Assembly: GCF_900113415.1 (NCBI RefSeq)
Contig: NZ_FOPH01000002.1
Location: 62,001 to 126,000, forward strand
Length of the DNA stretch: 64,000 nucleotides
Reading direction: 5' to 3'
DNA from: Oribacterium sp. WCC10
Lineage (GTDB): Bacteria; Bacillota; Clostridia; Lachnospirales; Lachnospiraceae
Of the stretch, positions 1 to 64,000 are shown one piece after another. The position numbers and the translations under genes were made by a program. The stretch's first letter is position 1, and every line of letters begins with the position of its first letter. A model generated the notes under the pieces. The model had not been told where the DNA came from. It searched no databases and saw only the letters and a list, made by a program, of their open reading frames with translations.

Positions 1-2
1 TT

Positions 3-125
3 ATCCTGAACGAGCAGTTGGGTTGGAGAGAGTATCCGAATGTAGGTATGATACTTCTTGTTCTGTTTATAACTGTATTTATTATTGAGTCAGTGAGTCG
101 ATGGGCTCGTAAGAAGCTGGTCTAA
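3..125 (+). CDS. phnE: Phosphonate-type ABC transporter permease, C-terminal fragment (cut by window edge)
   Basis: The frame is open from the first bases and stops at 123-125. Its 40 residues end in one hydrophobic helix followed by a basic tail (RWARKKLV), as at the cytoplasmic end of a permease. The next gene starts 12 nt downstream and is a PhnE permease, and phn operons often carry two adjacent PhnE genes, so this is read as the first of the pair. The identification rests on context and on the similar C-terminal layout of the neighbour. ATPase and binding-protein genes would lie upstream, outside the window. Confidence 0.6.
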   Translation: MLNEQLGWREYPNVGMILLVLFITVFIIESVSRWARKKLV

Positions 126-137
126 GGGGGTACTCGT

Positions 138-947
138 ATGAATGAAAGAATAATAAAGGCATATGAGAGTCGTCCAAAGGACTGGATATGGAATCTTGCT
201 ATAGCAATAGTTGTTATCGGGCTTCTTATTTGGAGTTTAGGTGCTATGGAGTCTTCTGGAACTACCACAAACGGTGGAAAGATGGCATTGAACATACTGA
301 ATGGTATCGTTCATCCGGATCAAAAGCTTCTTTTTAATCTGACAAAGGAGGGAGTTCCGTATCTTCTTCTTGAAACAATCTGTATCGCATTTATGGGTAC
401 TGTTGTGGGAGCTGTTTTTTCAATTCCTCTGGCGTTTCTGTCAGCAAGTAATCTGGCTCCGAAGCCGATTGCCTTTATAGGGCGTATACTCATCATGATC
501 ATTCGTACCGTTCCGGCATTTGTTTATGGTCTTATGTTCATCAGAGTGACAGGTCCGGGAGCTTTTGCCGGTCTTATGACTATGTCAGTTACATCAATTG
601 GTATGGTATCAAAGATGTATATTGAGGCTATTGAGGATCTGGATACAAAGATTCTTGAGTCTCTTGATGCTATGGGGTGCTCAACCTGGCAGAAGATTTT
701 ATATGGTATACTTCCTCAGTTGATGCCGAATTTTGCATCTACAGCGATCTATCGTTTCGATATAAACCTTCGTGATGCTACAGTTCTTGGTCTTGTTGGA
801 GCCGGAGGTATTGGTGCACCGCTTATCTTTGCGATGAACTCATATCGTTGGAATGAAGCCGGTTCTATACTTATCGGTCTTGTGGTTCTGGTTCTTTTCG
901 TTGAGTGGATCAGTACAAAGATTCGTGTCAAGTTGACCAGAGGTTAA
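138..947 (+). CDS. phnE: Phosphonate-type ABC transporter permease PhnE
   Basis: A 269-residue inner-membrane permease with about six hydrophobic segments, the first at residues 17-36. It carries the EAA-type cytoplasmic loop that contacts the ATPase (around residues 163-195, with EAIEDLDTKILESLDAMGC). Length and this loop fit PhnE, which imports phosphonates, phosphite or organophosphate esters with a PhnC ATPase and PhnD binding protein. The start follows a GGGGG ribosome site and lies 12 nt after the preceding permease, so the two are cotranscribed. A strong terminator follows at 956-983, so this is the last gene of the operon. The exact substrate cannot be read from the permease. Confidence 0.85.
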   Translation: MNERIIKAYESRPKDWIWNLAIAIVVIGLLIWSLGAMESSGTTTNGGKMALNILNGIVHPDQKLLFNLTKEGVPYLLLETICIAFMGTVVGAVFSIPLAFLSASNLAPKPIAFIGRILIMIIRTVPAFVYGLMFIRVTGPGAFAGLMTMSVTSIGMVSKMYIEAIEDLDTKILESLDAMGCSTWQKILYGILPQLMPNFASTAIYRFDINLRDATVLGLVGAGGIGAPLIFAMNSYRWNEAGSILIGLVVLVLFVEWISTKIRVKLTRG

Positions 948-955
948 AGTGAAAT

Positions 956-983
956 GGCGGAGAGTTTTTCTCCGCCTTTTTTG
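956..983 (+). terminator. Intrinsic terminator of the phn operon
   Basis: An 8-bp stem GGCGGAGA/TCTCCGCC with a five-base loop is followed by TTTTTT, nine bases after the permease stop. Confidence 0.9.
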
Positions 984-1078
984 TTTATGTGAGGATTAAT
1001 TAAACCCAAAATATAGCATTGGCTCTTTGTGAGGTGAGATTCTAAAGAGCTGATATTTTCGGATATAAAGGACAGTTT

Positions 1079-2725
1079 ATGAAAAAATTTGAGATATATT
1101 TCACATCGGATACTCATGGTAAGGTACTTCCTGTTGATTATGCTACAGGGAATGAGAAGCCTTGTGGTCTTTTGAATATTGCAGCTGAACTTAAAAAAAG
1201 GGGTATAGTCAGTTCTGTAAATAAAGAGAATGATCAAAATACGTTAAAGGATAGAAGTATACTATCTGATATAGAAGCCAATCTTCGTTTTTTGTCAGAT
1301 GTTTATGTTGAAAAAGAATCGGATACGCTTGTTCTTGATGGTGGAGACAGTCTTCAGGGGACACCTATGATCACATATTATCTTGATCATGCATCTGATT
1401 TTGACTTCCATCCTGTTGCAGAAGCTTTCAATGCAATGGGACTTGATTTCTATACATTGGGAAATCATGATTTCAATTTCGGTTATGATGCTATCAGAGA
1501 TTATGTAAATGCCATGAAGGGAACACTTCTTATTGCCAATGTTGAAGATTTGCGTGGCGAAATAAAACATAAGAGATATGTTATATGTACTTTAAAGAAT
1601 GGTCTGAAAGTAGGTATCACTGGAATAGTCACAGATTATGTAAATGTCTGGGAGCAGCCTGCACATCTGACTGAACTAAGAGTTTTGGATGCATTTAAGT
1701 CTGCTGATAAAGTTTATAAGGAAATGATGGATAAGGGCTGTGATATAACCGTATGCATTTATCATGGCGGTTATGAAGAGGATCTTAACACACATGAGAA
1801 ACTTACGGACAGCAGAGAAAATGTAGCCTGCGAGATTGCAAGAAATCTTTCATATGACATACTTCTTACAGGTCATCAGCATATGCCTGTATCCGGAATA
1901 GATTTGTCAGATACCTGGAGCGTTCAGCCTCCTGCTAATGCAGAACAGTATATTTCACTTCGGGCTGAGTATACAGAGGGGGAGAAGCTTAAGTGTACTT
2001 CCGAACTTGTTAATGTCGGAAATGAAACGGTTGAATCGGTTAAGCAGATGGTTATGCCAGTAGAATACAGAACTAATGAGTGGCTTGATAAGCCGGTTGG
2101 TGAATTTGATGAAGAGATAGTGCCGGAATCAAAACTTTCTGTTGCGCTTTATGGAAGCAAGGTGGCGGCACTTTTTAATCAGGTACAGCTTGAATCTGTT
2201 GATGCAGACTTCTCGTGTACGAGTCTTGGAAATCAGGAGACAGGCTTTAAAAAGAAGGTAAGTATAAGAGACGTCTATGCTGCATATACATTTGCCAATA
2301 CTTCAGTTGTGAAAGAAGTAACAGCTGAGATAATTAAGGGGGCGCTTGAAAGATGTGCAGAGTATCTTGAACTGGATGAGAATGGTAAGCCGTATATATC
2401 TGATGTCTTTATGAAGCCTAAGATAGAGCATTATAACTATGATTTCTATGCAGGTCTTGATTATGCCTTTGATCTTAGGCGCCCGGTAGGAGACCGTGTG
2501 GTGCGTATGAGAAAGCTTGATGGAAGTGAACTTGTTTCAGGTGAAAAGTACAGACTGGTTACCTCTAACTACAGATCTACAGGAACGGGTGGATATGAGA
2601 TGATTGGAAAGGCAAAGACGGTGTATAGCGGTGCAGATAATGTTCAGGATCTTCTTGTTGATTACATCAGAAAGCATCCTAAACTGTCTATCCCGGATAA
2701 CTATAGATTCGAAATAATATTCTGA
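1079..2725 (+). CDS. 5'-nucleotidase / 2',3'-cyclic phosphodiesterase-type metallophosphatase
   Basis: A 548-residue two-domain enzyme. The N-terminal metallophosphoesterase domain shows the metal ligands in order: Asp11 and His13 (SDTHG), Asp90 (GGDS), Asn129-His130-Asp131 (GNHD), a HGG block near 225 and GHQH at 265-268. The C-terminal half is a 5'-nucleotidase C domain ending in a substrate-site region with STGTGGYEM. The family hydrolyses nucleoside monophosphates or cyclic nucleotides with two divalent metals. No signal peptide is seen, since the metal motif begins within ten residues, so a cytosolic location is likely, unlike secreted UshA. AAAGGAC lies six bases before the ATG. A copy of the dispersed hairpin repeat begins right at the stop codon. 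Confidence 0.85.
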   Translation: MKKFEIYFTSDTHGKVLPVDYATGNEKPCGLLNIAAELKKRGIVSSVNKENDQNTLKDRSILSDIEANLRFLSDVYVEKESDTLVLDGGDSLQGTPMITYYLDHASDFDFHPVAEAFNAMGLDFYTLGNHDFNFGYDAIRDYVNAMKGTLLIANVEDLRGEIKHKRYVICTLKNGLKVGITGIVTDYVNVWEQPAHLTELRVLDAFKSADKVYKEMMDKGCDITVCIYHGGYEEDLNTHEKLTDSRENVACEIARNLSYDILLTGHQHMPVSGIDLSDTWSVQPPANAEQYISLRAEYTEGEKLKCTSELVNVGNETVESVKQMVMPVEYRTNEWLDKPVGEFDEEIVPESKLSVALYGSKVAALFNQVQLESVDADFSCTSLGNQETGFKKKVSIRDVYAAYTFANTSVVKEVTAEIIKGALERCAEYLELDENGKPYISDVFMKPKIEHYNYDFYAGLDYAFDLRRPVGDRVVRMRKLDGSELVSGEKYRLVTSNYRSTGTGGYEMIGKAKTVYSGADNVQDLLVDYIRKHPKLSIPDNYRFEIIF

Positions 2726-2752
2726 GGAAACACTGATTATATCAGCATTTCC
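2726..2752 (+). repeat. Dispersed stop-codon-adjacent repeat, half copy
   Basis: A hairpin GGAAACACTGAT / ATCAGCATTTCC starts on the base after the nucleotidase TGA. It matches the first hairpin of the full 127-bp copy at 48419-48545. Confidence 0.7.
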
Positions 2753-2805
2753 ATAAGGAAATACAGATTATTAGGTTTTCATTCAATGTTAAGAGAATTA
2801 TTTTA

Positions 2806-2836
2806 GGGTGGTCATTTTATAGTGACCACCCTTTTT
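2806..2836 (+). terminator. Intrinsic terminator
   Basis: The stem GGGTGGTCA / TGACCACCC is followed by TTTTT, 80 nt downstream of the nucleotidase stop. Confidence 0.85.
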
Positions 2837-2985
2837 GAGTGAACATATAATTTGTTTTTTCGATGTATATTTTTGAACGGTACGAAGAGTTTTTTGATTA
2901 TATAATTATGCTGCTCATGATTATGGAAATGTAAATCATTTGATATTTTCATCTTCATATGACAAATAAAAATATATCTAATAAA

Positions 2986-3885
2986 TCAGATGATTCCTGC
3001 AGCCGTCATTCTTGCGAGAGCATATCCTATAAGAGCTTTTTTCCATATATCATATCCGCTTGCATTGAGATGCATGAACTTGTCACTGCAGTAAGCAGGA
3101 TTCAGATCACCGTTCTGATCGGCAAGAAGATCTCCAACATTCACAAAGCCCCATCCATATGCATTGGCATAATTCTGCATAGCAAGATCAAGAGTTTTTA
3201 TATTAGCACTGGTATAAGGCTCACCGTTTTTGCCCGGATACATATAGCTTGCACCAATTATGGTTATATCAGAATCCGGAACATATTGTTGAAGAGTCTG
3301 AATCAGCTGAACATATAGTTCGGGAGTATCCTTCCACTGCTGATCCTTATATCCAAAGTGCAGGTAAATATGAGTTGTTTCGCCCGGATGCTCAGCTGCC
3401 ATTAGTTGTAATGATTCCCAGACCGGACGTTTTGCGCCTTTATACATAGGGGTACCTGCGTCTTCGATACTGGCATCAAAAGCAGAATGTACACAAAAGC
3501 CTGGGAAAGCGAGACTCTGAAAATTGCCCATTACAGGATCGGTAGAATTTTTGATACACTGAATCCCCCATCCCGCCCCAATGGAATCTCCGACTATTAC
3601 AGAATTTTTGAAATACTGATATAAAAGATCATTCTGTGCAAGTGTTGGTATTTCATCGTAGTAATAAACGGCAGACGGATTAGAACCTGAAACTAAAGAT
3701 GAAACTGTTGTATCACCTACAGCTGAGGAGGGAGTAATGTCTGAATGAACAATTGCATCAGAAATATCGTATTTAATCGAAAAAGATGAATTTATATTGT
3801 TTGAGAAGCCGGTTAAGCTTTGTATCGTGATAACACCGGTCAACAATAGTATTGAAGCAAAATATTTTCTGGAAAAGTTTTTCAT
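2986..3885 (-). CDS. Secreted SGNH/GDSL-type hydrolase (paralogue 1)
   Basis: A 299-residue protein with an N-terminal signal or anchor segment (about residues 8-27) and a low-complexity linker to residue 90. The hydrolase core starts at 93 with VIVGDSIGAGW (block I, nucleophile Ser101). Asp268 and His272 near the C-terminus (SDKFMHLNASGY) are the likely rest of the triad. The family consists of esterases or acyl-hydrolases acting on acylated glycans or lipids; the substrate here is unknown. In the block III position it reads FGYKD rather than GxND, so the oxyanion Asn is replaced. A divergent paralogue starts at 4067. Confidence 0.75.
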   Translation of the reverse strand: MKNFSRKYFASILLLTGVITIQSLTGFSNNINSSFSIKYDISDAIVHSDITPSSAVGDTTVSSLVSGSNPSAVYYYDEIPTLAQNDLLYQYFKNSVIVGDSIGAGWGIQCIKNSTDPVMGNFQSLAFPGFCVHSAFDASIEDAGTPMYKGAKRPVWESLQLMAAEHPGETTHIYLHFGYKDQQWKDTPELYVQLIQTLQQYVPDSDITIIGASYMYPGKNGEPYTSANIKTLDLAMQNYANAYGWGFVNVGDLLADQNGDLNPAYCSDKFMHLNASGYDIWKKALIGYALARMTAAGII

Positions 3886-4066
3886 GACACGTCCTCACAT
3901 TCTTTATGGTAAAAGAAAAATTGTTTAAATCATACAATAAATCGGCGAATCGAATAAATATATTAGCATATATGGCGATACGTAAGGAGATTGAAAGTAC
4001 AAAAATCCAAATAAAGCATTTATAATTGGGAGTAGCGATAGATTCTATAGTTTTTGGGGTAGTAAT

Positions 4067-5041
4067 ATGGTTAAATATTCGAAAATTTATTATGTGGGAA
4101 TTGCCGCGATGATTTCGTCCGTAGTCAGCTTTCCTTCATTTGCGGGAGCTACTTTGTCTGGAGTTGATCCTGCCATGATTTCTTCACAGATGACGGTTCC
4201 GGGGCAGGGAAATGCGGAAACAACGGAAGATGCCGTGGAAACACAGATGACAAAAAATGACTCAACTTTCAGTTCTGTGGGCATATCTGGTGAACCCTTG
4301 GGTACGGACAAAAAAGAGGTAAGCACTTCATTTTCTGATCCCGGTGAAGCAATACAGGATTCTACGACAGTTCAGGAGGAAAAAAGAGTTATAGATGTTA
4401 ATAACCTTAATGCAGAAGACATCAGTGCGCTTGCTGACTACTTCAAGGATTCGGTTATCATAGGAGACTCAATAGCTGAGAATTTTCAGCGATACAATCT
4501 ATCTATAGGGGCAGGAGATGTTGTAAGTGACAACTTTACTTCTTTGGCAGTTGCCGGCTACAGTATTTCAAAGGCTCTGCTTCCAAATAACGGTTCCAAT
4601 ATTCATCCAATGCTTCAGGGCAAAAGATATCGTTTACCGGAGGCTGTTTCTATAATAGGCGCAAAGCATGTTTACAGCTTTTTCGGATATAAGGATCTTG
4701 CAGATGTATATGCTGCAGACAAATATGAGTTGCTGCTAAAGGAGATTCAGACCACAAATCCTGAAACAGATATAACAGTTATCAGTACGACATATATGAC
4801 AGAGGGTAATCAGGATGCAGAATATAATAATTCAAAAGTACGTACCCTTAATGAGAATATGAGGCTAAAATGTGAGGCCAACGGATGGTCCTTTATTGAT
4901 GTACAGGATATAATGAGTGATGGAAGAGGCAATCTTCCGGATGAGTGGAGTATAGATAAAAAGATACACTATAATTATCCGTATTATATTTATTGGGTGA
5001 ATGAGATGAAACGATTTGCATTAGAAAAGCTTAATGTTTGA
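4067..5041 (+). CDS. Secreted SGNH/GDSL-type hydrolase (paralogue 2)
   Basis: A 324-residue exported protein. A signal peptide occupies residues 1-28 (ends SFAGA), followed by a Ser/Thr/Glu-rich spacer to about 120. The core runs from 126 (FKDSVIIGDSIAEN, nucleophile Ser135) to Asp297/His301. It shares with the gene at 2986 the VIxGDSI block, FGYKD, the TDITVIS/SDITIIG strand, GWSFIDVQD/GWGFVNVGD and the DxxxH end, so the two are paralogues arranged head to head across 181 bp. Extracellular deacylation of a polysaccharide is a reasonable guess but is not shown by the sequence. Confidence 0.72.
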   Translation: MVKYSKIYYVGIAAMISSVVSFPSFAGATLSGVDPAMISSQMTVPGQGNAETTEDAVETQMTKNDSTFSSVGISGEPLGTDKKEVSTSFSDPGEAIQDSTTVQEEKRVIDVNNLNAEDISALADYFKDSVIIGDSIAENFQRYNLSIGAGDVVSDNFTSLAVAGYSISKALLPNNGSNIHPMLQGKRYRLPEAVSIIGAKHVYSFFGYKDLADVYAADKYELLLKEIQTTNPETDITVISTTYMTEGNQDAEYNNSKVRTLNENMRLKCEANGWSFIDVQDIMSDGRGNLPDEWSIDKKIHYNYPYYIYWVNEMKRFALEKLNV

Positions 5042-5161
5042 TAAGTAAAGGAGTAGAATTTAAAACGCATTTTACAGGGGATTCAAATATATGGCCGAAT
5101 ATATTTTTATCCTGTTAGATCTGATTACTGTTCTTTACAGTATGTAGAATGAAAAAAGCAA

Positions 5162-5230
5162 AACAGTACCGATTAAGTTGAAATCCTCCGGGAACGGTCC
5201 GGTGAAAAAATCAGCTTGATCGGTACTGTT
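5162..5230. other. Long imperfect inverted repeat in the 416-bp gap 5042-5457
   Basis: AACAGTACCGATTAAGTTGA (5162-5181) pairs over 20 bp with TCAGCTTGATCGGTACTGTT (5211-5230), the only departures being two G-U pairs. The loop holds a smaller CCGG-type hairpin. On the minus strand it is followed by a T-rich stretch, so it may also act as a terminator. It could alternatively be a small non-autonomous element remnant. Apart from this and the terminator at 5381-5414 the gap shows nothing. Confidence 0.6.
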
Positions 5231-5380
5231 GTTCTATAACCGGTAATAATATTTTTGAAATAGGAAGTATAATAGATAGATTTAACAGGAGCAAACTAAA
5301 ACTGTCGAAAACTAAAAATTATCCTAAATATTCCCTTTTGAATACCAGGAAAAATGAGAACTGAATTTAAAATGCAAATA

Positions 5381-5414
5381 AAAAAGTTGAGAGCCGGAGT
5401 GGCACTCAACTTTT
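5381..5414 (-). terminator. Intrinsic terminator of the ABC-F gene
   Basis: On the minus strand the stem AAAAGTTGAG / CTCAACTTTT is followed by further Ts, 44 nt after the ABC-F stop. Confidence 0.8.
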
Positions 5415-5457
5415 ACATTACAATATACAGATTTACTCTGATGTAAACAATGGTTTA

Positions 5458-7095
5458 TCAGTTATCGCTTGCGTCGTCCTCTGAAAGAGTGAAGGTAAAT
5501 CTCTTCTTGATATCTTCATCTGATGCAAGATATTCGTCGTATGTTGTCATCTTATCAATAAGGTGACCGTCGATGATCTCGAAGATACGGTTGGCAGTTG
5601 TTTCGACAACCTGATGGTCACGGGATGAGAAGATGATAACGCCAGGGAAGTTCTTGAGACCATCATTGAGAGCAGAGATAGACTCCATGTCAAGGTGGTC
5701 TGTAGGCTCGTCAAGAATGATAACATTGGAACCAGAGATCATCATCTTACTGAGCATACATCTTACGCGCTCTCCTCCGGAAAGTACGTTAACCTTCTTG
5801 AGACCGTCATCTCCCTTGAAAAGCATTCTTCCAAGGTAGCCACGGACAAACTGGGTATCCTTATCAGGGCTGTACTGAGTGAGCCACTCAACGATTGTAT
5901 CCTCTGACTTGAATTCAGGAGTATTGTCCTTAGGGAAGTAAGACTGACTTGTAGTTACGCCCCACTTGTAATCACCACTGTCAGGCTCCATCTCACCTGA
6001 AAGGATCTGCATGAGAGTTGTCTTGGCAAGCTCGTTAGGACCGACAAGAGCAATCTTATCTTCACGGTTAACGATGAAGGAAATATTATCAAGAACCTTC
6101 ACACCATTAATGGTCTTTGAAAGATTTTTGACTTCAAGTACGTCGTTACCAATCTCTCTGTTTGGTTTAAATACAATGTAAGGGTACTGTCTGGAAGATG
6201 GCTTAATGGTATCAAGCTCGATCTTCTCAAGGGCACGCTTACGTGATGTTGCCTGCTTGGATTTTGAAGCGTTGGCAGAGAAACGCTGGATGAATTCCTG
6301 AAGTTCCTTGATCTTCTCTTCCTTCTTACGGTTGGCTTCCTTCTGCTGACGAACGATAAGCTGTGAAGACTCGAACCAGAAGTCATAGTTTCCGGCGAAT
6401 ACTGTGATCTTACCGTAGTCGATATCAGCGATGTTTGTACATACTTTATTGAGGAAATAACGGTCATGGGATACTACTATGACAGTGTTCTCAAAGTTGA
6501 TAAGGAACTCCTCGAGCCACTCGATTGAGTTGAGATCAAGGTGGTTCGTGGGCTCGTCCAAAAGAAGGATGTCAGGATTTCCGAAAAGAGCTTTTGCAAG
6601 GAGAACCTTAACCTTTTCTGAACCCTTAAGCTCATTCATCATTTTATAGTGGAGATCTGTACCTATTCCTAGACCGTTAAGCATAGTCTCTGCATCGGCT
6701 TCGGCATTCCAACCGTCCATCTGAGCAAACTCAGCTTCAAGCTCAGCTGCTCTCATACCATCTTCATCTGAAAAATCAGGTTTTGCATAGATGGCATCTT
6801 TTTCCTTCATGATATCGTAAAGACGCTGGTTTCCGCGGATAACAGTGTCGATAACTGTGCAGTCATCATACTTGAACTGATCCTGCTCGAGAACACTTAA
6901 ACGCTGGCCCGGAGTCATGGTGATCTCACCGCTTGAAGGCTCAAGAACGCCGCTCAAAATCTTCAGAAATGTTGACTTACCTGCACCGTTGGCACCAATG
7001 ATGCCGTAGCAGTTTCCTTCGGTAAACTTGATGTTAACGTCTTCAAACAGTGCCTTCTTGCCTACACGAAAGGTTATATTGTTTGCTGCAATCAT
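5458..7095 (-). CDS. ABC-F family ATPase (YkpA/YbiT-like)
   Basis: A 545-residue soluble protein with two ATP-binding domains and no membrane segments, the ABC-F layout of ribosome-acting factors. Domain 1 has Walker A GANGAGKST (residues 34-42), an atypical signature LKGSEKV and Walker B LLLDEPTNHLD. A charged linker (around 240-310) contains KKEEKIKELQEFIQRFS. Domain 2 has LSGGERVRC and ILDEPTDHLD, but its P-loop reads GPNELAKTT and its switch region FSSRDHQ. The family rescues or protects ribosomes, and some members give antibiotic resistance. AAGGAG precedes the ATG. A promoter, short upstream ORF and leader terminator lie in front (7138-7258), suggesting attenuation. Confidence 0.85.
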   Translation of the reverse strand: MIAANNITFRVGKKALFEDVNIKFTEGNCYGIIGANGAGKSTFLKILSGVLEPSSGEITMTPGQRLSVLEQDQFKYDDCTVIDTVIRGNQRLYDIMKEKDAIYAKPDFSDEDGMRAAELEAEFAQMDGWNAEADAETMLNGLGIGTDLHYKMMNELKGSEKVKVLLAKALFGNPDILLLDEPTNHLDLNSIEWLEEFLINFENTVIVVSHDRYFLNKVCTNIADIDYGKITVFAGNYDFWFESSQLIVRQQKEANRKKEEKIKELQEFIQRFSANASKSKQATSRKRALEKIELDTIKPSSRQYPYIVFKPNREIGNDVLEVKNLSKTINGVKVLDNISFIVNREDKIALVGPNELAKTTLMQILSGEMEPDSGDYKWGVTTSQSYFPKDNTPEFKSEDTIVEWLTQYSPDKDTQFVRGYLGRMLFKGDDGLKKVNVLSGGERVRCMLSKMMISGSNVIILDEPTDHLDMESISALNDGLKNFPGVIIFSSRDHQVVETTANRIFEIIDGHLIDKMTTYDEYLASDEDIKKRFTFTLSEDDASDN

Positions 7096-7137
7096 TCGCT
7101 TCTCCTTTTCTGTATCTGTAAAGTATTCTGTTAAAAA

Positions 7138-7218
7138 CTATAGTGTTGGTATGGTAATTAACAGATGATTCGTATGTAAAAATAAAAGAGTGGCATTGAA
7201 GCCGCTCTTAAATGTCAT
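7138..7218 (-). CDS. Putative 26-residue leader peptide upstream of the ABC-F gene
   Basis: On the minus strand an ATG at 7218 opens a 26-codon frame ending in TAG at 7138, 42 nt before the ABC-F start. It begins a few bases after the predicted transcription start and reads straight through the leader terminator. A weak AGG lies 4 nt upstream. Its rank rests on position: ABC-F resistance genes are commonly controlled by ribosome stalling on such a leader. Translation is not demonstrated. Confidence 0.35.
   Translation of the reverse strand: MTFKSGFNATLLFLHTNHLLITIPTL
7178..7209 (-). terminator. Leader terminator (attenuator) in front of the ABC-F gene
   Basis: On the minus strand the stem AAGAGCGGC / GCCACTCTT (one G-U pair, loop TTCAAT) is followed by TTATTTTT. 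It lies between the promoter at 7230-7258 and the ABC-F start, so it would stop transcription before the gene. Confidence 0.6.
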
Positions 7219-7229
7219 AAACCTAAAGA

Positions 7230-7258
7230 ATTATATCCGAGACACCGCATAAAAGCAA
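7230..7258 (-). promoter_or_regulatory. Promoter of the ABC-F gene
   Basis: On the minus strand TTGCTT (7258-7253), a 17-bp spacer and a perfect TATAAT (7235-7230). The start point would fall near 7223, giving a leader of about 128 nt. Confidence 0.7.
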
Positions 7259-7400
7259 GGTATTTAGGGTTTTATAAGATTTTTTCGAAAAAATAACGTT
7301 TAATATGAAAATGTAAAACTATTGCGTCTTAAATAGTAATGTATCATAGTTATTGAAGATTTATACTACATTTATAGAGGGATGTTTTGAAAGGAATTAT

Positions 7401-8504
7401 ATGAAATCAAGAATTTTATCAACTATAGCAACATTGGCAATGACCGGATTAATGTCGATGACTACATGTATGTCTGCCTTTGCATTTTATAATGAGCCTG
7501 AGAGCATCAAGGGGATACATTCTTCTCATGTTACTATGATAGATGATATGGTTTCTCTTGGATGCAAACAGGTAATATTTCAGTTTAATGCAGGTTTTCT
7601 GAAGAATGAACAGCAGATGAAGGGCTACGATGCGCTTATTAATGCTTATAATGCGGCAGACCTCACTGTTACCATGGGTGTTATGAATGACTATCAGGCG
7701 GGAGACGAGATAATTCCTGTACAGGCACCGGTTTCAAATCTTTATCAGTTCAATACTCTGACTGAGGGTGGAATTGCAAGAACCATGCAGGTTGCGGAGG
7801 CTCTTGCATACAGATATAAGGATAATGTTTCCAACTGGGTTATAGGAAATGAGATAAATAATCAGAGAGAATGGAACTACCTGGGAGTTGATGATATTAA
7901 CACTTATGTGAAAGCTTATGCTGACAGCTTCCGGATATTTTACAATGCCATCAAGACATACAATCCTGATGCACGTGTGTTTGTACCGTTTGACTATAAC
8001 TGGACTCAGAACGGTGGAAGTATGTACTATGGATCACGTGATGTGCTTGATCTGCTTAATATATATCTTGCGGATACAGATTACGGTATCGCATGGCACC
8101 CCTATCCGCAGGATCTTACAAATCCGGATTTTATGAATACTTCTCCTCTTGCAACAGATGATGCTGAATCGCGAATTGTAAATTTGAAGAATCTTCATGT
8201 TCTTACTGATTATATGCAGCAGCAGAATATGATTAGTCCAAACGGTACAGTACGCCATCTTATTCTTTCGGAGGAAGGATTCAGCTCTGTAAGAGGAGAG
8301 GACGCGCAGGCTTTGGCGCTTATGCAGGCGTGGGAGAAGGCAAAGGAAAATCCTTATGTGGAAGCATTTCTCTTAAGCCGTCTGGTGGATGCACCATCGG
8401 AGGTAGCACAGGGCTATGCCTTTGGTCTTTGGAATTCGAATGGAATTTCCGAAACACCGACAAGCAGAAAACAAACCTGGTACTACTATCAGGCTCTGAA
8501 TTAA
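7401..8504 (+). CDS. Exported glycoside-hydrolase-like protein (DUF5722-like)
   Basis: A 367-residue protein with a clear signal peptide (MKSRIL... to about residue 28, cut after SAFA). The mature part has the marks of a clan-A TIM-barrel glycosidase: IGNEIN with Glu151 as candidate acid/base, AWHPYPQ in the middle, and LILSEEGFSS with Glu291/292 as candidate nucleophile, near 140 residues apart. It resembles the DUF5722 family, whose substrate is not established. The start at 7401 follows AAGGA by six bases; an upstream in-frame ATG at 7353 would hide the signal peptide. A bidirectional terminator follows at 8582. Confidence 0.7.
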   Translation: MKSRILSTIATLAMTGLMSMTTCMSAFAFYNEPESIKGIHSSHVTMIDDMVSLGCKQVIFQFNAGFLKNEQQMKGYDALINAYNAADLTVTMGVMNDYQAGDEIIPVQAPVSNLYQFNTLTEGGIARTMQVAEALAYRYKDNVSNWVIGNEINNQREWNYLGVDDINTYVKAYADSFRIFYNAIKTYNPDARVFVPFDYNWTQNGGSMYYGSRDVLDLLNIYLADTDYGIAWHPYPQDLTNPDFMNTSPLATDDAESRIVNLKNLHVLTDYMQQQNMISPNGTVRHLILSEEGFSSVRGEDAQALALMQAWEKAKENPYVEAFLLSRLVDAPSEVAQGYAFGLWNSNGISETPTSRKQTWYYYQALN

Positions 8505-8581
8505 TGAGTATAAGAAGTTTTTACAAATGAAAGTGATTCTGCTATGTTTGTTGAGTGTAAATGATTTATTCAGTGAAACAA

Positions 8582-8619
8582 AAGTCCGTGCAGTTATGAT
8601 TGACTGCACGGACTTTTTA
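8582..8619. terminator. Bidirectional intrinsic terminator
   Basis: A 13-bp stem AAGTCCGTGCAGT / ACTGCACGGACTT has Ts on both sides. It serves the glycosidase-like gene from the left and the LysR gene from the right. Confidence 0.85.
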
Positions 8620-8715
8620 TATTCAGAAAAAAATATCGGGACTATACGGTATAACCTGGGATAAATCTGATAAAAGCACCACTCTATTGGATAATATCGC
8701 GAAGAATCCGTTGTA

Positions 8716-9612
8716 TTAGAGTAGTCCTCTCTTAACCAGCTTTTCAAATTCCTTCATCTCATCGGTTACCCACTTGTCTTTGTGATAAAAGATCTGACGG
8801 TACATGGTCATATCGAAGTCGACAGGCTTTATCTCGCGGAGTTCCTTGTTTCGTATGGATTCCTGTACGGAGAAAGCCGGAAGAAAAGTGACTCCGTTGT
8901 TTTCCTTTACAAGTCTGATGATGACTTCGGTATTACCTGTTTCAAAGAAAGGACGAATCTGCATTCGGTCAGCAGCAAGATCCTGTTCCAATGCATAACG
9001 GTAGTTGGAATTCTGCTCAGTCAGGAAAAAGGGCATCTTAATGAGATCACTCATATGAATCTGTCCGGTTTTTGCATCTTCTCCGGGAATTACCAGATCC
9101 GGACTTGCCACAAAGATGATAGGTTCAGGTTCCTCGAGAATCTTAATCCAATTAGGATCATAGACTCTTCTGTCAAGAAAGTAGACCATGTCTATAAGGT
9201 TGTGCTCAAGCATATCGATGAGGTCCTTAGGTGATCCGGTCTTTATCTCAAGAGTGATTTCGGGATGGTTGTCGTAGAAATACTTAACAACATTAGGTAT
9301 CTTATAGGTGAGAAGTGACTCAAGAGAACCGATACGAAGCTTATGCTCCTGCATCTGAGGATTGCCGAGAGCTGTATGAACATCATCAACCCTTCGTAAA
9401 ATTTCATTGGCATACTGAAGAAATTCACGTCCCGGCGGAGTAAGAACCACATGTCGGCCTACTCTATCGAAAAACTTAGTATTGAATTCCTGTTCAAGCT
9501 GACGGATCTGGATAGTAACCGCCGCCTGTGTATATCCCAAAGCTTCTGCCGCTTTACTGAAGCTTTGCATCTCAACTATTTTAACAAATGAATTAAGCTG
9601 TCTTATCTCCAT
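8716..9612 (-). CDS. LysR-family transcriptional regulator
   Basis: A 298-residue regulator. The N-terminal winged helix-turn-helix (residues 1-60) reads MEIRQLNSFVKIVEMQSFSK and AAEALGYTQAAVTIQIRQLE, classic for LysR. The remainder is a type-2 periplasmic-binding-like effector domain that would sense a small molecule. The start at 9612 follows GGAGT by six bases; the longer in-frame extension upstream is hydrophobic noise. No gene is transcribed divergently close by, the nearest being the uracil permease 379 bp away, so the target is uncertain. Confidence 0.85.
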   Translation of the reverse strand: MEIRQLNSFVKIVEMQSFSKAAEALGYTQAAVTIQIRQLEQEFNTKFFDRVGRHVVLTPPGREFLQYANEILRRVDDVHTALGNPQMQEHKLRIGSLESLLTYKIPNVVKYFYDNHPEITLEIKTGSPKDLIDMLEHNLIDMVYFLDRRVYDPNWIKILEEPEPIIFVASPDLVIPGEDAKTGQIHMSDLIKMPFFLTEQNSNYRYALEQDLAADRMQIRPFFETGNTEVIIRLVKENNGVTFLPAFSVQESIRNKELREIKPVDFDMTMYRQIFYHKDKWVTDEMKEFEKLVKRGLL

Positions 9613-9807
9613 ATTTACTCCGTTCAAATATCGGTTAAGTACAGAACAGTATATATAAAAAAAGAATTGTAAGCAATTACACAAATAAATTTTTTTTATT
9701 AATTTTTTGATATATATAAGCAGTATTTGACAGAAATAAAGTATTTGTCAATTGTTGCTATGGATGAAGAGTTTTTTTGGTAAAAGTAATATATTTTATT
9801 TTGAGTA

Positions 9808-9835
9808 TTGACGATAAATAATCCGGTGATAAAAT
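9808..9835 (+). promoter_or_regulatory. Promoter of the uracil permease gene
   Basis: TTGACG (9808-9813), a 16-bp spacer and TAAAAT (9830-9835). The start point would lie near 9842, giving a leader of about 150 nt that contains a terminator. The rest of the gap 9613-9990 is AT-rich, without other clear signals. Confidence 0.6.
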
Positions 9836-9908
9836 AGTAAAAAATCATGTAAGGGATTCTGTATTTAAGATGTATATAACCATTATAAGAACGGTATAAA
9901 TAGCGATG

Positions 9909-9953
9909 AAGCACGCAAGGAGGGAGTATTTCCTCCTAAGCGTGCTTTTTCTT
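9909..9953 (+). terminator. Leader terminator (attenuator) of the uracil permease gene
   Basis: A two-tier hairpin: outer stem AAGCACGC / GCGTGCTT, inner stem AGGAGG / CCTCCT, followed by TTTTCTTT. It sits between the promoter and the start codon of the permease, so readthrough is probably regulated. No clear PyrR box or purine aptamer was recognised upstream. Confidence 0.75.
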
Positions 9954-9990
9954 TATACAGAATTCCACAAACCAAGGAAGGGGTTAATCG

Positions 9991-11427
9991 ATGAGTAACG
10001 AAAAAGTAAAGATTGGAGAAGAAGGTATCTATGATGCCAGACAGCTTGGAACAGGGAAGGTGTTGATACTTGGATTCCAGCATATGTTTGCTATGTTTGG
10101 TTCCACGGTTTTGGTTCCACTGCTTACAGGATTGAGTGTTTCGGCAACGCTTCTTTGGGCAGGTCTTGGAACACTTTTGTTCCATCTCATAAGTAAGAAA
10201 AAAGTTCCGGCATTTTTGGGATCATCATTTGCATTTCTTGCAGGCTATGCTGCCATAGCTCCAAACGGAGAACCTGAGCTTCTCAGATATGCCTGTTTTG
10301 GTGTAGCGTGTGCCGGTCTTGTATATCTTGTTCTTGCAACTGCATTTAAGGCATTTGGAGAATCAAGAGTAATGCAGTATTTCCCGCCTGTAGTTACAGG
10401 TCCAATCATTATTGCAATCGGTCTCAATCTTTCCAAGTCTGCGATTGAGAACTGCTCAAGTAACTGGCCTATAGCACTGGTAGCTATAGTAATTGTAGTT
10501 GTCTGCAACATCTGGGGAAAGGGCATGGTTAAGATCATACCTATTCTTCTCGGTGTTATAGGGTCCTATACAGTAGCTGCAATAACAGGTGTTATCGACT
10601 TTACTGAAGTTGGAAATGCAGCGTGGTTTGGTGTTCCTCTTAACTACAGCCGTACAGTTTTCTCAATTTTTACTGACGGAAGTCTTGACACTTCACTTCT
10701 TATTACATCAGTTATTACAATAGTACCTATCGCTTTTGCGACAATGATGGAGCATATCGGAGATATTTCTGCAATATCATCAACAGTCGGTGAGAACTTT
10801 ATCAAGGATCCGGGTCTTCACAGAACTCTCACAGGTGACGGTTTGGCGACAGCCTTTGCTTCACTTTTCGGTGCTCCTGCAAATACAACTTATGGTGAGA
10901 ACACCGGTGTGCTTACATTAACAAAAGTTTATGATCCAATGGTTATCCGTCTTGCGGCCTGCATAGCAATCATCTTGAGCTTCTGCCCTAAGTTTGCGGC
11001 GCTTATCGAGGTTATGCCATCAGCTACAGTAGGAGGTATCTCACTTGTTCTTTACGGTATGATTTCTGCAGTTGGTATCCGTAATGTAGTTGAGACAAAG
11101 GTTGATTTCTCACAGACGAGAAATGTTATTATTGCAGCTTTGATCCTTGTTCTTTCAATCGGTGTTAACTACTCAACAGCCGGTGCCATCATCATCCCGC
11201 TTGGTGCTATGACCATCAATTTCTCAGGAATAGCAACAGGTTCACTTGTAGGTATCATCCTTAATGCACTTCTTCCGGGTAAGAACTATGATTTCAAGGA
11301 TAGCGAGCCTAACAAGACCGGCGTTGATCTTGAAATCGCACAGGGTGAGTCTCTTGTATGGCAGCTTGCAAAAAAGGCAGGAGCCAGGAATATGGTAGAG
11401 GACGGCTCTGAAAAGGCTAAAAACTAA
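9991..11427 (+). CDS. uraA: Uracil permease (NCS2 family)
   Basis: A 478-residue polytopic membrane protein importing uracil (possibly also xanthine) with protons. Family marks are QHMFAMFGSTVLVPLLTGL near residue 30, the PAFLGSSFAF strand, MEHIGDISA with the conserved Glu around residue 252, and GAPANTTYGENTGVL, very close to UraA. AAGGAAGGGG precedes the ATG. Expression is probably set by the leader terminator at 9909-9953. A terminator follows at 11452. No pyrimidine genes lie nearby. Confidence 0.88.
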   Translation: MSNEKVKIGEEGIYDARQLGTGKVLILGFQHMFAMFGSTVLVPLLTGLSVSATLLWAGLGTLLFHLISKKKVPAFLGSSFAFLAGYAAIAPNGEPELLRYACFGVACAGLVYLVLATAFKAFGESRVMQYFPPVVTGPIIIAIGLNLSKSAIENCSSNWPIALVAIVIVVVCNIWGKGMVKIIPILLGVIGSYTVAAITGVIDFTEVGNAAWFGVPLNYSRTVFSIFTDGSLDTSLLITSVITIVPIAFATMMEHIGDISAISSTVGENFIKDPGLHRTLTGDGLATAFASLFGAPANTTYGENTGVLTLTKVYDPMVIRLAACIAIILSFCPKFAALIEVMPSATVGGISLVLYGMISAVGIRNVVETKVDFSQTRNVIIAALILVLSIGVNYSTAGAIIIPLGAMTINFSGIATGSLVGIILNALLPGKNYDFKDSEPNKTGVDLEIAQGESLVWQLAKKAGARNMVEDGSEKAKN

Positions 11428-11451
11428 TCAAAAAAATATTTACGTATTTAT

Positions 11452-11480
11452 GAGGACAGGACAATATCCTGTCCTCTTTT
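11452..11480 (+). terminator. Intrinsic terminator of uraA
   Basis: Stem GAGGACAGGA / TCCTGTCCTC followed by TTTTG. Confidence 0.9.
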
Positions 11481-11558
11481 GTTATAATTAGGATATGGTT
11501 TAGGTAAGAGTAGTTTATTCGATAGTATGTATGTGGGATATGAAAGTGGGATAATGCT

Positions 11559-13034
11559 TTGAATAACGATGATACTCGAAAAGATAAGTGGAAGTTCAGA
11601 AAAAAAGTAAATAAAGAAACCGAGGATGCTGATCTGCAATGGGAGAGTCTGAAGTACAATCCTATTCGAATGAACAAGAGGAATGTTAATCAGAATTTGG
11701 CTGAGAAACATACAGCGAAAGAAAGACACAGAAAAAAAGTAATAGATAAGATTTTGTTCATTATATGTGCAGTGGCCATAGGAACAGGCGTGTTCATGTT
11801 TATGTACCTGTTGTTTGGACATAAGATAAAACTGACTAAGCCTAAAGATGCATTCAATGTTGTTAAGGAGACAACATTGGCTGAAAAAGCACCGACTATA
11901 GAGGAGTCCACAGGGGAAACCTATATTGTGGAAGCTACGTTTCCGGGGAATGACGTGGAAGGGTTAAATGTTATAGGAGGGAACGGTGAGCTGATAGGTT
12001 TTTCATTTCCGAGTCAGTATGATAAAAAGTGGCTGCTTCTTGAAAAGTATTTTGGAAAGGTAATGAATTCAGTCGGATATGATACCGAGTTTAAATACGC
12101 ATCCTACGGGCCGAATGCTGTATCAGAGAAAGCTGTAACAGACAGGAGTGAGGCTGTAGCGCAGCAGATATCGGATATTAAAGACATGGTGGAAGATGGT
12201 GCCAGGATGATATTTACAGCACCTGTAGATGTTAATTCTGTGGAATACGGAAAGCTTCTTACAGAAATAAAGAATCAGGGAATATATGTTATTGCTCTTG
12301 ATCATGTCCCCATGAATACAGATGGAGTTAACTATCTTTTTGGATGTGATGATTATCATGTCGGTGAAGTTATAGGAAAGTATATAGTAAAAGAACTTGG
12401 ACTTGAAACGGCTACGGCACAGGCACCTAAGACTGTGGAGATATTCACCGGTGCTGTAACGGATGATACATTACTTTTCTTATATCCCGGACTTATGGAA
12501 ACACTGTTTCCTTATATAGATGCGGGTTCACTGGTCATTGGATCCGGTCAGATGGAACTTGAGCAGGTAACAGCACTTGATAACTCAGAAAATGATGCTT
12601 ATGAGAGAATGAAAAATCTTATAAGAGATGTGTACAGTAAAAAGACACTTGATGCGGTTATCTGTACGGATGACTATATAGCATCCGGAGTTTCAAGGGC
12701 TATGGTTGAAGCTATAGAACAGGGAGAATATGCCGGAAGTTTTCCGGTCATAACCGGAGATGGTTGTGATGATGAGGCGCTTGAAAGAATACTTCAGGGA
12801 AAACAGTCTATGACATTGCTTCATGAACCGACCGAATATGCCGTGCGTGGAGCAGAACTTGTGGATGCCGTTATCCATGGAAATAAAGTTAGTGTCTCTG
12901 ATTCGGAAATGTACCAGAACGGAAGCATTGTAGTACAGGCATCAGAACTTGAGCCTGTTGTAATCACTGCAGAGAACTACGAAGAAATGATATTAAATAA
13001 GGGTTATCTTCAGACTACGGTTCTTATCGATTGA
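11559..13034 (+). CDS. Membrane-anchored sugar-binding protein (LacI/ribose-binding fold)
   Basis: A 491-residue protein. A basic, hydrophilic N-terminus (residues 1-65) is followed by one membrane helix (about 66-86, ILFIICAVAIGTGVFMFMYL) and then a type-1 periplasmic-binding domain from about 140 (IGFSFPSQYDKKW; IFTAPVDVNS; VIALDHVP; AVICTDDYIASG; ITGDGCDDEAL). The family binds monosaccharides. There is no lipobox, and no permease, ATPase or kinase is adjacent, so it may sense sugars or serve a distant transporter. Its start is a TTG preceded by GTGGG; the next in-frame ATG lies 37 codons in. Confidence 0.65.
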   Translation: MNNDDTRKDKWKFRKKVNKETEDADLQWESLKYNPIRMNKRNVNQNLAEKHTAKERHRKKVIDKILFIICAVAIGTGVFMFMYLLFGHKIKLTKPKDAFNVVKETTLAEKAPTIEESTGETYIVEATFPGNDVEGLNVIGGNGELIGFSFPSQYDKKWLLLEKYFGKVMNSVGYDTEFKYASYGPNAVSEKAVTDRSEAVAQQISDIKDMVEDGARMIFTAPVDVNSVEYGKLLTEIKNQGIYVIALDHVPMNTDGVNYLFGCDDYHVGEVIGKYIVKELGLETATAQAPKTVEIFTGAVTDDTLLFLYPGLMETLFPYIDAGSLVIGSGQMELEQVTALDNSENDAYERMKNLIRDVYSKKTLDAVICTDDYIASGVSRAMVEAIEQGEYAGSFPVITGDGCDDEALERILQGKQSMTLLHEPTEYAVRGAELVDAVIHGNKVSVSDSEMYQNGSIVVQASELEPVVITAENYEEMILNKGYLQTTVLID

Positions 13035-13123
13035 AAAAAGGGATGTCACAAGATGATATGCTATCCACGTGTAGGTTTGTCCTGCATTGAGGCAAGTATA
13101 TCAAAAGGCGGCATCCCTTTTTA
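13034..13123. terminator. Large structured terminator between convergent genes
   Basis: Outer stem AAAAAGGGATGTC / GGCATCCCTTTTT encloses about 60 nt with further pairing (GATAT..CT / AG..ATATC and a TGTAGG / TCCTGCA hairpin). It serves the gene at 11559 and, on the other strand, the small gene at 13131. It is far larger than a standard terminator. Confidence 0.7.
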
Positions 13124-13130
13124 ATAGGTA

Positions 13131-13373
13131 TTATTTACAGGCGTCGCTCATCATGAATGATACGACCTTTTTCATATCCTCAGGTTCTGATACAAAAAGT
13201 TCGAGTTCCTTGATAGTCGCGTTATTAAATAGTTTTGCTGTCATAAGCATCTGACTGAGTTTTGATTTAAGATTGATTCGGTCACCTTCAGCTGAGACAA
13301 GCTCAACTGTACCTTTGCAACTGTTAAGTACTTCAAAAAGACCGTCTACGTTATTGACATTCTCGAGTTTCAT
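13131..13373 (-). CDS. Conserved small hypothetical protein (80 aa)
   Basis: An 80-residue soluble protein with a strong AGGAGG site seven bases before the ATG. It starts MKLENVNNVDGLFEVLNSCK and contains VELVSAEGDRINLKSKLSQ. Similar small proteins are common in Lachnospiraceae and are sometimes misnamed polyA polymerase; no function is known and none is assigned here. No catalytic motif, membrane helix or Cys cluster is seen. Confidence 0.75.
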   Translation of the reverse strand: MKLENVNNVDGLFEVLNSCKGTVELVSAEGDRINLKSKLSQMLMTAKLFNNATIKELELFVSEPEDMKKVVSFMMSDACK

Positions 13374-13716
13374 TACGTTTACCTCCTATAATATAGATAT
13401 ATAACCTGTTTCGTTCTTAAGTTGTAAAGTATAATATGGCAGGTTGCATAAAATATCAAGTAAAAATTTGTGAAAAAACACAGTTAACTTTGATGTATTT
13501 GGCGATAGTTCAGTGAATACGTTTATGCCAATCATGTGAAAATTGTGATATACTTCATGCGAAACAAAGAAAGGAATTGTCTATATTTTAACAATATCTT
13601 GCAAATTCCGCTATTCAATCTATGTCGGATTTTTTATGAAAATACGGCATTCAGCTTCAGCCCTTCGCAAAGCGAAAGTTCAAGGGGTTGACGTTCCCAA
13701 AGGTAGGAGAAAAATC
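13374..13716 (+). other. Intergenic region and leader of rpiB
   Basis: A 343-bp gap. A TATACT box at 13549-13554 is a possible -10 for rpiB, but its -35 is weak. A small hairpin CTTCGC / GCGAAAG lies at 13663-13678. A weak TCCG / CGGA stem before TTTTTT at about 13607-13636 could be a leader terminator. Nothing else is clear. Confidence 0.35.
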
Positions 13717-14184
13717 ATGAAATTAGTTATTGGAAATGATCACGCAGCATTAGACATGAAGAATGAGATCAAGCAGTACCTTGAGGAAAAGGGTATCGAG
13801 ATCGTTGATGTAGGAACTAATTCAACGGACAGCTTTAATTATCCCATTTCAGGATATCGTGTCGGAAAGATGGTTGCTGAAGGTAAGGTAGATGGCGGTA
13901 TTGCAATTTGTGGTACAGGTGTAGGTATCAGTCTTGCTGCAAATAAGGTAGATGGAGTACGAGCATGCTGTTGTAGCGAGCCGTATTCAGCAGAGATGAG
14001 TAAGCGTCATAATAATTCAAATGTTCTCTGCTTTGGAGCAAGAGTTATAGGTATTGAGACAGCAAAGCAGATTGTTGATGCATGGTTAAATGCCCGGTTT
14101 GAGGGCGGACGTCATGAGACTCGTGTAAATATGATCATGGAGATTCAGGATACTCAGGCGCTTAAGGCTGCGGATGAGAATTGA
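13717..14184 (+). CDS. rpiB: Ribose-5-phosphate isomerase B
   Basis: A 155-residue sugar-phosphate isomerase interconverting ribose-5-phosphate and ribulose-5-phosphate in the pentose phosphate pathway. It shows GNDHAALDMK at residues 5-14, the catalytic Cys block GGIAICGTGVGISLAANK near 60-78, and the HNNSNVLCFGARV segment with the ring-opening His. The start at 13717 follows AGGTAGGAG; the frame stays open to 13636, but that part lacks family similarity. RpiB-family members can also act on allose- or galactose-6-phosphate, and the sequence does not exclude this. Confidence 0.88.
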   Translation: MKLVIGNDHAALDMKNEIKQYLEEKGIEIVDVGTNSTDSFNYPISGYRVGKMVAEGKVDGGIAICGTGVGISLAANKVDGVRACCCSEPYSAEMSKRHNNSNVLCFGARVIGIETAKQIVDAWLNARFEGGRHETRVNMIMEIQDTQALKAADEN

Positions 14185-14221
14185 ACAGTATTGAAATAAA
14201 CATAAATATTTATATGTAAAA

Positions 14222-14276
14222 AAGAGCGATATCCCTATAACTATCATAGATAGAAATTAGGATATCGCTCTCTTTT
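14222..14276 (+). terminator. Intrinsic terminator of rpiB
   Basis: Stem AGAGCGATATCC / GGATATCGCTCT with an inner CTAT / ATAG hairpin, followed by CTTTT. Confidence 0.85.
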
Positions 14277-14288
14277 GCTTATTTTATA

Positions 14289-14413
14289 GGGGAATGCTGA
14301 TTAAAGCGTTTCCCTGGTCGGACTTTCGATGTGAAGCATCAATCTTCTTTAAAAATACGAACCCCGAAGCCGGACGATCTAAGGAAACATTGATTTAATC
14401 AGTGTTTCCTTAA
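14289..14413 (-). repeat. Dispersed ~125-bp palindromic element, full copy
   Basis: Read on the minus strand it aligns end to end with the element at 48419-48545: first hairpin AAGGAAACACTGATTAAATC, a middle segment with ATTGATGCTTCACATCGAAA, and a last hairpin GGGAAACGCTTTAATCAGCA. It lies 68 nt past the stop of the minus-strand PHP gene. Confidence 0.75.
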
Positions 14414-14480
14414 CTTATGTCGATACTCTCACGAGGGGTGACAAAGTTATCCGGGAAAAACAGATTTTGAATTAATTATG

Positions 14481-15296
14481 TCAGTTTTTTATACCGGAAG
14501 CTTTAAGTGCCTCCAGAAAAGTCTTTTTGTTGAGGCTCGCAATGAGGCCTTCAGGGAAATGTACTTCTTCAAGAAGTTTCTTTGTTTCATCAAAATGACC
14601 TATGAGAGTTGAGATATGAGCATCTGTGGCGATTGAAACATGACATCCGATGTCTGCACAGATTTCAAGAAGTTCTCTGCAACGCCTCTTTGTAATGCTG
14701 TCAGTTTTCTTTTCTCCGAAATCAAAACTGTGCTCATTTACTTCCAAAAGTTTATTCATAGATTTTGCAGCTTCAGCTATGGCTTTGAAATCCACATCCA
14801 GACCGCTTCTTCCCATATGACCGAGGATAAGAACTTTTTCCTGCTGAAGAGCCTTGATATACATATCTGTCATCTGATTCCTGGTGGCATCTTTTGTAAA
14901 AGATTTTCCATGAATGCTGGCGATGACATAGTCCATGTTTTTGGTTGTATGCTCGTAAAGGGTAGTCGGTACTTTGAATGGATCCCCGACTATTGATTCT
15001 GTGACAGAAATATCCTGCCCGAAAAGTTCTCCGTTAAGGCCAACAATATCTGCTTCGCATCCAGAAAGAAGTCTGACACCCATCCAAACATCAGGCCAGG
15101 TCATAGGTGATGTGAAAAGATACTGATAGTTTTTTGAGTTTTTATAATCTGTCCACTGCATACCTGAAAAATGATCGGTGGAAACAAGAAGTTCCAATCC
15201 GACTTCTGAAGCGGCTTCAACATTTTCCTTAATGGTTGAGTATGCATGTCGGCTATAGAGAGTATGTGTATGGGTATCACATTTTATATCGTACAT
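14481..15296 (-). CDS. PHP-domain phosphoesterase (YcdX-like)
   Basis: A 271-residue PHP-fold enzyme with metal ligands in THTHTLYSRHAYS (residues 8-20), STDHFSG near 38, EVNEHSFDFG in the middle and ATDAHIS near the C-terminus. Members of this family are trinuclear zinc or manganese phosphatases, histidinol-phosphatase-like; the physiological substrate is unknown. The start at 15296 has a strong AGGAGGGATC site; the longer reading frame upstream lacks similarity. A dispersed repeat follows its stop. Confidence 0.8.
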   Translation of the reverse strand: MYDIKCDTHTHTLYSRHAYSTIKENVEAASEVGLELLVSTDHFSGMQWTDYKNSKNYQYLFTSPMTWPDVWMGVRLLSGCEADIVGLNGELFGQDISVTESIVGDPFKVPTTLYEHTTKNMDYVIASIHGKSFTKDATRNQMTDMYIKALQQEKVLILGHMGRSGLDVDFKAIAEAAKSMNKLLEVNEHSFDFGEKKTDSITKRRCRELLEICADIGCHVSIATDAHISTLIGHFDETKKLLEEVHFPEGLIASLNKKTFLEALKASGIKN

Positions 15297-15521
15297 ATCT
15301 GATCCCTCCTGAAAAGTGAATGGAGATGCAAAAGCAAATCGTAAATAAACATATAACACAGAATAGAAAAACAAACATAAATGTGATGCTATTCTGACGT
15401 TTGAATTAAATTCGGTTGCAATCATAACACATCTGTACTAAATTGCAAAAGCAAATGATATGATGATACAAGAATCATAAAACCATATTATGCTTATTTC
15501 GGCACAAAGATGGAGGATTAA

Positions 15522-16742
15522 ATGGGAAAATCACTGGTTTCAAGTGGAAAGATAATACTTAAGAAGGGTGAGGGGCGTACCATCAAGGCAGGAGGCGCCT
15601 GGATCTTTGATAATGAAATAGACCGGTATGAAGGCGAATATGAGAATGGTGACATAATCACAGTTTTCGACTTTGATGGTTTCTTTATGGGATACGGATT
15701 TATAAATCACAGTTCCAAAATAAGGGTTAGAATGCTTTCAAGATGGAGAAAGGAACCGATCGACAGAGAGTTTCTTCGTGAAAGAGTAAAGAATGCATGG
15801 GAGTACCGTAAGCTTGTTGTAGATACTGGTTCCTGCCGCATCATCTTCGGTGAGGCTGACTGGCTTCCGGGACTGACTGTAGATAAGTACGAGGATGTGC
15901 TGGTAGTTGAGTCTCTGGCCCTTGGAATAGACCGGCTTAAGGAGATGATACTTGAGGATCTGGTTGAGGTTTTGAATGAAGATGGCGTTAGTATAAGAGG
16001 AATCTACGAAAGATCAGATGCTCCGGTTCGTAAGAAAGAAGGCATGGAGCCACACAAAGGTTTCATCGGTCCTGAGTTTGATACCAATGTTCTCATTACT
16101 GAGAACGGTGTTAAGTACATGGTTGATGTTGTGAATGGGCAGAAAACCGGATTTTTCCTTGATCAGAAATACAATCGTCTTTCTATTCAGAAGCTTTGTA
16201 AGGGAAAGAAGGTTTTGGATTGTTTCACGCATATGGGAACTTTTGCTCTTAATGCGGGAATCGCAGGTGCGGCATCTGTTGAGGGTCTCGACATCTCTGA
16301 ACTTGCAGTGCAGCAGGCTACTGCCAATGCTGAGAGAAACGGGCTTTCCGATACGGTACACTTCCGTACCGCCGATGTGCTGGATGAGTTGCCTAAGCTG
16401 AATAAGAAAGGTGAGAAGTACGATGTGGTTATCCTTGATCCGCCGGCATTTACAAAATCAAGAGAAGCTACAAAGGCTGCTATTCGCGGTTACAGGGAGA
16501 TAAACATGCAGGGAATCAAGCTTGTAAAGGATGGTGGATATCTTGCGACATGCAGCTGCAGCCACTTCATGACACCGGAGCTTTTTACAAAGACTATCGC
16601 AGAGGCAGCAAACTCTGTTCATCGTCGTCTCCGCCAGGTAGAGTATCGCACTCAGTGTTCGGATCATCCGATCCTTTGGGCAAAGGACGAGAACAGTTAT
16701 TATCTCAAGTTCTACATCTTCCAGGTGTGTGACGAGAAGTGA
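15522..16742 (+). CDS. rlmI: SAM-dependent 23S rRNA methyltransferase, RlmI-like
   Basis: A 406-residue enzyme with an N-terminal PUA domain (about residues 1-80, GRTIKAGGAWIFDNE) and a C-terminal Rossmann methyltransferase domain. SAM-site and catalytic marks are VLDCFTHMGTFAL, VEGLDIS, VVILDPPAF and TCSCSHFM, the last carrying the conserved Cys of m5C methyltransferases. RlmI methylates a cytosine of 23S rRNA; RlmI, RlmK and YwbD paralogues are hard to tell apart, so the exact target base is inferred. TGGAGG precedes the start. It has its own terminator at 16781. Confidence 0.82.
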   Translation: MGKSLVSSGKIILKKGEGRTIKAGGAWIFDNEIDRYEGEYENGDIITVFDFDGFFMGYGFINHSSKIRVRMLSRWRKEPIDREFLRERVKNAWEYRKLVVDTGSCRIIFGEADWLPGLTVDKYEDVLVVESLALGIDRLKEMILEDLVEVLNEDGVSIRGIYERSDAPVRKKEGMEPHKGFIGPEFDTNVLITENGVKYMVDVVNGQKTGFFLDQKYNRLSIQKLCKGKKVLDCFTHMGTFALNAGIAGAASVEGLDISELAVQQATANAERNGLSDTVHFRTADVLDELPKLNKKGEKYDVVILDPPAFTKSREATKAAIRGYREINMQGIKLVKDGGYLATCSCSHFMTPELFTKTIAEAANSVHRRLRQVEYRTQCSDHPILWAKDENSYYLKFYIFQVCDEK

Positions 16743-16780
16743 TAGATTGAGCAGGAAAGACTGAATGAATTAAAGTGAAT

Positions 16781-16822
16781 AAAACAGCTGATATGGATTT
16801 ATTCCGGTGTCAGCTGTTTTAT
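16781..16822 (+). terminator. Intrinsic terminator of the RlmI-like gene
   Basis: Stem AAAACAGCTGA / TCAGCTGTTTT with an inner GGA / TCC pairing, followed by ATCC. Confidence 0.75.
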
Positions 16823-16843
16823 CCGTTATATGTGACAAATGAT

Positions 16844-16890
16844 AAAAGTGCCAAACATGGTGTTACACCAGGTTTGGCACTTTTATTTAA
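16844..16890 (+). terminator. Second terminator-type hairpin
   Basis: A 13-bp stem AAAAGTGCCAAAC / GTTTGGCACTTTT plus an inner TGGTG / CACCA, followed by ATTTAATTT. It lies directly in front of the truncated hydrolase and within its open frame. Confidence 0.8.
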
Positions 16891-16892
16891 TT

Positions 16893-17476
16893 TGGCGATT
16901 TATCAGGGGCCTTTAATAACTCTATATGGCGTTAATGCTTCCTACGAGGTAATAAAGACTATTCTTGAAGAGTCTGAACGTTACAATATTGATTCGAAAA
17001 AGGTCATATTTGGTGGATTCAGTGCCGGAGCCTGCATGGCCATAGATATGATGATACTTTGCAACAGGAGAAGGGAATTTTCATATCTTGGAGTTATCGC
17101 ATTCTATCCGGGACTTGATTTCAGGACAAAGGGATTAGATACAGGAGACATAAGTCTTAGTACCACAAGTGATGTATATGGGTATTCTTACTTCAGTGAA
17201 GGTGGTGATCTGAATGATTCTATTGCCTGTCCTGTACATGCTTCTATTGAAGATCTTAAGAATACGCCATCGATATTTCTTATGCCGGGAGAACTGGATC
17301 CGCTTCGTTTCGGATGTGAACAGATGGCCATGAATCTTATGAAGTCCAATGTTCCTGTTATATATCATCAGTTCACGAATTGTGCACACGGATTTACGCA
17401 TAGAGCATATGTCGAAGAACCAAAACAGGCTATAAAAGAAGCGGAAGAATACATAAAGTTTCTTTTGAACAAATGA
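16893..17476 (+). pseudogene. 5'-truncated alpha/beta hydrolase (acetyl-esterase type)
   Basis: From about 16893 the frame matches the C-terminal two thirds of an alpha/beta-hydrolase-3 esterase: GGFSAGA with the nucleophile Ser, MPGELDPLRFG with the acid Asp, and NCAHGFTHR with the His. The cap and the HGGG oxyanion loop that should precede GFSAG are missing. Upstream the frame runs back only through two terminator hairpins, and no start with a ribosome site precedes the homologous part. It is read as the remnant of a deletion. A short functional version cannot be excluded, because the catalytic triad is intact. Confidence 0.65.
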
Positions 17477-17612
17477 TGAAAATTAAATTAAAAGTCTATC
17501 AGGAAGATAAAAACATTATAGAAAATATCCGCTCATTTTAAGATTACCTTTTTAAAGGTTGATTTATGAAAGTAATAAATATTCTTTAATGAGCCCAGTA
17601 AGGGAGGAAAAT

Positions 17613-17838
17613 ATGACAATACAAATGTTTATTGCGCTTGCAATAGTGGTACTGATGATCGTTATGATTGTATCGGATAAGTTTTCATTTGGGGCTCCGC
17701 CGCTTCTGGCATGCGCACTACTTGTTTTAACCGGTGTTTCAACTATATCAGATGCATTTTCCGGATTTACTGATTCCAATGTTGTAATGATAGCGGGTTT
17801 TATGGCAGTTATGGCTGCTCTTCAAAAAACCCGTCTCA
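17613..17838 (+). pseudogene. 3'-truncated SLC13/DASS-type transporter, N-terminal fragment
   Basis: A good ribosome site (AGGGAGG) precedes an ATG opening about 75 residues with three hydrophobic stretches (MTIQMFIALAIVVLMIVMIV; LLACALLVLTGV; FSGFTDSNVVMIAGFMAVM), typical of the start of an SLC13 or divalent-anion transporter. At about 17838 it runs into the terminator palindrome of the convergent MATE gene, and the later codons are antisense to that gene. The rest of the transporter has been lost, so it is very probably non-functional. Confidence 0.65.
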
Positions 17839-17888
17839 ATGGAGAAGAAGCAAAATATCACAATTTTGCTTCTTCTCCATCTTTTTTC
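17839..17888. terminator. Bidirectional terminator at the end of the MATE gene
   Basis: A perfect 18-bp stem ATGGAGAAGAAGCAAAAT / ATTTTGCTTCTTCTCCAT with a six-base loop and T-runs on both strands. The MATE stop codon (17858-17860) overlaps the inner end of the stem and the loop, so the last codons of the gene form one arm. Confidence 0.8.
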
Positions 17889-19228
17889 GGAAGTCTGAAG
17901 TATACAGTCACCATCATTGTTGTAAATGCAGCGATTCCCCCGATTATATTTGATATTGGCTCTGCGGCAAATACTCCGTCCACACCCATGAAAAGAGGGA
18001 GCGTTAGAGTAAGAGGGAGGATGATTATTATTTTTCTGAGTGTCGAGAAGAAGATGGCCTTCTTTGATTGTCCCAATGCAGAAAAAACAGACTGTCCGCA
18101 AAACTGTCCCATTTGGAATATGAATGCCAAAAGATAAAGTCTCAGACAATGAGTTCCTACGGTTATGGTTTCAGTATCAGGTGTAAAGATGCGGATGAAG
18201 AAGGTTGGAAAAACAAGTATGAGGATCCACGCCAGTGTACCGTAACTGCTTGCTGCGGCAGATGCAAAGAGGATACCTTGTTTTAGCCGATTATATTTTC
18301 TTGCACCAAAGTTGAAACCGAGAACAGGTTGTGAGGCATGAGTTACAGCTGTTCCCGGAAGGGTAATAAAGTCTCTGATTGAATTGATGATGGCGAAAAT
18401 ACCGATGTAAAGGTCTCCGCCGTAATCACGGAGCATGATATTGCATGCTGCCTGAGTAATTGTATTGGTTGATTTCATCAGAAAGTTTGCAAATCCTAAA
18501 GTGATGATTTCTTTGGCTATACTTCTATCAAAGCGTATCTCTGAAAGTTTAAGCCGAAACAAAGCTTTATCTGAAAGCAGAAATCTGATAACCCATACAG
18601 CACTTACTGTCTGAGATATCACTGTTGCTATGGCAGCTCCAACAACTCCCCAATTGAGAATGAACATAAAAACAGGATCAAGGATTATATTAAGAAGTGC
18701 TCCTATGGCAGTGGTTATCATTCCTGTTCTTGGGAATCCCTGAGCACTTATATAGTAGTTCAGGCCGGAACCTGTCATGAAAAATACTGTTCCCAGAATG
18801 TAGACAGAAAAGTAGCTGTGTGCATATGTATAAGTGGCATCACTGGCTCCAAGAGCATAAAGGATGGGCTTCATGAAGATGAGAGTAAGTATTGTCATGG
18901 CTATAGATACAGTTAAGAGAAGAAAAGAACTTTCACACATTACTCGGTTTGCCCTGTCTTTGTTGCCTTCTCCTCTTGCTATAGAAAAAAGCGGTGTTCC
19001 ACCGATACCAAACCAGTCAGTGAATGCAGTGATCAGAGTTATAACAGGAAAGCAGACGCCTACTCCTGTTAAAGCAAGACCGTTAGAACCCGGGAGATGT
19101 CCGATATATATACGATCAACTATGTTATATAGCAGCTGTATGATTTGAGCCACCAGAAGTGGAATGGTCTGAGTGAGGATGGCCTTTATAACAGAACCTT
19201 TTGAAAAATCCGTAGCGTTTGATGCCAA
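17858..19228 (-). CDS. MATE-family efflux transporter
   Basis: A 456-residue, twelve-helix membrane protein of the multidrug and toxin extrusion family. It begins with the usual DFSKGSVIKAILTQTIPLLV and contains two related six-helix halves (VDRIYIGHLPGSNGLALTGVG; QPVLGFNFGARKYNRLKQG). The family exports drugs or metabolites with Na+ or H+. The start is set at a TTG at 19228 because AGGAGG lies exactly six bases upstream; an ATG at 19249 lies upstream of that site. Palindromic operator-like sites lie in front (19325-19416). Confidence 0.83.
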   Translation of the reverse strand: MASNATDFSKGSVIKAILTQTIPLLVAQIIQLLYNIVDRIYIGHLPGSNGLALTGVGVCFPVITLITAFTDWFGIGGTPLFSIARGEGNKDRANRVMCESSFLLLTVSIAMTILTLIFMKPILYALGASDATYTYAHSYFSVYILGTVFFMTGSGLNYYISAQGFPRTGMITTAIGALLNIILDPVFMFILNWGVVGAAIATVISQTVSAVWVIRFLLSDKALFRLKLSEIRFDRSIAKEIITLGFANFLMKSTNTITQAACNIMLRDYGGDLYIGIFAIINSIRDFITLPGTAVTHASQPVLGFNFGARKYNRLKQGILFASAAASSYGTLAWILILVFPTFFIRIFTPDTETITVGTHCLRLYLLAFIFQMGQFCGQSVFSALGQSKKAIFFSTLRKIIIILPLTLTLPLFMGVDGVFAAEPISNIIGGIAAFTTMMVTVYFRLPKKDGEEAKL

Positions 19229-19324
19229 GGGGAACCTCCTGAAAATCATAATCGTACATAAACCGGGTTATGTGATAATTATTACTTAAATGCATGTATA
19301 AAAAACATATATGCTTTCCTTTTG

Positions 19325-19416
19325 CAGTGTATCACTGTATTTCAATATGGTAAAATATCAATTGTTGATGCCGGATATAGTGTTATTGAGGAACAATGTA
19401 ACAGTGTAATACTGTT
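19325..19416. promoter_or_regulatory. Operator-like palindromes between the MATE gene and exoA
   Basis: CAGTGTATCACTG (19325-19337) and AACAGTGTAATACTGTT (19400-19416) are short perfect dyads sharing CAGTGTA, 75 bp apart. They could bind a TetR-, MarR- or GntR-type repressor of the exporter; no such gene is in the window. Confidence 0.4.
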
Positions 19417-19502
19417 GATGTTCTGTACAGTATGCATCATTTGAATAACAGATTAATATGAATATATATGTCCGTAAGTGATTGCGGTAGAACGGAGATA
19501 TT

Positions 19503-20261
19503 ATGAAAAAAATGATTTCATGGAATGTTAACGGCCTTCGTGCTGTTATGGGTAAGAACTTTATGGAAGAGTTTCAGAAGCTGGATGCAGATATATTCTG
19601 TCTTCAGGAGACAAAACTTCAGGAAGGTCAGATAGAGTTGGATCTTCCGGGATATCATCAGTATTGGAACTATGCCGAGAAGAAAGGATATTCCGGAACG
19701 GCTCTTTTTACCAGGGAGGAGCCGCTTAGTGTTTCCTATGGAATAGGAATCGAGGAGCATGATAAGGAAGGACGTGTCATCACAGCTGAATTTCCGGAAT
19801 ACTATGTGCTTACTGTATATGTTCCAAATTCTCAGGGAGAACTTAAAAGACTTCCATACAGAATGGAGTGGGAGGATGCCTGGAGAGAATACATTAACAG
19901 GCTTAATGAGAAAAAACCTGTGATTTATTGCGGAGATCTTAATGTTGCCCATGAGGAGATAGACATCAAGAATCCGTCAACCAATCATCACAATGCAGGT
20001 TTTACAGATGAAGAACGTGCCAAGTTCTCACGTCTTCTTGACTCAGGTTATGTAGACAGCTTCCGTCTGCTTCATCCGGATGCGGTTGATGAATACAGCT
20101 GGTGGTCATACCGAATGAAGGCAAGAGAGAGAAATGTGGGGTGGCGTATAGATTATTTCGTTGTATCGGAAAAGATAAAGGATAGAATAAAGAGTTCCGA
20201 TATACATCAGGAGATCATGGGTTCGGATCACTGTCCTATAGAACTACAGATGGAATTGTGA
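19503..20261 (+). CDS. exoA: Exodeoxyribonuclease III / AP endonuclease
   Basis: A 252-residue DNA repair enzyme cleaving abasic sites and trimming 3' ends. It shows the metal-site motif FCLQETKLQ (Glu near residue 37), the GDLNVAHEEIDIKNP loop, the WRIDYF strand and the GSDHCPIEL end with the catalytic Asp-His. Length matches bacterial ExoA/XthA. CGGAGA precedes the ATG. It is a single-gene unit closed by the terminator at 20338. Confidence 0.92.
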   Translation: MKKMISWNVNGLRAVMGKNFMEEFQKLDADIFCLQETKLQEGQIELDLPGYHQYWNYAEKKGYSGTALFTREEPLSVSYGIGIEEHDKEGRVITAEFPEYYVLTVYVPNSQGELKRLPYRMEWEDAWREYINRLNEKKPVIYCGDLNVAHEEIDIKNPSTNHHNAGFTDEERAKFSRLLDSGYVDSFRLLHPDAVDEYSWWSYRMKARERNVGWRIDYFVVSEKIKDRIKSSDIHQEIMGSDHCPIELQMEL

Positions 20262-20337
20262 TATTTGTTAAATATCTACATCTTTATTCAATATACCATA
20301 CGCTTTTTAATCACTTATTTAAATATGTCATGCGTTT

Positions 20338-20374
20338 AATCGTTACATCTCTAATCAGATGTAACGATTTTTTG
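20338..20374 (+). terminator. Intrinsic terminator of exoA
   Basis: A 13-bp stem AATCGTTACATCT / AGATGTAACGATT followed by TTTTT. Confidence 0.9.
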
Positions 20375-20463
20375 GTATATATGTTATACTTGTACCAACT
20401 ATATGTAAAAATATTTTATCCTTTCCCCAAGACGCAACATCGGGAGACAGAAGTGGGGGTACA

Positions 20464-22359
20464 ATGTTTGGATTAAGAAAAGAAAATGATCTGTATATTT
20501 TCGAAGCGGTTGTTCATACCGAACAGCTGTATCTCGACTTATATGATGGTAGTAAAAAAGTACGTCAGATAGCATTTGATCCCGGGAAAAGGATCGGAGA
20601 TGTATGGAAGCTGGAAGTTGCAGAGGACATCTCTAAGTACAGCTACTGCTATGAAGCCGACGGGCACATATTCACAGATCCTAACGGAACAGTATTCGAG
20701 GGCAGAAAGAAGTTCGGATTCCTGAAGGACGGTATCAGGATATTGAAAACGCCTGTAGCAGAGGCTGTCGCCATGACGGAACTTAGTGAAGAGTGGTTGA
20801 AGGACAGGCCGCTGGAAATACCATATGATGAATCGGTTATATATCGTTTACATGTAAGAGGGTTTACTGCTCACTCTTCATCCGGATTAAATACGGATGT
20901 TCGCGGAACCTTTCAGGGAATCATCGAAAAGATACCTTATCTTACGTCTCTTGGGATAACGGCAGTTGAACTTATGCCTCCATATGAATTCAATGAAGTG
21001 ATGCTTCCGGATTTTGGAGTACAGAATCCCTATAAAACAGAACTTAAACCTACAGGTCGCATCAACTATTGGGGATTCACCAAAGATGCATTGCAGCTTG
21101 CGCCAAAATCAAGTTTTACCTCTGATCATAAAAATCCGCGAAATGAATTTCGAAAGATGGTGTATGAACTGCACCGGAATAATATAGAAGTAATAGTGGA
21201 TCTCTATTTTACATATGAGACATTACCGGATTATATTACAACAGTTATGCGTTACTGGCGTATCAACTATCATGTAGACGGTATACATATGATAGGATCT
21301 GCACCTTACAGTGTCATAGCCAGAGATCCTTACCTCAGTAGATTTAAGATATGGGCGGACAGCTGGGAAGGACAGATAATTGATGGAGACCGTTACGGAG
21401 GAGCCTACAGGCAGAATACACCGAAGTATCTTGCTGATTATAATGACGGATTCCAAAATGATATGCGTCGGGTTCTTAAAGGTGATGAGAGTATGCTGGG
21501 AACACTGATGAACAGGATAAGATTCAATCCTGCCGATAGAGCCAATATTCAGTATATGGCTAATGTTTCCGGTATGAGTCTTATGGATAGCATTTCATAT
21601 GACAGAAAGCATAACGAATCCAATTATGAAGATAACAGGGATGGAACAAATCAGAACTTTTCGTGGAATTGCGGAGAGGAGGGACCCAGTCGTAAAAAAT
21701 CGGTCAAGCTCCTGAGAAAAAAGATGTGGAGAAATGCTTATCTTCTTCTTATGCTTTGTCAGGGAACACCTCTTATCAATTCAGGAGATGAATGTGGTCA
21801 GACCCGTCTTGGCAATAATAATGCATACTGCCAGGATAACAATCTTAACTGGATGAACTGGCATCTCATGGAAAAGAATCAGGAGCTGTATGAATTTGCG
21901 AGGTATGTGATTTCATTCAGGAAGAAGCATAAAGTGTTTCATCAGCCGACAGCTTTGAAACAATTGGATTATCGTTCCGTGGGTATACCCGATCTCAGTT
22001 TTCACGGAGAAAATGCATGGAGACCTGAGATGGATAACTATAGGCGTCAGCTTGGAGTTATGTATGCAGGAGAGTATGCACAGGATGAGACTTTTATGGT
22101 TCTCTATAATTTCCATTGGGAAAAGCATGACTTTCTTTTGGCACATCCGCCTGCAGGTAAAAAGTGGGCGATTGCGATAGATACTGCATCAGAAGATAAT
22201 AACGGGATATATCCCGAAGGACAGGAACTGGAGCTTTCCGATAATGAATGGGTTGTGGAACCCAGATCCATAGTTGTTCTTAAAGCGGTGAAAGATAAGT
22301 CATATAAGCCAAAGAGAAGAAGGGTACGAAAACAAAAAACTGAAGATAATAAGGCTTAG
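20464..22359 (+). CDS. GlgX/isoamylase-like GH13 protein lacking the catalytic residues
   Basis: A 631-residue protein. An N-terminal beta domain (to about 110) is followed by a GH13 barrel related to glycogen debranching enzyme: YRLHVRGFT, GRINYWGFTKDALQLAP, YDRKHNESNYEDNRDGTNQNFSWNCGEEGP and NSGDECGQTRLGNNNAYCQD align with GlgX. The active-site positions are changed. The nucleophile motif DGFRFD reads DGIHMI (residues 272-277, Ile for Asp and His for Arg), the acid/base block AEPWD reads ADSWE (Asp299) and AHDG reads NVSG (Ser369). It is therefore probably a glucan-binding or regulatory pseudo-enzyme. glgB starts 144 bp downstream. A GGGGGT site precedes the ATG. Confidence 0.75.
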   Translation: MFGLRKENDLYIFEAVVHTEQLYLDLYDGSKKVRQIAFDPGKRIGDVWKLEVAEDISKYSYCYEADGHIFTDPNGTVFEGRKKFGFLKDGIRILKTPVAEAVAMTELSEEWLKDRPLEIPYDESVIYRLHVRGFTAHSSSGLNTDVRGTFQGIIEKIPYLTSLGITAVELMPPYEFNEVMLPDFGVQNPYKTELKPTGRINYWGFTKDALQLAPKSSFTSDHKNPRNEFRKMVYELHRNNIEVIVDLYFTYETLPDYITTVMRYWRINYHVDGIHMIGSAPYSVIARDPYLSRFKIWADSWEGQIIDGDRYGGAYRQNTPKYLADYNDGFQNDMRRVLKGDESMLGTLMNRIRFNPADRANIQYMANVSGMSLMDSISYDRKHNESNYEDNRDGTNQNFSWNCGEEGPSRKKSVKLLRKKMWRNAYLLLMLCQGTPLINSGDECGQTRLGNNNAYCQDNNLNWMNWHLMEKNQELYEFARYVISFRKKHKVFHQPTALKQLDYRSVGIPDLSFHGENAWRPEMDNYRRQLGVMYAGEYAQDETFMVLYNFHWEKHDFLLAHPPAGKKWAIAIDTASEDNNGIYPEGQELELSDNEWVVEPRSIVVLKAVKDKSYKPKRRRVRKQKTEDNKA

Positions 22360-22503
22360 ACGTAGATAGGATCAAAAGCAGAAGCATTATCCGCGTAAAC
22401 GGTGTGCTGAAAAGAGTCAGAAGTTTTGTTCTGACGTCATTAATTATAGAAATCGAATGATAAAGATATAGCGTTTCGGTAACGGAACACTAAGGAGGAA
22501 CTC

Positions 22504-25047
22504 ATGACAGAAAAACTATACGATGTAATGAACTGGGCAGATGTAGAGGATGTAACTTATGCGGAAACAGCAGATCCAAAGAGTATTCTCGGCGCACATG
22601 TTATACCTGAAGGACTTCTGATTCAGGCTTTCATTCCAACAGCAAAGGATATCGAAGTTAAGATTCAGGGTGACAGGGTATATCAGATGGAACTTGCTGA
22701 TGAGGAAGGATTCTTTGCCGTTCTCGTTCCTATGAAAAAGAAATGGGAAAAGGAACTTCCTAAGTTTTCTTATCTTATCACTTATGATAATGATACAACG
22801 ATGGAGTCAGAGGATCCTTATTCTTTTGCTTCTATATATACAGAAGAAGATATAAAGAAGTATCAGGCAGGAATCTGGTATGATATTTATAACAAAATGG
22901 GGGCACACCCTATAACCATAGATGGCGTCGAGGGTGTAGTTTTTTCTGTTTGGGCTCCTAATGCAGAGAGAGTATCTGTAGTAGGTGATTTCAATCTTTG
23001 GGATGGAAGAAGAAATATGATGCAGTGTCTTGGTGCATCAGGAATTTTTGAGATATTTATTCCTCATCTTACTCCGGGGACTATCTATAAATATGAGATA
23101 AAGTGTCGCCACAAAGAGCCGTTCCTGAAGACCGATCCTTATGCCAATGCCATGGAGATGAGACCTAATAATGCTTCTGTTGTAGCTGAACTTGATAAGT
23201 TTGAGTGGACAGATAAGGAATGGGAGGATAGAAAGCTTGAGTTAAAGACATCCGGAATCAAAGAGCTTCCTATGAGTGTATATGAAGTACATCTCGGATC
23301 CTTTGCAAGAAAACAGTCCATGATAAACGAAGACGGAACCGAGGTAGCCGGCTCAGAGTTTTATAATTATAAAGAGTTGGCAAAGAAGCTTGCTGCTTAT
23401 GTAAAGAAGCAGGGATATACTCATGTTGAACTTATGCCTATCATGGAGCATCCGCTTGATGCAAGCTGGGGTTATCAGGTATCGGGCTACTATGCGCCCA
23501 CAAGCAGATATGGATCTCCTGAGGATTTCATGTATTTTGTCAACTATATGCATAATGAAGGAATAGGAGTTATTCTTGACTGGGTACCGGCACATTTCCC
23601 GAGAGATGCATGGGGCATTGCACAGTTTGACGGTACAGGACTCTATGAGAATCCGGATCCGCTTCTTGCAAGCCATCCACACTGGGGAACATTGACATTT
23701 AACTATCGTAAAAACGAGGTTTCCAATTTCCTTATCGGAAGTGCTATGTATTGGGCTGATAAGTACCACGTTGACGGACTCCGTATGGATGCCGTAGCTT
23801 CCATGCTCTATCTTGATTACGGACGACAGGGACAGAGTGTATCCAGAAATATGTATGGTGGAAATGAGAATCTTGATTCTGTTGAATTCCTGAAGCACTT
23901 GAACTCACAGTTCCACAAGAGATTTCCGGGAACCCTTTTGATTGCTGAAGAGTCTACAGCATGGCCTAATATCACAGGTTCAGTAAAGGATGACGGACTG
24001 GGCTTTGATATCAAGTGGAATATGGGATGGATGAATGACTTCCTCGGCTATATGGAGACAGATCCGTATTTCCGTAAGGGAAGCTACAATCAGCTTACAT
24101 TCTCTATGATCTACAACTATTCAGAAGACTTTATGCTTGTGTTCTCACACGATGAGGTGGTTCATGGCAAGAGATCTCTTCTTGGAAAGATGCCGGGACA
24201 TACATTCGAGGAGAAATCCAGAAATCTTCGTACAGCATATGGATACTTCTGGTCACATCCGGGTAAAAAACTACTCTTTATGGGACAGGATTTCGGCCAG
24301 TATGATGAGTGGTCTGAAAATCAGGAGCTTGAGTGGAATCTGTTGGAGTACCCTGTTCATAAGGAACTCCAGAGCTTTGTAAAGGATCTTAATGATGTAT
24401 ACAGGTCGCAGCCTGCACTCTGGCAGCTTGACTACTATCCGGATGGTTTTGAATGGATAAACTGCAGCTACAGTGATCTCTCTATGGTTATGTTTGTACG
24501 AAAGACTGACAAGCCGGAGGATACAGTCCTCGTTGTGACTAATTTTGATAATGTTGCTCATCCTAAGTTCAGAGTAGGTGTTCCGTTCATGTGCAATGCC
24601 AAAGCACTTATTTCAACAGATGATGAAAAGTACGGCGGATTTGGAATGGTTAAGCGTACTCAGATAAAGGCAAAGAAAATCTCATGGGATGACAGAGATT
24701 ACGCTTTAGACATTGATATACCTTCTATGTCAACTACTATCTATAAGCTCACACCATGTGAGGAGCCTGAGATAAAGGAAAGTTCAAAGAGCACAGCGAC
24801 TAAGAAAACCGCCAGAAAGCCGGCTGCAAAGAAGACTTCATCAAAAAAAGATGAGAAAGAGGAAGTAATAGAGGTTTCCGCGGTTGAAAAAGTCAGTGTC
24901 GGTAAAACAACGGCCAAGGCAACTAAAACAACTACAGCGAAAACTGTAAAGAAAGTTCAGACAGAGAGTGGTAAGAGTACTTTGAAACCTGCAGCAGCTA
25001 AGGCTCCTAAGAAGGCCTCAGGAGCTGCACGTCGCCGAAAGGGTTGA
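22504..25047 (+). CDS. glgB: 1,4-alpha-glucan branching enzyme with a histone-like C-terminal tail
   Basis: An 847-residue GH13 enzyme adding alpha-1,6 branches to glycogen. Order: an N-terminal domain (to about 130), a CBM48 module (VVFSVWAPNAERVSVVGDFN, around 140-240), and the catalytic barrel with nucleophile in VDGLRMDAV, acid/base in LLIAEEST and VFSHDEVVHGKRS, all intact. A C-terminal beta domain ends near 745. The last ~95 residues are extra: Lys/Ala/Thr-rich repeats (TATKKTARKPAAKKTSSKK ... AAAKAPKKASGAARRRKG) like histone H1 tails, likely disordered and able to bind nucleic acid or polyanions. AGGAGG lies five bases before the ATG. malQ follows after 56 bp. Confidence 0.9.
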   Translation: MTEKLYDVMNWADVEDVTYAETADPKSILGAHVIPEGLLIQAFIPTAKDIEVKIQGDRVYQMELADEEGFFAVLVPMKKKWEKELPKFSYLITYDNDTTMESEDPYSFASIYTEEDIKKYQAGIWYDIYNKMGAHPITIDGVEGVVFSVWAPNAERVSVVGDFNLWDGRRNMMQCLGASGIFEIFIPHLTPGTIYKYEIKCRHKEPFLKTDPYANAMEMRPNNASVVAELDKFEWTDKEWEDRKLELKTSGIKELPMSVYEVHLGSFARKQSMINEDGTEVAGSEFYNYKELAKKLAAYVKKQGYTHVELMPIMEHPLDASWGYQVSGYYAPTSRYGSPEDFMYFVNYMHNEGIGVILDWVPAHFPRDAWGIAQFDGTGLYENPDPLLASHPHWGTLTFNYRKNEVSNFLIGSAMYWADKYHVDGLRMDAVASMLYLDYGRQGQSVSRNMYGGNENLDSVEFLKHLNSQFHKRFPGTLLIAEESTAWPNITGSVKDDGLGFDIKWNMGWMNDFLGYMETDPYFRKGSYNQLTFSMIYNYSEDFMLVFSHDEVVHGKRSLLGKMPGHTFEEKSRNLRTAYGYFWSHPGKKLLFMGQDFGQYDEWSENQELEWNLLEYPVHKELQSFVKDLNDVYRSQPALWQLDYYPDGFEWINCSYSDLSMVMFVRKTDKPEDTVLVVTNFDNVAHPKFRVGVPFMCNAKALISTDDEKYGGFGMVKRTQIKAKKISWDDRDYALDIDIPSMSTTIYKLTPCEEPEIKESSKSTATKKTARKPAAKKTSSKKDEKEEVIEVSAVEKVSVGKTTAKATKTTTAKTVKKVQTESGKSTLKPAAAKAPKKASGAARRRKG

Positions 25048-25103
25048 TACAGAAAGCTTATAAGAGCCGGATTTAATGTCGAAATCCTTTATGGAGGTGC
25101 AGT

Positions 25104-26765
25104 ATGAAAAAAGCAGGAGTGTTGATGCCGGTATTCTCTTTGCCGGGAAGATACGGCATAGGATCATTAGGTAAGGCAGCATACGATTTTATAGATGTTC
25201 TTTGTGATACAGGTAACAAGATATGGCAGGTTCTTCCCATGGGACCAACAGGATTTGGAGATTCTCCCTATCAGTCATTTTCTGCCTTTGCGGGTAATCC
25301 GTATTTTGTGGATTTAGATACGCTTATAGAGGAAGGTCTTTTGGATGAAAAAGAACTTGATGACCCGGAAGAATTTGATTTCGGCGATGGCAGGGCTTTA
25401 AAGAGAAATGTCAATGCGGGTTCGGTACAGTCGTCTGTTGAAAGTCCTGAAAGAGTTAATTACGGAAAATTGTATGTGAGCAAAAATAAGGCGTTAAAGC
25501 TTGCGTACAAGAATTATAAGAAACAGGGTGGAGACATTGATCTTCTGTATAAAGAACTTAGGTCTGAAACAGTTGAATATTGTGTCTTTATGGCTATTAA
25601 AGATAGCTTAAATGGGGCAAGCTGGGATGTATGGCCGAAGGAACTTAGAGACAATGATCCCTTAGCTGTTGCGGAATTCTCCAAAGAGCATAAGGATGAA
25701 GTTGACTTCTTTGCATTCGTTCAGTATCAGTTCATCAGGCAGTGGAGAAGCGTACACAAGTATGCGTCCATAAGAGGCATTGAGATAATCGGTGATATTC
25801 CTATATATTGTGCGGCGGATTCAAGTGATGTTTGGGCCCATCGTGAACTTTTCCAATATACCAGAGAAGGCGAACCGAAGAAGGTTGCGGGAGTACCGCC
25901 TGATTTGTTCTCAGTGACGGGGCAGTTATGGGGGAATCCTCTATATGACTGGAAGTTGCATGAGAAAACCGGTTATAAATGGTGGCTTGACCGTATGGAC
26001 TACTGTCTTGAGATGTATGATACGTTGAGAGTTGATCATTTTAGGGGATTTGAAGCCTATTATGCAATTCCTTACGGAGATGAAACGGCAGAAAATGGCG
26101 AATGGATCGAAGGCCCGGGAATGGGCCTCTTTGATGCGATGTATAAGCATTACGGGAAAAAGGACCTTCCGATCATTGCTGAGGATTTGGGTATCATAAC
26201 GGATGGCGTGAGGGAACTTATGGCCAAGGTTGGATTCCCCGGTATGAAAGTGCTTCAGTTTGCATGGGATTCCGGTGCGGATAATGCATTTCTGCCACAT
26301 AGTCTTGTCTCTCCTAACTGCATCTACTATACAGGTACACACGATAATGACACTCTTAGACATTGGTTCGAAACTCTCCCTGACTGGCAGAGGGACTATA
26401 TGTATAAGTATATGAGCCGTTCTTCAAATGACTGGAAAGTTATGCCTGAGCTACTGATAAAGCTTTCGATGGGAACCGTTGCAGACACTGTTGTGGTTCC
26501 TGCGGCAGACTATCTTGGACTTGGAGGACAGGGAAGAATAAATTATCCCGGAACATCGGGAGATAACTGGCAGTGGAGGATGAAAGAAGGCGCCTTCAGT
26601 GATGTTATAAAGAGCAGGATGTCTGAAATCGTAGGTGTATACGGTCGTTATCAAAAAGCCGAACCGAAACCGGTTAAAAAAGTTGAAACCGAAGTTGAAG
26701 TCGGTGCTTCCTGTGAGAAAGATGATTCTAAGGAAGTATTGATACTCAAGGAAACACTTATTTAA
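25104..26765 (+). CDS. malQ: 4-alpha-glucanotransferase (amylomaltase)
   Basis: A 553-residue GH77 enzyme that moves maltodextrin chains between acceptors. It shows LPMGPTGFGDSPYQSFSAFAG at the N-terminus (substrate entry), GDIPIYCAADSSDVWAH, the nucleophile in LRVDHFRGFE, the acid/base in IIAEDLG and TGTHDNDT for the third carboxylate. Compared with usual length (about 500) it has a charged extension from about residue 513, and its last codons come from a dispersed repeat at 26748. GGAGGTGC precedes the ATG. With GlgB and the GlgX-like protein it forms a glycogen/maltodextrin operon. Confidence 0.92.
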   Translation: MKKAGVLMPVFSLPGRYGIGSLGKAAYDFIDVLCDTGNKIWQVLPMGPTGFGDSPYQSFSAFAGNPYFVDLDTLIEEGLLDEKELDDPEEFDFGDGRALKRNVNAGSVQSSVESPERVNYGKLYVSKNKALKLAYKNYKKQGGDIDLLYKELRSETVEYCVFMAIKDSLNGASWDVWPKELRDNDPLAVAEFSKEHKDEVDFFAFVQYQFIRQWRSVHKYASIRGIEIIGDIPIYCAADSSDVWAHRELFQYTREGEPKKVAGVPPDLFSVTGQLWGNPLYDWKLHEKTGYKWWLDRMDYCLEMYDTLRVDHFRGFEAYYAIPYGDETAENGEWIEGPGMGLFDAMYKHYGKKDLPIIAEDLGIITDGVRELMAKVGFPGMKVLQFAWDSGADNAFLPHSLVSPNCIYYTGTHDNDTLRHWFETLPDWQRDYMYKYMSRSSNDWKVMPELLIKLSMGTVADTVVVPAADYLGLGGQGRINYPGTSGDNWQWRMKEGAFSDVIKSRMSEIVGVYGRYQKAEPKPVKKVETEVEVGASCEKDDSKEVLILKETLI

Positions 26766-26778
26766 TCGGTGTTTCCTT
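26748..26778 (+). repeat. Dispersed repeat, half copy spanning the malQ stop
   Basis: AAGGAAACAC / GTGTTTCCTT form a perfect 10-bp stem. The malQ stop TAA (26763-26765) lies in its loop. It corresponds to the first hairpin of the element at 48419-48545 and may serve as the malQ transcript end. Confidence 0.7.
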
Positions 26779-26884
26779 AGATATAAATGAAAAAGCATCG
26801 AAGCATATCTCATATCTTTAGTTGGACCGATTGGGAAGTAGAGAATGTGTTTTGTACATAAGACATACTTTTATCGGGAATATA

Positions 26885-26922
26885 TAAAAAAGCCGGAGGG
26901 TACTGAATGTATCCTTCGGCTT
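26885..26922 (-). terminator. Intrinsic terminator of the 27008 gene
   Basis: On the minus strand stem AAGCCGAAGGATA / TACCCTCCGGCTT (G-U pairs allowed) is followed by TTTTTA. Confidence 0.8.
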
Positions 26923-27007
26923 TATACATGTTTATCTGATGAGATGTATTAAGAATGAACTCAATAGATAGAGCATTAAAGCTATATGAAGTTTAAATCA
27001 AATGTTA

Positions 27008-27667
27008 TCAGTTCACGGCGAAACTTGCCTGAGCCTCGTTTTTGGCAAGATCCTTTACGTAAACTACAATGGAATCTGCTGCCATTGAAAAAGTTACTTT
27101 TCCGGTTGTACGATTAATATCTGTAGGCTTCAGATTGTTTCCGAGGCTGTCTACTGCATAGATAGAATCCCAATCAACACCTGATTGTGTATCAGATACG
27201 ATAAACTCAAGATAGCCGGCACCAAGAACTACAGATTCTTCGTCGATGACAGGATTTGTCTCATCCAAAAGGTTGACCTGAATATGTGAAGATTTAGTCA
27301 TATTGTTGATGGCTACAGCTGTAACGGTAAGATTGCCGTTTTCTGTAAGTATACACTTGTATGTTTTGCCGCTCTTTTCAAGTTCTACAGGCTGTCCTTC
27401 TATAGAAGCTGTGACAGATTTGACAGGTATAAGGGATGAAACCTTAAAAGAGACCTCTGCATTCTGATAATCCTTTGTATCAGGTTCTGAAGCATCTATA
27501 GATGGAGCCTGAATGACGAAAAGAAGAATGAGTCCGTTTATAACTACGTATGGAATCAAAAAGCCTAAAAGGAAACGAGTGAGACCGGATTGTGAGGATT
27601 TACCCTTTACAAGACGTCCGTTTGCGTCATAACGCATAGATGGTCTCTCTGAATAATTCTTTGCCAT
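27008..27667 (-). CDS. Hypothetical membrane-anchored protein with Ig-like region
   Basis: A 219-residue protein. A short basic cytoplasmic segment (MAKNYSERPSMRYDANGRLV) is followed by one membrane helix (about 32-54, FLLGFLIPYVVINGLILLFVI). The extracellular part is beta-rich (VKSVTASIEGQPVELEKSGK, LTVTAVAINN, GYLEFIVSDTQSGVDW, VVYVKDLAKNEA) and reads like one or two Ig-like or bacterial adhesion modules. No function is assigned. The start at 27667 follows AAAGG. A good promoter at 27712-27740 places the transcription start near 27705, so the earlier in-frame ATG at 27721 cannot be used and the one at 27697 is unlikely. Confidence 0.7.
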   Translation of the reverse strand: MAKNYSERPSMRYDANGRLVKGKSSQSGLTRFLLGFLIPYVVINGLILLFVIQAPSIDASEPDTKDYQNAEVSFKVSSLIPVKSVTASIEGQPVELEKSGKTYKCILTENGNLTVTAVAINNMTKSSHIQVNLLDETNPVIDEESVVLGAGYLEFIVSDTQSGVDWDSIYAVDSLGNNLKPTDINRTTGKVTFSMAADSIVVYVKDLAKNEAQASFAVN

Positions 27668-27711
27668 AATTGCCTTTCTGTTACTTATATTTTTATACAT
27701 AATTTGCGATA

Positions 27712-27740
27712 AGTATAACAAAATGAATCTTGCGTTACAA
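27712..27740 (-). promoter_or_regulatory. Promoter of the 27008 gene
   Basis: On the minus strand TTGTAA (27740-27735), a 17-bp spacer and TATACT (27717-27712). Confidence 0.65.
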
Positions 27741-28015
27741 GAAGGTTGTTGTTATACTTGTTTAATACTTAATTAAATTTTCTAGAAATATCATTCTTGA
27801 TTTCCAGGGATTTTCCAAAATATTGAATTAAAAGTATAGATAACATAACATTATTTTTTGCTTGTGAGTTTATGATCATCTGATATTACACTGGATGGAT
27901 TTCTATCGATAATCGATATTATTTCAGTTTTTATATTCAATTTAATATGAATATGTTTTCTCAGGCAGCTATCAACAGGGGATCAATTCTTACGCCAACC
28001 GACTAAGGAGGACAC

Positions 28016-30208
28016 ATGGCAGACGAAAGAGAAGAGAAGGTGACATCTGAGTCCAAACCTGCAAGAAAAACCAGAGCAAGAGCAGGAAAAAAAGAGGAGA
28101 CTACAGAAGTCACGGAGACAAAAACCGTAAAGACTACCAGAAAAACACGTACCAAAAAAGATGTAAAGGAAGAGGGTACAAAGGACGTCGTTGACGCGAA
28201 TGAAGTTGCAAAGGATGACGTGGCGGAGGAGACACCAAAGAAGAGAACCGTGCGCCGTACAACAAAAAAAACGGTTTCTGATGCAGAAGATAGCACAGAT
28301 GCCATAAAAACAACAGCAAGAAAGACTTCTTCAAGAAAAACTACTCTAAAGAAAAATGAAGAGAAAGAGGCTGACATTGCTTCTGAAAACTCAGGTGACA
28401 TCCCGGAAAAAACTGCTGATGACCATGATGCAAAAAGGGAAATACCTGTACAGGATCCAATTACAGATTCCATAAAGGAAAGTACCGGGACAGAAGCAGT
28501 AGCAGATAATATTGCAGTATCAAAGGATATTCAGGTAAATCCACAGTCAGAGGCTGTTTCATCAGATCAGTCATCAGAAAGAACGTCTGAGACATCAGAA
28601 CCGGGTGAAGTACGAGTGCAGGATAATAAGGTCAATAACCATCGTAAAACTATCGTTGTGAACAGACGGGGGATACATGGAGTCAAGCCGGTAAGAACCT
28701 CTGACAGAGATGTCAGAAATGACCATGCTCAAAGATCAGAATATCAGAACAGAACAGATCGTTATTCAAGATTTGATAAGAGTCAGGATACAGCAGAGAG
28801 AGATTCGAGAGTTGAGCGAGAAGATAATGCTGTAGGTCAGGAGTATGCACAAAGAGATAATGCGTTGGGGGTCAGACAGGATACGCAGCAAAGAGACTTT
28901 CGTCGTTTTGAAAAGGATGCAGCTGATCGTACAGATGAGGATATGGCCAGCAGAGATGCCGAAATAGTAAAGGCCGCTGAAAATGAGAAGACTGATGAGC
29001 TTGATAATGAAACTCAGAAGGCACCAACAGGCAATCCTTGCGGAGGTATCCTGGAGGTTATGCCGGATGGCTTCGGTTTTACAAGATCAGAGAATTTCCT
29101 TCCGGGTGAAAATGATGTCTATGTAAATCCTGCCATCATAAAGAGATACAGACTTAAAACCGGTGATGTCATTAAAGGTCTGTACAGAAGTAAGAATCCT
29201 AATGAACGTTTCGGAGCCCTTTCCTATATAGAAACAGTTAATGGTAAGCCGCTTAGTGCCATTTCACAGAGAAAGAGCTTTGAACAGCTTACGCCTGTGT
29301 TCCCCAATCAGCGAATAAGACTGGAAGTTGAGGGAGAGAAGGCACCGACTTCTCTAAGATTACTTGATCTTCTTGCACCTATCGGTAAAGGGCAGAGAGG
29401 AATGATTGTTTCTCCGCCTAAGGCAGGTAAGACTACACTTCTTAAGCAGGTGGCAAAGGCTATAGTAAAGAATGAGCCGAATATGCATCTTTTGATACTT
29501 CTTATCGATGAACGTCCTGAAGAAGTAACTGATATGAAGGAAGAGGTAGAAGGCGGTCTTGTGACAGTTATTTACTCAACTTTTGATGAACAGCCTGAGC
29601 ATCATAAGCGTGTTGCTGAGATGACAATTGAAAGGGCGAAACGTCTTGTGGAGCAGGGAGAGGATGTTACCATCCTTCTTGATTCCATCACAAGACTTGC
29701 AAGAGCATACAATCTGGTTGTGCCTGCATCGGGAAGAACTCTGTCCGGAGGTTTGGATCCGGCAGCACTCCATATGCCAAAGAGATTCTTTGGTGCCGCA
29801 AGAAATATGCGTGAAGGAGGTTCACTTACTATTTTGGCTACGGCACTTGTTGATACAGGTTCACGTATGGATGATGTTATATATGAGGAGTTCAAGGGAA
29901 CCGGAAATATGGAACTTGTGCTCAACAGAGAACTTCAGGAACGTCGCATTTTCCCTGCTATCGATATTGTTAAGTCAGGAACCCGTCGAGATGACCTGCT
30001 TCTTACAGATCTTGAGAGAAGTGCAGTTGATATAATCCATAAGAGGACCTATGATGAAAAGGCGGGAGCGGCTGAAGAAGTTATCAATCTTTTTGATAAG
30101 ACAACCAATAATGAGGAAGTGTGTCAGTTTGTGGTAAATGGTAAGCCTGTAATGCGATCTCAGAACACTAATTCAAGACTTGCAATCAAGATAAACAGAC
30201 CACAGTGA
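28016..30208 (+). CDS. rho: Transcription termination factor Rho with a long disordered N-terminus
   Basis: A 730-residue hexameric RNA helicase that ends transcription. The canonical part starts near residue 338: RNA-binding cold-shock fold (GGILEVMPDGFGFTRSENFL), then the RecA-type ATPase with P-loop SPPKAGKTTLL, LLIDERPEEVTDM, LLDSITRLARAYN and the Q/R-loop LDPAALHMPKRFFGAARNMREGG, all intact. The first ~335 residues replace the usual small helical Rho_N domain with Lys/Arg/Glu/Thr-rich low-complexity sequence (PARKTRARAGKK; RTVRRTTKKT; repeated RDxR segments). AAGGAGG precedes the ATG. rpmE follows after 146 bp. Confidence 0.95.
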   Translation: MADEREEKVTSESKPARKTRARAGKKEETTEVTETKTVKTTRKTRTKKDVKEEGTKDVVDANEVAKDDVAEETPKKRTVRRTTKKTVSDAEDSTDAIKTTARKTSSRKTTLKKNEEKEADIASENSGDIPEKTADDHDAKREIPVQDPITDSIKESTGTEAVADNIAVSKDIQVNPQSEAVSSDQSSERTSETSEPGEVRVQDNKVNNHRKTIVVNRRGIHGVKPVRTSDRDVRNDHAQRSEYQNRTDRYSRFDKSQDTAERDSRVEREDNAVGQEYAQRDNALGVRQDTQQRDFRRFEKDAADRTDEDMASRDAEIVKAAENEKTDELDNETQKAPTGNPCGGILEVMPDGFGFTRSENFLPGENDVYVNPAIIKRYRLKTGDVIKGLYRSKNPNERFGALSYIETVNGKPLSAISQRKSFEQLTPVFPNQRIRLEVEGEKAPTSLRLLDLLAPIGKGQRGMIVSPPKAGKTTLLKQVAKAIVKNEPNMHLLILLIDERPEEVTDMKEEVEGGLVTVIYSTFDEQPEHHKRVAEMTIERAKRLVEQGEDVTILLDSITRLARAYNLVVPASGRTLSGGLDPAALHMPKRFFGAARNMREGGSLTILATALVDTGSRMDDVIYEEFKGTGNMELVLNRELQERRIFPAIDIVKSGTRRDDLLLTDLERSAVDIIHKRTYDEKAGAAEEVINLFDKTTNNEEVCQFVVNGKPVMRSQNTNSRLAIKINRPQ

Positions 30209-30354
30209 TAAAAAGGTATTGCAAATAAATATCATTTATGTTAATTTGATAAGGCTTTACTAAAAACTAAGTATATCATGGCGTTCAGTGATGTATCAGG
30301 CGCTTTGGATATGCGACTTTATATGGTTGGGAACCATGTAGAAAGAGGTACAAA

Positions 30355-30555
30355 ATGAGAGAGGGTATTCATCCTAAGTATTACCAGGCTACAGTTACAT
30401 GTAACTGCGGTAACACATTCGTAACAGGCTCAACAAAGCCGGAGATCCACGTAGAAGTTTGCTCAGCTTGCCATTCATTCTATACAGGCAAGGAGAAGTC
30501 AGCTAACGCTGCCGGTCAGATCGATAAGTTCAACAAGAAGTTCGGTCTTGCTTAA
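30355..30555 (+). CDS. rpmE: 50S ribosomal protein L31, zinc-binding form
   Basis: A 66-residue ribosomal protein. It begins [20 protein letters not shown] and holds the zinc ligands Cys16, Cys18, Cys36 and Cys39, marking the C+ form that dominates under zinc sufficiency. Position after rho and before DUF1385-prmC-prfA is the common Clostridia order. AAAGAGG precedes the ATG. A strong terminator follows at 30602. Confidence 0.96.
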
Positions 30556-30601
30556 GTGGAGAGAACCGGTTCAGAACCGGGGCCTGATAAAATCAGGATT
30601 A

Positions 30602-30635
30602 AAGAACACATGCTGTGCATGTGTTCTTTTTTTGA
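30602..30635 (+). terminator. Intrinsic terminator of rpmE
   Basis: A 12-bp stem AAGAACACATGC / GCATGTGTTCTT with a three-base loop, followed by at least five Ts. Confidence 0.92.
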
Positions 30636-30775
30636 CCTTTTTTCTTTATGTACTTTATATTGAATAAACAACTTATTTCGTATACACTAATTGCCATGAA
30701 AAAATACTGATATTATGACCTGATTTTCAGAATGCCGGATCCGGCATTAAGGTTTGATTTATAAAGGCAGATTAT

Positions 30776-31804
30776 ATGACGGATAGATTAAATAACGAAG
30801 CTGTTGATATGGACGCTTCAATATGTGAAATTTCAGCAAAGTCCCGTGGACAGGTATATAGCGGTATAGGCGGGCAGGCTGTACTTGAAGGAATGATGAT
30901 GCGTAACGGACAGAAATATTCTGTGGGCGTTAGAAAGGCAGATGGAACTATAGAGGTCATGGAGGACACCTATATTTCCATGACGGATAAGTACCCGATA
31001 TGTAAGGCTCCGTTTATAAGAGGGATTTTTTCATTTGTGGATTCCATGATACTCGGCACAAGATGTCTGAATTACAGTGCTTCATTTATCGAGGATGATC
31101 CTGAGGATGCTGACAAGGAACCGGGAAAATTTGAAAAGTGGCTGAATGACACGTTCGGTGAGAAACTTGAATCAGTTATTTCCGGAATTGTTATGGTATT
31201 TTCCTGTGTTCTTGCCATTGGACTGTTTGTTTTGCTCCCTGCATGGGTTGCGAGCTTTATCAAGCCATACCTTCCACATGAGTCATTGCTTGGACTGATT
31301 GAAGGAATCATAAGAGTTGTTATATTTGTTGTTTACATAAAGCTGGTATCCAGGACTCCTGATATCATGAGGACGTTTCAATATCATGGAGCGGAGCATA
31401 AGTGTATAAACTGTGTTGAGCATGGTCTTCCTTTGACTGTGGAAAATGTTGCTGCTTCAAGCAAGGAACATAAGCGTTGCGGAACCAGCTTTATAGTTTA
31501 TGTTATGCTCATTTCCATACTTCTCTTTATGGTTATACGTTTTGATAACATCTGGCTTAAGCTTGCAAGTCGTCTGGTACTTATTCCTGTTATTGCCGGT
31601 ATAAGCTATGAGGTGCTCCGTATAGTCGGAACTTATGACAATGCTTTGACGAGGATTCTCTTCATACCGGGAATGTGGATGCAGGGCCTCACTACAAAGG
31701 AGCCTGATAACAGTGAGATAGAGGTAGCTATCGCAGCAGTAGAGAAGGTGTTTGACTGGCGTAAATTCGAGAAGGATACATTCGGAATTGAATTTGATGA
31801 GTGA
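30776..31804 (+). CDS. DUF1385 membrane protein (YqhQ-like)
   Basis: A 342-residue integral membrane protein. Family marks are GGQAVLEGMMMRNGQKYSVG at the N-terminus (residues 32-51), FIRGIFSFVDSMILG, RTPDIMRTFQYHGAEHKCIN and a cytosolic SSKEHKRCGTSF loop. Four or five helices fall between about 125 and 280. The function is unknown. DUF1385 sits directly before prmC-prfA in many Firmicutes, as here, where prmC overlaps or closely follows. Its role in this neighbourhood has not been established. Confidence 0.85.
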   Translation: MTDRLNNEAVDMDASICEISAKSRGQVYSGIGGQAVLEGMMMRNGQKYSVGVRKADGTIEVMEDTYISMTDKYPICKAPFIRGIFSFVDSMILGTRCLNYSASFIEDDPEDADKEPGKFEKWLNDTFGEKLESVISGIVMVFSCVLAIGLFVLLPAWVASFIKPYLPHESLLGLIEGIIRVVIFVVYIKLVSRTPDIMRTFQYHGAEHKCINCVEHGLPLTVENVAASSKEHKRCGTSFIVYVMLISILLFMVIRFDNIWLKLASRLVLIPVIAGISYEVLRIVGTYDNALTRILFIPGMWMQGLTTKEPDNSEIEVAIAAVEKVFDWRKFEKDTFGIEFDE

Positions 31805-31839
31805 TTGAGACCGGATTTTTGACAGATAAGGAAAGTATT

Positions 31840-32811
31840 ATGTTAGATATAACATTCCGTCAGCTTCTTAAAGAGGCTGCGGATAAATTAAAGACAGCCA
31901 ATGTTCCGGACCCGCGTTTTGATGCGCGGGCTCTTATTGTATATTCGTTTCATTTGGATTCGGCGCACTTTCTTCTTTATGAGAGTAGAAAGATATCTTC
32001 TATCGTGCCTGAAGTATTTTCAGATGAAGAATCGCTTAAGAAAGCATTCGAAACATTCGAATATAATCTCTCAAGAAGAGAGAAAAGGGAACCGCTTCAG
32101 CAGATACTGGGAACAGTTGGTTTTTACGGATTGGATTTTCGCGTCACAAAGGATGTACTTTGTCCAAGGGCTGATACCGAAACGCTTATTGATGCGGTGT
32201 TGGGAAACCTTATGTACGACAATATCCCTGAGGTGTACAGGAATGAAAAGAAACTGGTGGATATGTTGACATCCGGAAGGCAGATTGTGGAAAAGGAAGA
32301 TGCATCGTTACTTGACGTATGTACAGGTTCAGGATGTATAGCTGTTACACTGGCCAGATTCGGCCATTTCAAGAGAATAACAGCTGTGGATATCTCAGAC
32401 CCGGCGCTAAAAATAGCAACATATAACAGAGACGAGATACTGGGACAAAAGGAAAAATGCAGGGTTGTTTTATTTAAATCCGATATGTTCAGTGAAGTTC
32501 GGGGGAAATTTGATGTTATCGTATCAAATCCTCCGTATATTCCATCATCAGTTGTAGATACATTGGAGCCTGAAGTAAGGGACTTTGAGCCAAGGATAGC
32601 ACTTGACGGGACAGAAGATGGACTAAGATTTTATCGTATACTTTCGGAAGAAGCGCCGAAACATCTTAAAGAGGGGGGCTATGTTTTTTTTGAAATCGGA
32701 TATGATCAGGGAGATGCGGTTTCTGAGCTCTTAAATAAAGCTTCATTCAAAGATGTGATGGTTTTAAAGGATTTCTCACAGAATGACAGAGTTGTGATGG
32801 GACATCTGTGA
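31840..32811 (+). CDS. prmC: Peptide chain release factor N5-glutamine methyltransferase
   Basis: A 323-residue enzyme methylating the Gln of the GGQ motif in release factors. N-terminal helical domain (LDITFRQLLKEAADKLK), then a Rossmann domain with SAM motif LDVCTGSGCIAVTLAR and the catalytic NPPYIP. The substrate prfA is the next gene, 30 bp on. The start at 31840 follows AAGGAAAG by four bases; a GTG at 31801 overlapping the previous stop is the alternative and would add 13 residues. A stretch around residues 138-150 (YRNEKKLVDMLTSG) is a small insertion relative to E. coli. Confidence 0.92.
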   Translation: MLDITFRQLLKEAADKLKTANVPDPRFDARALIVYSFHLDSAHFLLYESRKISSIVPEVFSDEESLKKAFETFEYNLSRREKREPLQQILGTVGFYGLDFRVTKDVLCPRADTETLIDAVLGNLMYDNIPEVYRNEKKLVDMLTSGRQIVEKEDASLLDVCTGSGCIAVTLARFGHFKRITAVDISDPALKIATYNRDEILGQKEKCRVVLFKSDMFSEVRGKFDVIVSNPPYIPSSVVDTLEPEVRDFEPRIALDGTEDGLRFYRILSEEAPKHLKEGGYVFFEIGYDQGDAVSELLNKASFKDVMVLKDFSQNDRVVMGHL

Positions 32812-32841
32812 TAGATATTGTAGAAGGAATGGAGATAATAT

Positions 32842-33927
32842 ATGGATATGTTTGATCGTCTTGATTCAATAGAGAGACATTATGAAGAGATTCAGCGCTT
32901 TATGACAGAGCCTGATATAGTTAATGATACTGAAAAATATCTAAAGATCATGCGTGAAAGCAGCGAACTGGAACCGCTGATAACTACTTATCGCAAATAT
33001 AAAGATGCGCTTCAGGCAGAGAAGGATTCCCTTGAAATCCTTGGCACAGAGAAGGATCCTGATCTTGTGGAGATGGCAAAGGAAGAACTATCTCAGGCAA
33101 AGGCAGATCAACCTGCACTTATAAAGGAACTTCAGATTCTTCTTTTACCGAAGGATGAAAATGACGATAAGAACATCATTATGGAGATAAGAGGAGGAGC
33201 CGGTGGGGATGAGGCGGCTCTTTTTGCATATGAACTGTATCGTATGTATATAAACTATGCGGAACGTCGCGGTTATCGTACAGAACTTGTATCTGCCAAT
33301 GAAACCGGAATAGGCGGAATGAAAGAAGCTGTTTTTATCGTAACCGGAAAGGGTGCTTATTCAAGACTTAAGTATGAGGCAGGGGTACATAGAGTACAGA
33401 GAGTTCCTGTGACAGAGTCAGGAGGACGTATTCATACTTCAACTGCAACAGTATCAGTTATGCCTGAAGCTGAGGATGTAGATGTGGAGATAAATCCGGC
33501 TGATGTAAAGATGGAGGTGTTCAGATCTTCAGGTGCCGGTGGACAGCATATCAATAAAACATCTTCAGCGGTAAGACTTATACATGTGCCTACAGGTATG
33601 GTTGCGGAGTGTCAGGAGGAACGTTCGCAGGTTCAGAACAGAGAGAAGGCTATGCGCCTGCTTCGGGCAAGACTATATGAAATAGAGTATAATAAGAAGC
33701 AAAGTGAAGCTGCGGAAGCAAAGCGTTCACAGGTTGGTACAGGAGACCGTTCAGAGAAGATAAGAACCTACAATTTCCCTCAGGGAAGAGTTACAGACCA
33801 TCGTATAGGTCTGACACTTTACTCAATAGAGAAGGTGCTGAATGGAGATCTGGATGAACTTCTTGATCCTATCATTGCAGCTGATCAGGCTGCGAAGCTT
33901 GAGGAATTAAATAAATCTGTAGTTTAG
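32842..33927 (+). CDS. prfA: Peptide chain release factor 1
   Basis: A 361-residue release factor recognising UAA and UAG. It contains [17 protein letters not shown] near residue 190, carrying the RF1 codon-recognition P-x-T, and [18 protein letters not shown] with the peptidyl-tRNA-hydrolysing GGQ. The helical N-terminal domain (1-110) is complete. It is translated from a GGAG site 30 bp after prmC, which modifies its GGQ glutamine. Confidence 0.96.
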
Positions 33928-33948
33928 TACTTGTGAGGAGATGACATA

Positions 33949-35709
33949 GTGGCCAGAGAATTGAAAAGTCTTAAGAAACGACAGCAGTCCAGGAAAAAGA
34001 GTTCCGGAGGAAGATCCAGAGCACTGCCTGTTATGGTTGCTGTTGTTGTGATTTTACTTGCGATTTCTACATTGATATTTTTTGTCTATGAAAAGAAATA
34101 TGCACCAACAAGGACACTTGCGGATAAGACTGGATATTTTGGTGTGAGCGGTGATGATGTGGCGCTTTTCTTAAACGATGAGCAGGCTATGGATGAAGAA
34201 AGCTCTCCTGTAAAGGCAAAGCTCATCAACGGAGGAGTATTTATTCCTTATGAGTGGGTTATGTCTGAACTTAACAGAAGATACTATTGGGCAAAGGATG
34301 TAAATCAGATTTTTTATACATTGCCCAGAGAGACTGTAAAATACGGTCTTGGTGATAAGCTGGAAGACGGTTCTACGGCGTTCATCCGCATAGGTGATTC
34401 CACAGAAGATCTATATCTTAATATCAAGTTTATAGCAAAATACACGGATATAAGATATGAGTGCTTCACTGATGATTCGAATAAAAGAGTGTTCATATCC
34501 AATAACCTTGATGCCTATAAGCAGGCTACAGTTACTAAGAAGGAGTCAGTGAGACTTCTTGGTGGAATAAAGTCAGAGGTTCTAACGACTCTTCAGGCAG
34601 GAAACAAGGTTAAGATACTGGAAAATCTTGACAAGTGGTGCAAAGTTGAAACAGAAGACGGCTATATAGGATGGATGAGAAACTCCCGCATCACTGATAT
34701 AAGTGATGTCACACCTGAGAGTGATTTTGTTGCGCCTGAGTATACGCATATAGGAAGAACAGACGGTTCCAGAGTGGTTTTAGGATTTCATCAGATAACT
34801 CTGACAGATGCCAACAAGTATCTTGAAGATATTACAAGCGATGCCACAGGTATGAATGTGGTGGCACCCACCTGGTTTATACTCACAGGAGATGATGGTA
34901 CATTCAAATGCTTTTGGACTCAGGATTATGTTGACAAGGCTCATGCCAAGGGATATCAGGTTTGGGCTACGGTTAACAACTTTGACGGCGGGGATGTTGA
35001 TGAATCGGTATTTCTTACAAGTTCGGTACTTCGTGAGAATCTCATAAATAATCTTGTGTCAACTGCGCTTGCCGGGGGGATAGACGGACTCAATATTGAT
35101 TTTGAGCTGATACCGAAGAAGCTTGGAAGGGATTATGTTCAGTTTATGCGTGAACTTGGTGTGGCGTGCCGAAATGCCGGTATCATTCTTTCGGCAGACT
35201 GCTATGTTCCATACTCATATAACAGTTACTATGATATAGAACAGCTGGGAGCCAATATCGATTACGTTATCATCATGTGCTATGATGAGCACTATGCGGG
35301 AGGAGAAGCCGGAAGTGTTTCTTCTATTGGTTATCTGAATCATGCATTGACAGAAACGCTTGAGATGATGGATTCTGACAGAGTTATAATCGCAGTTCCT
35401 TTCTATACAAGAATATGGAGTATAGATGCTTCCGGAAATACCACATCGGATGCAATGGGGATAAAGGATGCAAGTAACTGGATAGAAAAGAACGGAGTGG
35501 AACTTAGCTGGAACAGTGAGATCGGACAGAATTACGGAGAACGTCAGAATGGAGATATACTTCAGAAGATATGGATGGAAGATGAAAAGTCCATGAAGCT
35601 TAAGATGGATATCATTAAAGAGAGCAAGGTGGGCGGAGTTGCTGCTTGGAAGCTCGGTCAGGAACCGGATGGATTCTGGTCAATACTAGATCTGAATAGT
35701 GCTTCATGA
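33949..35709 (+). CDS. Membrane-anchored GH18 protein with SH3 domain
   Basis: A 586-residue cell-surface protein starting at GTG after a GAGGAG site. A basic N-terminus (KSLKKRQQSRKKSSGGRSR), one membrane helix (about 27-47), a copper-amine-oxidase-N-like stalk (60-190), a bacterial SH3 domain (about 198-250, LLGGIKSEVLTTLQAGNKVKI) and a GH18 barrel from 265. The catalytic strand reads DGLNIDFEL (residues 382-390) with the essential Glu. This combination is found in spore-cortex or peptidoglycan glucosaminidases (YaaH/YdhD/CwlL type). Activity on the cell wall is inferred. It is the last gene of the prfA operon. Confidence 0.82.
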   Translation: MARELKSLKKRQQSRKKSSGGRSRALPVMVAVVVILLAISTLIFFVYEKKYAPTRTLADKTGYFGVSGDDVALFLNDEQAMDEESSPVKAKLINGGVFIPYEWVMSELNRRYYWAKDVNQIFYTLPRETVKYGLGDKLEDGSTAFIRIGDSTEDLYLNIKFIAKYTDIRYECFTDDSNKRVFISNNLDAYKQATVTKKESVRLLGGIKSEVLTTLQAGNKVKILENLDKWCKVETEDGYIGWMRNSRITDISDVTPESDFVAPEYTHIGRTDGSRVVLGFHQITLTDANKYLEDITSDATGMNVVAPTWFILTGDDGTFKCFWTQDYVDKAHAKGYQVWATVNNFDGGDVDESVFLTSSVLRENLINNLVSTALAGGIDGLNIDFELIPKKLGRDYVQFMRELGVACRNAGIILSADCYVPYSYNSYYDIEQLGANIDYVIIMCYDEHYAGGEAGSVSSIGYLNHALTETLEMMDSDRVIIAVPFYTRIWSIDASGNTTSDAMGIKDASNWIEKNGVELSWNSEIGQNYGERQNGDILQKIWMEDEKSMKLKMDIIKESKVGGVAAWKLGQEPDGFWSILDLNSAS

Positions 35710-35881
35710 GTTGCATGAATCAAATGAACATCTGAATCTTCCAAAAGATAGAGAGATATATTACCTGTCTGAATATTGAGTTATAAAAGATTCAGAATAT
35801 TGTTTGTGAAATAATAGTTACAGTGGAAAGAGAGGCTTACTGTCTGTCAGGTATATTTTCCGGCAGATGGGTTAATAAAAA

Positions 35882-36988
35882 ATGGAAACTATCGTAAAAG
35901 GTATGGAGGGTATAGAACAGGCTGCCGAGATCATCAGAAAAGGTGGTCTTGTGGCTTTCCCTACGGAAACTGTATATGGACTTGGGGGAAATGCTTTGGA
36001 TCCTGAAGCAAGCAGGAAGATATATGCTGCCAAGGGAAGACCTTCGGATAATCCGCTTATAGTTCATGTATCCTGTATTGACGAGGTGAAGCCTCTTGTA
36101 TCCGAGCTTCCGGGAGATGCAGAAAAGCTTATGGAGGCTTTTTGGCCGGGACCATTGACCATCATTATGCCGAAGTCGGATATAGTTCCGTATGAGACAA
36201 CAGGTGGACTTGATACAGTTGCTGTCCGTTGTCCGGAAAATAGAGTTACTCTTGCATTTATAAAGGAATCAGGTTTGCCTATTGCAGGACCAAGTGCCAA
36301 TACCTCCGGTAAGCCAAGTCCGACAGAGGCCATGCATGTAAAGCATGATCTTGACGGAAAGATAGATATGATACTTGATGACGGACCTGTAGGTATAGGT
36401 GTTGAGTCTACCATCATAGATATGTCAGGCGAGGTGCCGACGTTGTTAAGACCGGGTGCCATAACTATAGAGGATCTTACAGATGCCCTGGGAAGGAAAG
36501 TTGAGATTGATCCGGCTATAATAGCGGGAGGAGTTAGTGAGGGCATCCATCCTAAAGCTCCCGGTATGAAATACAGACATTATGCCCCTAATGCCAGGAT
36601 GTCTTTGGTAACAACCAGACTTCTTAAAGAAAAAGATTATGATGTAAGTCTCGGGGAGCGACTTGAAGCTGATAAGCAGGTAGCTGCTCTTATAAATGAT
36701 TTGGTTAAAAACGATGAAGAAGAGGGACTTAAGGTTGGTATCATTTGTTGTGAAGAAACTCGTGGATGTTATACTGAGGCTTCTGACAAAAAGGCTGAGA
36801 TTAAGGTTTTGGGACATCGCAGTGAGCCTTTGTCCATGACTCATGAACTATTCAGAGTACTTCGTGAATTCGATGACGACAAGGTGGAACGTATTTATGC
36901 AGAGAGTTACAGTGACAAAGGAGTCGGTTTTGCACTTATGAACCGTATGCGAAAGGCAGCCGGTATGAATGAAATTATTGCGGACTGA
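35882..36988 (+). CDS. tsaC: L-threonylcarbamoyladenylate synthase (Sua5/TsaC type)
   Basis: A 368-residue enzyme making threonylcarbamoyl-AMP for the t6A37 modification of ANN-decoding tRNAs. The YrdC domain shows KGGLVAFPTETVYGLGGNAL, KGRPSDNPLIVHV and GPSANTSGKPSPT; a linker GMKYRHYAPNARM leads to the Sua5 C-terminal domain, so this is the long Sua5 form. The ATG has only a weak upstream site; a later ATG at 35903 (MEGIEQAA) is possible. The 172-bp gap before it shows no clear terminator. Confidence 0.9.
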   Translation: METIVKGMEGIEQAAEIIRKGGLVAFPTETVYGLGGNALDPEASRKIYAAKGRPSDNPLIVHVSCIDEVKPLVSELPGDAEKLMEAFWPGPLTIIMPKSDIVPYETTGGLDTVAVRCPENRVTLAFIKESGLPIAGPSANTSGKPSPTEAMHVKHDLDGKIDMILDDGPVGIGVESTIIDMSGEVPTLLRPGAITIEDLTDALGRKVEIDPAIIAGGVSEGIHPKAPGMKYRHYAPNARMSLVTTRLLKEKDYDVSLGERLEADKQVAALINDLVKNDEEEGLKVGIICCEETRGCYTEASDKKAEIKVLGHRSEPLSMTHELFRVLREFDDDKVERIYAESYSDKGVGFALMNRMRKAAGMNEIIAD

Positions 36989-37048
36989 TAAGAAAAATAA
37001 GTCTGCAGATTTAGATGTGGGGTTTTAATTACTTTTTCGGAGGATAAA

Positions 37049-37549
37049 ATGGAAGATAGTGGAAAGAGAAAAGACTATATAACCTGGGACGAATACTTTA
37101 TGGGTGTGGCAGAAATGTCTGCCAGACGTTCAAAGGATCCCAACACACAGGTAGGAGCATGTATTGTAAGCCCGGATAACAAAATCCTTTCTATGGGATA
37201 TAATGGATTTCCCAAGGGATGTTCGGATGATGACTTCCCATGGACAAAGATTCATGCGGTTGATGATCCGTATAATGCAAAGTATTTTTATTCGACTCAT
37301 GCCGAGCTTAATGCCATACTGAATTATCGTGGAGGTTCACTTGAGGGAACCAAGCTCTACGTTACATTATTTCCGTGTAATGAATGTGCCAAAGCACTTA
37401 TACAGGCCGGGATAAAGACATTGATATACTATTCTGATAAGTATGCCGATACAGCAGCCACAAAAGCAAGTAAAAGAATGCTGGATGCTGCAGGAGTAAG
37501 ATACTATCAGTATGAGGCAACAGGACGTAAGATAACACTTGATCTTTAA
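37049..37549 (+). CDS. dCMP deaminase (ComEB type)
   Basis: A 166-residue zinc enzyme converting dCMP to dUMP for thymidylate synthesis. Zinc and catalytic motif THAELNAILNY (HAE) and LFPCNECAKALIQAG (PCxxC) are intact, and the N-terminus has SKDPNTQVGACIVSPDN. CGGAGG precedes the ATG. It belongs to the tsaC-nth-trmL stretch of short-spaced housekeeping genes. A role in DNA uptake, suggested by the name ComEB elsewhere, is not implied. Confidence 0.9.
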   Translation: MEDSGKRKDYITWDEYFMGVAEMSARRSKDPNTQVGACIVSPDNKILSMGYNGFPKGCSDDDFPWTKIHAVDDPYNAKYFYSTHAELNAILNYRGGSLEGTKLYVTLFPCNECAKALIQAGIKTLIYYSDKYADTAATKASKRMLDAAGVRYYQYEATGRKITLDL

Positions 37550-37584
37550 GCTGGGACCGGGATTTTACATGAGATGAGGGCAAT

Positions 37585-38322
37585 ATGTTTATAAAGGGAG
37601 AGAGCAAAGAGAAAAGGACAGAGAGAGTTCATGAAATCATGAAACGTCTTGATGCTCATTATGGCGCTGAACCACCGATATTTTTGAAACACAATAATGC
37701 CTGGCAGTTATTATTTGCCACTATACTTAGTGCGCAGTGTACGGACGAAAGAGTAAACAAGGTTACAGAAAAGCTGTTTAAAAAGTATACTGATCTCATG
37801 GCTTTTGCTAATGCTGATTTATTGGAACTGGAGGAAGACATAAAGTCCACAGGCTTTTATCATAACAAGGCTAAAAATATAAAGGCCTGTGCCCGGGATC
37901 TGATAGAGCGTTTTCAGGGAGTGGTTCCGGATTCCATAGAGGAACTTACTTCATTGCCGGGGGTAGGACGTAAGACGGGCAATCTGATTCTTGGACATAT
38001 TTATGATAAAAATGCAATAGTTGTTGATACCCATGTAAAGCGGGTTTCAAACCGTCTGGGTCTTGCTGAATCGAATGATCCTACAGAAACGGAGTATCAG
38101 CTTAATGATACTGTTCCCGAGGAATACTGGATACGTTGGAATACCCATATCATTTCTCTTGGAAGAAGTTATTGCAAGTCTGCAAGTCCTGATTGCGATG
38201 GTTGCTTTGTGAATGATCTTTGTCCGAGCTGTGGTAGAGAGGAGATACTTCAGGCGACCCGTGCGGGAGCCACAGACAGAAAGAGCAAATCCGGTAAAAC
38301 GGGTATGAAAAGGAAGATGTGA
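37585..38322 (+). CDS. nth: Endonuclease III
   Basis: A 245-residue base-excision repair glycosylase/AP lyase removing oxidised pyrimidines. It has the helix-hairpin-helix LPGVGRKTGNLILG with the catalytic Lys, VVDTHVKRVSNRLGL with the catalytic Asp, and the 4Fe-4S motif C-x6-C-x2-C-x5-C (from YCKSASPDCDGC). An extra basic C-terminal tail (TDRKSKSGKTGMKRKM) extends beyond the usual end. GGGAGAG lies downstream of the chosen ATG, and a GAGG (37575-37578) seven bases before it fits. Confidence 0.93.
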   Translation: MFIKGESKEKRTERVHEIMKRLDAHYGAEPPIFLKHNNAWQLLFATILSAQCTDERVNKVTEKLFKKYTDLMAFANADLLELEEDIKSTGFYHNKAKNIKACARDLIERFQGVVPDSIEELTSLPGVGRKTGNLILGHIYDKNAIVVDTHVKRVSNRLGLAESNDPTETEYQLNDTVPEEYWIRWNTHIISLGRSYCKSASPDCDGCFVNDLCPSCGREEILQATRAGATDRKSKSGKTGMKRKM

Positions 38323-38324
38323 TT

Positions 38325-38576
38325 ATGTCAGAATGTGAGATGTGTTCAAATTACACATATGATGATGAATATGATGAGTGGTGTTGTGATGCCGACATTG
38401 ACGAAGATGACATGGCCCGTATGTGGGGCGGTCGAAGTAAGCATTGTCCGTACTGGCACAGTAACGATGAGTACAGAACAGTCAAACATCAGTCCATAGG
38501 TCATCTACCGGGTTACAGTGATGCCGGAAGATTTATAGATGATTCCTATGATGAGCTTTCGGATGGCGAAGCCTGA
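38325..38576 (+). CDS. Small Cys-rich protein (DUF6472-like)
   Basis: An 83-residue acidic soluble protein with five or six Cys in putative metal-binding pairs (CEMCSNYTYDDEYDEWCC and KHCPYW) and a conserved-looking SNDEYRTVKHQSIGH end. It resembles small Lachnospiraceae proteins of the DUF6472 type; no function is known. The start at 38325 follows AAGGAAG by eight bases; an ATG at 38319 overlaps the nth stop but is too close to the site. It is translationally coupled to nth. Confidence 0.7.
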   Translation: MSECEMCSNYTYDDEYDEWCCDADIDEDDMARMWGGRSKHCPYWHSNDEYRTVKHQSIGHLPGYSDAGRFIDDSYDELSDGEA

Positions 38577-38596
38577 ATGATCCGAAGGCTTTTTTA
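38569..38596 (+). terminator. Weak terminator after the DUF6472-like gene
   Basis: AAGCCT / AGGCTT six-base stem followed by TTTTT. A competing ATCCGAA pairing exists, so strength is uncertain. Confidence 0.45.
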
Positions 38597-38679
38597 TTAT
38601 CAGTAGATCACTGTGAGAAAAATGAGGATGTTGGATATCCGACAAAAGACCTTGATTATTATTTTGGAATGGGGAATAA

Positions 38680-39264
38680 ATGTTAAATATTGTTTTACAC
38701 GAACCGGAGATACCTTTTAATACTGGAGCGATAGGAAGAACCTGTGTGGCAACCAATACAAATCTTCATCTTATCAGGCCCTATGGTTTTGAACTTAGCG
38801 ACAAGTATGTAAAAAGAGCAGGAATGGACTACTGGCCAAAACTCCATTTGTCTGAATATCTTGATTATAAGGATTTTCTCGCAAAGCATCCGGAAATACA
38901 TTTTGCTGATGAATTTTGCGAAGATTCAGGGGATGCAGAGAGTGCGTGGAATGATTTTACAAACCGGTCAAAGGAAGTGATTGAAACACCAAAGCTCTGG
39001 TTTGCCACAACCAAAGCACAGTATGTATATAGCGATGTTACATACGGTCCGAATGATTACATAATGTTCGGAAAGGAATCAGCCGGAATCCCTGAGGAGA
39101 TACTTGTTGAGCATCCAAAATCATGTGTCCGCATTCCTATGTGGGGAGACATGCGTTCGCTCAACCTCAGCAATTCTGCGGCAATAATGGTCTATGAGGC
39201 CTACAGACAAAATGATTTTATGGATCTCAGCAGAAAAGGTGAGCTTCACAGACTTCACTGGTGA
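38680..39264 (+). CDS. trmL: tRNA (cytidine/uridine-34-2'-O)-methyltransferase
   Basis: A 194-residue SPOUT methyltransferase modifying the wobble ribose of certain Leu tRNAs. It has MLNIVLHEPEIPFNTGAIGRTC at the start, LIRPYGFELSD, FGKESAGIPEEIL (SAM knot), RIPMWGDMRSLNLSNSAAI and a short C-terminus. An insertion around residues 75-105 (FCEDSGDAESAWNDF) lengthens it relative to E. coli TrmL (157 aa). GGGG lies ten bases before the ATG. Confidence 0.92.
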   Translation: MLNIVLHEPEIPFNTGAIGRTCVATNTNLHLIRPYGFELSDKYVKRAGMDYWPKLHLSEYLDYKDFLAKHPEIHFADEFCEDSGDAESAWNDFTNRSKEVIETPKLWFATTKAQYVYSDVTYGPNDYIMFGKESAGIPEEILVEHPKSCVRIPMWGDMRSLNLSNSAAIMVYEAYRQNDFMDLSRKGELHRLHW

Positions 39265-39336
39265 TAGAGACATTTTTCGAAAAAACTAGTATACTAAAAG
39301 AAAGATTTCGGGATGGAGTGAAAAGAGGGTCTCAGG

Positions 39337-41121
39337 ATGGATCGGAATCTGTACGGAAGGAATACCGACAGAAGCAATAAATCTGAAATATTTCATAAGA
39401 CAAAACCTAAAAAGAAAAAGCGATGGATCGGCAGCGCTGCGGTAATTCTGGTAGTTGCTGCGGTAGCCGGTCTTTCTTTTGTTATTACCAAACATGATGT
39501 GTCATGGGTACGACGTTTAATAAGAGAAGAACTGCAAATCATTTCAAAGCATCAGAATGAAATATATGAGAGCGTAGTCATGGATGACGAGGAAGATAAT
39601 CAGGAGGAAACTGTAGATCCGGATAAGGATACAGGCTGGGTTCTTAGAGGAGGTAACTGGTATTATCTTGATGATGATCATGAGCCGTTGACAGATCAGT
39701 GGGTGGACGGAGTTTACTATGTCGGTGAAAATGGCGAGATGCTGAGAGATACAGTAACACCCGATGGCCGGAAGGTAGACAAAAACGGTGAAGTTGTAAG
39801 CATGACAGGAGAGGCTTATCGTGCTTACTATAATGAACTGAAAAAACTCGAAGATATCTATGGAAAAACCGGTATCAGAAGTTCCGGCATTGTAAGTAAG
39901 GAGCCGGATTCGTATAAGGATATGCTTGGAATAGGCCTTATCAGACTCATAGATTTTGACAGAGATGGCCTTAATGAGATGCTTGTCGGATACTTCGATC
40001 CGGTAGATGAGCAGTACAGGTTCAGAGTATATGGATACAGGGACGGAAAGCTCAGACAGTATATAGATGAACTGATGGGCGGTAATGGCAGTCCTATGGT
40101 ATATTCTGTGGGAACGGAAACTCTGGATAACGGTGAAGAGTATATAACCAATCATTTTGGTATCAGCAAACACAGGATATACGGTTTTAATGAGAATGGA
40201 GATTTTGTAAAGTTAAAGGATATAGGTCTCAGAGAGATAGACGGAAAAAAGTATAATGACTCTGAAGTGGCAAGAGTGACCGGGTCATGGATAGCATACA
40301 ATGAAAAGAACTACTCCATGACTATGGTTTCTGATTATAATGACAGAATAAGGGATATCCTGCTGACGAAAAGGACTCTGCGTGTGGGCGCAAATGCTTC
40401 TAAATCCGGAAAGGATTCTATAGATAAGATACCTCAGGATTATCCTGATAAGGCAAAGGAGTATACTACTCAGCAGCTGACAGAGGAGATTCATGCACAG
40501 ACAAGAGATGAAATCGTAGATTATCTGTATGAGGATTTTGATGGTGACGGTGCAAGAGACATGGTGGCCATGACTGTCAGCTATGAGCAGTTTGGGTTGA
40601 ATCAGGGAATCACCACGGCGCCGGATGAAGTTGAAATAGTATCGGATTTTGATGATGGATATGATTATCATGCCACATGGTGGTTTACAAATGGTGAGGA
40701 GACATATTCATTTTATGATTTTTTTGCTCCTGTTATGACCGGATTAAGACTATATCCCGTTAAGACAGCTTCGGGAACACAACTTGCGGCTACAATGTAT
40801 TGGCGGGATAGTATAAGTCCGTACTATACACCGGGGGTGATCATTAACAATGGAAGAACACCATATGTTATTGATGCTTACGGAACCACAGGAAGGACCA
40901 CCAGTACTGAGAGTACCGGAATTATATACAGATTTTCAAATGTTGAGGGGGCTGTTGAGCTTTTCAATGAAGAAGGTTACAATTTTTCGCTCCCAACATA
41001 CGATAGAATAGAGTATGAGCACGCAATCTATAACAGGGCAGAAGATGGAACAACTGAAGAGGAATGTTCATACGGAAGTCTAAGGTATGATTCGGTAACA
41101 AATAAGTGGAATGTCTATTAG
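39337..41121 (+). CDS. Hypothetical membrane-anchored protein with choline-binding-like and Asp-rich repeats
   Basis: A 594-residue surface protein, one helix near residues 32-52 (IGSAAVILVVAAVAGLSFVI). It is followed by a cell-wall-binding-like repeat region (GWVLRGGNWYYLDDDHEPLT, DQWVDGVYYVGENGEML), resembling choline-binding modules. Two calcium-loop-like segments, DFDRDGLNE and DFDGDGARD, appear in separate beta-rich blocks, similar to FG-GAP/VCBS repeats. No catalytic site was recognised. GAGGG lies seven bases before the ATG. The role is unknown; attachment to the envelope is the only supported inference. Confidence 0.65.
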   Translation: MDRNLYGRNTDRSNKSEIFHKTKPKKKKRWIGSAAVILVVAAVAGLSFVITKHDVSWVRRLIREELQIISKHQNEIYESVVMDDEEDNQEETVDPDKDTGWVLRGGNWYYLDDDHEPLTDQWVDGVYYVGENGEMLRDTVTPDGRKVDKNGEVVSMTGEAYRAYYNELKKLEDIYGKTGIRSSGIVSKEPDSYKDMLGIGLIRLIDFDRDGLNEMLVGYFDPVDEQYRFRVYGYRDGKLRQYIDELMGGNGSPMVYSVGTETLDNGEEYITNHFGISKHRIYGFNENGDFVKLKDIGLREIDGKKYNDSEVARVTGSWIAYNEKNYSMTMVSDYNDRIRDILLTKRTLRVGANASKSGKDSIDKIPQDYPDKAKEYTTQQLTEEIHAQTRDEIVDYLYEDFDGDGARDMVAMTVSYEQFGLNQGITTAPDEVEIVSDFDDGYDYHATWWFTNGEETYSFYDFFAPVMTGLRLYPVKTASGTQLAATMYWRDSISPYYTPGVIINNGRTPYVIDAYGTTGRTTSTESTGIIYRFSNVEGAVELFNEEGYNFSLPTYDRIEYEHAIYNRAEDGTTEEECSYGSLRYDSVTNKWNVY

Positions 41122-41299
41122 GTAGAAATAATTACTAATATGGCATTTTGCTTAGAAAAAACTTTAAAAAACATGAGACAGTTTTGAAAGTCGGATGTAA
41201 AATAGGAAATATACTGATGTAGGGGTGTATAGAGTGATATGATTGAATAGTACCAAGTCGGCTCCTAACTCGGCACTTAAATTTGAAAGGAGATACTAT

Positions 41300-41926
41300 A
41301 TGGAGAGGACCGAAGAATTATTCATAAGCAGCGACGAGAGAAAAGCTGATGAGGCCCTTAAGATTGTAGACGAGTTTATAAATGAACAGGGACTTGACAA
41401 GAAAAAGGCCATACATCTGAGGCTTTTGGCAGAGGAGACTATAGGTATGGTGAGTGCCATGACCAGAGACTTTGATGCCCGTTTTTGGATAGAGCATGAA
41501 GCTGATGAGTACAGGGTTAAGCTTCAGGTTGATACAATCATGGATAAGGCAAAGAAAGAGGCGTTACTGTCGGTATCTACCAAAGGACAGAATGTTTTGG
41601 CCAAGGGATTTATGGGAAAGATCGGAGATATCATAGAAAACAGTCTTTTGAGCTTTGATGAGAGTATGAAGCTGCAGCAGGAATACGGAGTTGCGATTCC
41701 GTATGATTTTACCGGAATGGGTGTGATGAATGATATGTCAACCGTAGGCATGCCTATGGTTTGGACACTTAGCAATTATAAGGAGTCATTACAGGAAGCA
41801 TCGGGAGAAGATGAACAGGTTCGGGATATGTATGACGAACTTGAGAAGTCAATTGTGGCGAGTCTTGCCAGGGATGTTATCGTAGGAGTCAAGAGAGACA
41901 GAGTTGAGATGACCATCGTTTGCTGA
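41300..41926 (+). CDS. Putative anti-sigma-factor-like ATPase domain protein (degenerate)
   Basis: A 208-residue soluble protein paired with a STAS protein 61 bp downstream. The start resembles the GHKL anti-sigma kinases (SpoIIAB/RsbW): LKIVDEFINEQGLDKKKAIHLRLLAEETIGMVSAM is the expected helix with the N-box, but the metal-binding Asn is not obvious (EETIGM). The glycine-rich lid is reduced to KGQNVLAKGFMGKIGD. The C-terminal part (DEQVRDMYDELEKSIVAS) is extra. The kinase-like call rests on fold pattern and partner. The start at 41300 follows AAAGGAG; an in-frame upstream extension has no support. Confidence 0.5.
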   Translation: MERTEELFISSDERKADEALKIVDEFINEQGLDKKKAIHLRLLAEETIGMVSAMTRDFDARFWIEHEADEYRVKLQVDTIMDKAKKEALLSVSTKGQNVLAKGFMGKIGDIIENSLLSFDESMKLQQEYGVAIPYDFTGMGVMNDMSTVGMPMVWTLSNYKESLQEASGEDEQVRDMYDELEKSIVASLARDVIVGVKRDRVEMTIVC

Positions 41927-41987
41927 TTACGGTGAAGACAGTATAAATCAGGTTATTAATAAAGATAATAATAAAGGAGACAGAATT

Positions 41988-42287
41988 ATGCTGAATATTA
42001 CAAAGAAAAAAGAAGGAAGCAATCTTGAGTTCGCACTTGAGGGACGTCTTGATACTACAACAGCTCCTCAGTTTGATGAGCAGATTAATGCTGAAATCGA
42101 AGGTGTTACAGATCTTACCATGGATTTTGCTGCTTTGGAGTATGTGTCCAGTGCAGGTCTAAGAGTTCTTCTTTCTGCACAGAAGAAGATGAATAAGCAG
42201 GGACATATGGTTATAAAGAATGTTTCAGAAGAAATCAATGAGATATTTAATGTTACAGGTTTCTCTGATATTCTTGTTATAGAATAA
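41988..42287 (+). CDS. STAS-domain anti-sigma factor antagonist
   Basis: A 99-residue single-domain STAS protein of the SpoIIAA/RsbV type. It reads MLNITKKKEGSNLEFALEGR and DFAALEYVSSAGLRVLLSAQ, with the phosphorylatable Ser at about residue 55. Such proteins release a sigma factor by binding its anti-sigma kinase. Its partner is probably the upstream gene. No sigma factor gene is adjacent, so the target is elsewhere. AAAGGAG precedes the ATG, and the terminator at 42340 closes the pair. Confidence 0.88.
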   Translation: MLNITKKKEGSNLEFALEGRLDTTTAPQFDEQINAEIEGVTDLTMDFAALEYVSSAGLRVLLSAQKKMNKQGHMVIKNVSEEINEIFNVTGFSDILVIE

Positions 42288-42339
42288 GATAGTCATATAT
42301 ATTAAATGATTGGGAATATATAGTTGATTAAAATGAATT

Positions 42340-42385
42340 AAAAGCTCTATGTTGATCTCATTGAGATACAGCATAGAGCTTTTTG
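42340..42385 (+). terminator. Intrinsic terminator of the STAS gene
   Basis: Stem AAAAGCTCTATG / CATAGAGCTTTT with an inner ATCTCA / TGAGAT pairing, followed by Ts. Confidence 0.88.
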
Positions 42386-42418
42386 TAACATACGGCATAT
42401 AAAAAGCTGATATTACCG

Positions 42419-42500
42419 AGGAGACACTGATTTGCAAAGGAAATTGATGCTTCGTATCGAAAATACGATCATGGAAACGATTTAATCAGAGTTTCCCTTA
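42419..42500 (+). repeat. Dispersed palindromic element, shortened copy
   Basis: Starts GAGGAGACACTGATT, then jumps to the middle segment AAAGGAAATTGATGCTTCGT and ends with a hairpin GGAAACGATTTAATCAGAG. Compared with 48419-48545 it lacks about 45 bp after the first half-hairpin. Confidence 0.7.
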
Positions 42501-42543
42501 AAAGAAATTGTATGTCAAAATATTGTCGGCTACATATTGCTTA

Positions 42544-43224
42544 TCATTTTAACTGGTAAATGATGGAGGGGCGCCCTCCTGTTTCGTAATCAACAGTGCT
42601 TTTAACTTTTCCGTTCTCGATCAGGTAATTCAGGTATCGACGTATGGTTACTTTTGAAAGATTGAGCTGACCTGACATGGTTTCACAGGTTACGCGCTCA
42701 TTAGGATGATCCGTCATCCATGAAAAAACAGTATCGAGGGTTTTCTTGTTTAGCCCCTTCTCCAAAGGTGCGTTTTTCGAACTTTCTAAGGATGTATCAA
42801 GAAGTTTATCAAGCTTTGTCTGAGTAAGTCGTTCCTCCTTATGCTCTTCCATAAAGCCGGCTCTTTTTTTGAACTTTTCAATGGCTGAAGCAAAACGCTC
42901 GAAAGAAAATGGCTTTATAATGTAGTCAATGATTCCGGAGTTTAAGGAGTTTTCAATAATCCTCAGATCGTTTGCGGCTGTAATCATGATAACAGAAACC
43001 GGATTATGAAGAGTACGGAGTTTATGTAGCAGATGCATGCCATCCATTTTGGGCATATAGACATCAAGTATTGCAAGATCTACACTATTGTTTTTTAGAT
43101 ATTCAAGTGCCTCTGCGCCATCCTTAAGTATGGCAACAATTTCGAATCCGCCGCATTTTTCCAAATATTCACGGTCGATCTCTGCTACGGGAGCGTTGTC
43201 TTCAATTATAATTGCTTTATACAT
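42544..43224 (-). CDS. Response regulator, CitB/DcuR/MaeR family
   Basis: A 226-residue two-component regulator. The receiver domain (1-122) has the acidic pocket IIIEDN, phosphoacceptor Asp54 in LAILDVYMP, Thr in MITAAND and Lys in IIKPFSF. The C-terminal domain (about 165-226) is the CitB-type winged helix (VTCETMSGQLNLSKVTIRRY; TVDYETGGRPSIIYQL). Such regulators activate C4-dicarboxylate or citrate genes. It lies behind its kinase gene, with the malate cluster divergent, so it probably controls 45267-48421. A site CATGGAGG precedes the ATG. Confidence 0.87.
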   Translation of the reverse strand: MYKAIIIEDNAPVAEIDREYLEKCGGFEIVAILKDGAEALEYLKNNSVDLAILDVYMPKMDGMHLLHKLRTLHNPVSVIMITAANDLRIIENSLNSGIIDYIIKPFSFERFASAIEKFKKRAGFMEEHKEERLTQTKLDKLLDTSLESSKNAPLEKGLNKKTLDTVFSWMTDHPNERVTCETMSGQLNLSKVTIRRYLNYLIENGKVKSTVDYETGGRPSIIYQLK

Positions 43225-43285
43225 AAAACCTCCATGGGGTTATCATATCAAGTAAAAACTCTGTTCATGATACAGATGTATATGA

Positions 43286-43397
43286 AACTCACTCAACTTT
43301 CAGTTTTTGGGAAAAACCTACTCAACTTTCGTGATAGCCAAATGAAAAACTTACTCAACTTTCAGGTATTTCCTAATAAAATATCACTCAACTTTCG
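43286..43397 (-). repeat. Four direct repeats, each encoding x-K-V-E-stop, between kinase and regulator
   Basis: On the minus strand GAAAGTTGAGT occurs four times (plus-strand cores 43386-43396, 43353-43363, 43320-43330, 43291-43301) at steps of 33, 33 and 29 bp. The first contains the kinase's own last codons and stop. Confidence 0.8.
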
Positions 43398-45048
43398 TGT
43401 TTTCGGAAGGATTGAATTCCTGAAATTCTTTTTTGAAGCCTGCACGGGTTTCATTGAAGAAAAGTTCAAAAGTAGTTCCTTCTCCAGGGTCTGATTCCAC
43501 ATCCATATTTCCGTGGTGTCTCGTGACGATTTCCTTGGTGATATAAAGACCGTTTCCTCTTCCTTCTTCGGATTTGGTACTGAAACCGTAGGAATAGATT
43601 TTTTCAAGATCCTCTTCTTTGATACCCGTTCCGGTATCAGATACCGAGATCATAAGATATTCATCTGTTTCTGTTATCTGAAGATCTATGGTTCTTGCAT
43701 CATTTCCCTGTTTCATATTGATGGCTTCGATAGCATTTTCAAGAAGATTTCCTACGATAGTCACAAGTTCCCGGCTTGAAAGAAATGCGCTATGCCTTGG
43801 AATATCACTTTCTGAAGATATATTCATATTTATATCTGTTTCCAACATATTCTGCAACTTGCCAAGTATCAGGGCAGCCAGATTGACATTACGTATCTTA
43901 TGTAGGATAGGATCCTCAACATTGTGTTGTATCTCTGAAACTTCGGTTATATAGGCAGCCGCCTTTTCGGGTGTTCCCATTTGTATGAGACCGTATATGA
44001 CCTGAAGTTTATTCATAAAGTCATGACGGTTTGCACGTAAGGCTGAGATCATATGCATAGAACCTGTAAGCTGCTCAGCCTGACGCTGAGCTTCTGTTTT
44101 ATCAATCAGTATAAGGGTAAGACCGGTCTGCTTTTTGCCTTCATAAAGAGGAATAATATGCATAAGAACATTGGTTCTTGATGATGCGATATTTTTTGTA
44201 TTCTTTTTTATATCAAGCACACTTCTTCCGTCTTCTGTGGACAGGAAACTGGAGATGTTCCGATGTTCCAGTTCTTCCTTTGAAGATAACAGGATGCGTT
44301 CGGCTGCAGCATTTGCCAGTTTTATGTCACCGTTTTTGCCAATTGAAAGGATACCCTCTTCCAGTGTGTTCAAAAGCCCAAGCTGTGTCTGATATAAATA
44401 GACCAAACGTTCGGGACGGTTACCCAAAAGTATGCTGCTTAGCATCTTATAAATGAATTCGGGAATTAAAATACTGGTTGCAAGGGCTGCTATGAAGAGC
44501 CAGCGGTATTGCATCAGCAGATTATCCTTAAGTTCACCTACCTGAGACATTCTGGTGGAAACCATGACAAAGCCGATTATATTTTGTGAATCATCATATA
44601 CAGGGTGGAAGGCCCTTCTTTGCGCGCCTTCGGTACCTGTTGCATAGCTAAGATAGGATTTCCCTTTTAGTACATCAGCCTGGTCATCACCTACAAAAGA
44701 TTGTCCGATGAGATTGTGCCTTATGTGATATATACGTACAGATTGTGAATCTGCAATTGTTATGATATCTATGGTATCACTTGTGATAACAATGGAATCC
44801 AGAAAATTCATAAGAGATTCATCACAGCTTTTATTAATAAGAGCATTTTTTACACTGTCAGATGAGGCAAGAATATCTGCATTGGATACCAGTATCTCCT
44901 CAATGGTATCTTCAAGTCTCGTTACAGAAATACGCATAGTCGTATATAAAAGAGCTGTGGTAAGTATCAGGGTACTTATGGCGGTTATGATGAACGTGTT
45001 AATGAGAATCTGGGATAAGCTTGTTACTTTACGGAATGGATTTTTCAA
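43384..45048 (-). CDS. Sensor histidine kinase, CitA/DcuS/MaeK family
   Basis: A 554-residue membrane kinase. Two helices flank an extracytoplasmic sensor domain (helix 1 about 14-34; sensor 35-185 with the family-typical AQRRAFHPVYD region; helix 2 about 190-210). A cytoplasmic PAS domain (220-325), the phospho-acceptor His342 (ANRHDFMNKLQVIYGL) and a GHKL ATPase domain (NLLENAIEA, VSDTGTGIKEEDL, GNGLYITKEI) follow. The family senses citrate, malate or fumarate; the transporter and malic enzyme beside it point to malate. Its last codons belong to a 33-bp repeat. The regulator gene follows 159 bp on. Confidence 0.87.
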   Translation of the reverse strand: MKNPFRKVTSLSQILINTFIITAISTLILTTALLYTTMRISVTRLEDTIEEILVSNADILASSDSVKNALINKSCDESLMNFLDSIVITSDTIDIITIADSQSVRIYHIRHNLIGQSFVGDDQADVLKGKSYLSYATGTEGAQRRAFHPVYDDSQNIIGFVMVSTRMSQVGELKDNLLMQYRWLFIAALATSILIPEFIYKMLSSILLGNRPERLVYLYQTQLGLLNTLEEGILSIGKNGDIKLANAAAERILLSSKEELEHRNISSFLSTEDGRSVLDIKKNTKNIASSRTNVLMHIIPLYEGKKQTGLTLILIDKTEAQRQAEQLTGSMHMISALRANRHDFMNKLQVIYGLIQMGTPEKAAAYITEVSEIQHNVEDPILHKIRNVNLAALILGKLQNMLETDINMNISSESDIPRHSAFLSSRELVTIVGNLLENAIEAINMKQGNDARTIDLQITETDEYLMISVSDTGTGIKEEDLEKIYSYGFSTKSEEGRGNGLYITKEIVTRHHGNMDVESDPGEGTTFELFFNETRAGFKKEFQEFNPSENTKVE

Positions 45049-45089
45049 AAATCTAACCCCCTAAATGATAAATAAATAGCAATTTTTTT

Positions 45090-45120
45090 AAACTTTCTAA
45101 AGCTTAAAACTATTTCTAAA
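45090..45120. promoter_or_regulatory. Direct repeats in the kinase/transporter divergent promoter region
   Basis: AAACTTTCTAAA (45090-45101) and AAACTATTTCTAAA (45107-45120) stand 17 bp apart in a very AT-rich stretch, 150-180 bp before the transporter start. They are candidate binding sites for the CitB-type regulator. Confidence 0.45.
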
Positions 45121-45266
45121 ATTGTATATATTTAAATACAGAAATGCAACATATAGCGAGATGCAAAGGTCGTGTAAGGCAGGTTCCATTTGAATCCTTT
45201 TCGGAAAAATGAGTAACTGCTATGTGCATCAAACTAAGTAATAAGTTTATATTTTGGGAGGTTTTT

Positions 45267-46649
45267 ATGGCAAAGAGTACGGAAGGCTACAAGGGATTAA
45301 AGCTGTTTGAACTGCCATGGACGGTATTCGCGATTTTTTCTGCGATAGTTCTTGCAGCAACTTATCTTGGGGTTTTGCCTCAGGGGATGGCAGGTTGTTT
45401 TGCATTTATGATAGTTATCGGAACTATCCTGAATGAAGTCGGAAACAGAACACCTATAATCAAGGATTATCTTGGAGGCGGAGCCATCGTGGTTATCTTT
45501 GGCTCAGCGGCACTTAATTATTTCAATCTTATTCCTAAGCTTTTAGATGCAGAAAACAAGGTTTATGCCATGGGTATAAAACTGGATCTCATCGGAAACA
45601 TCACTACTTTCTTTAAACCAACAGGAGCATTCCTGGATTTCTACATCGCAGCTCTTATCTGCGGATCTATTCTCGGTATGAACAGAAAGCTTCTCGCCAA
45701 GGCGGCAGCCAGATATTTTCCGGCTATCTTCGGAGCTATCGTTCTTTCTTTTGCATTAGCAGGCATTGCCGGTGCTGTAATGGGATTTGGCGTCATTAAG
45801 TCGGTTCTTCTTATAGCTCTTCCGATTATGGGCGGCGGAATGGGAGCCGGTGCAGTACCTCTTTCCAAGATATTTGAGTCATCGGGAACAATGACTGCTG
45901 ATGAGGCTATATCTACCATGACACCGGCGGTAGCTATCGGTAACGCTATCTCTATAGTTATGGCCGGCGTTTTTTCAAAAGTGCTTAAAGGAGATCTTAA
46001 CGGTAAGGGTGCACTTATGAAAACAGGAGATGCCAATGCTCAAGAGTATGAGATAAGTCCTGAGATGCAGAAGAAAAGAGATCATGTAAATGTTACAAAT
46101 CTCGGAAAGGGACTGTTTGTATCATGTTCTTTCTTTGCATGGGGCTATATCGTATCCAAGTTCTGGACAATGCTGGTACCTTCGGTAAGTATCCATGCAT
46201 ATGCCTGGATGATCATCTCTGTAGCTGTTTGTAAAGTTCTTGATATCATCCCGGAAGATATCGAAATCGACTGCTTCCAGTGGTTTCAGTTCATCATGAA
46301 GAATCTTACAACAACACTTCTTGTTGGAATCGGAATCTGTTACCTTGAGCTCAGCACGGTTATAGCAAGCTTCTCACTTACTTATCTTGTTCTTTGTCTC
46401 CTTACTTGTATCGGCGCATTTGTGGGAGCAGCATTTATAGGTAAGCTGGTTGGTTTCTATCCGTTAGAGGCAGGCATAACTGCAGGTCTTTGTATGGCCA
46501 ATATGGGTGGAACAGGTGACGTTGCGGTTCTTTCAGCAGCAGACAGAATGGAACTTATGCCGTTCTCACAGATCTCATCAAGAATCGGTGGTTCCATCAT
46601 TCTGATTATAGGTTCACTTCTGTTGTCTATTCTCGGAGGAATGTTGTAA
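45267..46649 (+). CDS. 2-hydroxycarboxylate transporter (malate/citrate:cation symporter)
   Basis: A 460-residue polytopic membrane protein of the 2HCT family (CitS, CimH, MaeN, MaeP). It contains the two re-entrant-loop motifs: LPIMGGGMGAGAVPLSKIF (about 185-203) and CMANMGGTGDVAVLSAADRM near 415, plus NRTPIIKDYLGGG early on. It imports malate, citrate or lactate with H+ or Na+. Malic enzyme two genes downstream favours malate, as in the maeKR-maePE cluster of lactobacilli. The start at 45267 follows GGGAGG; an earlier in-frame ATG at 45222 has no site. Confidence 0.87.
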   Translation: MAKSTEGYKGLKLFELPWTVFAIFSAIVLAATYLGVLPQGMAGCFAFMIVIGTILNEVGNRTPIIKDYLGGGAIVVIFGSAALNYFNLIPKLLDAENKVYAMGIKLDLIGNITTFFKPTGAFLDFYIAALICGSILGMNRKLLAKAAARYFPAIFGAIVLSFALAGIAGAVMGFGVIKSVLLIALPIMGGGMGAGAVPLSKIFESSGTMTADEAISTMTPAVAIGNAISIVMAGVFSKVLKGDLNGKGALMKTGDANAQEYEISPEMQKKRDHVNVTNLGKGLFVSCSFFAWGYIVSKFWTMLVPSVSIHAYAWMIISVAVCKVLDIIPEDIEIDCFQWFQFIMKNLTTTLLVGIGICYLELSTVIASFSLTYLVLCLLTCIGAFVGAAFIGKLVGFYPLEAGITAGLCMANMGGTGDVAVLSAADRMELMPFSQISSRIGGSIILIIGSLLLSILGGML

Positions 46650-46656
46650 AGCATTT

Positions 46657-47235
46657 ATGAATTGCAGTAATTGTCAAAAAGAGGCAGACTTCAGGTACAG
46701 GGTACTGGAAGTGCAGACCCTTCATGTTAGATCGTTGAAGGGGGATAACAAGGTACAGGCTCTTGGGAAATTTCAGGATTACGGGATATGTCGAAGCTGT
46801 GCTGAAAGAAAGATGAGGGATTTGCTGGAGTTCTCCGGTGAAAAAAGAAAACATTGTTTCTTCAGCATTGTTATCATAGTTATGGGATGTCTCATACTTC
46901 TTAATATGGGAAAAGAGGGACTTATAGGATTTACAGGATTGTTCTTTATAATTGGAGGCGTAATGATAGAATACGGAACAGTAAGTGAATGGATTCGTAT
47001 TAGGAAAGAGCTGATGGCGCTTCCATTTGAGAAAAGGCTGGAAAGGGCGGCCTGGCAGGAACTTCTGGCAACAGCTCCTAAAAAGTCGATTGATTCTGAC
47101 ATATCCTATATACCTGTAAACGGTGAAACTGTTAATATGAAAAAAGGGGATTTTATGGTAATGTATGACTTGATCCCTGAAATAGTTGAGAAAGCATGGT
47201 CTGTTATAAATACAGACTATTTAAATCAAAGATAA
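46657..47235 (+). CDS. Zinc-ribbon membrane protein of unknown function in the malate operon
   Basis: A 192-residue protein. It begins with a zinc-ribbon-like pair, Cys3-x2-Cys6 and Cys45-x2-Cys48, on the cytosolic side, followed by two hydrophobic segments (about 67-80 and 86-102) and a hydrophilic C-terminal domain (KELMALPFEKRLERAAWQ ...). No family was recognised. It starts seven bases after the transporter stop and ends 13 bases before malic enzyme, so it is embedded in the operon and probably translationally coupled. A role in transporter assembly or regulation is a guess. Confidence 0.6.
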   Translation: MNCSNCQKEADFRYRVLEVQTLHVRSLKGDNKVQALGKFQDYGICRSCAERKMRDLLEFSGEKRKHCFFSIVIIVMGCLILLNMGKEGLIGFTGLFFIIGGVMIEYGTVSEWIRIRKELMALPFEKRLERAAWQELLATAPKKSIDSDISYIPVNGETVNMKKGDFMVMYDLIPEIVEKAWSVINTDYLNQR

Positions 47236-47248
47236 AGGAGAAAAATAT

Positions 47249-48421
47249 ATGGATTACGCAAAGGTATCATTGGAGAAGCACTATGAGTGGAAGGGCAAGA
47301 TAGAGGTTAATTCAAGAGCTGCGGTTGACTCTTCGGAGGCACTTTCCATTGCATATACACCGGGCGTTGCGGCACCATGTCTTGAGATTCAGAAGGATGT
47401 CAGTAAGTCTTATGAGCTTACAAGAAGATGGAATACCGTGGCTGTTGTAACAGATGGTACGGCGGTACTTGGACTTGGTGACATCGGACCGGAGGCAGGA
47501 ATGCCTGTTATGGAAGGAAAGTGCGTTCTTTTCAAGGCGTTCGGTGATGTTGATGCTATTCCTCTTTGTGTACGTTCCAAGGATCCTGATGAAATCGTGC
47601 ATACTATACAGCTTCTGCTTGGTTCATTCGGTGGTATCAATCTAGAGGATATTTCAGCTCCGAGATGCTTCGAGATCGAGAAGAAGCTTAAGGCGGTTTC
47701 TGATGTTCCTATCTTCCATGATGATCAACACGGAACAGCAGTTATTACCCTTGCAGGTCTGATGAATGCACTTAAGGTAGTAGGAAAGAAAATTGAGGAT
47801 ATCAAGATTGTTACTTCCGGTGCAGGTGCTGCGGGAATCGCCATAATCAAGCTCCTTATGGCTATGGGTCTCAAGAATGTCATCATGACAGACAGAAAGG
47901 GTGCTATCTATGAGGGAAGAGAAGATCTTAATCCTATCAAGGAAGAGATGGCAAAGATAACCAACTTTAATCACGAGAAGGGAACCCTCGCAGAGGTTAT
48001 CAAGGGAGCTGACTGCTTCATCGGCGTATCGGCACCTGGAACTCTTACACCTGATATGGTTCGCACCATGGCAAAGGATCCTATCATTTTTGCATGTGCA
48101 AATCCTACACCTGAGATCTTTCCTGATGAGGCAAAGTCAGCAGGAGCGGCAGTTGTATCAACAGGACGTTCTGATTTCCCTAACCAGATAAACAATGTTC
48201 TCTGCTTCCCGGGTATCTTCCGTGGTGCGTTGGATGTTCGTGCATCTGATATCAATGATGAAATGAAGATTGCAGCGGCAAAGGCTATCGCAGGTCTTGT
48301 TTCAGATGAAGAACTTAATGCTGACTACATCCTTCCAAAGGCATTTGATCCACGTGTTAAGGATGCAGTTGCGAAGGCTACAGCAGAGGCTGCAAGAAAG
48401 TCAGGCGTTGCAAGAATCTAA
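47249..48421 (+). CDS. Malic enzyme, NAD(P)-dependent, short form
   Basis: A 390-residue cytosolic enzyme decarboxylating malate to pyruvate. N-terminal domain with SEALSIAYTPGVAAPCLEI and VVTDGTAVLGLGDIGP, catalytic DDQHGTAVI (metal and base region), then an NAD(P) domain with TSGAGAAGIAI and ADCFIGVSAPGTLT. The length is that of the short bacterial form (about 390 residues), without a phosphotransacetylase extension. AAAGGAG precedes the ATG. With the 2HCT transporter it would make a malate uptake and decarboxylation route yielding pyruvate and reducing power. A full dispersed repeat begins inside the stop codon. Confidence 0.93.
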   Translation: MDYAKVSLEKHYEWKGKIEVNSRAAVDSSEALSIAYTPGVAAPCLEIQKDVSKSYELTRRWNTVAVVTDGTAVLGLGDIGPEAGMPVMEGKCVLFKAFGDVDAIPLCVRSKDPDEIVHTIQLLLGSFGGINLEDISAPRCFEIEKKLKAVSDVPIFHDDQHGTAVITLAGLMNALKVVGKKIEDIKIVTSGAGAAGIAIIKLLMAMGLKNVIMTDRKGAIYEGREDLNPIKEEMAKITNFNHEKGTLAEVIKGADCFIGVSAPGTLTPDMVRTMAKDPIIFACANPTPEIFPDEAKSAGAAVVSTGRSDFPNQINNVLCFPGIFRGALDVRASDINDEMKIAAAKAIAGLVSDEELNADYILPKAFDPRVKDAVAKATAEAARKSGVARI

Positions 48422-48545
48422 GGAAACATTGATTATATCAGTGATTTCCTCAGAGCCTCCGGCGTTGGGGCACGGATTTTCAAAGGAAATTGATGCTTCG
48501 CATCGAAAATCCGGACAGGGAAACGCTTTAATCAGCATTTCCCTA
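48419..48545 (+). repeat. Dispersed ~125-bp palindromic element, reference copy
   Basis: It begins at the malic-enzyme stop. Hairpin 1 is AAGGAAACATTGATT / ATCAGTGATTTCCT. A linker follows, then hairpin 2 CGGATTTTC / GAAAATCCG around TTGATGCTTCGCATC, then hairpin 3 GGGAAACGCT / AGCATTTCCC. Relatives lie at 2726, 14289 (minus), 26748 and 42419. Confidence 0.8.
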
Positions 48546-48662
48546 ATAGAACACTTTATAATTACACATATAAACAATGAGTGGTAATTGTGCTCCGTAC
48601 ATAAGAGTATCAGCCGGATAAAAGCAAAGGTATAATTTTTTTCGGGTTTATGTAGTATGATT

Positions 48663-48706
48663 AAAGAGGTCGAAATCATTAATAGATGATTCCGGCCTCT
48701 TTTTAT
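48663..48706 (+). terminator. Intrinsic terminator downstream of the malate operon
   Basis: A long stem from AAAGAGGTCG and AAATCAT pairing with ATGATT and CCGGCCTCTTT, followed by Ts. The remainder of the 534-bp gap 48422-48955 holds the repeat above and the arsR promoter. Confidence 0.8.
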
Positions 48707-48806
48707 GATATAAGAGATGGTAGTGACAGAAAATGTTGCATACAATGCTGCGTGGAACACATACAAATGTATGTATTATGTGCATTGAAAAAATGAAATA
48801 AAAGCG

Positions 48807-48834
48807 TTGACATCGCAAGAACATATGATAATAT
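48807..48834 (+). promoter_or_regulatory. Promoter of the zinc-efflux operon
   Basis: Perfect TTGACA (48807-48812), a 16-bp spacer and TAATAT (48829-48834). Confidence 0.75.
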
Positions 48835-48843
48835 ATTCATATG
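48822..48843. promoter_or_regulatory. ArsR/SmtB-type operator overlapping the -10
   Basis: CATATGA-N8-TCATATG is a perfect 7-bp inverted repeat. Its core TGAT-N6-TTCA matches the family consensus TGAA-N6-TTCA with one change. It covers the -10 box, fitting metal-relieved autorepression. Confidence 0.7.
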
Positions 48844-48955
48844 AGCGATGATTCATTTAATTGTGTTGCATAACCATATTTTTATACAGCATGGTTTGTA
48901 TGTATTTTATAGACTGCTGATTTGCTGATTTTGCAACACGGAATGGAGATTATTT

Positions 48956-49285
48956 ATGTCTGAACATTATGACGATAAGAACATCGATCATCTCATCCAG
49001 AATTGTTCTGAGGATGAGTTAAGTGATCTCGCAGAACTTTTTAAGGTATTCGGAGATTCAACCAGGATTAAGATTTTGTATGATCTTTTTCAGGGGGAAA
49101 AGAATGTAACAGAGATATGTGATGATCTGGAGATGAACCAGTCAGCCATATCGCATCAGCTTAAGATACTGAAGACAAGTAAGCTGATAAAGTCGCGTCG
49201 CGATGGTAAAGCCATGTACTACAGTCTGGCGGATGATCATGTAAAGGTTATCATTGCCATGGGCAAGGAACATGTAGAAGAGTGA
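48956..49285 (+). CDS. ArsR/SmtB-family zinc-type metalloregulator
   Basis: A 109-residue winged-helix repressor. DNA-recognition helix NQSAISHQLKILKTSKLI. The C-terminal helix has the full alpha-5 metal site D-x-H-x10-H-x2-E (Asp93, His95, His106, Glu109), as in SmtB and CzrA, which sense Zn(II)/Co(II). The Cys pair of the alpha-3 (Cd/Pb/As) site is absent, only Cys55 being present. It should repress its own operon through the dyad at 48822-48843 and release with zinc. ATGGAG precedes the start by about eight bases. Confidence 0.9.
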   Translation: MSEHYDDKNIDHLIQNCSEDELSDLAELFKVFGDSTRIKILYDLFQGEKNVTEICDDLEMNQSAISHQLKILKTSKLIKSRRDGKAMYYSLADDHVKVIIAMGKEHVEE

Positions 49286-49368
49286 TGTGTCGGATTATTG
49301 AATATCAGTGGATGACTTTTGTCATTATTCGGATGTTTTGAACCGGCAGGATGAAAGGATGGTTTCAA

Positions 49369-49584
49369 ATGAAAAAGAAATTTAAGTGCGATATCGACTG
49401 CGCAAATTGTGCGGCAAAGGTTGAGGAAGCTATCAAGAAAATTGAAGGTGTAAATGATGCAAAAGTCAACTTTGTAATGCAGAAGTTTACCCTGGACGCT
49501 GATGAAGAGAAGTTTGAGGAGATACTTAAACTTGCTGTGGAGACAGGTAAGAAGATAGAGCCGGACTTCTCAGTTGAGATGTGA
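49369..49584 (+). CDS. Stand-alone heavy-metal-associated (HMA) domain protein
   Basis: A 71-residue ferredoxin-like metal-binding domain with CxxC at Cys11/Cys14 (DIDCANCAAKVEEAIKKIEG). An Asp directly precedes the motif (I-D-C-A-N-C), as in zinc/cadmium ATPase metal-binding domains. The ATPase encoded next lacks this N-terminal domain, so the protein is probably its detached partner. The start at 49369 follows AAAGGA by nine bases; an ATG at 49351 adds six residues but has a worse site. Confidence 0.85.
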   Translation: MKKKFKCDIDCANCAAKVEEAIKKIEGVNDAKVNFVMQKFTLDADEEKFEEILKLAVETGKKIEPDFSVEM

Positions 49585-49646
49585 TCCGTTTTCTGAGCAG
49601 TATTGGTATTTTAAAGTCACTGTTATCGACGGTGATTTATTGGAGT

Positions 49647-49685
49647 GGCGTCAGCTCTTGCTATAAGCAGGTGCTGGCGTTTTTA
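49647..49685 (+). terminator. Intercistronic terminator-type hairpin before the ATPase gene
   Basis: Outer stem CGTCAGC / GCTGGCG, inner stem TGCT / AGCA, then TTTTT directly before the AAGGAG site of the ATPase. It would lower ATPase expression relative to the two upstream genes. Confidence 0.7.
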
Positions 49686-49696
49686 TAAGGAGAAAT

Positions 49697-51628
49697 ATGG
49701 AGAAGAAACTAAAAAAAGAGTTATATAAAATCCTTTTAGGAACAGCGATATTCTTTGTGTTGTTGGTCCTTGAAAAAACACATACTTTTCCGGTTGTATT
49801 TGAAAACAGACTGATCAGTTTTCTACTGTTCCTTGTGCCTTACTTTATTTCGGGATTCTCTGTTGTAAAGAAAGCGCTTCTCGGAATAAAAAACAGACAG
49901 CCGATGGATGAGTCGCTTCTTATGACTATTGCCACAATCGGTGCATTTGCAACAGGCGAGAATTCTGAGGCCGTTGCAGTTATGGTGTTTTATCAGGTGG
50001 GTGAATGGTTTCAGAAGTATGCATTGGGAAAATCCCGTAAGAATATCGCAGATCTTATGGACATAGTACCTGAAGAAGCTACTGTGGAAAGAGAAGACGG
50101 GAGTGTGGAAATCCTTGATCCTGATAATGTAGAGGTAGGAGACATCATTGTTATAAAAGCAGGAGACAGGATTCCTGTGGATGGAGAGATTATAAGCGGA
50201 GAGTCAATGATCAATACAGCCGCATTAACCGGCGAATCCGTACCACGCAGTGTTCGTGCCGGAGATCAGATAATCTCAGGATGCATAAACGGAGACGGAC
50301 TACTCAGAATCAGAGCAATAAAAGCGTTTGAGGATTCAACTGTTTCAAAGATACTTGAACTTGTGGAAAACGCATCCGAGAAAAAATCAAAAACCGAGAA
50401 TTACATTACCCGCTTTGCAAGAGTTTATACACCGATAGTTGTATATGCAGCTATCGCACTTGCTGTGATTCCTTCTATCATAACGAGAGATCCGGCAACA
50501 TGGTTTTACAGAGCCTGCACTTTTCTGGTAGTGTCATGTCCATGTGCTCTGGTTATCTCGGTTCCGCTGGCATTCTTCGGAGGAATCGGTGCAGCAAGTT
50601 CAAACGGAGTTCTTATCAAGGGCTCAAACTATCTTGAACTTCTGGCGAAACTTCATACAGTGGTTTCTGATAAGACGGGAACACTTACAGAAGGAAACTT
50701 CAAAGTAACTGATGTTATTCCCGAGGATGGAGTGGATAGGGCAGAGCTTTTGAGACTCAGTGCCATGGCCGAAGGTATGAGTACTCATCCCATAGCGATA
50801 TCCATAAGAGAGGAACTGGTTCAGCAGCTTCCGGAGTATGCTTTGGATATGAATACTGTTACTGATACGGAAAATATCACAGGACAGGGAATAATAGCTT
50901 CGGTGGAAGGAAAAAAGATATATATCGGAAATGATAAGCTTATGAAGACCTATGGTATCCCTTTCGGTGAAGTTTCGGATCCTGCGGCCACCATATCCTA
51001 TGTGGCTGTTCAGGAAGATTCCGGGATAAAGTTCCTGGGAGCCATACTTATCAAGGATAGGGTTAAGAAAGAAGCTGCTGAGGCCATAGCGGGCATGAAA
51101 AAGGAAGGTGTCAAAAATGTTGTGATGCTTACCGGAGACAGAAAAGTTGTAGGTGAGGCTGTGGCAAAGGAACTGGCAGTCGATAATGTTTACACCGGGC
51201 TTCTTCCGGGAGATAAGGTATCGAAGCTTGAAGAACTGATGACGGATCTTCATAAAATCAAAAACAGAGCCGGTGAAATGGTACTTGCTTTTATCGGAGA
51301 CGGAATTAACGATGCACCTGTTCTTGCGAGAGCGGATGTCGGAATCGCTATGGGATCCATTGGTTCGGATGCTGCAATTGAGGCTGCTGATGTTGTTATA
51401 ATGGATGATGATCTGAGAAGGATACCTAAGACTGTACGTATTGCCCGGAAGACGGTGGGAATCTCCAATCAGAATATTGCATTTGCTTTGCTTGTAAAGA
51501 TACTGGTGCTTATTCTCGGAGCGCTGGGAATCGCCAATATGTGGGCGGCGGTATTCGGAGATGTTGGAGTTTCGGTTCTTTGCATCATGAATTCCATGAG
51601 ACTTCTTGGAGAAAAGAAGAGCATATAG
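49697..51628 (+). CDS. zntA: Zn/Cd/Co-exporting P1B-type ATPase without HMA domain
   Basis: A 643-residue heavy-metal pump. It starts directly with helix one, with no CxxC domain. Motifs: TGES in the actuator, the SCPCAL membrane metal site, phosphorylated Asp in DKTGTL, the HP motif in MSTHPIAIS, GDGINDAPVLARADVG. In the last helices ALLVK (Lys) and VFGDVG (Asp) mark the P1B-2 group, i.e. Zn, Cd and Pb. This agrees with the zinc-type ArsR regulator and separate HMA protein upstream. AAGGAG precedes the ATG. Confidence 0.92.
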   Translation: MEKKLKKELYKILLGTAIFFVLLVLEKTHTFPVVFENRLISFLLFLVPYFISGFSVVKKALLGIKNRQPMDESLLMTIATIGAFATGENSEAVAVMVFYQVGEWFQKYALGKSRKNIADLMDIVPEEATVEREDGSVEILDPDNVEVGDIIVIKAGDRIPVDGEIISGESMINTAALTGESVPRSVRAGDQIISGCINGDGLLRIRAIKAFEDSTVSKILELVENASEKKSKTENYITRFARVYTPIVVYAAIALAVIPSIITRDPATWFYRACTFLVVSCPCALVISVPLAFFGGIGAASSNGVLIKGSNYLELLAKLHTVVSDKTGTLTEGNFKVTDVIPEDGVDRAELLRLSAMAEGMSTHPIAISIREELVQQLPEYALDMNTVTDTENITGQGIIASVEGKKIYIGNDKLMKTYGIPFGEVSDPAATISYVAVQEDSGIKFLGAILIKDRVKKEAAEAIAGMKKEGVKNVVMLTGDRKVVGEAVAKELAVDNVYTGLLPGDKVSKLEELMTDLHKIKNRAGEMVLAFIGDGINDAPVLARADVGIAMGSIGSDAAIEAADVVIMDDDLRRIPKTVRIARKTVGISNQNIAFALLVKILVLILGALGIANMWAAVFGDVGVSVLCIMNSMRLLGEKKSI

Positions 51629-51640
51629 GCATATCGGAAT

Positions 51641-51673
51641 TTTGTGGCAGGTTTTCGCTAAACCTGCCACAAA
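51641..51673 (+). terminator. Intrinsic terminator of the zinc-efflux operon
   Basis: Stem TTTGTGGCAGGTTT / AAACCTGCCACAAA followed by TCGTTTT. Confidence 0.75.
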
Positions 51674-51688
51674 TCGTTTTAGGTGTTA

Positions 51689-51733
51689 AGAAAAAAGGAG
51701 TGTGTCCCGGATTTCGGGATACACTCCTTTTAA
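51689..51733. terminator. Bidirectional terminator between zntA and the DtxR-type gene
   Basis: A 17-bp stem AAAAGGAGTGTGTCCCG / CGGGATACACTCCTTTT with A/T runs on both sides. Confidence 0.85.
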
Positions 51734-51735
51734 GT

Positions 51736-52167
51736 TTAAGGTCTTTTCTGTTCAAAAGCATTGATCATATCAAGTTCAGGAGATACTCCGTTGTGGGACT
51801 TGAGATAAAATTCCTTTAGTCTGGCAAAGGTTTCCGGGCTCAATACATGTTCGATTCTGCAGGCATCCTGTCCGGCAGTATAGGGGCTTACACCAAGATC
51901 AACAAGCATATTGGTGATGACAATGTGTTTTTCGTAAGTGCCCTTTGCGACCTTCATGCCATCGTCGGTGAGAGTAATATATCCGTTGGAATCTACTACG
52001 ATCATACCTTCCTCACGGAGTCTTTTCATGGCTACAGATACTGAAGGTTTTGAAAAGCCTAACATATTTGCGATATCTATGGAACGAACTACCTGGTGAT
52101 CCATGGAAAGCATAAGTATACTTTCCAAATAGTTCTCTGAGGACTCGTGAGTCTCGTAAGCTTTCAT
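51736..52167 (-). CDS. DtxR/MntR-family iron- or manganese-dependent regulator
   Basis: A 143-residue metal-dependent repressor. The winged-helix part (residues 1-75) has SSENYLESILMLS, VRSIDIANMLGFSKPSVSVA and the wing DSNGYITLTDDG. The dimerisation part carries the metal ligands (HIVITNMLVDLG ... DACRIEHVLSPETF). It ends at about 143 without an SH3-like domain, as in short DtxR/MntR forms. The feo operon and its TTAG-N6-CTAA boxes next door suggest it is the ferrous iron sensor. The start at 52167 has AAGAGGTG; a GTG nine bases earlier is the alternative. Confidence 0.85.
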   Translation of the reverse strand: MKAYETHESSENYLESILMLSMDHQVVRSIDIANMLGFSKPSVSVAMKRLREEGMIVVDSNGYITLTDDGMKVAKGTYEKHIVITNMLVDLGVSPYTAGQDACRIEHVLSPETFARLKEFYLKSHNGVSPELDMINAFEQKRP

Positions 52168-52419
52168 AAATTTCACCTCTTAAATAAATACAGAATTATA
52201 TGTGGTTAAAAAACTGTTTGATCCTGTTAAGTGGATATACAGTCAGTAACTAACAGATAGGAGATAAGTATAACATAAAAACCAAAGGGAAGGCATTGAT
52301 TTTGAAGATGGGTGAGTGCTGTTATATGAAAAATGCATGATAATTCAATGAATAAAACTATTTTTCAAAATGTAAAAGTGATTTGTACAGATTTTATAAA
52401 AAAATTATAAAATTTAAAA

Positions 52420-52433
52420 GTAGGTTTAACTAA
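52420..52433. promoter_or_regulatory. Degenerate iron-type box upstream of feo
   Basis: GTAG-GTTTAA-CTAA: on the minus strand AAGTTAG-N6-CTAC, one base off the box shared by the other five sites. Confidence 0.4.
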
Positions 52434-52451
52434 CTTTTCGGCACTCAAAGC

Positions 52452-52480
52452 TTGACTTTGAAGTTAGCTGATGCTAATTT
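52452..52480 (+). promoter_or_regulatory. Promoter of the feo operon
   Basis: TTGACT (52452-52457), a 17-bp spacer and TAATTT (52475-52480). A regulator box occupies the spacer and the -10. Confidence 0.65.
52464..52477. promoter_or_regulatory. DtxR-type box 1 (feo)
   Basis: TTAG-CTGATG-CTAA, preceded by AAG and followed by T, inside the feo promoter. Confidence 0.65.
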
Positions 52481-52494
52481 ATTTAGGTAAAAAG

Positions 52495-52508
52495 TTAGAG
52501 GAAACTAA
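52495..52508. promoter_or_regulatory. DtxR-type box 2 (feo)
   Basis: TTAG-AGGAAA-CTAA, 31 bp (three turns) after box 1. Confidence 0.65.
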
Positions 52509-52534
52509 TAATAGTTAAACTTTTCTAACATAAG

Positions 52535-52548
52535 TTAGAGAAACCTAA
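52535..52548. promoter_or_regulatory. DtxR-type box 3 (feo)
   Basis: TTAG-AGAAAC-CTAA, directly before the feoA ribosome site. Confidence 0.65.
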
Positions 52549-52564
52549 TAAGCGGAGGTACGGG

Positions 52565-52783
52565 ATGTTACCATTATCCATGGCCGGTGTAGGTGAGACA
52601 CACATGATCAACAGAGTTACCGGAAAAGAGGACATGAAACAGCATCTTGCGGATCTGGGTTTTGTTCCCGGAGAGCAGGTTGAGATCATATCAGATACCG
52701 GTGACGGTAATGTCATCGTAAATATCAAGGAAACCAGACTTGGTATAACCAGCCAGATGGCATCAAAGATTATGGTGGACTGA
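52565..52783 (+). CDS. feoA: Ferrous iron transport protein FeoA (first copy)
   Basis: A 72-residue SH3-like protein of the FeoA family: MLPLSMAGVGETHMINRVTG, HLADLGFVPGEQVEIIS and a terminal TRLGITSQMASKIMVD with the usual structure. FeoA is a cytosolic partner of FeoB. GGAGGTACGGG precedes the ATG. It is followed after 166 bp by a second FeoA and then FeoB. Confidence 0.9.
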   Translation: MLPLSMAGVGETHMINRVTGKEDMKQHLADLGFVPGEQVEIISDTGDGNVIVNIKETRLGITSQMASKIMVD

Positions 52784-52880
52784 TATACATACAAATATAG
52801 ATATTATGCCACGAGGTTATTTGACGTTTGGAACAAGTTGGTTTGGAAATGTCAGATAACCGTTTTTTACGCACTATGAG

Positions 52881-52894
52881 TTAGACAGAACTAA
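52881..52894. promoter_or_regulatory. DtxR-type box 4, between the two feoA genes
   Basis: TTAG-ACAGAA-CTAA, 56 bp before the second feoA; suggests separate control of feoA2-feoB. Confidence 0.55.
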
Positions 52895-52949
52895 AACAAG
52901 GTAACTGTGACTAACTTGTTTATACAATGATAAAAGGGGGACAAGTATA

Positions 52950-53171
52950 ATGAAGACACTAAGAGATATTGCTGTTGGGCAGTCATCCACGGTTCTTAAA
53001 ATTCATGGAGAGGGAGCTCTCAAGAGAAGAATCATGGACATGGGGATCACAAAGGGAACAGATATTCTTGTCAGGAAGGTTGCGCCGCTTGGTGATCCTA
53101 TTGAAATTACGGTAAGAGGATATGAGCTTTCTATTCGTAAAGATGATGCCGATATCCTGGAGATGGCATAA
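52950..53171 (+). CDS. feoA: Ferrous iron transport protein FeoA (second copy)
   Basis: A 73-residue FeoA-family protein: MKTLRDIAVGQSSTVLKIHG, RRIMDMGITKGTDILVRKVAPLGDPIEI and RGYELSIRKDDADILEM, the more canonical of the two copies. AAAGGGGG precedes the ATG. It lies 89 bp before feoB. Two FeoA proteins are common in Clostridia and may form a complex with FeoB. Confidence 0.92.
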   Translation: MKTLRDIAVGQSSTVLKIHGEGALKRRIMDMGITKGTDILVRKVAPLGDPIEITVRGYELSIRKDDADILEMA

Positions 53172-53260
53172 GGCTTGTAGATGATATGTGGAATGGTGTG
53201 TGGAACAGGTTATAAACAATAATACACAGATATTCCCCAAGAAAGAAGGAGAGGCAAAGT

Positions 53261-55426
53261 ATGGAAATTAAGATTGCATTAGCGGGCAATCCGAACTGCG
53301 GAAAGACAACATTATTCAATGCTTTAACCGGAAGTAACCAGTATGTTGGTAACTGGCCTGGAGTTACGGTTGAGAAGAAAGAGGGACGTTTAAGAGGGAA
53401 TCGTGAGGTCATCATTCAGGATCTTCCGGGAATTTACTCTCTTTCTCCATATACTCTTGAAGAGGTGGTTTCCCGTAACTATCTTGTGAATGATAAGCCA
53501 GACGTGATCCTGAATATCATCGACGGAACAAACATTGAGAGAAACCTTTATCTCACAACACAGCTTGTTGAAATCGGTATCCCGATGGTCATCGCTGTAA
53601 ATATGATGGATGTTGTTCGTAAAAACGGCGATAAGGTTGATATAGAGAAGCTTTCACAGGAACTTGGATGTAAGTTTGTTGAGATCTCAGCACTTAGAGG
53701 TGAGGGAATTGACAAGATTTCTGAGCTTTGCCTTGAGGCTGCAAAGAGCGAGAATCGGAATAGCCTTCCATCAGTATTTGATGGCTCAGTAGAGCATGCC
53801 ATTGCCCATATCGAGGAGCATCTTGAAGGAATGGTTCCCGAGAAAAATCTTCGATGGTTTGCAGTTAAGGTTTTTGAACGTGACTCTGTGGCTCTTGAGC
53901 AGATTAGTATTAACGAGGGCACAAAGAAGGATATCGAGGCACACATCGCTGATTGTGAGAAAGAACTTGATGATGATGCGGAATCCATCATTACTAACCA
54001 GAGATACAACTACATCAAGAAGCTTGTTGATAAGGCAGTTGTTAAGAAGAGAAAGGCAGGAGAGCTTTCTGTATCGGATAAGATCGATCAGATAGTAACA
54101 AACCGGATTCTTGCTCTTCCGATTTTTGCGGTTGTAATGTTCCTTGTTTACTATATTTCCGTAACAACACTTGGAACTGTAGTGACAGACTGGACCAATG
54201 ATGTATTTGTGGGAGAATGGATTCAGCCGTTCTTCGAGAATCTTCTTACCAGCGCCGGAGCATCTGACTGGGTTATCTCCCTTGTTGTTGACGGTATTAT
54301 CGGCGGACTTGGCGCACCTCTCGGCTTTGCACCTCAGATGGCTATAGTATTCTTCTTCCTTACAATCCTTGAAGACTGTGGATATATGGCCAGAGTGGCA
54401 TTCATTATGGACAGACTTTTCAGAAGATTCGGTCTTTCCGGTAAGTCATTCATTCCATTCCTTATTTCATCAGGCTGCGGCGTTCCGGGAATCATGGCAA
54501 CTCGTACCATCGAGGAGGAAAAGGATCGTCGTATGACCATGATAACAACAACCTCTATTCCATGCGGAGCCAAGCTTCCTGTAATTGCAGTTATTGCAGG
54601 CTACCTTATGGGAGGTGCATGGTGGTTCGCTCCGACGATTTACTTTGCCGGTATTGCGATGGTTATCATCATGTGTATCATCATGAAGAAGACAAACATG
54701 TTTTCAGGTGATCCTGCACCGTTTGTAATGGAGCTTCCTGCTTACCATATTCCTTCTGCAAAGAATGTTTTCCTTCATGTCTGGGAGAGAGTATGGGCAT
54801 TCCTTAAAAAGGCCGGAACTATCCTGTTCCTCTGCTGTGCGGTTATGTGGTTCCTTGGAGCTTTCGGTATAGTAGAGGGGGCATTTACACTGGTAGAAAA
54901 TGTAGAGGATTCCTTCCTTGCTTCCATCGGTAATGTTTTTGCATGGATGTTTGCTCCTATCGGATTCGGCAGCTGGCAGGCAGTCGCAGCATCACTTTCA
55001 GGCTTTGTTGCCAAGGAAGGTCTTGTTACCACACTTTCAGTTGTATCCAGTCTCGGAGAAGAGCTTGAGGAGTATGATGAGGCCATGAATGTTGCTTTCC
55101 GTGCGTTCTTCCCAACCAGCATGGCAGCAGTATCATTCCTTATCTTCAACATCTTTGATTCACCTTGTCTTGCAGCTATTTCTGCAATGGCTAAGGAAAT
55201 TGGAAGCAGGAAGTGGTTCTGGTTCGCCATCGCTTTCCAGAATATCAATGCTTACCTTATCTGTCTTATGGTTTACCAGCTTATCGGTTTAATGGTTGGT
55301 CAGGTTGCATTCAGCGTATTTACAGTTGCAGCGGTTCTTGTGCTTGCGGGATATCTTTACCTCCTTTTCAGACCGGATCCAAATGCAAGAAAAGCAGTTT
55401 CAGGTGTTAAGCCTGCTATGGCTTGA
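53261..55426 (+). CDS. feoB: Ferrous iron transporter FeoB
   Basis: A 721-residue membrane protein. The N-terminal G-protein domain shows G1 GNPNCGKTTLFNALTG, G3 DLPGIYSLSPY, G4 NMMD and G5 SALRGEG, followed by a helical GDI region. The membrane part has the Gate motif SGCGVPGIMATRTI with its Cys and a second gate CGAKLPVIAVI. It imports Fe(II) using GTP. It lacks the C-terminal Cys-rich tail; that function is probably taken by the gene at 56101. AAAGAAGGAG precedes the ATG. Confidence 0.96.
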   Translation: MEIKIALAGNPNCGKTTLFNALTGSNQYVGNWPGVTVEKKEGRLRGNREVIIQDLPGIYSLSPYTLEEVVSRNYLVNDKPDVILNIIDGTNIERNLYLTTQLVEIGIPMVIAVNMMDVVRKNGDKVDIEKLSQELGCKFVEISALRGEGIDKISELCLEAAKSENRNSLPSVFDGSVEHAIAHIEEHLEGMVPEKNLRWFAVKVFERDSVALEQISINEGTKKDIEAHIADCEKELDDDAESIITNQRYNYIKKLVDKAVVKKRKAGELSVSDKIDQIVTNRILALPIFAVVMFLVYYISVTTLGTVVTDWTNDVFVGEWIQPFFENLLTSAGASDWVISLVVDGIIGGLGAPLGFAPQMAIVFFFLTILEDCGYMARVAFIMDRLFRRFGLSGKSFIPFLISSGCGVPGIMATRTIEEEKDRRMTMITTTSIPCGAKLPVIAVIAGYLMGGAWWFAPTIYFAGIAMVIIMCIIMKKTNMFSGDPAPFVMELPAYHIPSAKNVFLHVWERVWAFLKKAGTILFLCCAVMWFLGAFGIVEGAFTLVENVEDSFLASIGNVFAWMFAPIGFGSWQAVAASLSGFVAKEGLVTTLSVVSSLGEELEEYDEAMNVAFRAFFPTSMAAVSFLIFNIFDSPCLAAISAMAKEIGSRKWFWFAIAFQNINAYLICLMVYQLIGLMVGQVAFSVFTVAAVLVLAGYLYLLFRPDPNARKAVSGVKPAMA

Positions 55427-55446
55427 TTATAAAATGTTATTATCAC

Positions 55447-55480
55447 AAAACGGGTCGGAGCAGATGCTTCGACCTGTTTA
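55447..55480 (+). terminator. Intrinsic terminator of feoB
   Basis: A 14-bp stem AAACGGGTCGGAGC / GCTTCGACCTGTTT (two G-U pairs). The T-tract after it is short. Confidence 0.7.
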
Positions 55481-55530
55481 TTTATATGAGAAAAGATATC
55501 AGATATTCAATCAGAAGTGACTTAAAGTCA

Positions 55531-55559
55531 TTGACATATTTGATTAAGTGCAATATATT
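55531..55559 (+). promoter_or_regulatory. Promoter of the metallochaperone gene
   Basis: Perfect TTGACA (55531-55536), a 17-bp spacer and TATATT (55554-55559). Confidence 0.75.
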
Positions 55560-55571
55560 AGTCGTTACTAA
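55558..55571. promoter_or_regulatory. DtxR-type box 5
   Basis: TTAG-TCGTTA-CTAA; on the minus strand AAGTTAG-N6-CTAATA, the same extended form as the feo boxes. It overlaps the -10 and start point. Confidence 0.65.
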
Positions 55572-55578
55572 CTTGCGC

Positions 55579-55595
55579 ATACCCCAGTGGGGTAT
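55579..55595. promoter_or_regulatory. CsoR-type palindrome
   Basis: ATACCCC-AGT-GGGGTAT is a perfect 7-3-7 palindrome just downstream of the predicted transcription start. It matches the G/C-rich ATACCC-type operators of the CsoR/RcnR copper- and nickel-sensing family. Confidence 0.7.
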
Positions 55596-55627
55596 ACTCG
55601 GAATTGTATTGTCGGAGGATAGATGTT

Positions 55628-56014
55628 ATGGTATCGGATATTCCTTTTAATAAAACTGATATGATTGTGATTGCTATTCTTGCAATTCTTTTTCTGCTTG
55701 GAGTCAGAGTCGTGATCAGCTTTTTTCAAAAACCTCAAGCACAGGGACTGCCGCAGAATTTAGATGCTGTTTTTGATGCCGGCAGACGTGTTACGGTTAT
55801 TGTAGATGGGATGATGTGCGGTATGTGCGAGATTCATGTTAAAGATGCAGTGAGAAAAGCATTGCCTGACGCGAAGGATGTAACAGCTTCTCACGAGTCG
55901 GGAAAAGTGAAGTTTACACTCGGTAAAAAAACAGATATGCCGGAGTTGTTGGATGCACTCCATGCTGCCATAGATCCGGAAGGATACAGGATAACAGAAG
56001 TTACTTCAAATTAG
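55628..56014 (+). CDS. Membrane-anchored HMA-like metal-binding protein
   Basis: A 128-residue protein with one N-terminal helix (about 12-32) and a soluble domain (54-128) of the ferredoxin-like HMA type. The metal site is VDGMMCGMCEIHVKDAVRKAL with Cys64 and Cys67, as in copper chaperones. It would sit on the inner face or outside of the membrane; topology is not clear. Its own promoter carries an iron-type box and a CsoR-type palindrome. The start at 55628 follows GGAGG by nine bases. It may deliver or buffer Cu(I) or Fe(II) beside FeoB. Confidence 0.75.
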   Translation: MVSDIPFNKTDMIVIAILAILFLLGVRVVISFFQKPQAQGLPQNLDAVFDAGRRVTVIVDGMMCGMCEIHVKDAVRKALPDAKDVTASHESGKVKFTLGKKTDMPELLDALHAAIDPEGYRITEVTSN

Positions 56015-56100
56015 TGAGTTATATTTATTATTTAGACATGTATTCATGGTCTTTGATTAAGACTATGCGGATAAATGAAGGTTTACAGAAAGAGGTTTAA

Positions 56101-56346
56101 ATGGCAGATTTTATCATTATAACTATACTCATAGTTGTCGCATTACTTATTATAAGAAAGCTTTACAGAGATTATAAAAAGTATGGGACCTGCGCAGGAT
56201 GTGCAGAGGCACAGTTGGGACACTGCAATCATGTGGGGCATAAGGAACTTGATGAGAGGCGTGCTGAGCTTGACAGAATAAAGTTAAACGAAGTTCAGAA
56301 GGCTATACTGGCGAAGCATGCGAGAAATAAATGTAAAAATAAATGA
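56101..56346 (+). CDS. FeoB-associated Cys-rich membrane protein
   Basis: An 81-residue protein: one N-terminal helix (4-18, IIITILIVVALLIIR), a basic linker and a cysteine cluster GTCAGCAEAQLGHCNH (Cys31, Cys34, Cys42), followed by a charged helix. Small membrane proteins of this layout are recurrent neighbours of feoB in Firmicutes and carry the name FeoB-associated Cys-rich membrane protein; their role in iron transfer is proposed, not proven. AGAAAGAGG lies four bases before the ATG. Confidence 0.8.
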   Translation: MADFIIITILIVVALLIIRKLYRDYKKYGTCAGCAEAQLGHCNHVGHKELDERRAELDRIKLNEVQKAILAKHARNKCKNK

Positions 56347-56435
56347 TCGGATGATGCATCGGGATGCATCACTTTAGATATAGAAGACATTTTAAAGATG
56401 ATTTAAAAATGTATGAATTTCTGATTAATTTTCCG

Positions 56436-56464
56436 TTGACGATATGACTATTTACTGTTAATAT
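56436..56464 (+). promoter_or_regulatory. Promoter of the candidate non-coding RNA
   Basis: TTGACG (56436-56441), exactly 17 bp, then TAATAT (56459-56464). The predicted start point lies near 56471, with no start codon plus ribosome site following. Confidence 0.7.
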
Positions 56465-56470
56465 CGCAAA

Positions 56471-56953
56471 GGAAAAATGCGTGAAACAGAGATGTTTTAC
56501 AAATGATTTTATTGATTGAGTAGCCGGCGGCATGCAAAGGTTCCCCGGGGAACTGGATACATGAAAGGTGGGCCCTGATAGAAAGGTCAGGAGGACTCAA
56601 ATTTTATAAGTATTTAGCGGTATCTTATAAGGCGTTGCCGATAATCAGGATATCTGTCACCTAATACTTGCTGGGTGTAGATATTGAGATTAACTGCTGA
56701 ACGGAGCATATATGCTCCATCTTGTGAAACGATCAATAGGGTTGCCTTTGTAAGCACTCTGGGTGGACGAAAAAGAAATTAAACAGAAGATAAGCGGATA
56801 TTATTTTTTGATATGACCGTTGTTGTCAAGCCGGATAGAAAAGTGTGGCTTTACGATATTCTTCCAGGACAAGAACCTGCTTATACAGGTGAGCATTTTC
56901 GTATGAGGTCGTTATACAGGCTGGAGCTTATATAGTTCCAGCCTGTTTTTTTT
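56471..56953 (+). ncRNA. Candidate ~480-nt structured non-coding RNA
   Basis: Between a good promoter and a strong terminator lies about 480 nt without a credible ORF. It contains clear local stems: GTTCCCCGGGGAAC (near 56540), CCTGA / TCAGG (near 56576), AAGTATT..AG / CTAATACTT, GGAGCATATATGCTCC (near 56705) and CCTGCTTATACAGG (near 56875). I see no RNase P, tmRNA, SRP, T-box or cobalamin core. Large ornate RNAs such as ROOL are known from rumen bacteria, but I cannot decide membership by eye. It could alternatively be a very long leader of the pot operon. Confidence 0.5.
56916..56953 (+). terminator. Strong intrinsic terminator ending the candidate RNA
   Basis: A 10-bp stem ACAGGCTGGA / TCCAGCCTGT followed by seven Ts. 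It ends two bases before the first tandem repeat unit. Confidence 0.9.
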
Positions 56954-56954
56954 C

Positions 56955-57257
56955 GCGATAAGTCCGTCAAGCGGTTCTTGGGCGTTGTGCTCGCACAAAA
57001 GACCAAAGTGGCATTTGACGGGCAACGCGGAATCGACCATCACTGATGGGAGATTGCGATAAGTCCGTCAAGCGGTTCTTGGGCGTTGTGCTCGCACAAA
57101 AGACCAAAGTGGCATTTGACGGGCAACGCGGAATCGATAATCTCCGATGGGAGATAATGATAAGGCGGTCTTCAGGACATCGTGCTTGCATGATCGTACA
57201 TATGGGCCGCCAACGTTAAATTTACCATCTTCGATGGTAGATCGGCGATTGATATAT
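56955..57257 (+). repeat. Three tandem 101-nt structured repeats in front of potABCD
   Basis: Units begin at 56955, 57056 and 57157, an exact 101-bp period. Units 1 and 2 share their first 82 bases without a mismatch; unit 3 is diverged. Each unit has a long stem enclosing a small tetraloop hairpin and then a short second hairpin. Stem sequences differ in unit 3 but still pair: TCCGTCAA / TTGACGGG becomes GGCGGTC / GGGCCGCC; TTGTG-CTCG-CACAA becomes TCGTG-CTTG-CATGA; CCATC / GATGG becomes TACCATC / GATGGTA. The third unit ends about 20 nt before the potA ribosome site. Confidence 0.85.
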
Positions 57258-57275
57258 ATCATGGAGGAAAATGCT

Positions 57276-58358
57276 TTGAGTAGAAATCTTTTGGAATTAC
57301 AGAATATCACCAAGTCTTATGACGGACAGTTAATACTTGATGATCTAACACTTGATATACATGAGAATAGCTTTGTTACATTTCTTGGTCCTTCAGGCTG
57401 TGGGAAGACCACAACTCTCCGTATCATCGGCGGTTTTGAAAAGCCTGATAAGGGCAGGGTACTTTTTGACGGTAAAGACATTACCAATCTTCCGGCGAAC
57501 AAGCGTCAGTTAAACACTGTGTTTCAGAAGTATGCACTGTTCCCTCACATGAGCATCGAGGAAAACATTGCCTTCGGCCTGAGGATAAAGAATAAGTCTG
57601 AAAGCTATATTAAAGATAAGATAAAATATGCTCTGAAGCTTGTTAACCTTGACGGTTTTGAAAAGCGTTCCATCGACTCTCTTTCCGGTGGACAGCAGCA
57701 GCGTATAGCTATCGCGAGAGCTATAGTAAATGAACCCAGACTTCTGCTTCTTGACGAGCCTTTAGGGGCACTTGACCTGAAACTTCGTCAGGAGATGCAG
57801 TATGAACTTATCAGACTTAAGAATGAGCTTGGCATCACATTTATATATGTAACTCATGATCAGGAAGAAGCTCTGACTATGTCTGACTATGTTGTAGTTA
57901 TGAACCAGGGATATATCCAGCAGGCAGGAAGCCCTGAGCAGATCTACAATGAGCCGGAGAATGCTTTCGTTGCGGACTTCATCGGAGATTCCAATATCGT
58001 TCCAGGCGTGATGCTTGAGGATTATCTGGTACGTATCTTTGGAGCGGAGTTTAAGTGTATCGATGCGGGCTTCGGAACCAACAAGCCTGTTGATGTTGTT
58101 ATACGTCCCGAGGATGTTGAGATAGTTGATGACGATGATCCTAGAGCTATTCTTCACGGAGAGATGACACACATCATCTTTAAGGGGGAAATATACGAGA
58201 TGGAGTGTACAACACCTGATGGTTTTGAGTGGCTCATTCACTCAACGGAACTTCATGAGCCGGGAAAGAAGGTTGGACTTTATGTTAAGCCTTCCAACAT
58301 CCAGATCATGAACAAGCCTGAATCTGAAGATGAGGAGGCATTGGGAGTTGAAGAATAA
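57276..58358 (+). CDS. potA: Spermidine/putrescine ABC transporter ATP-binding protein
   Basis: A 360-residue ATPase. Walker A GPSGCGKTT, Q-loop FQKYALFPHM, signature LSGGQQQRIA, Walker B LLLDEPLGALD and the H-loop VTHDQEEA; the C-terminal third is the TOBE regulatory domain. It powers polyamine import with the permeases and binding protein that follow. The start is set at a TTG (57276) eight bases after GGAGG; the ATG at 57261 lies upstream of that site, and still earlier frames run through the tandem repeats. The sequence upstream suggests RNA-level control. Confidence 0.9.
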   Translation: MSRNLLELQNITKSYDGQLILDDLTLDIHENSFVTFLGPSGCGKTTTLRIIGGFEKPDKGRVLFDGKDITNLPANKRQLNTVFQKYALFPHMSIEENIAFGLRIKNKSESYIKDKIKYALKLVNLDGFEKRSIDSLSGGQQQRIAIARAIVNEPRLLLLDEPLGALDLKLRQEMQYELIRLKNELGITFIYVTHDQEEALTMSDYVVVMNQGYIQQAGSPEQIYNEPENAFVADFIGDSNIVPGVMLEDYLVRIFGAEFKCIDAGFGTNKPVDVVIRPEDVEIVDDDDPRAILHGEMTHIIFKGEIYEMECTTPDGFEWLIHSTELHEPGKKVGLYVKPSNIQIMNKPESEDEEALGVEE

Positions 58359-59178
58359 ATCATCAAGATATCTGGCATCGCCATATATTATCTGGATAGT
58401 GGGATTCATAGTTATACCGCTTCTCACCATCGTATATTACGGTTTTACAGATAAAAGCGGAGCATTTACCTTCAGCAATATCGCGGAGATACTTGTATGG
58501 GAGAACTACAGACCGCTTTATCGTTCTCTGATTCTTTCTGCTGTAAGTACGCTTGTATGCTTCCTGTTGGCTTATCCTCTGGCGATGATTCTCCGCTGGT
58601 ACAAGATAGGAAGAGGGTCCATCATAGTGTTTATATTTATCCTTCCCATGTGGATGAATTCACTGCTCCGTATACTTGCGTGGCAGACTCTTCTGGAACG
58701 AAAGGGAGTCATTAACGGAATACTTACAGCCATGCATCTTCCGGAGCAGCATCTTATAAATACTACTGCAGCTGTACTTATCGGAATGGTTTACGATTTC
58801 CTTCCGTTTATGATATTGCCGCTCTATAACGCTCTTATGAAGATAGATGACAATACCATTAATGCAGCATATGATCTTGGTGCAAGCTTCTGGCAGGTAC
58901 TTACTAAGATCATGCTACCTCTGACAGTTCCCGGTATAGTATCCGGAGTTACCATGGTATTCGTTCCGGCCCTTACAACATTTGCTATTTCCAATATGCT
59001 GGGTGGCGGCAAGATTTACCTTATAGGAAATGTCATCGAGCAGGAGTTCATGCAGGATTCGGACTGGAATCAGGGCTCGGGATTGAGCCTTGTGCTGATG
59101 ATGTTCGTTATTGTTTCAATGCTTATCGTTAATCATTTTGACGATAAGAAGGATATGGGAAGAGGAGGAGTTATCTGA
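58348..59178 (+). CDS. potB: Spermidine/putrescine ABC transporter permease PotB
   Basis: A 276-residue, six-helix permease with the EAA loop INAAYDLGASFWQVLTKIMLPLTVPG (near 175-200). It resembles PotB (SSRYLASPYIIWIVGFIVIPLL; LPMWMNSLLRILAW). It overlaps the end of potA. The start is uncertain: an ATG at 58330 has no good site, while a TTG at 58348 lies nine bases after GGAGG and is preferred. It ends in the TGATG overlap with potC. Confidence 0.88.
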   Translation: MKNKSSRYLASPYIIWIVGFIVIPLLTIVYYGFTDKSGAFTFSNIAEILVWENYRPLYRSLILSAVSTLVCFLLAYPLAMILRWYKIGRGSIIVFIFILPMWMNSLLRILAWQTLLERKGVINGILTAMHLPEQHLINTTAAVLIGMVYDFLPFMILPLYNALMKIDDNTINAAYDLGASFWQVLTKIMLPLTVPGIVSGVTMVFVPALTTFAISNMLGGGKIYLIGNVIEQEFMQDSDWNQGSGLSLVLMMFVIVSMLIVNHFDDKKDMGRGGVI

Positions 59179-59969
59179 TGACAAAAATAAAAGAAACTCT
59201 TTCACAATGTTATCTTGCCTTTATAGTTCTGTTCATGTATGCGCCTATAGTTACACTTGTGGCGCTGTCTTTTAACAGTGGACGTTCAAGAGCGCAGTGG
59301 TCAGGCTTTACATTTGACTGGTATGCAGAGATGTGGGCTGATCAGGCTATCATGGCGGCATTGAGAAACACCATAATCATAGCTTTTGTATCGGCTTTTA
59401 TCGCTACAGTTCTTGGAACTATGGCGGCAATAGGCATTAATAATATGAGATCAGTATCCAGAAATACTGTAATGAGCATTACAAATATTCCGATGCTTAA
59501 TGCGGATATAGTTACAGGTATATCCATGATGCTGTGCTTTATTGCATTCAGAGTATCACTGGGATTTCATACCATACTTATTGCGCATATTACATTTAAC
59601 CTTCCTTATGTCATCTTAAGTGTAATGCCTAAGGTGAGACAGGCCAGCAAGGATACTTATGAAGCTGCACTGGATCTGGGAGCGACTCCGGTTCAGGCCT
59701 TCTTTAAGGTTGTGCTTCCTGAACTCATGCCTGGAATAACTTCAGGCTTTATGCTGGCATTTACCATGAGTCTTGATGATTTCATCATCACTCACTTCAC
59801 AAGAGGGGCGGGAATCGACACTATATCAACTCTCGTATATAGTCAGGTAAGAAAGGGAATCAAGCCTACAATGTATGCCCTGTCAACAGTTATCTTCCTG
59901 ACAGTATTTGTGGTATTGATGATTGGTAATTTTGCTCCGGAATGGTTTAAGAAAAGAAGGAAAGCATAA
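59178..59969 (+). CDS. potC: Spermidine/putrescine ABC transporter permease PotC
   Basis: A 263-residue, six-helix permease with FMYAPIVTLVALSFNSGRS at the start and the EAA loop YEAALDLGATPVQAFFKVVLPELMPG, followed by FTMSLDDFIITHF, typical for PotC. Its ATG overlaps the potB stop by one base, so translation is coupled. A GGAGGAG site lies eight bases upstream. Confidence 0.9.
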   Translation: MTKIKETLSQCYLAFIVLFMYAPIVTLVALSFNSGRSRAQWSGFTFDWYAEMWADQAIMAALRNTIIIAFVSAFIATVLGTMAAIGINNMRSVSRNTVMSITNIPMLNADIVTGISMMLCFIAFRVSLGFHTILIAHITFNLPYVILSVMPKVRQASKDTYEAALDLGATPVQAFFKVVLPELMPGITSGFMLAFTMSLDDFIITHFTRGAGIDTISTLVYSQVRKGIKPTMYALSTVIFLTVFVVLMIGNFAPEWFKKRRKA

Positions 59970-60060
59970 GTTTGAAGTGAACATTCAGACTTAATTGGTG
60001 GGTCAGATACGAGTCCGTATAAATCCGGAGCATGACTGGCTCATGGGGGTAATAACGAAA

Positions 60061-61212
60061 ATGGATGGAAGAGAAAAGACCGGGCTTTTGAGAATCTTTG
60101 GAAACAGAGCCATCATGGCAGCGGTTTCTGTGTTTGTCATAGCCGGTGTATCGGCATCTGCGGTAGGATGCGGTACAACAGAGAAAAACATTGAGGAGAT
60201 ACCGACTCCACTCAAGGATACATTATATGTATACAATGCCGGTGAATACATTGATCCCGAGCTTATCGATATGTTTGAAGAAGAGACAGGGATAAATGTT
60301 GTATATGATGTCTTTGAGACTCTTGAAGAGATGTATCCGGTTATCGAAGCGGGCGGAGTAATCTATGACTGTGTATGTCCGTCGGATTATATGATTGAGA
60401 AAATGCTCCAGAACAATCTTCTGCAGGAAATCAACTATGATAATATACCTAATATTAAGTATATCGGTGAAGATTATATGAAGATGGCTTCAGAGTTTGA
60501 TCCGGGCAACAAATACGCAGTTCCATATACATGGGGGACAGTCGGAATCCTTTACAATACAAGGATGCTTGATGAACTTGGAGTGCCATACCCTACAAAG
60601 TGGTCAGATCTGTGGAATCCAAAACTTAAGAATGAGATACTCATGCAGGATTCTGTGAGAGATGCATTTATGGTGGCTCTCAAGAAAAACGGTTTCAGCT
60701 GTAATACAGAGAATCCGGAGGAACTTGATAAGGCAAAGCAGGATCTGATAGATCAGAAGCCTATAGTACAGGCATATGTTATAGATCAGGTAAGAGATAA
60801 GATGATAGGCGAGGAAGCTGCTGTCGGAATCATCTATTCAGGTGAGATCCTTTACGTTCAGGATGAACTTGAAGGAACCGATGTTAATGTTGAATATGCT
60901 ATCCCTGAAGAGGGAACTAATCTTTGGATCGATGCATGGGTTATTCCGAAGAATGCAAGAAATAAAGAATATGCAGAGAAATGGATCAATTTCCTCTGCA
61001 GACCTGATGTTGCGGCAAAGAATTTTGAATATATCACCTACTCAACTCCTAATACAGGCGCTCTTGAACTATTGGATCAGGAGTATCTTGATAATAAGGC
61101 TGTATTCCCTGACACCAAGGAACTTCTCAAGACTTCTGAGTTCTATCATTATCTTGGACAAGAGGGAGATGCTCTATATAATGACCGTTGGAAGACAGTG
61201 AAATCAAGCTGA
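60061..61212 (+). CDS. potD: Spermidine/putrescine-binding lipoprotein PotD
   Basis: A 383-residue extracytoplasmic binding protein. Lipoprotein signal with lipobox AVGC (Cys37), then a type-2 binding fold: LYVYNAGEYIDPELIDMFEE, DCVCPSDYMIEKML, VPYTWGTVGILYN, EGTNLWIDAWVIPKNA, family-typical for PotD/PotF. It delivers polyamines to PotBC. The start is placed at 60061, with GGGGG eleven bases before; an ATG at 60043 is possible. It is the last gene of the operon; the terminator is at 61307. Confidence 0.88.
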   Translation: MDGREKTGLLRIFGNRAIMAAVSVFVIAGVSASAVGCGTTEKNIEEIPTPLKDTLYVYNAGEYIDPELIDMFEEETGINVVYDVFETLEEMYPVIEAGGVIYDCVCPSDYMIEKMLQNNLLQEINYDNIPNIKYIGEDYMKMASEFDPGNKYAVPYTWGTVGILYNTRMLDELGVPYPTKWSDLWNPKLKNEILMQDSVRDAFMVALKKNGFSCNTENPEELDKAKQDLIDQKPIVQAYVIDQVRDKMIGEEAAVGIIYSGEILYVQDELEGTDVNVEYAIPEEGTNLWIDAWVIPKNARNKEYAEKWINFLCRPDVAAKNFEYITYSTPNTGALELLDQEYLDNKAVFPDTKELLKTSEFYHYLGQEGDALYNDRWKTVKSS

Positions 61213-61306
61213 GAAAATCACGGTTACATTAATCATAAAACACAAGATGATATTTTCAGCATTGACTTTCAAATAAATATTTTTAATAAATCTATCAAAT
61301 AGAGAT

Positions 61307-61352
61307 AAGACCTCTTTTCCGGATTACATGCCGGTAAGGAGGTCTTTATTTT
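61307..61352 (+). terminator. Intrinsic terminator of potABCD
   Basis: A 15-16-bp stem AAGACCTCTTTTCCGG / CCGGTAAGGAGGTCTT (one bulge) followed by TATTTTTAT. The rest of the gap 61213-61518 is AT-rich and holds the promoter at 61432. Confidence 0.85.
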
Positions 61353-61431
61353 TATATACAGAAGTACCATAAAGAATAGAAAGTTTGAGGGATTATAATA
61401 AGATTTTTATGTCAGCTATTATCTGATAATA

Positions 61432-61461
61432 TTGTAACAATGACATGAAATGTGTTAAAAT
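61432..61461 (+). promoter_or_regulatory. Promoter of the lactonase gene
   Basis: TTGTAA (61432-61437), an 18-bp spacer and TAAAAT (61456-61461), 58 bp before the ATG. Confidence 0.5.
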
Positions 61462-61518
61462 TGAGAATATTTTATGTAGAAGTACGCCCTTAATTATGGA
61501 CGTCAGGAGAGGCAGATC

Positions 61519-62595
61519 ATGAAAGAAAAGTATATGGCATATATTGGCTCATACAGCTACACCGGACATGCAAAGGGGATTACAGTATGTGATGTTGATG
61601 TAGAGAAAGGAATCCTGACAAAGAGAACAGAGATAGAAGTTAACAACTCTTCCTATCTTGTTGCTTCAAGAGACCAGAGAACCTTATATTCTATCGCAGA
61701 CGAAGGTATAGTTTCCTTCCGTATCCTTGAGAACGGAGCCCTCAGCAAGCTCAATACAAGGAATATCAGGGGTATGCGTGGATGCCACCTTGCAGTGGAT
61801 AAGAATGATGAATATCTGATGGTATCCGGTTACCATGATGGAAAGGCGACACTTCTTAAGCTTGAGAAGGATGGTTCAGTAGGCCCTATCGTTGATGGTG
61901 TTTATGACAAAGGCATAGGTTCAGTTGCAGAGAGAACTTTCCGTCCTCATGTTTCCTGTGCGAGAATGACAGACGATCAGAAATATATTCTCGTAGCTGA
62001 TTTGGGAATAGACCAGGTTAAGGTTTTCAGATTTGATAAGGCTGACGGAAAAATGCGTCAGATTGACACTATCAGATGTCAGCTTAAGTCAGGTCCAAGA
62101 CATTTCCGATTCTCTCCTGACCGTAAATTCCTTTATCTCATGTACGAGGTGAAGAATGTTATTGATGTTTATCGCTTTTCAGAGGGAAAGGGACCTAATG
62201 AGATAAGCATTGAGAAGATTCAAGAGATATCAACTTATATAGAAGAGGCAGATTCTTCACTTATTGCGGCAGTTCAGATGAGATTTTCTCCTGACAAGGA
62301 TGCAAAGCATCTTTTCTGTTCAAACGCAGGAAATGATACGGTCACAATATTTGATCGTGACGTGGAGACTGGCCTTCTGACCATGAAGGGTAGTCTTCCT
62401 ATCGGTGGCGTTTATCCTAAGGACTTCTGCATTTTCCCTGATGAAAAGCATATTGCAGTTGCAAACCATGAGTCAGGTTCAGTCACATTCTTTAATGTTC
62501 ATTATGACACCGGTCTTTTGGTTATGAGCGCAAGAGATATACAGGTGGATGAACCAAACTGTATCTGTATGGTTAAACTTCCCGCAAACCGCTGA
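61519..62595 (+). CDS. 6-phosphogluconolactonase-type beta-propeller (lactonase family)
   Basis: A 358-residue cytosolic seven-bladed propeller of the Pgl/YkgB lactonase family: AYIGSYSYTGHAKGITVCDV at the start; the FRPHVSCARMTDDQKYILVADLG blade with the conserved His; GPRHFRFSPDRKFLYLMYE and FCIFPDEKHIAVANHESG. The family hydrolyses 6-phosphogluconolactone in the oxidative pentose phosphate path, although several members act on other lactones. CAGGAGAGG precedes the ATG. It stands alone between terminators. Confidence 0.82.
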   Translation: MKEKYMAYIGSYSYTGHAKGITVCDVDVEKGILTKRTEIEVNNSSYLVASRDQRTLYSIADEGIVSFRILENGALSKLNTRNIRGMRGCHLAVDKNDEYLMVSGYHDGKATLLKLEKDGSVGPIVDGVYDKGIGSVAERTFRPHVSCARMTDDQKYILVADLGIDQVKVFRFDKADGKMRQIDTIRCQLKSGPRHFRFSPDRKFLYLMYEVKNVIDVYRFSEGKGPNEISIEKIQEISTYIEEADSSLIAAVQMRFSPDKDAKHLFCSNAGNDTVTIFDRDVETGLLTMKGSLPIGGVYPKDFCIFPDEKHIAVANHESGSVTFFNVHYDTGLLVMSARDIQVDEPNCICMVKLPANR

Positions 62596-62632
62596 TAAAT
62601 AGACATACTATCAGGCTTCATATATGATTTTG

Positions 62633-62677
62633 CAGTAACTCGTATATCATTTTTTAGAGATGATATATGAGTTACTG
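62633..62677. other. Perfect long hairpin between the lactonase gene and aroC
   Basis: CAGTAACTCGTATATCAT pairs over 18 bp with ATGATATATGAGTTACTG (one G-U pair) around a nine-base loop. No T-run follows on either strand, so it is not a normal terminator. Confidence 0.6.
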
Positions 62678-62708
62678 TACTATTGATTTAATATTTCAAG
62701 AGGTTTAA

Positions 62709-63923
62709 ATGGCTGGTAATACATTCGGAAAATTATTTAGGATAACAACATTCGGAGAGTCTCACGGACCTGCATTGGGAGTTGTGATTGATGGCTGTCC
62801 CGCAGGACTGGAACTCAGTGAGGCTGACATTCAGCCTTATATGGATCGTAGAAAACCGGGACAGAATGCTAAGACAACTGCAAGAAAAGAAGATGACAGA
62901 ATAGAGATACTTTCCGGTGTATTTGAGGGGGTCACCACAGGTACACCCATAGCAATGATTGTCAGAAACAGTGACCAGCACAGCAAGGACTATTCCGATA
63001 TAGCCCATGTTTTCAGACCCGGACATGCGGACTACGGATTTTTCCAAAAGTATGGACTCAGAGACTATCGTGGCGGAGGACGTTCAAGCGGACGTGAGAC
63101 TCTGGCCAGAGTCGCAGGCGGAGCGGTTGCGGCCAAGATCCTTTCAGAACTTGGCATAACTGTAGACGCCGAAGTTACAGAGCTTGCCGGCATTGATGTA
63201 ACGACTGAAGCGGGACGTGAAGCTGCCGATGCCAGAATACTTGAACTTAAGGGCGAAGAGGATAGTGCCGGTGGTGTTGTTACTTGCTTTGTGAACAACA
63301 TGCCTACAGGAATCGGAGAGCCGGTTTTTGACAAGCTTGACGCGAATCTTGCGAAAGCGGTTATGTCTATAGGCGCGGTAAAGGCTGTAGAGATAGGTGA
63401 CGGTACAAAGGTTGCAAAGATGCGCGGTTCTGAAAATAATGACGGTTTTGAAGCGGTTGCTATTCCAATCGCACCTATGGAGGACGATGAGGATAACGAG
63501 GATGTGGAACACCATCCGACACTTTCGGAGATTAATAGCTTCAGAATTTCCGCAGGGCAGGAACCTCTCAGTGAAGAAGAGTATGAGGAGCAGCTGGCAA
63601 ACGGCGAGTTTGACGGAACCGAAGAGGTATTTCAGGTTACCAGTAACCACGCAGGAGGAATCCTGGGAGGTATGTCAGACGGAGCAGAGATAGTGCTCAG
63701 AGCTTACTTTAAACCTACGCCATCTATAGCCCGTCCTCAGGAAACTGCCAATGAAGAAGGTGATAATGTCACAATATCTATAAAAGGCAGACATGATCCG
63801 ACAGTGGTTGAGAGGGCCAATGTTGTTGTGGAATGCATGGTGGCTGTTACCATACTTGATGCACTTCTTGAGAATATGGGATGCAGGATGGATAACTTAA
63901 GAGATATTTATCCTGAAGATTGA
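62709..63923 (+). CDS. aroC: Chorismate synthase with an acidic insertion
   Basis: A 404-residue FMN-dependent enzyme making chorismate from EPSP, the last shared step of aromatic amino acid synthesis. Motifs: GESHGPALGVVIDGCPAG, RPGHADYGFFQKYGLRDYRGGGRSSGRETLARVA, SNHAGGILGGMSDG, FKPTPSIARPQ and GRHDPTVVERANVVVE. It is about 40 residues longer than usual, because an acidic stretch (about 255-305, EDDEDNEDVEHH ... EEEYEEQLANGEFDGTEE) is inserted before SNHAGG. The start lies eight bases after AGAGG. The last 77 bases of the window after it hold nothing clear. Confidence 0.93.
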   Translation: MAGNTFGKLFRITTFGESHGPALGVVIDGCPAGLELSEADIQPYMDRRKPGQNAKTTARKEDDRIEILSGVFEGVTTGTPIAMIVRNSDQHSKDYSDIAHVFRPGHADYGFFQKYGLRDYRGGGRSSGRETLARVAGGAVAAKILSELGITVDAEVTELAGIDVTTEAGREAADARILELKGEEDSAGGVVTCFVNNMPTGIGEPVFDKLDANLAKAVMSIGAVKAVEIGDGTKVAKMRGSENNDGFEAVAIPIAPMEDDEDNEDVEHHPTLSEINSFRISAGQEPLSEEEYEEQLANGEFDGTEEVFQVTSNHAGGILGGMSDGAEIVLRAYFKPTPSIARPQETANEEGDNVTISIKGRHDPTVVERANVVVECMVAVTILDALLENMGCRMDNLRDIYPED

Positions 63924-64000
63924 TGTTCAGCAGCATATTGCACACGAATGTTTGCATTGGCGATAATTTGTGAGTGGCAAATACTTTTGACACTCACGTC

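Follow-up and report, generated by a model that had tools for sequence, protein, structure and literature searches.

Introduction

Short, dispersed and intergenic repeats that form hairpins and often appear clustered are well represented in bacteria by the REP/BIME elements with their RAYT (Y1) transposases. Intrinsic terminators, for their part, are given as the target of group IIC introns in the passages of PMC4424553 that deal with target choice. Among structured RNA families, Clostridiales-1 (RF01699) was classed as a probable RNA, not cis-regulatory, in the entry devoted to that motif by Weinberg et al. 2010 (PMC2864571), and the known spermidine riboswitch is presented as a SAM-I variant in the relevant section of PMC10853860. 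The listings of our literature searches contained no description of post-terminator repeats in Lachnospiraceae and no further work on Clostridiales-1.

The locus analyzed here belongs to a 64-kb window, the whole stretch of DNA under study, from an Oribacterium genome of 3.64 Mb in 53 contigs. It contains three head-to-tail units on the plus strand, starting at 56955, 57056 and 57157, directly before a potA-like gene. These units belong to a family scattered behind the terminators of many unrelated genes of gut bacteria, and are probably mobile DNA with a safe landing place, and not a switch of polyamine uptake.

Results

Architecture and fold of the array

The units were analyzed with a model, R1, derived from an alignment (A1) of 28 units from the own genome and its genus relatives, which was made without structural guidance. 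All three window units are among those 28, and the R1 match to unit 3 is therefore partly obtained by construction; the model covers nothing upstream of the unit. The features of the locus, all on the plus strand, are the following.

56436–56464, plus strand: promoter-like site (TTGACG, 17 nt, TAATAT), of a kind also expected there by chance
56436–56953, plus strand: conserved pot leader RNA of about 480 nt, separate from the repeats and ending at the terminator 56916–56953
56916–56953, plus strand: intrinsic terminator with a 13-pair stem (56916–56946) and a T-run to 56953; host sequence and presumed insertion target
56955–57055, plus strand: unit 1 (TRF; fold; R1 100.1 bits, unit included in the model), consisting of GCGATAAG, hairpin H1 with a CTCG loop, CAACGCGGAATCGA, H2 with tandem G·A, and GAGATT
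57056–57156, plus strand: unit 2, same architecture with an altered H2 (R1 91.1 bits, unit included in the model)
57157–57243, plus strand: unit 3, a diverged short form with a CTTG loop (R1 56.8 bits over 87 nt, unit included in the model)
57276–58358, plus strand: potA-like ABC ATPase (Pfam ABC_tran and TOBE_2; homologues)
58330–59178, plus strand: BPD_transp_1 permease (Pfam, ORF)
59178–59969, plus strand: BPD_transp_1 permease (Pfam, ORF)
59995–61212, plus strand: solute-binding protein (Pfam, ORF); 58330–61212 makes up the rest of the pot-like operon

The terminator ends 1 nt upstream of unit 1. Two starts are conceivable for the potA-like gene, an in-frame ATG at 57261, 17 nt past the end of the array, and the likelier TTG at 57276, 32 nt past it. 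From the gene order we infer that the operon is specific for polyamines. Units 1 and 2 are identical at 96 of 101 positions, including the 82-nt prefix already noticed in the original prediction, and TRF reports a period of 101 with 2.0 copies. The three starts of that prediction stand, as does its exact period of 101 for units 1 and 2, but the true length of unit 3, as placed by the covariance model, is about 87 nt and not 101. In an ungapped comparison, only 36 of 101 positions are shared between units 1 and 3. Unit 3 folds better than its shuffles on the plus strand. The same holds for all three units compared with dinucleotide shuffles (z −3.2 to −3.4), whereas the two units folded on the minus strand gave z −1.4 (unit 1) and +0.1 (unit 3).

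In the general architecture, GCGATAAG is followed by H1, which a short GCG/CGC stem encloses, by a linker of the CAACGCGGAATCGA type and by H2, the last with either a tandem G·A mismatch or a fully paired stem. Among the 102 matches aligned in a second, model-fitted alignment (A2; 100 distinct rows for covariation), 55 have CTTG as the H1 loop and 13 have CTCG, together 68 of 102. A version of H2 with arms CGAGTAG.../...CTACTCG, fully paired and lacking the tandem G·A, recurs across genera (loci L043, L092, L097, L323 and L327).

In A1, 94.6% of the cells pair versus 29–41% with slid partners, and 108 cells carry double changes versus 30.8 in shuffles, a figure that none of 500 shuffles reached. 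Double changes also appeared in 31 of 32 pairs of A2 (497 cells versus 140), an alignment that leans toward structure because it was fitted to the model, which is not the case of A1. The compensatory paired changes described in the original prediction are hence real and exceed chance. An A·C cell on one strand is a G·U on the opposite strand; G·U cells outnumbered A·C cells by 29 to 9 in A1 and by 130 to 48 in A2, which points to the plus strand as the folded one, as RNA or single-stranded DNA. Covariation and the G·U excess point to selection of the fold on this strand, in agreement with the selection on RNA or single-strand structure that had been proposed.

Relatives of the units are dispersed and mostly unconnected with potA

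Relatives of the units are found at unrelated places of the own genome. With R1 (E≤1e-3), matches were obtained for 11 of the 17 genus genomes, own included, with a maximum of 46 in one genome, and the other 6 of 17 gave no match at that threshold. In the family, R1 matched a minimum of 37 genomes out of 299; in the class, with E≤1e-5, it matched a minimum of 4 out of 391, only one of which lies outside the family. The own genome is counted in both, and both figures are lower bounds, 13 and 10 respectively of several hundred candidates per genome having been scored. Some of the matches behind the genus, family and class counts are Clostridiales-1-like, not window-like. Phage and plasmid collections contained no match (E 0.01). 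After leaving out 16 of the 121 R1 matches as opposite-strand matches at units, 105 units from 92 sources remained, which form 95 arrays, several of them orthologous (L048/L051, L042/L088, L146/L148) and hence not all independent. According to their first bases (GCGATA-like), 84 arrays were assigned to class A, and the other 11 are Clostridiales-1-like or partial. Across the family the units are non-coding and measure about 75–110 nt.

The original prediction saw in the array a tandem riboswitch or protein-binding array controlling the pot operon, a reading to which the location of the array 17–32 nt before potA and the conservation of the fold lend some weight. Nevertheless, intact units were found by R1 at only one of 16 potA loci, the window's own; these loci are the best match per genome in 16 genomes, with 57–100% protein identity (a second match in genome G012, locus L222, was left out), and the two matches at 57% identity may be paralogues. 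The same leader and terminator precede potA with no units in genomes G004, G005, G006, G008 and G013, even though PotA of G006 is 99% identical, and the potA locus of G007 retains a 5′ stub of a unit. Genes behind nine other arrays encode, according to Pfam, a TPP enzyme, an Mga/HTH regulator, MatE, GATase, argininosuccinate synthase, RecA, histidyl-tRNA synthetase, ThiF and a response regulator, and those behind further arrays appeared by eye equally unrelated. A terminator immediately upstream of unit 1 also speaks against such control. Since the homologues are scattered without pot genes and beside unrelated genes, control of the pot operon by the array fails as an explanation and retains hardly any credibility; the original prediction had rightly named a dispersed repeat as its alternative.

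Most arrays lie immediately behind intrinsic terminators

As a rule, class-A arrays directly follow intrinsic terminators, the first unit starting 0–3 nt behind the T-run. We required a hairpin of −8 kcal/mol or stronger and a T-run ending no more than 3 nt from the first unit, and applied this test to 82 arrays, as 2 of the 84 had not enough upstream sequence. Hairpin and T-run were present in 71 of 82 and the T-run in 78 of 82, compared with 30 and 158 of 1604 random positions in the same loci. Shifted positions yielded both elements in 1–4 and the T-run in 6–18 of 82–84 cases, and for the 3′ flank, read on the opposite strand, the corresponding counts were 2 and 21 of 82. Three of the 11 arrays that fail the test do have a hairpin, but a less stable one (−6 to −8 kcal/mol); among the 11 arrays outside class A, three have hairpin and T-run. 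A pattern search blind to the flanks returned 16 stretches, and all nine of those not labelled Oribacterium/JC7, two of which are loci L092 and L097 again, start 0–9 nt past a T-rich run behind a hairpin, as judged by eye. When different arrays were compared, terminator arms gave 0.299 versus 0.289 in shuffles, and units gave 0.516 versus 0.319. The terminators are thus mutually no more alike than shuffles while the units are alike, which indicates that the terminators are host sequence. At the join, TTTTTTTC is followed by GCGATAAG in this genus. In other genera TTTTTGC or TTTTTGT precedes GCGATA, and the join is TTTTTGC or TTTTTATTATGTGC, not pure T.

The terminators used include those of ordinary gene ends, that of the potA leader (by eye) and others behind leaders of attenuator or riboswitch type. 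At L140, L055 and L070, units were seen by eye at or near a terminator that follows a hydrophobic leader ORF rich in Val, Ile and Leu and precedes an ilvB-like gene; this terminator is probably a branched-chain attenuator. At L323 (1833–2177), two c-di-GMP-I riboswitches flank a unit, which seems to follow the terminator of the first one.

In 64 of 77 arrays the gene behind the array runs in the same direction, versus 50 of 80 terminators called in 400 kb of G006, and the upstream gene is co-directional in 64 of 78 arrays. The downstream excess might point to a function connected with the gene behind the array, with the reservation that the two samples were called differently. It would count for the possibility that the host uses the units as post-terminator elements, whose RNA would fold only in read-through transcripts and might serve, for instance, as a back-up processing or decay signal limiting read-through. 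The exact, oriented placement behind terminators would fit such a use, as would the strong plus-strand covariation with its G·U cells and the presence of units behind attenuator- or riboswitch-type terminators, such as those of the potA leader, the ilvB-like gene (by eye) and c-di-GMP-I. On the other side, in a unit-rich genome a loose pattern flagged a unit-like start at only 8 of 80 called terminators, and 6 of the 17 genus genomes are devoid of matches (E≤1e-3).

Presence and absence at homologous terminators

Homologous terminators are filled in some genomes and empty in others. Starting from 14 arrays, we compared 59 homologous sites, mostly of other species, chosen by hand from a longer match list, with some paralogues included and with L055 and L122, whose filled state was known beforehand, left out; a terminator was located within 320 nt in 42 of them, and in none of these 42 did R1 find a unit at it. 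One homologous site looked unit-like by a loose pattern, but R1 found no unit there, and at L264 a weak match (26 bits) occurs some 115 nt past the homologous terminator. In three close pairs of G005 and G007, the same terminator is empty in the former genome and filled in the latter. No movement of units was observed in the genomes compared. For at least five sites, two species both carry units (L140/L055, L149/L122, L048/L051, L042/L088 and L146/L148), so that some insertions are old or recurrent; an old insertion followed by loss would fit these sites equally well. At L255, the G006 homologue of the L003 site, the terminator hairpin is apparently interrupted by an end resembling that of an IS605-type element (by eye).

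These comparisons weigh in both directions on a use of the units by the host. Sites filled in two species speak for it, while the empty homologous terminators count against it, as do tandem arrays and cut last units, which resemble mobile or slippage products. On balance we hold a host function to be possible but rather unlikely. Two or three units are present in 7 of 84 class-A arrays, and in 13 of 82 the array is followed by one further unit, mostly with its 5′ side intact and its 3′ side cut; one of these 13 ‘partial’ last units, that of L049, seems complete along the 75 nt of the comparison. By eye, no target-site duplication was seen at units in the three G005/G007 comparisons, and MITE-type terminal inverted repeats were absent in three filled/empty pairs.

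A passive spread would account for several of these traits without a dedicated enzyme, if stalled or broken T-run strands paired with the A-tracts of other terminator-unit junctions and were copied onward by template switching or short conversion, leaving last units cut at the 3′ side. The junction fixed at the T-run, the variable 3′ cut, the tandem copies and the lack of visible target duplication are all consistent with it, and it requires no transposase, none having been found. Yet it offers no reason why one folded, covarying sequence should spread, and the joins of other genera are TTTTTGC or TTTTTATTATGTGC instead of pure T, so we regard passive spread as improbable.

Candidate enzymes

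Counts of Y1 transposases and of reverse transcriptases (RVT_1) do not follow unit counts in the 17 genomes, and 35 loci centred on either enzyme, including 16 reverse-transcriptase loci, contain 0 units. R1 matches but no Y1 transposase were found in G000, G003, G005, G007, G008, G010 and G015, and both in G004, G006, G011 and G013. A Y1 fragment in G006 (L350), about 240 nt from a unit and accompanied by an ORF like TnpB of IS605-type elements (by eye), was rejected as a carrier and appears to be a decayed neighbour.

Mobilization in trans by machinery of the group IIC intron type would explain the choice of intrinsic terminators, which is the target choice set out for these introns in the part of PMC4424553 cited above. 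However, Rfam scans of the unit-holding stretches gave no group II match; G013 (98% complete) has units and no RVT_1 match, while G001, G002 and G012 have RVT_1 and no R1 match. Furthermore, in the three of six genus group II introns whose 5′ flank could be read, none follows a T-run. We consider this route very improbable.

Relationship with Clostridiales-1

RF01699 has no match in the window at its gathering cut-off of 48 bits; it was the sole plausible Rfam family for the units, below that cut-off (27.6 bits at 56954–57090 for the window units; 28.5 bits at L002). R1, although built from units only, finds four RF01699 members with 45–54 bits (C15:~31283-31287, L071, L074 and L138), the first of which, in the own genome, scores 45 bits with R1 (E 4e-7) and 94.6 bits with RF01699. 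As both models weakly find each other's members, it is likely that units and RF01699 share a common core of hairpin 1, linker and hairpin 2. The original prediction knew of no described family of this form, a statement that survives in so far as the RF01699 cut-off is not reached, but not as regards kinship. By eye, a closing stem GCGATA/TATCGC may be retained in units from other genera.

RF01699 has 51 matches in the own genome, 25 of them over the cut-off. Perfect 5-bp duplications flank 8 of the 8 copies in which both terminal repeats are present:

L014–L017 and L031–L033, own genome: eight RF01699 MITE copies, 197 or about 270 bp long, each between 5-bp target duplications

Terminal repeats at both ends together with the duplications identify these eight of 25 copies as MITEs. 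As the six top-scoring copies lack terminal repeats, this status need not extend to RF01699 as a whole.

A conserved leader RNA precedes potA

The leader upstream of the array is present as a single copy, always before potA, in each of seven genomes, and 235 of the first 293 columns of their alignment (A3) are invariant. It had no convincing family match in Rfam, an exact pattern search found none in viral contigs, and a DNA similarity search of 200 family genomes, including one other genus genome, retrieved it from the own genome only. About 23 nt separate the leader T-run from the potA Shine-Dalgarno in G006, and for this reason potA would probably depend on read-through.

A diverged homologue of the leader was found in G015 (L384, about 1273–1702, minus strand), with its own promoter-like site and terminator (by eye), in front of an Orn/Lys/Arg decarboxylase gene (2–1222, minus strand; PF01276, E 1.8e-65). 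With L384 included, 148 of 378 columns are invariant; double changes appear in 19 of 93 predicted pairs, some pairs being broken in L384. Through this homologue the leader RNA would be connected, in one genome, not only with the uptake of polyamines but also with their synthesis. The leader, not the repeats, is the better candidate for a polyamine regulator at potA. That it acts as a polyamine-responsive attenuator or switch is a lead and not proven, because it stems from one diverged homologue.

Discussion

We are inclined, with moderate confidence, to interpret the units as non-autonomous, terminator-targeted mobile repeats. This reading builds on their dispersion, their adjacency to terminators, the covarying plus-strand fold, and their presence or absence at homologous terminators. 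Against it stand the failure to find a matching enzyme among Y1 transposases and reverse transcriptases, the lack of visible target duplications and of observed movement, the sites filled in two species, the 11 of 82 arrays that fail the terminator test and the excess of co-directional downstream genes. Such elements would enter directly on the 3′ side of intrinsic terminators, oriented like the terminator itself, and would sometimes build short tandem arrays. Their mobility may be non-autonomous, an enzyme supplied elsewhere presumably recognizing the folded plus strand, as RNA or single-stranded DNA, and joining the GCGATAAG end of the unit to the terminator T-run. The site behind a terminator could act as a safe haven, where no gene would be damaged and little transcription would take place. 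In the window, the array would have landed between the pot leader terminator and potA, and might ride passively in the read-through mRNA.

A bolder version would take the units as a new class of tiny bacterial retro- or single-strand elements, whose folded plus strand, with no ribozyme or gene, a host or borrowed enzyme joins to terminator T-runs; terminators would then be a genome-wide landing pad and Clostridiales-1 the wider, partly DNA-transposed kin. We put this forward as speculation, more likely wrong than right by a clear measure.

The family combines a covarying RNA-like fold with a genomic address of unusual precision, namely the bases that come first after an intrinsic terminator, so that how and why small structured repeats choose their sites becomes directly testable. 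Some genomic copies of Clostridiales-1, published as a structured RNA family, are mobile DNA, which calls for caution in RNA-motif discovery. Moreover, attention at the locus moves to the upstream leader RNA, common to polyamine uptake and, in one genome, to an Orn/Lys/Arg decarboxylase gene.

Among known systems, the spermidine riboswitch exemplifies the RNA control of polyamine genes that the original prediction had assigned to the units. Unlike it, units and leader lack a SAM-I match at a relaxed E-value and match no Rfam family at the cut-off. The units resemble bacterial MITEs as small, presumably non-autonomous repeats, but neither MITE-type terminal inverted repeats nor target duplications were seen at three sites by eye. 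With REP/BIME elements they share their small size, their dispersed and intergenic location, the formation of hairpins and clustering; in contrast to the REP/BIME-RAYT systems, the own genome has no Y1 match, the covarying two-hairpin fold is longer and the placement is exactly behind T-runs. Like group IIC introns, the units directly follow intrinsic terminators (71 of 82 arrays), although they measure only about 75–110 nt, occur in tandem arrays, and have neither a group II match in Rfam scans nor an inner reverse transcriptase gene. RF01699 is a likely relative. The window units differ from it by lacking a third hairpin and a closing stem of their own, the alignment running into the next unit for both, and by their strict location behind terminators, whereas RF01699 copies here occupy mixed intergenic spots, some of them behind terminators. 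Both have in common, in this order, an ATAAG-type 5′ strand, a long hairpin with a CUUG-type loop, an ACAAC/CAACG linker and a second hairpin with tandem G·A.
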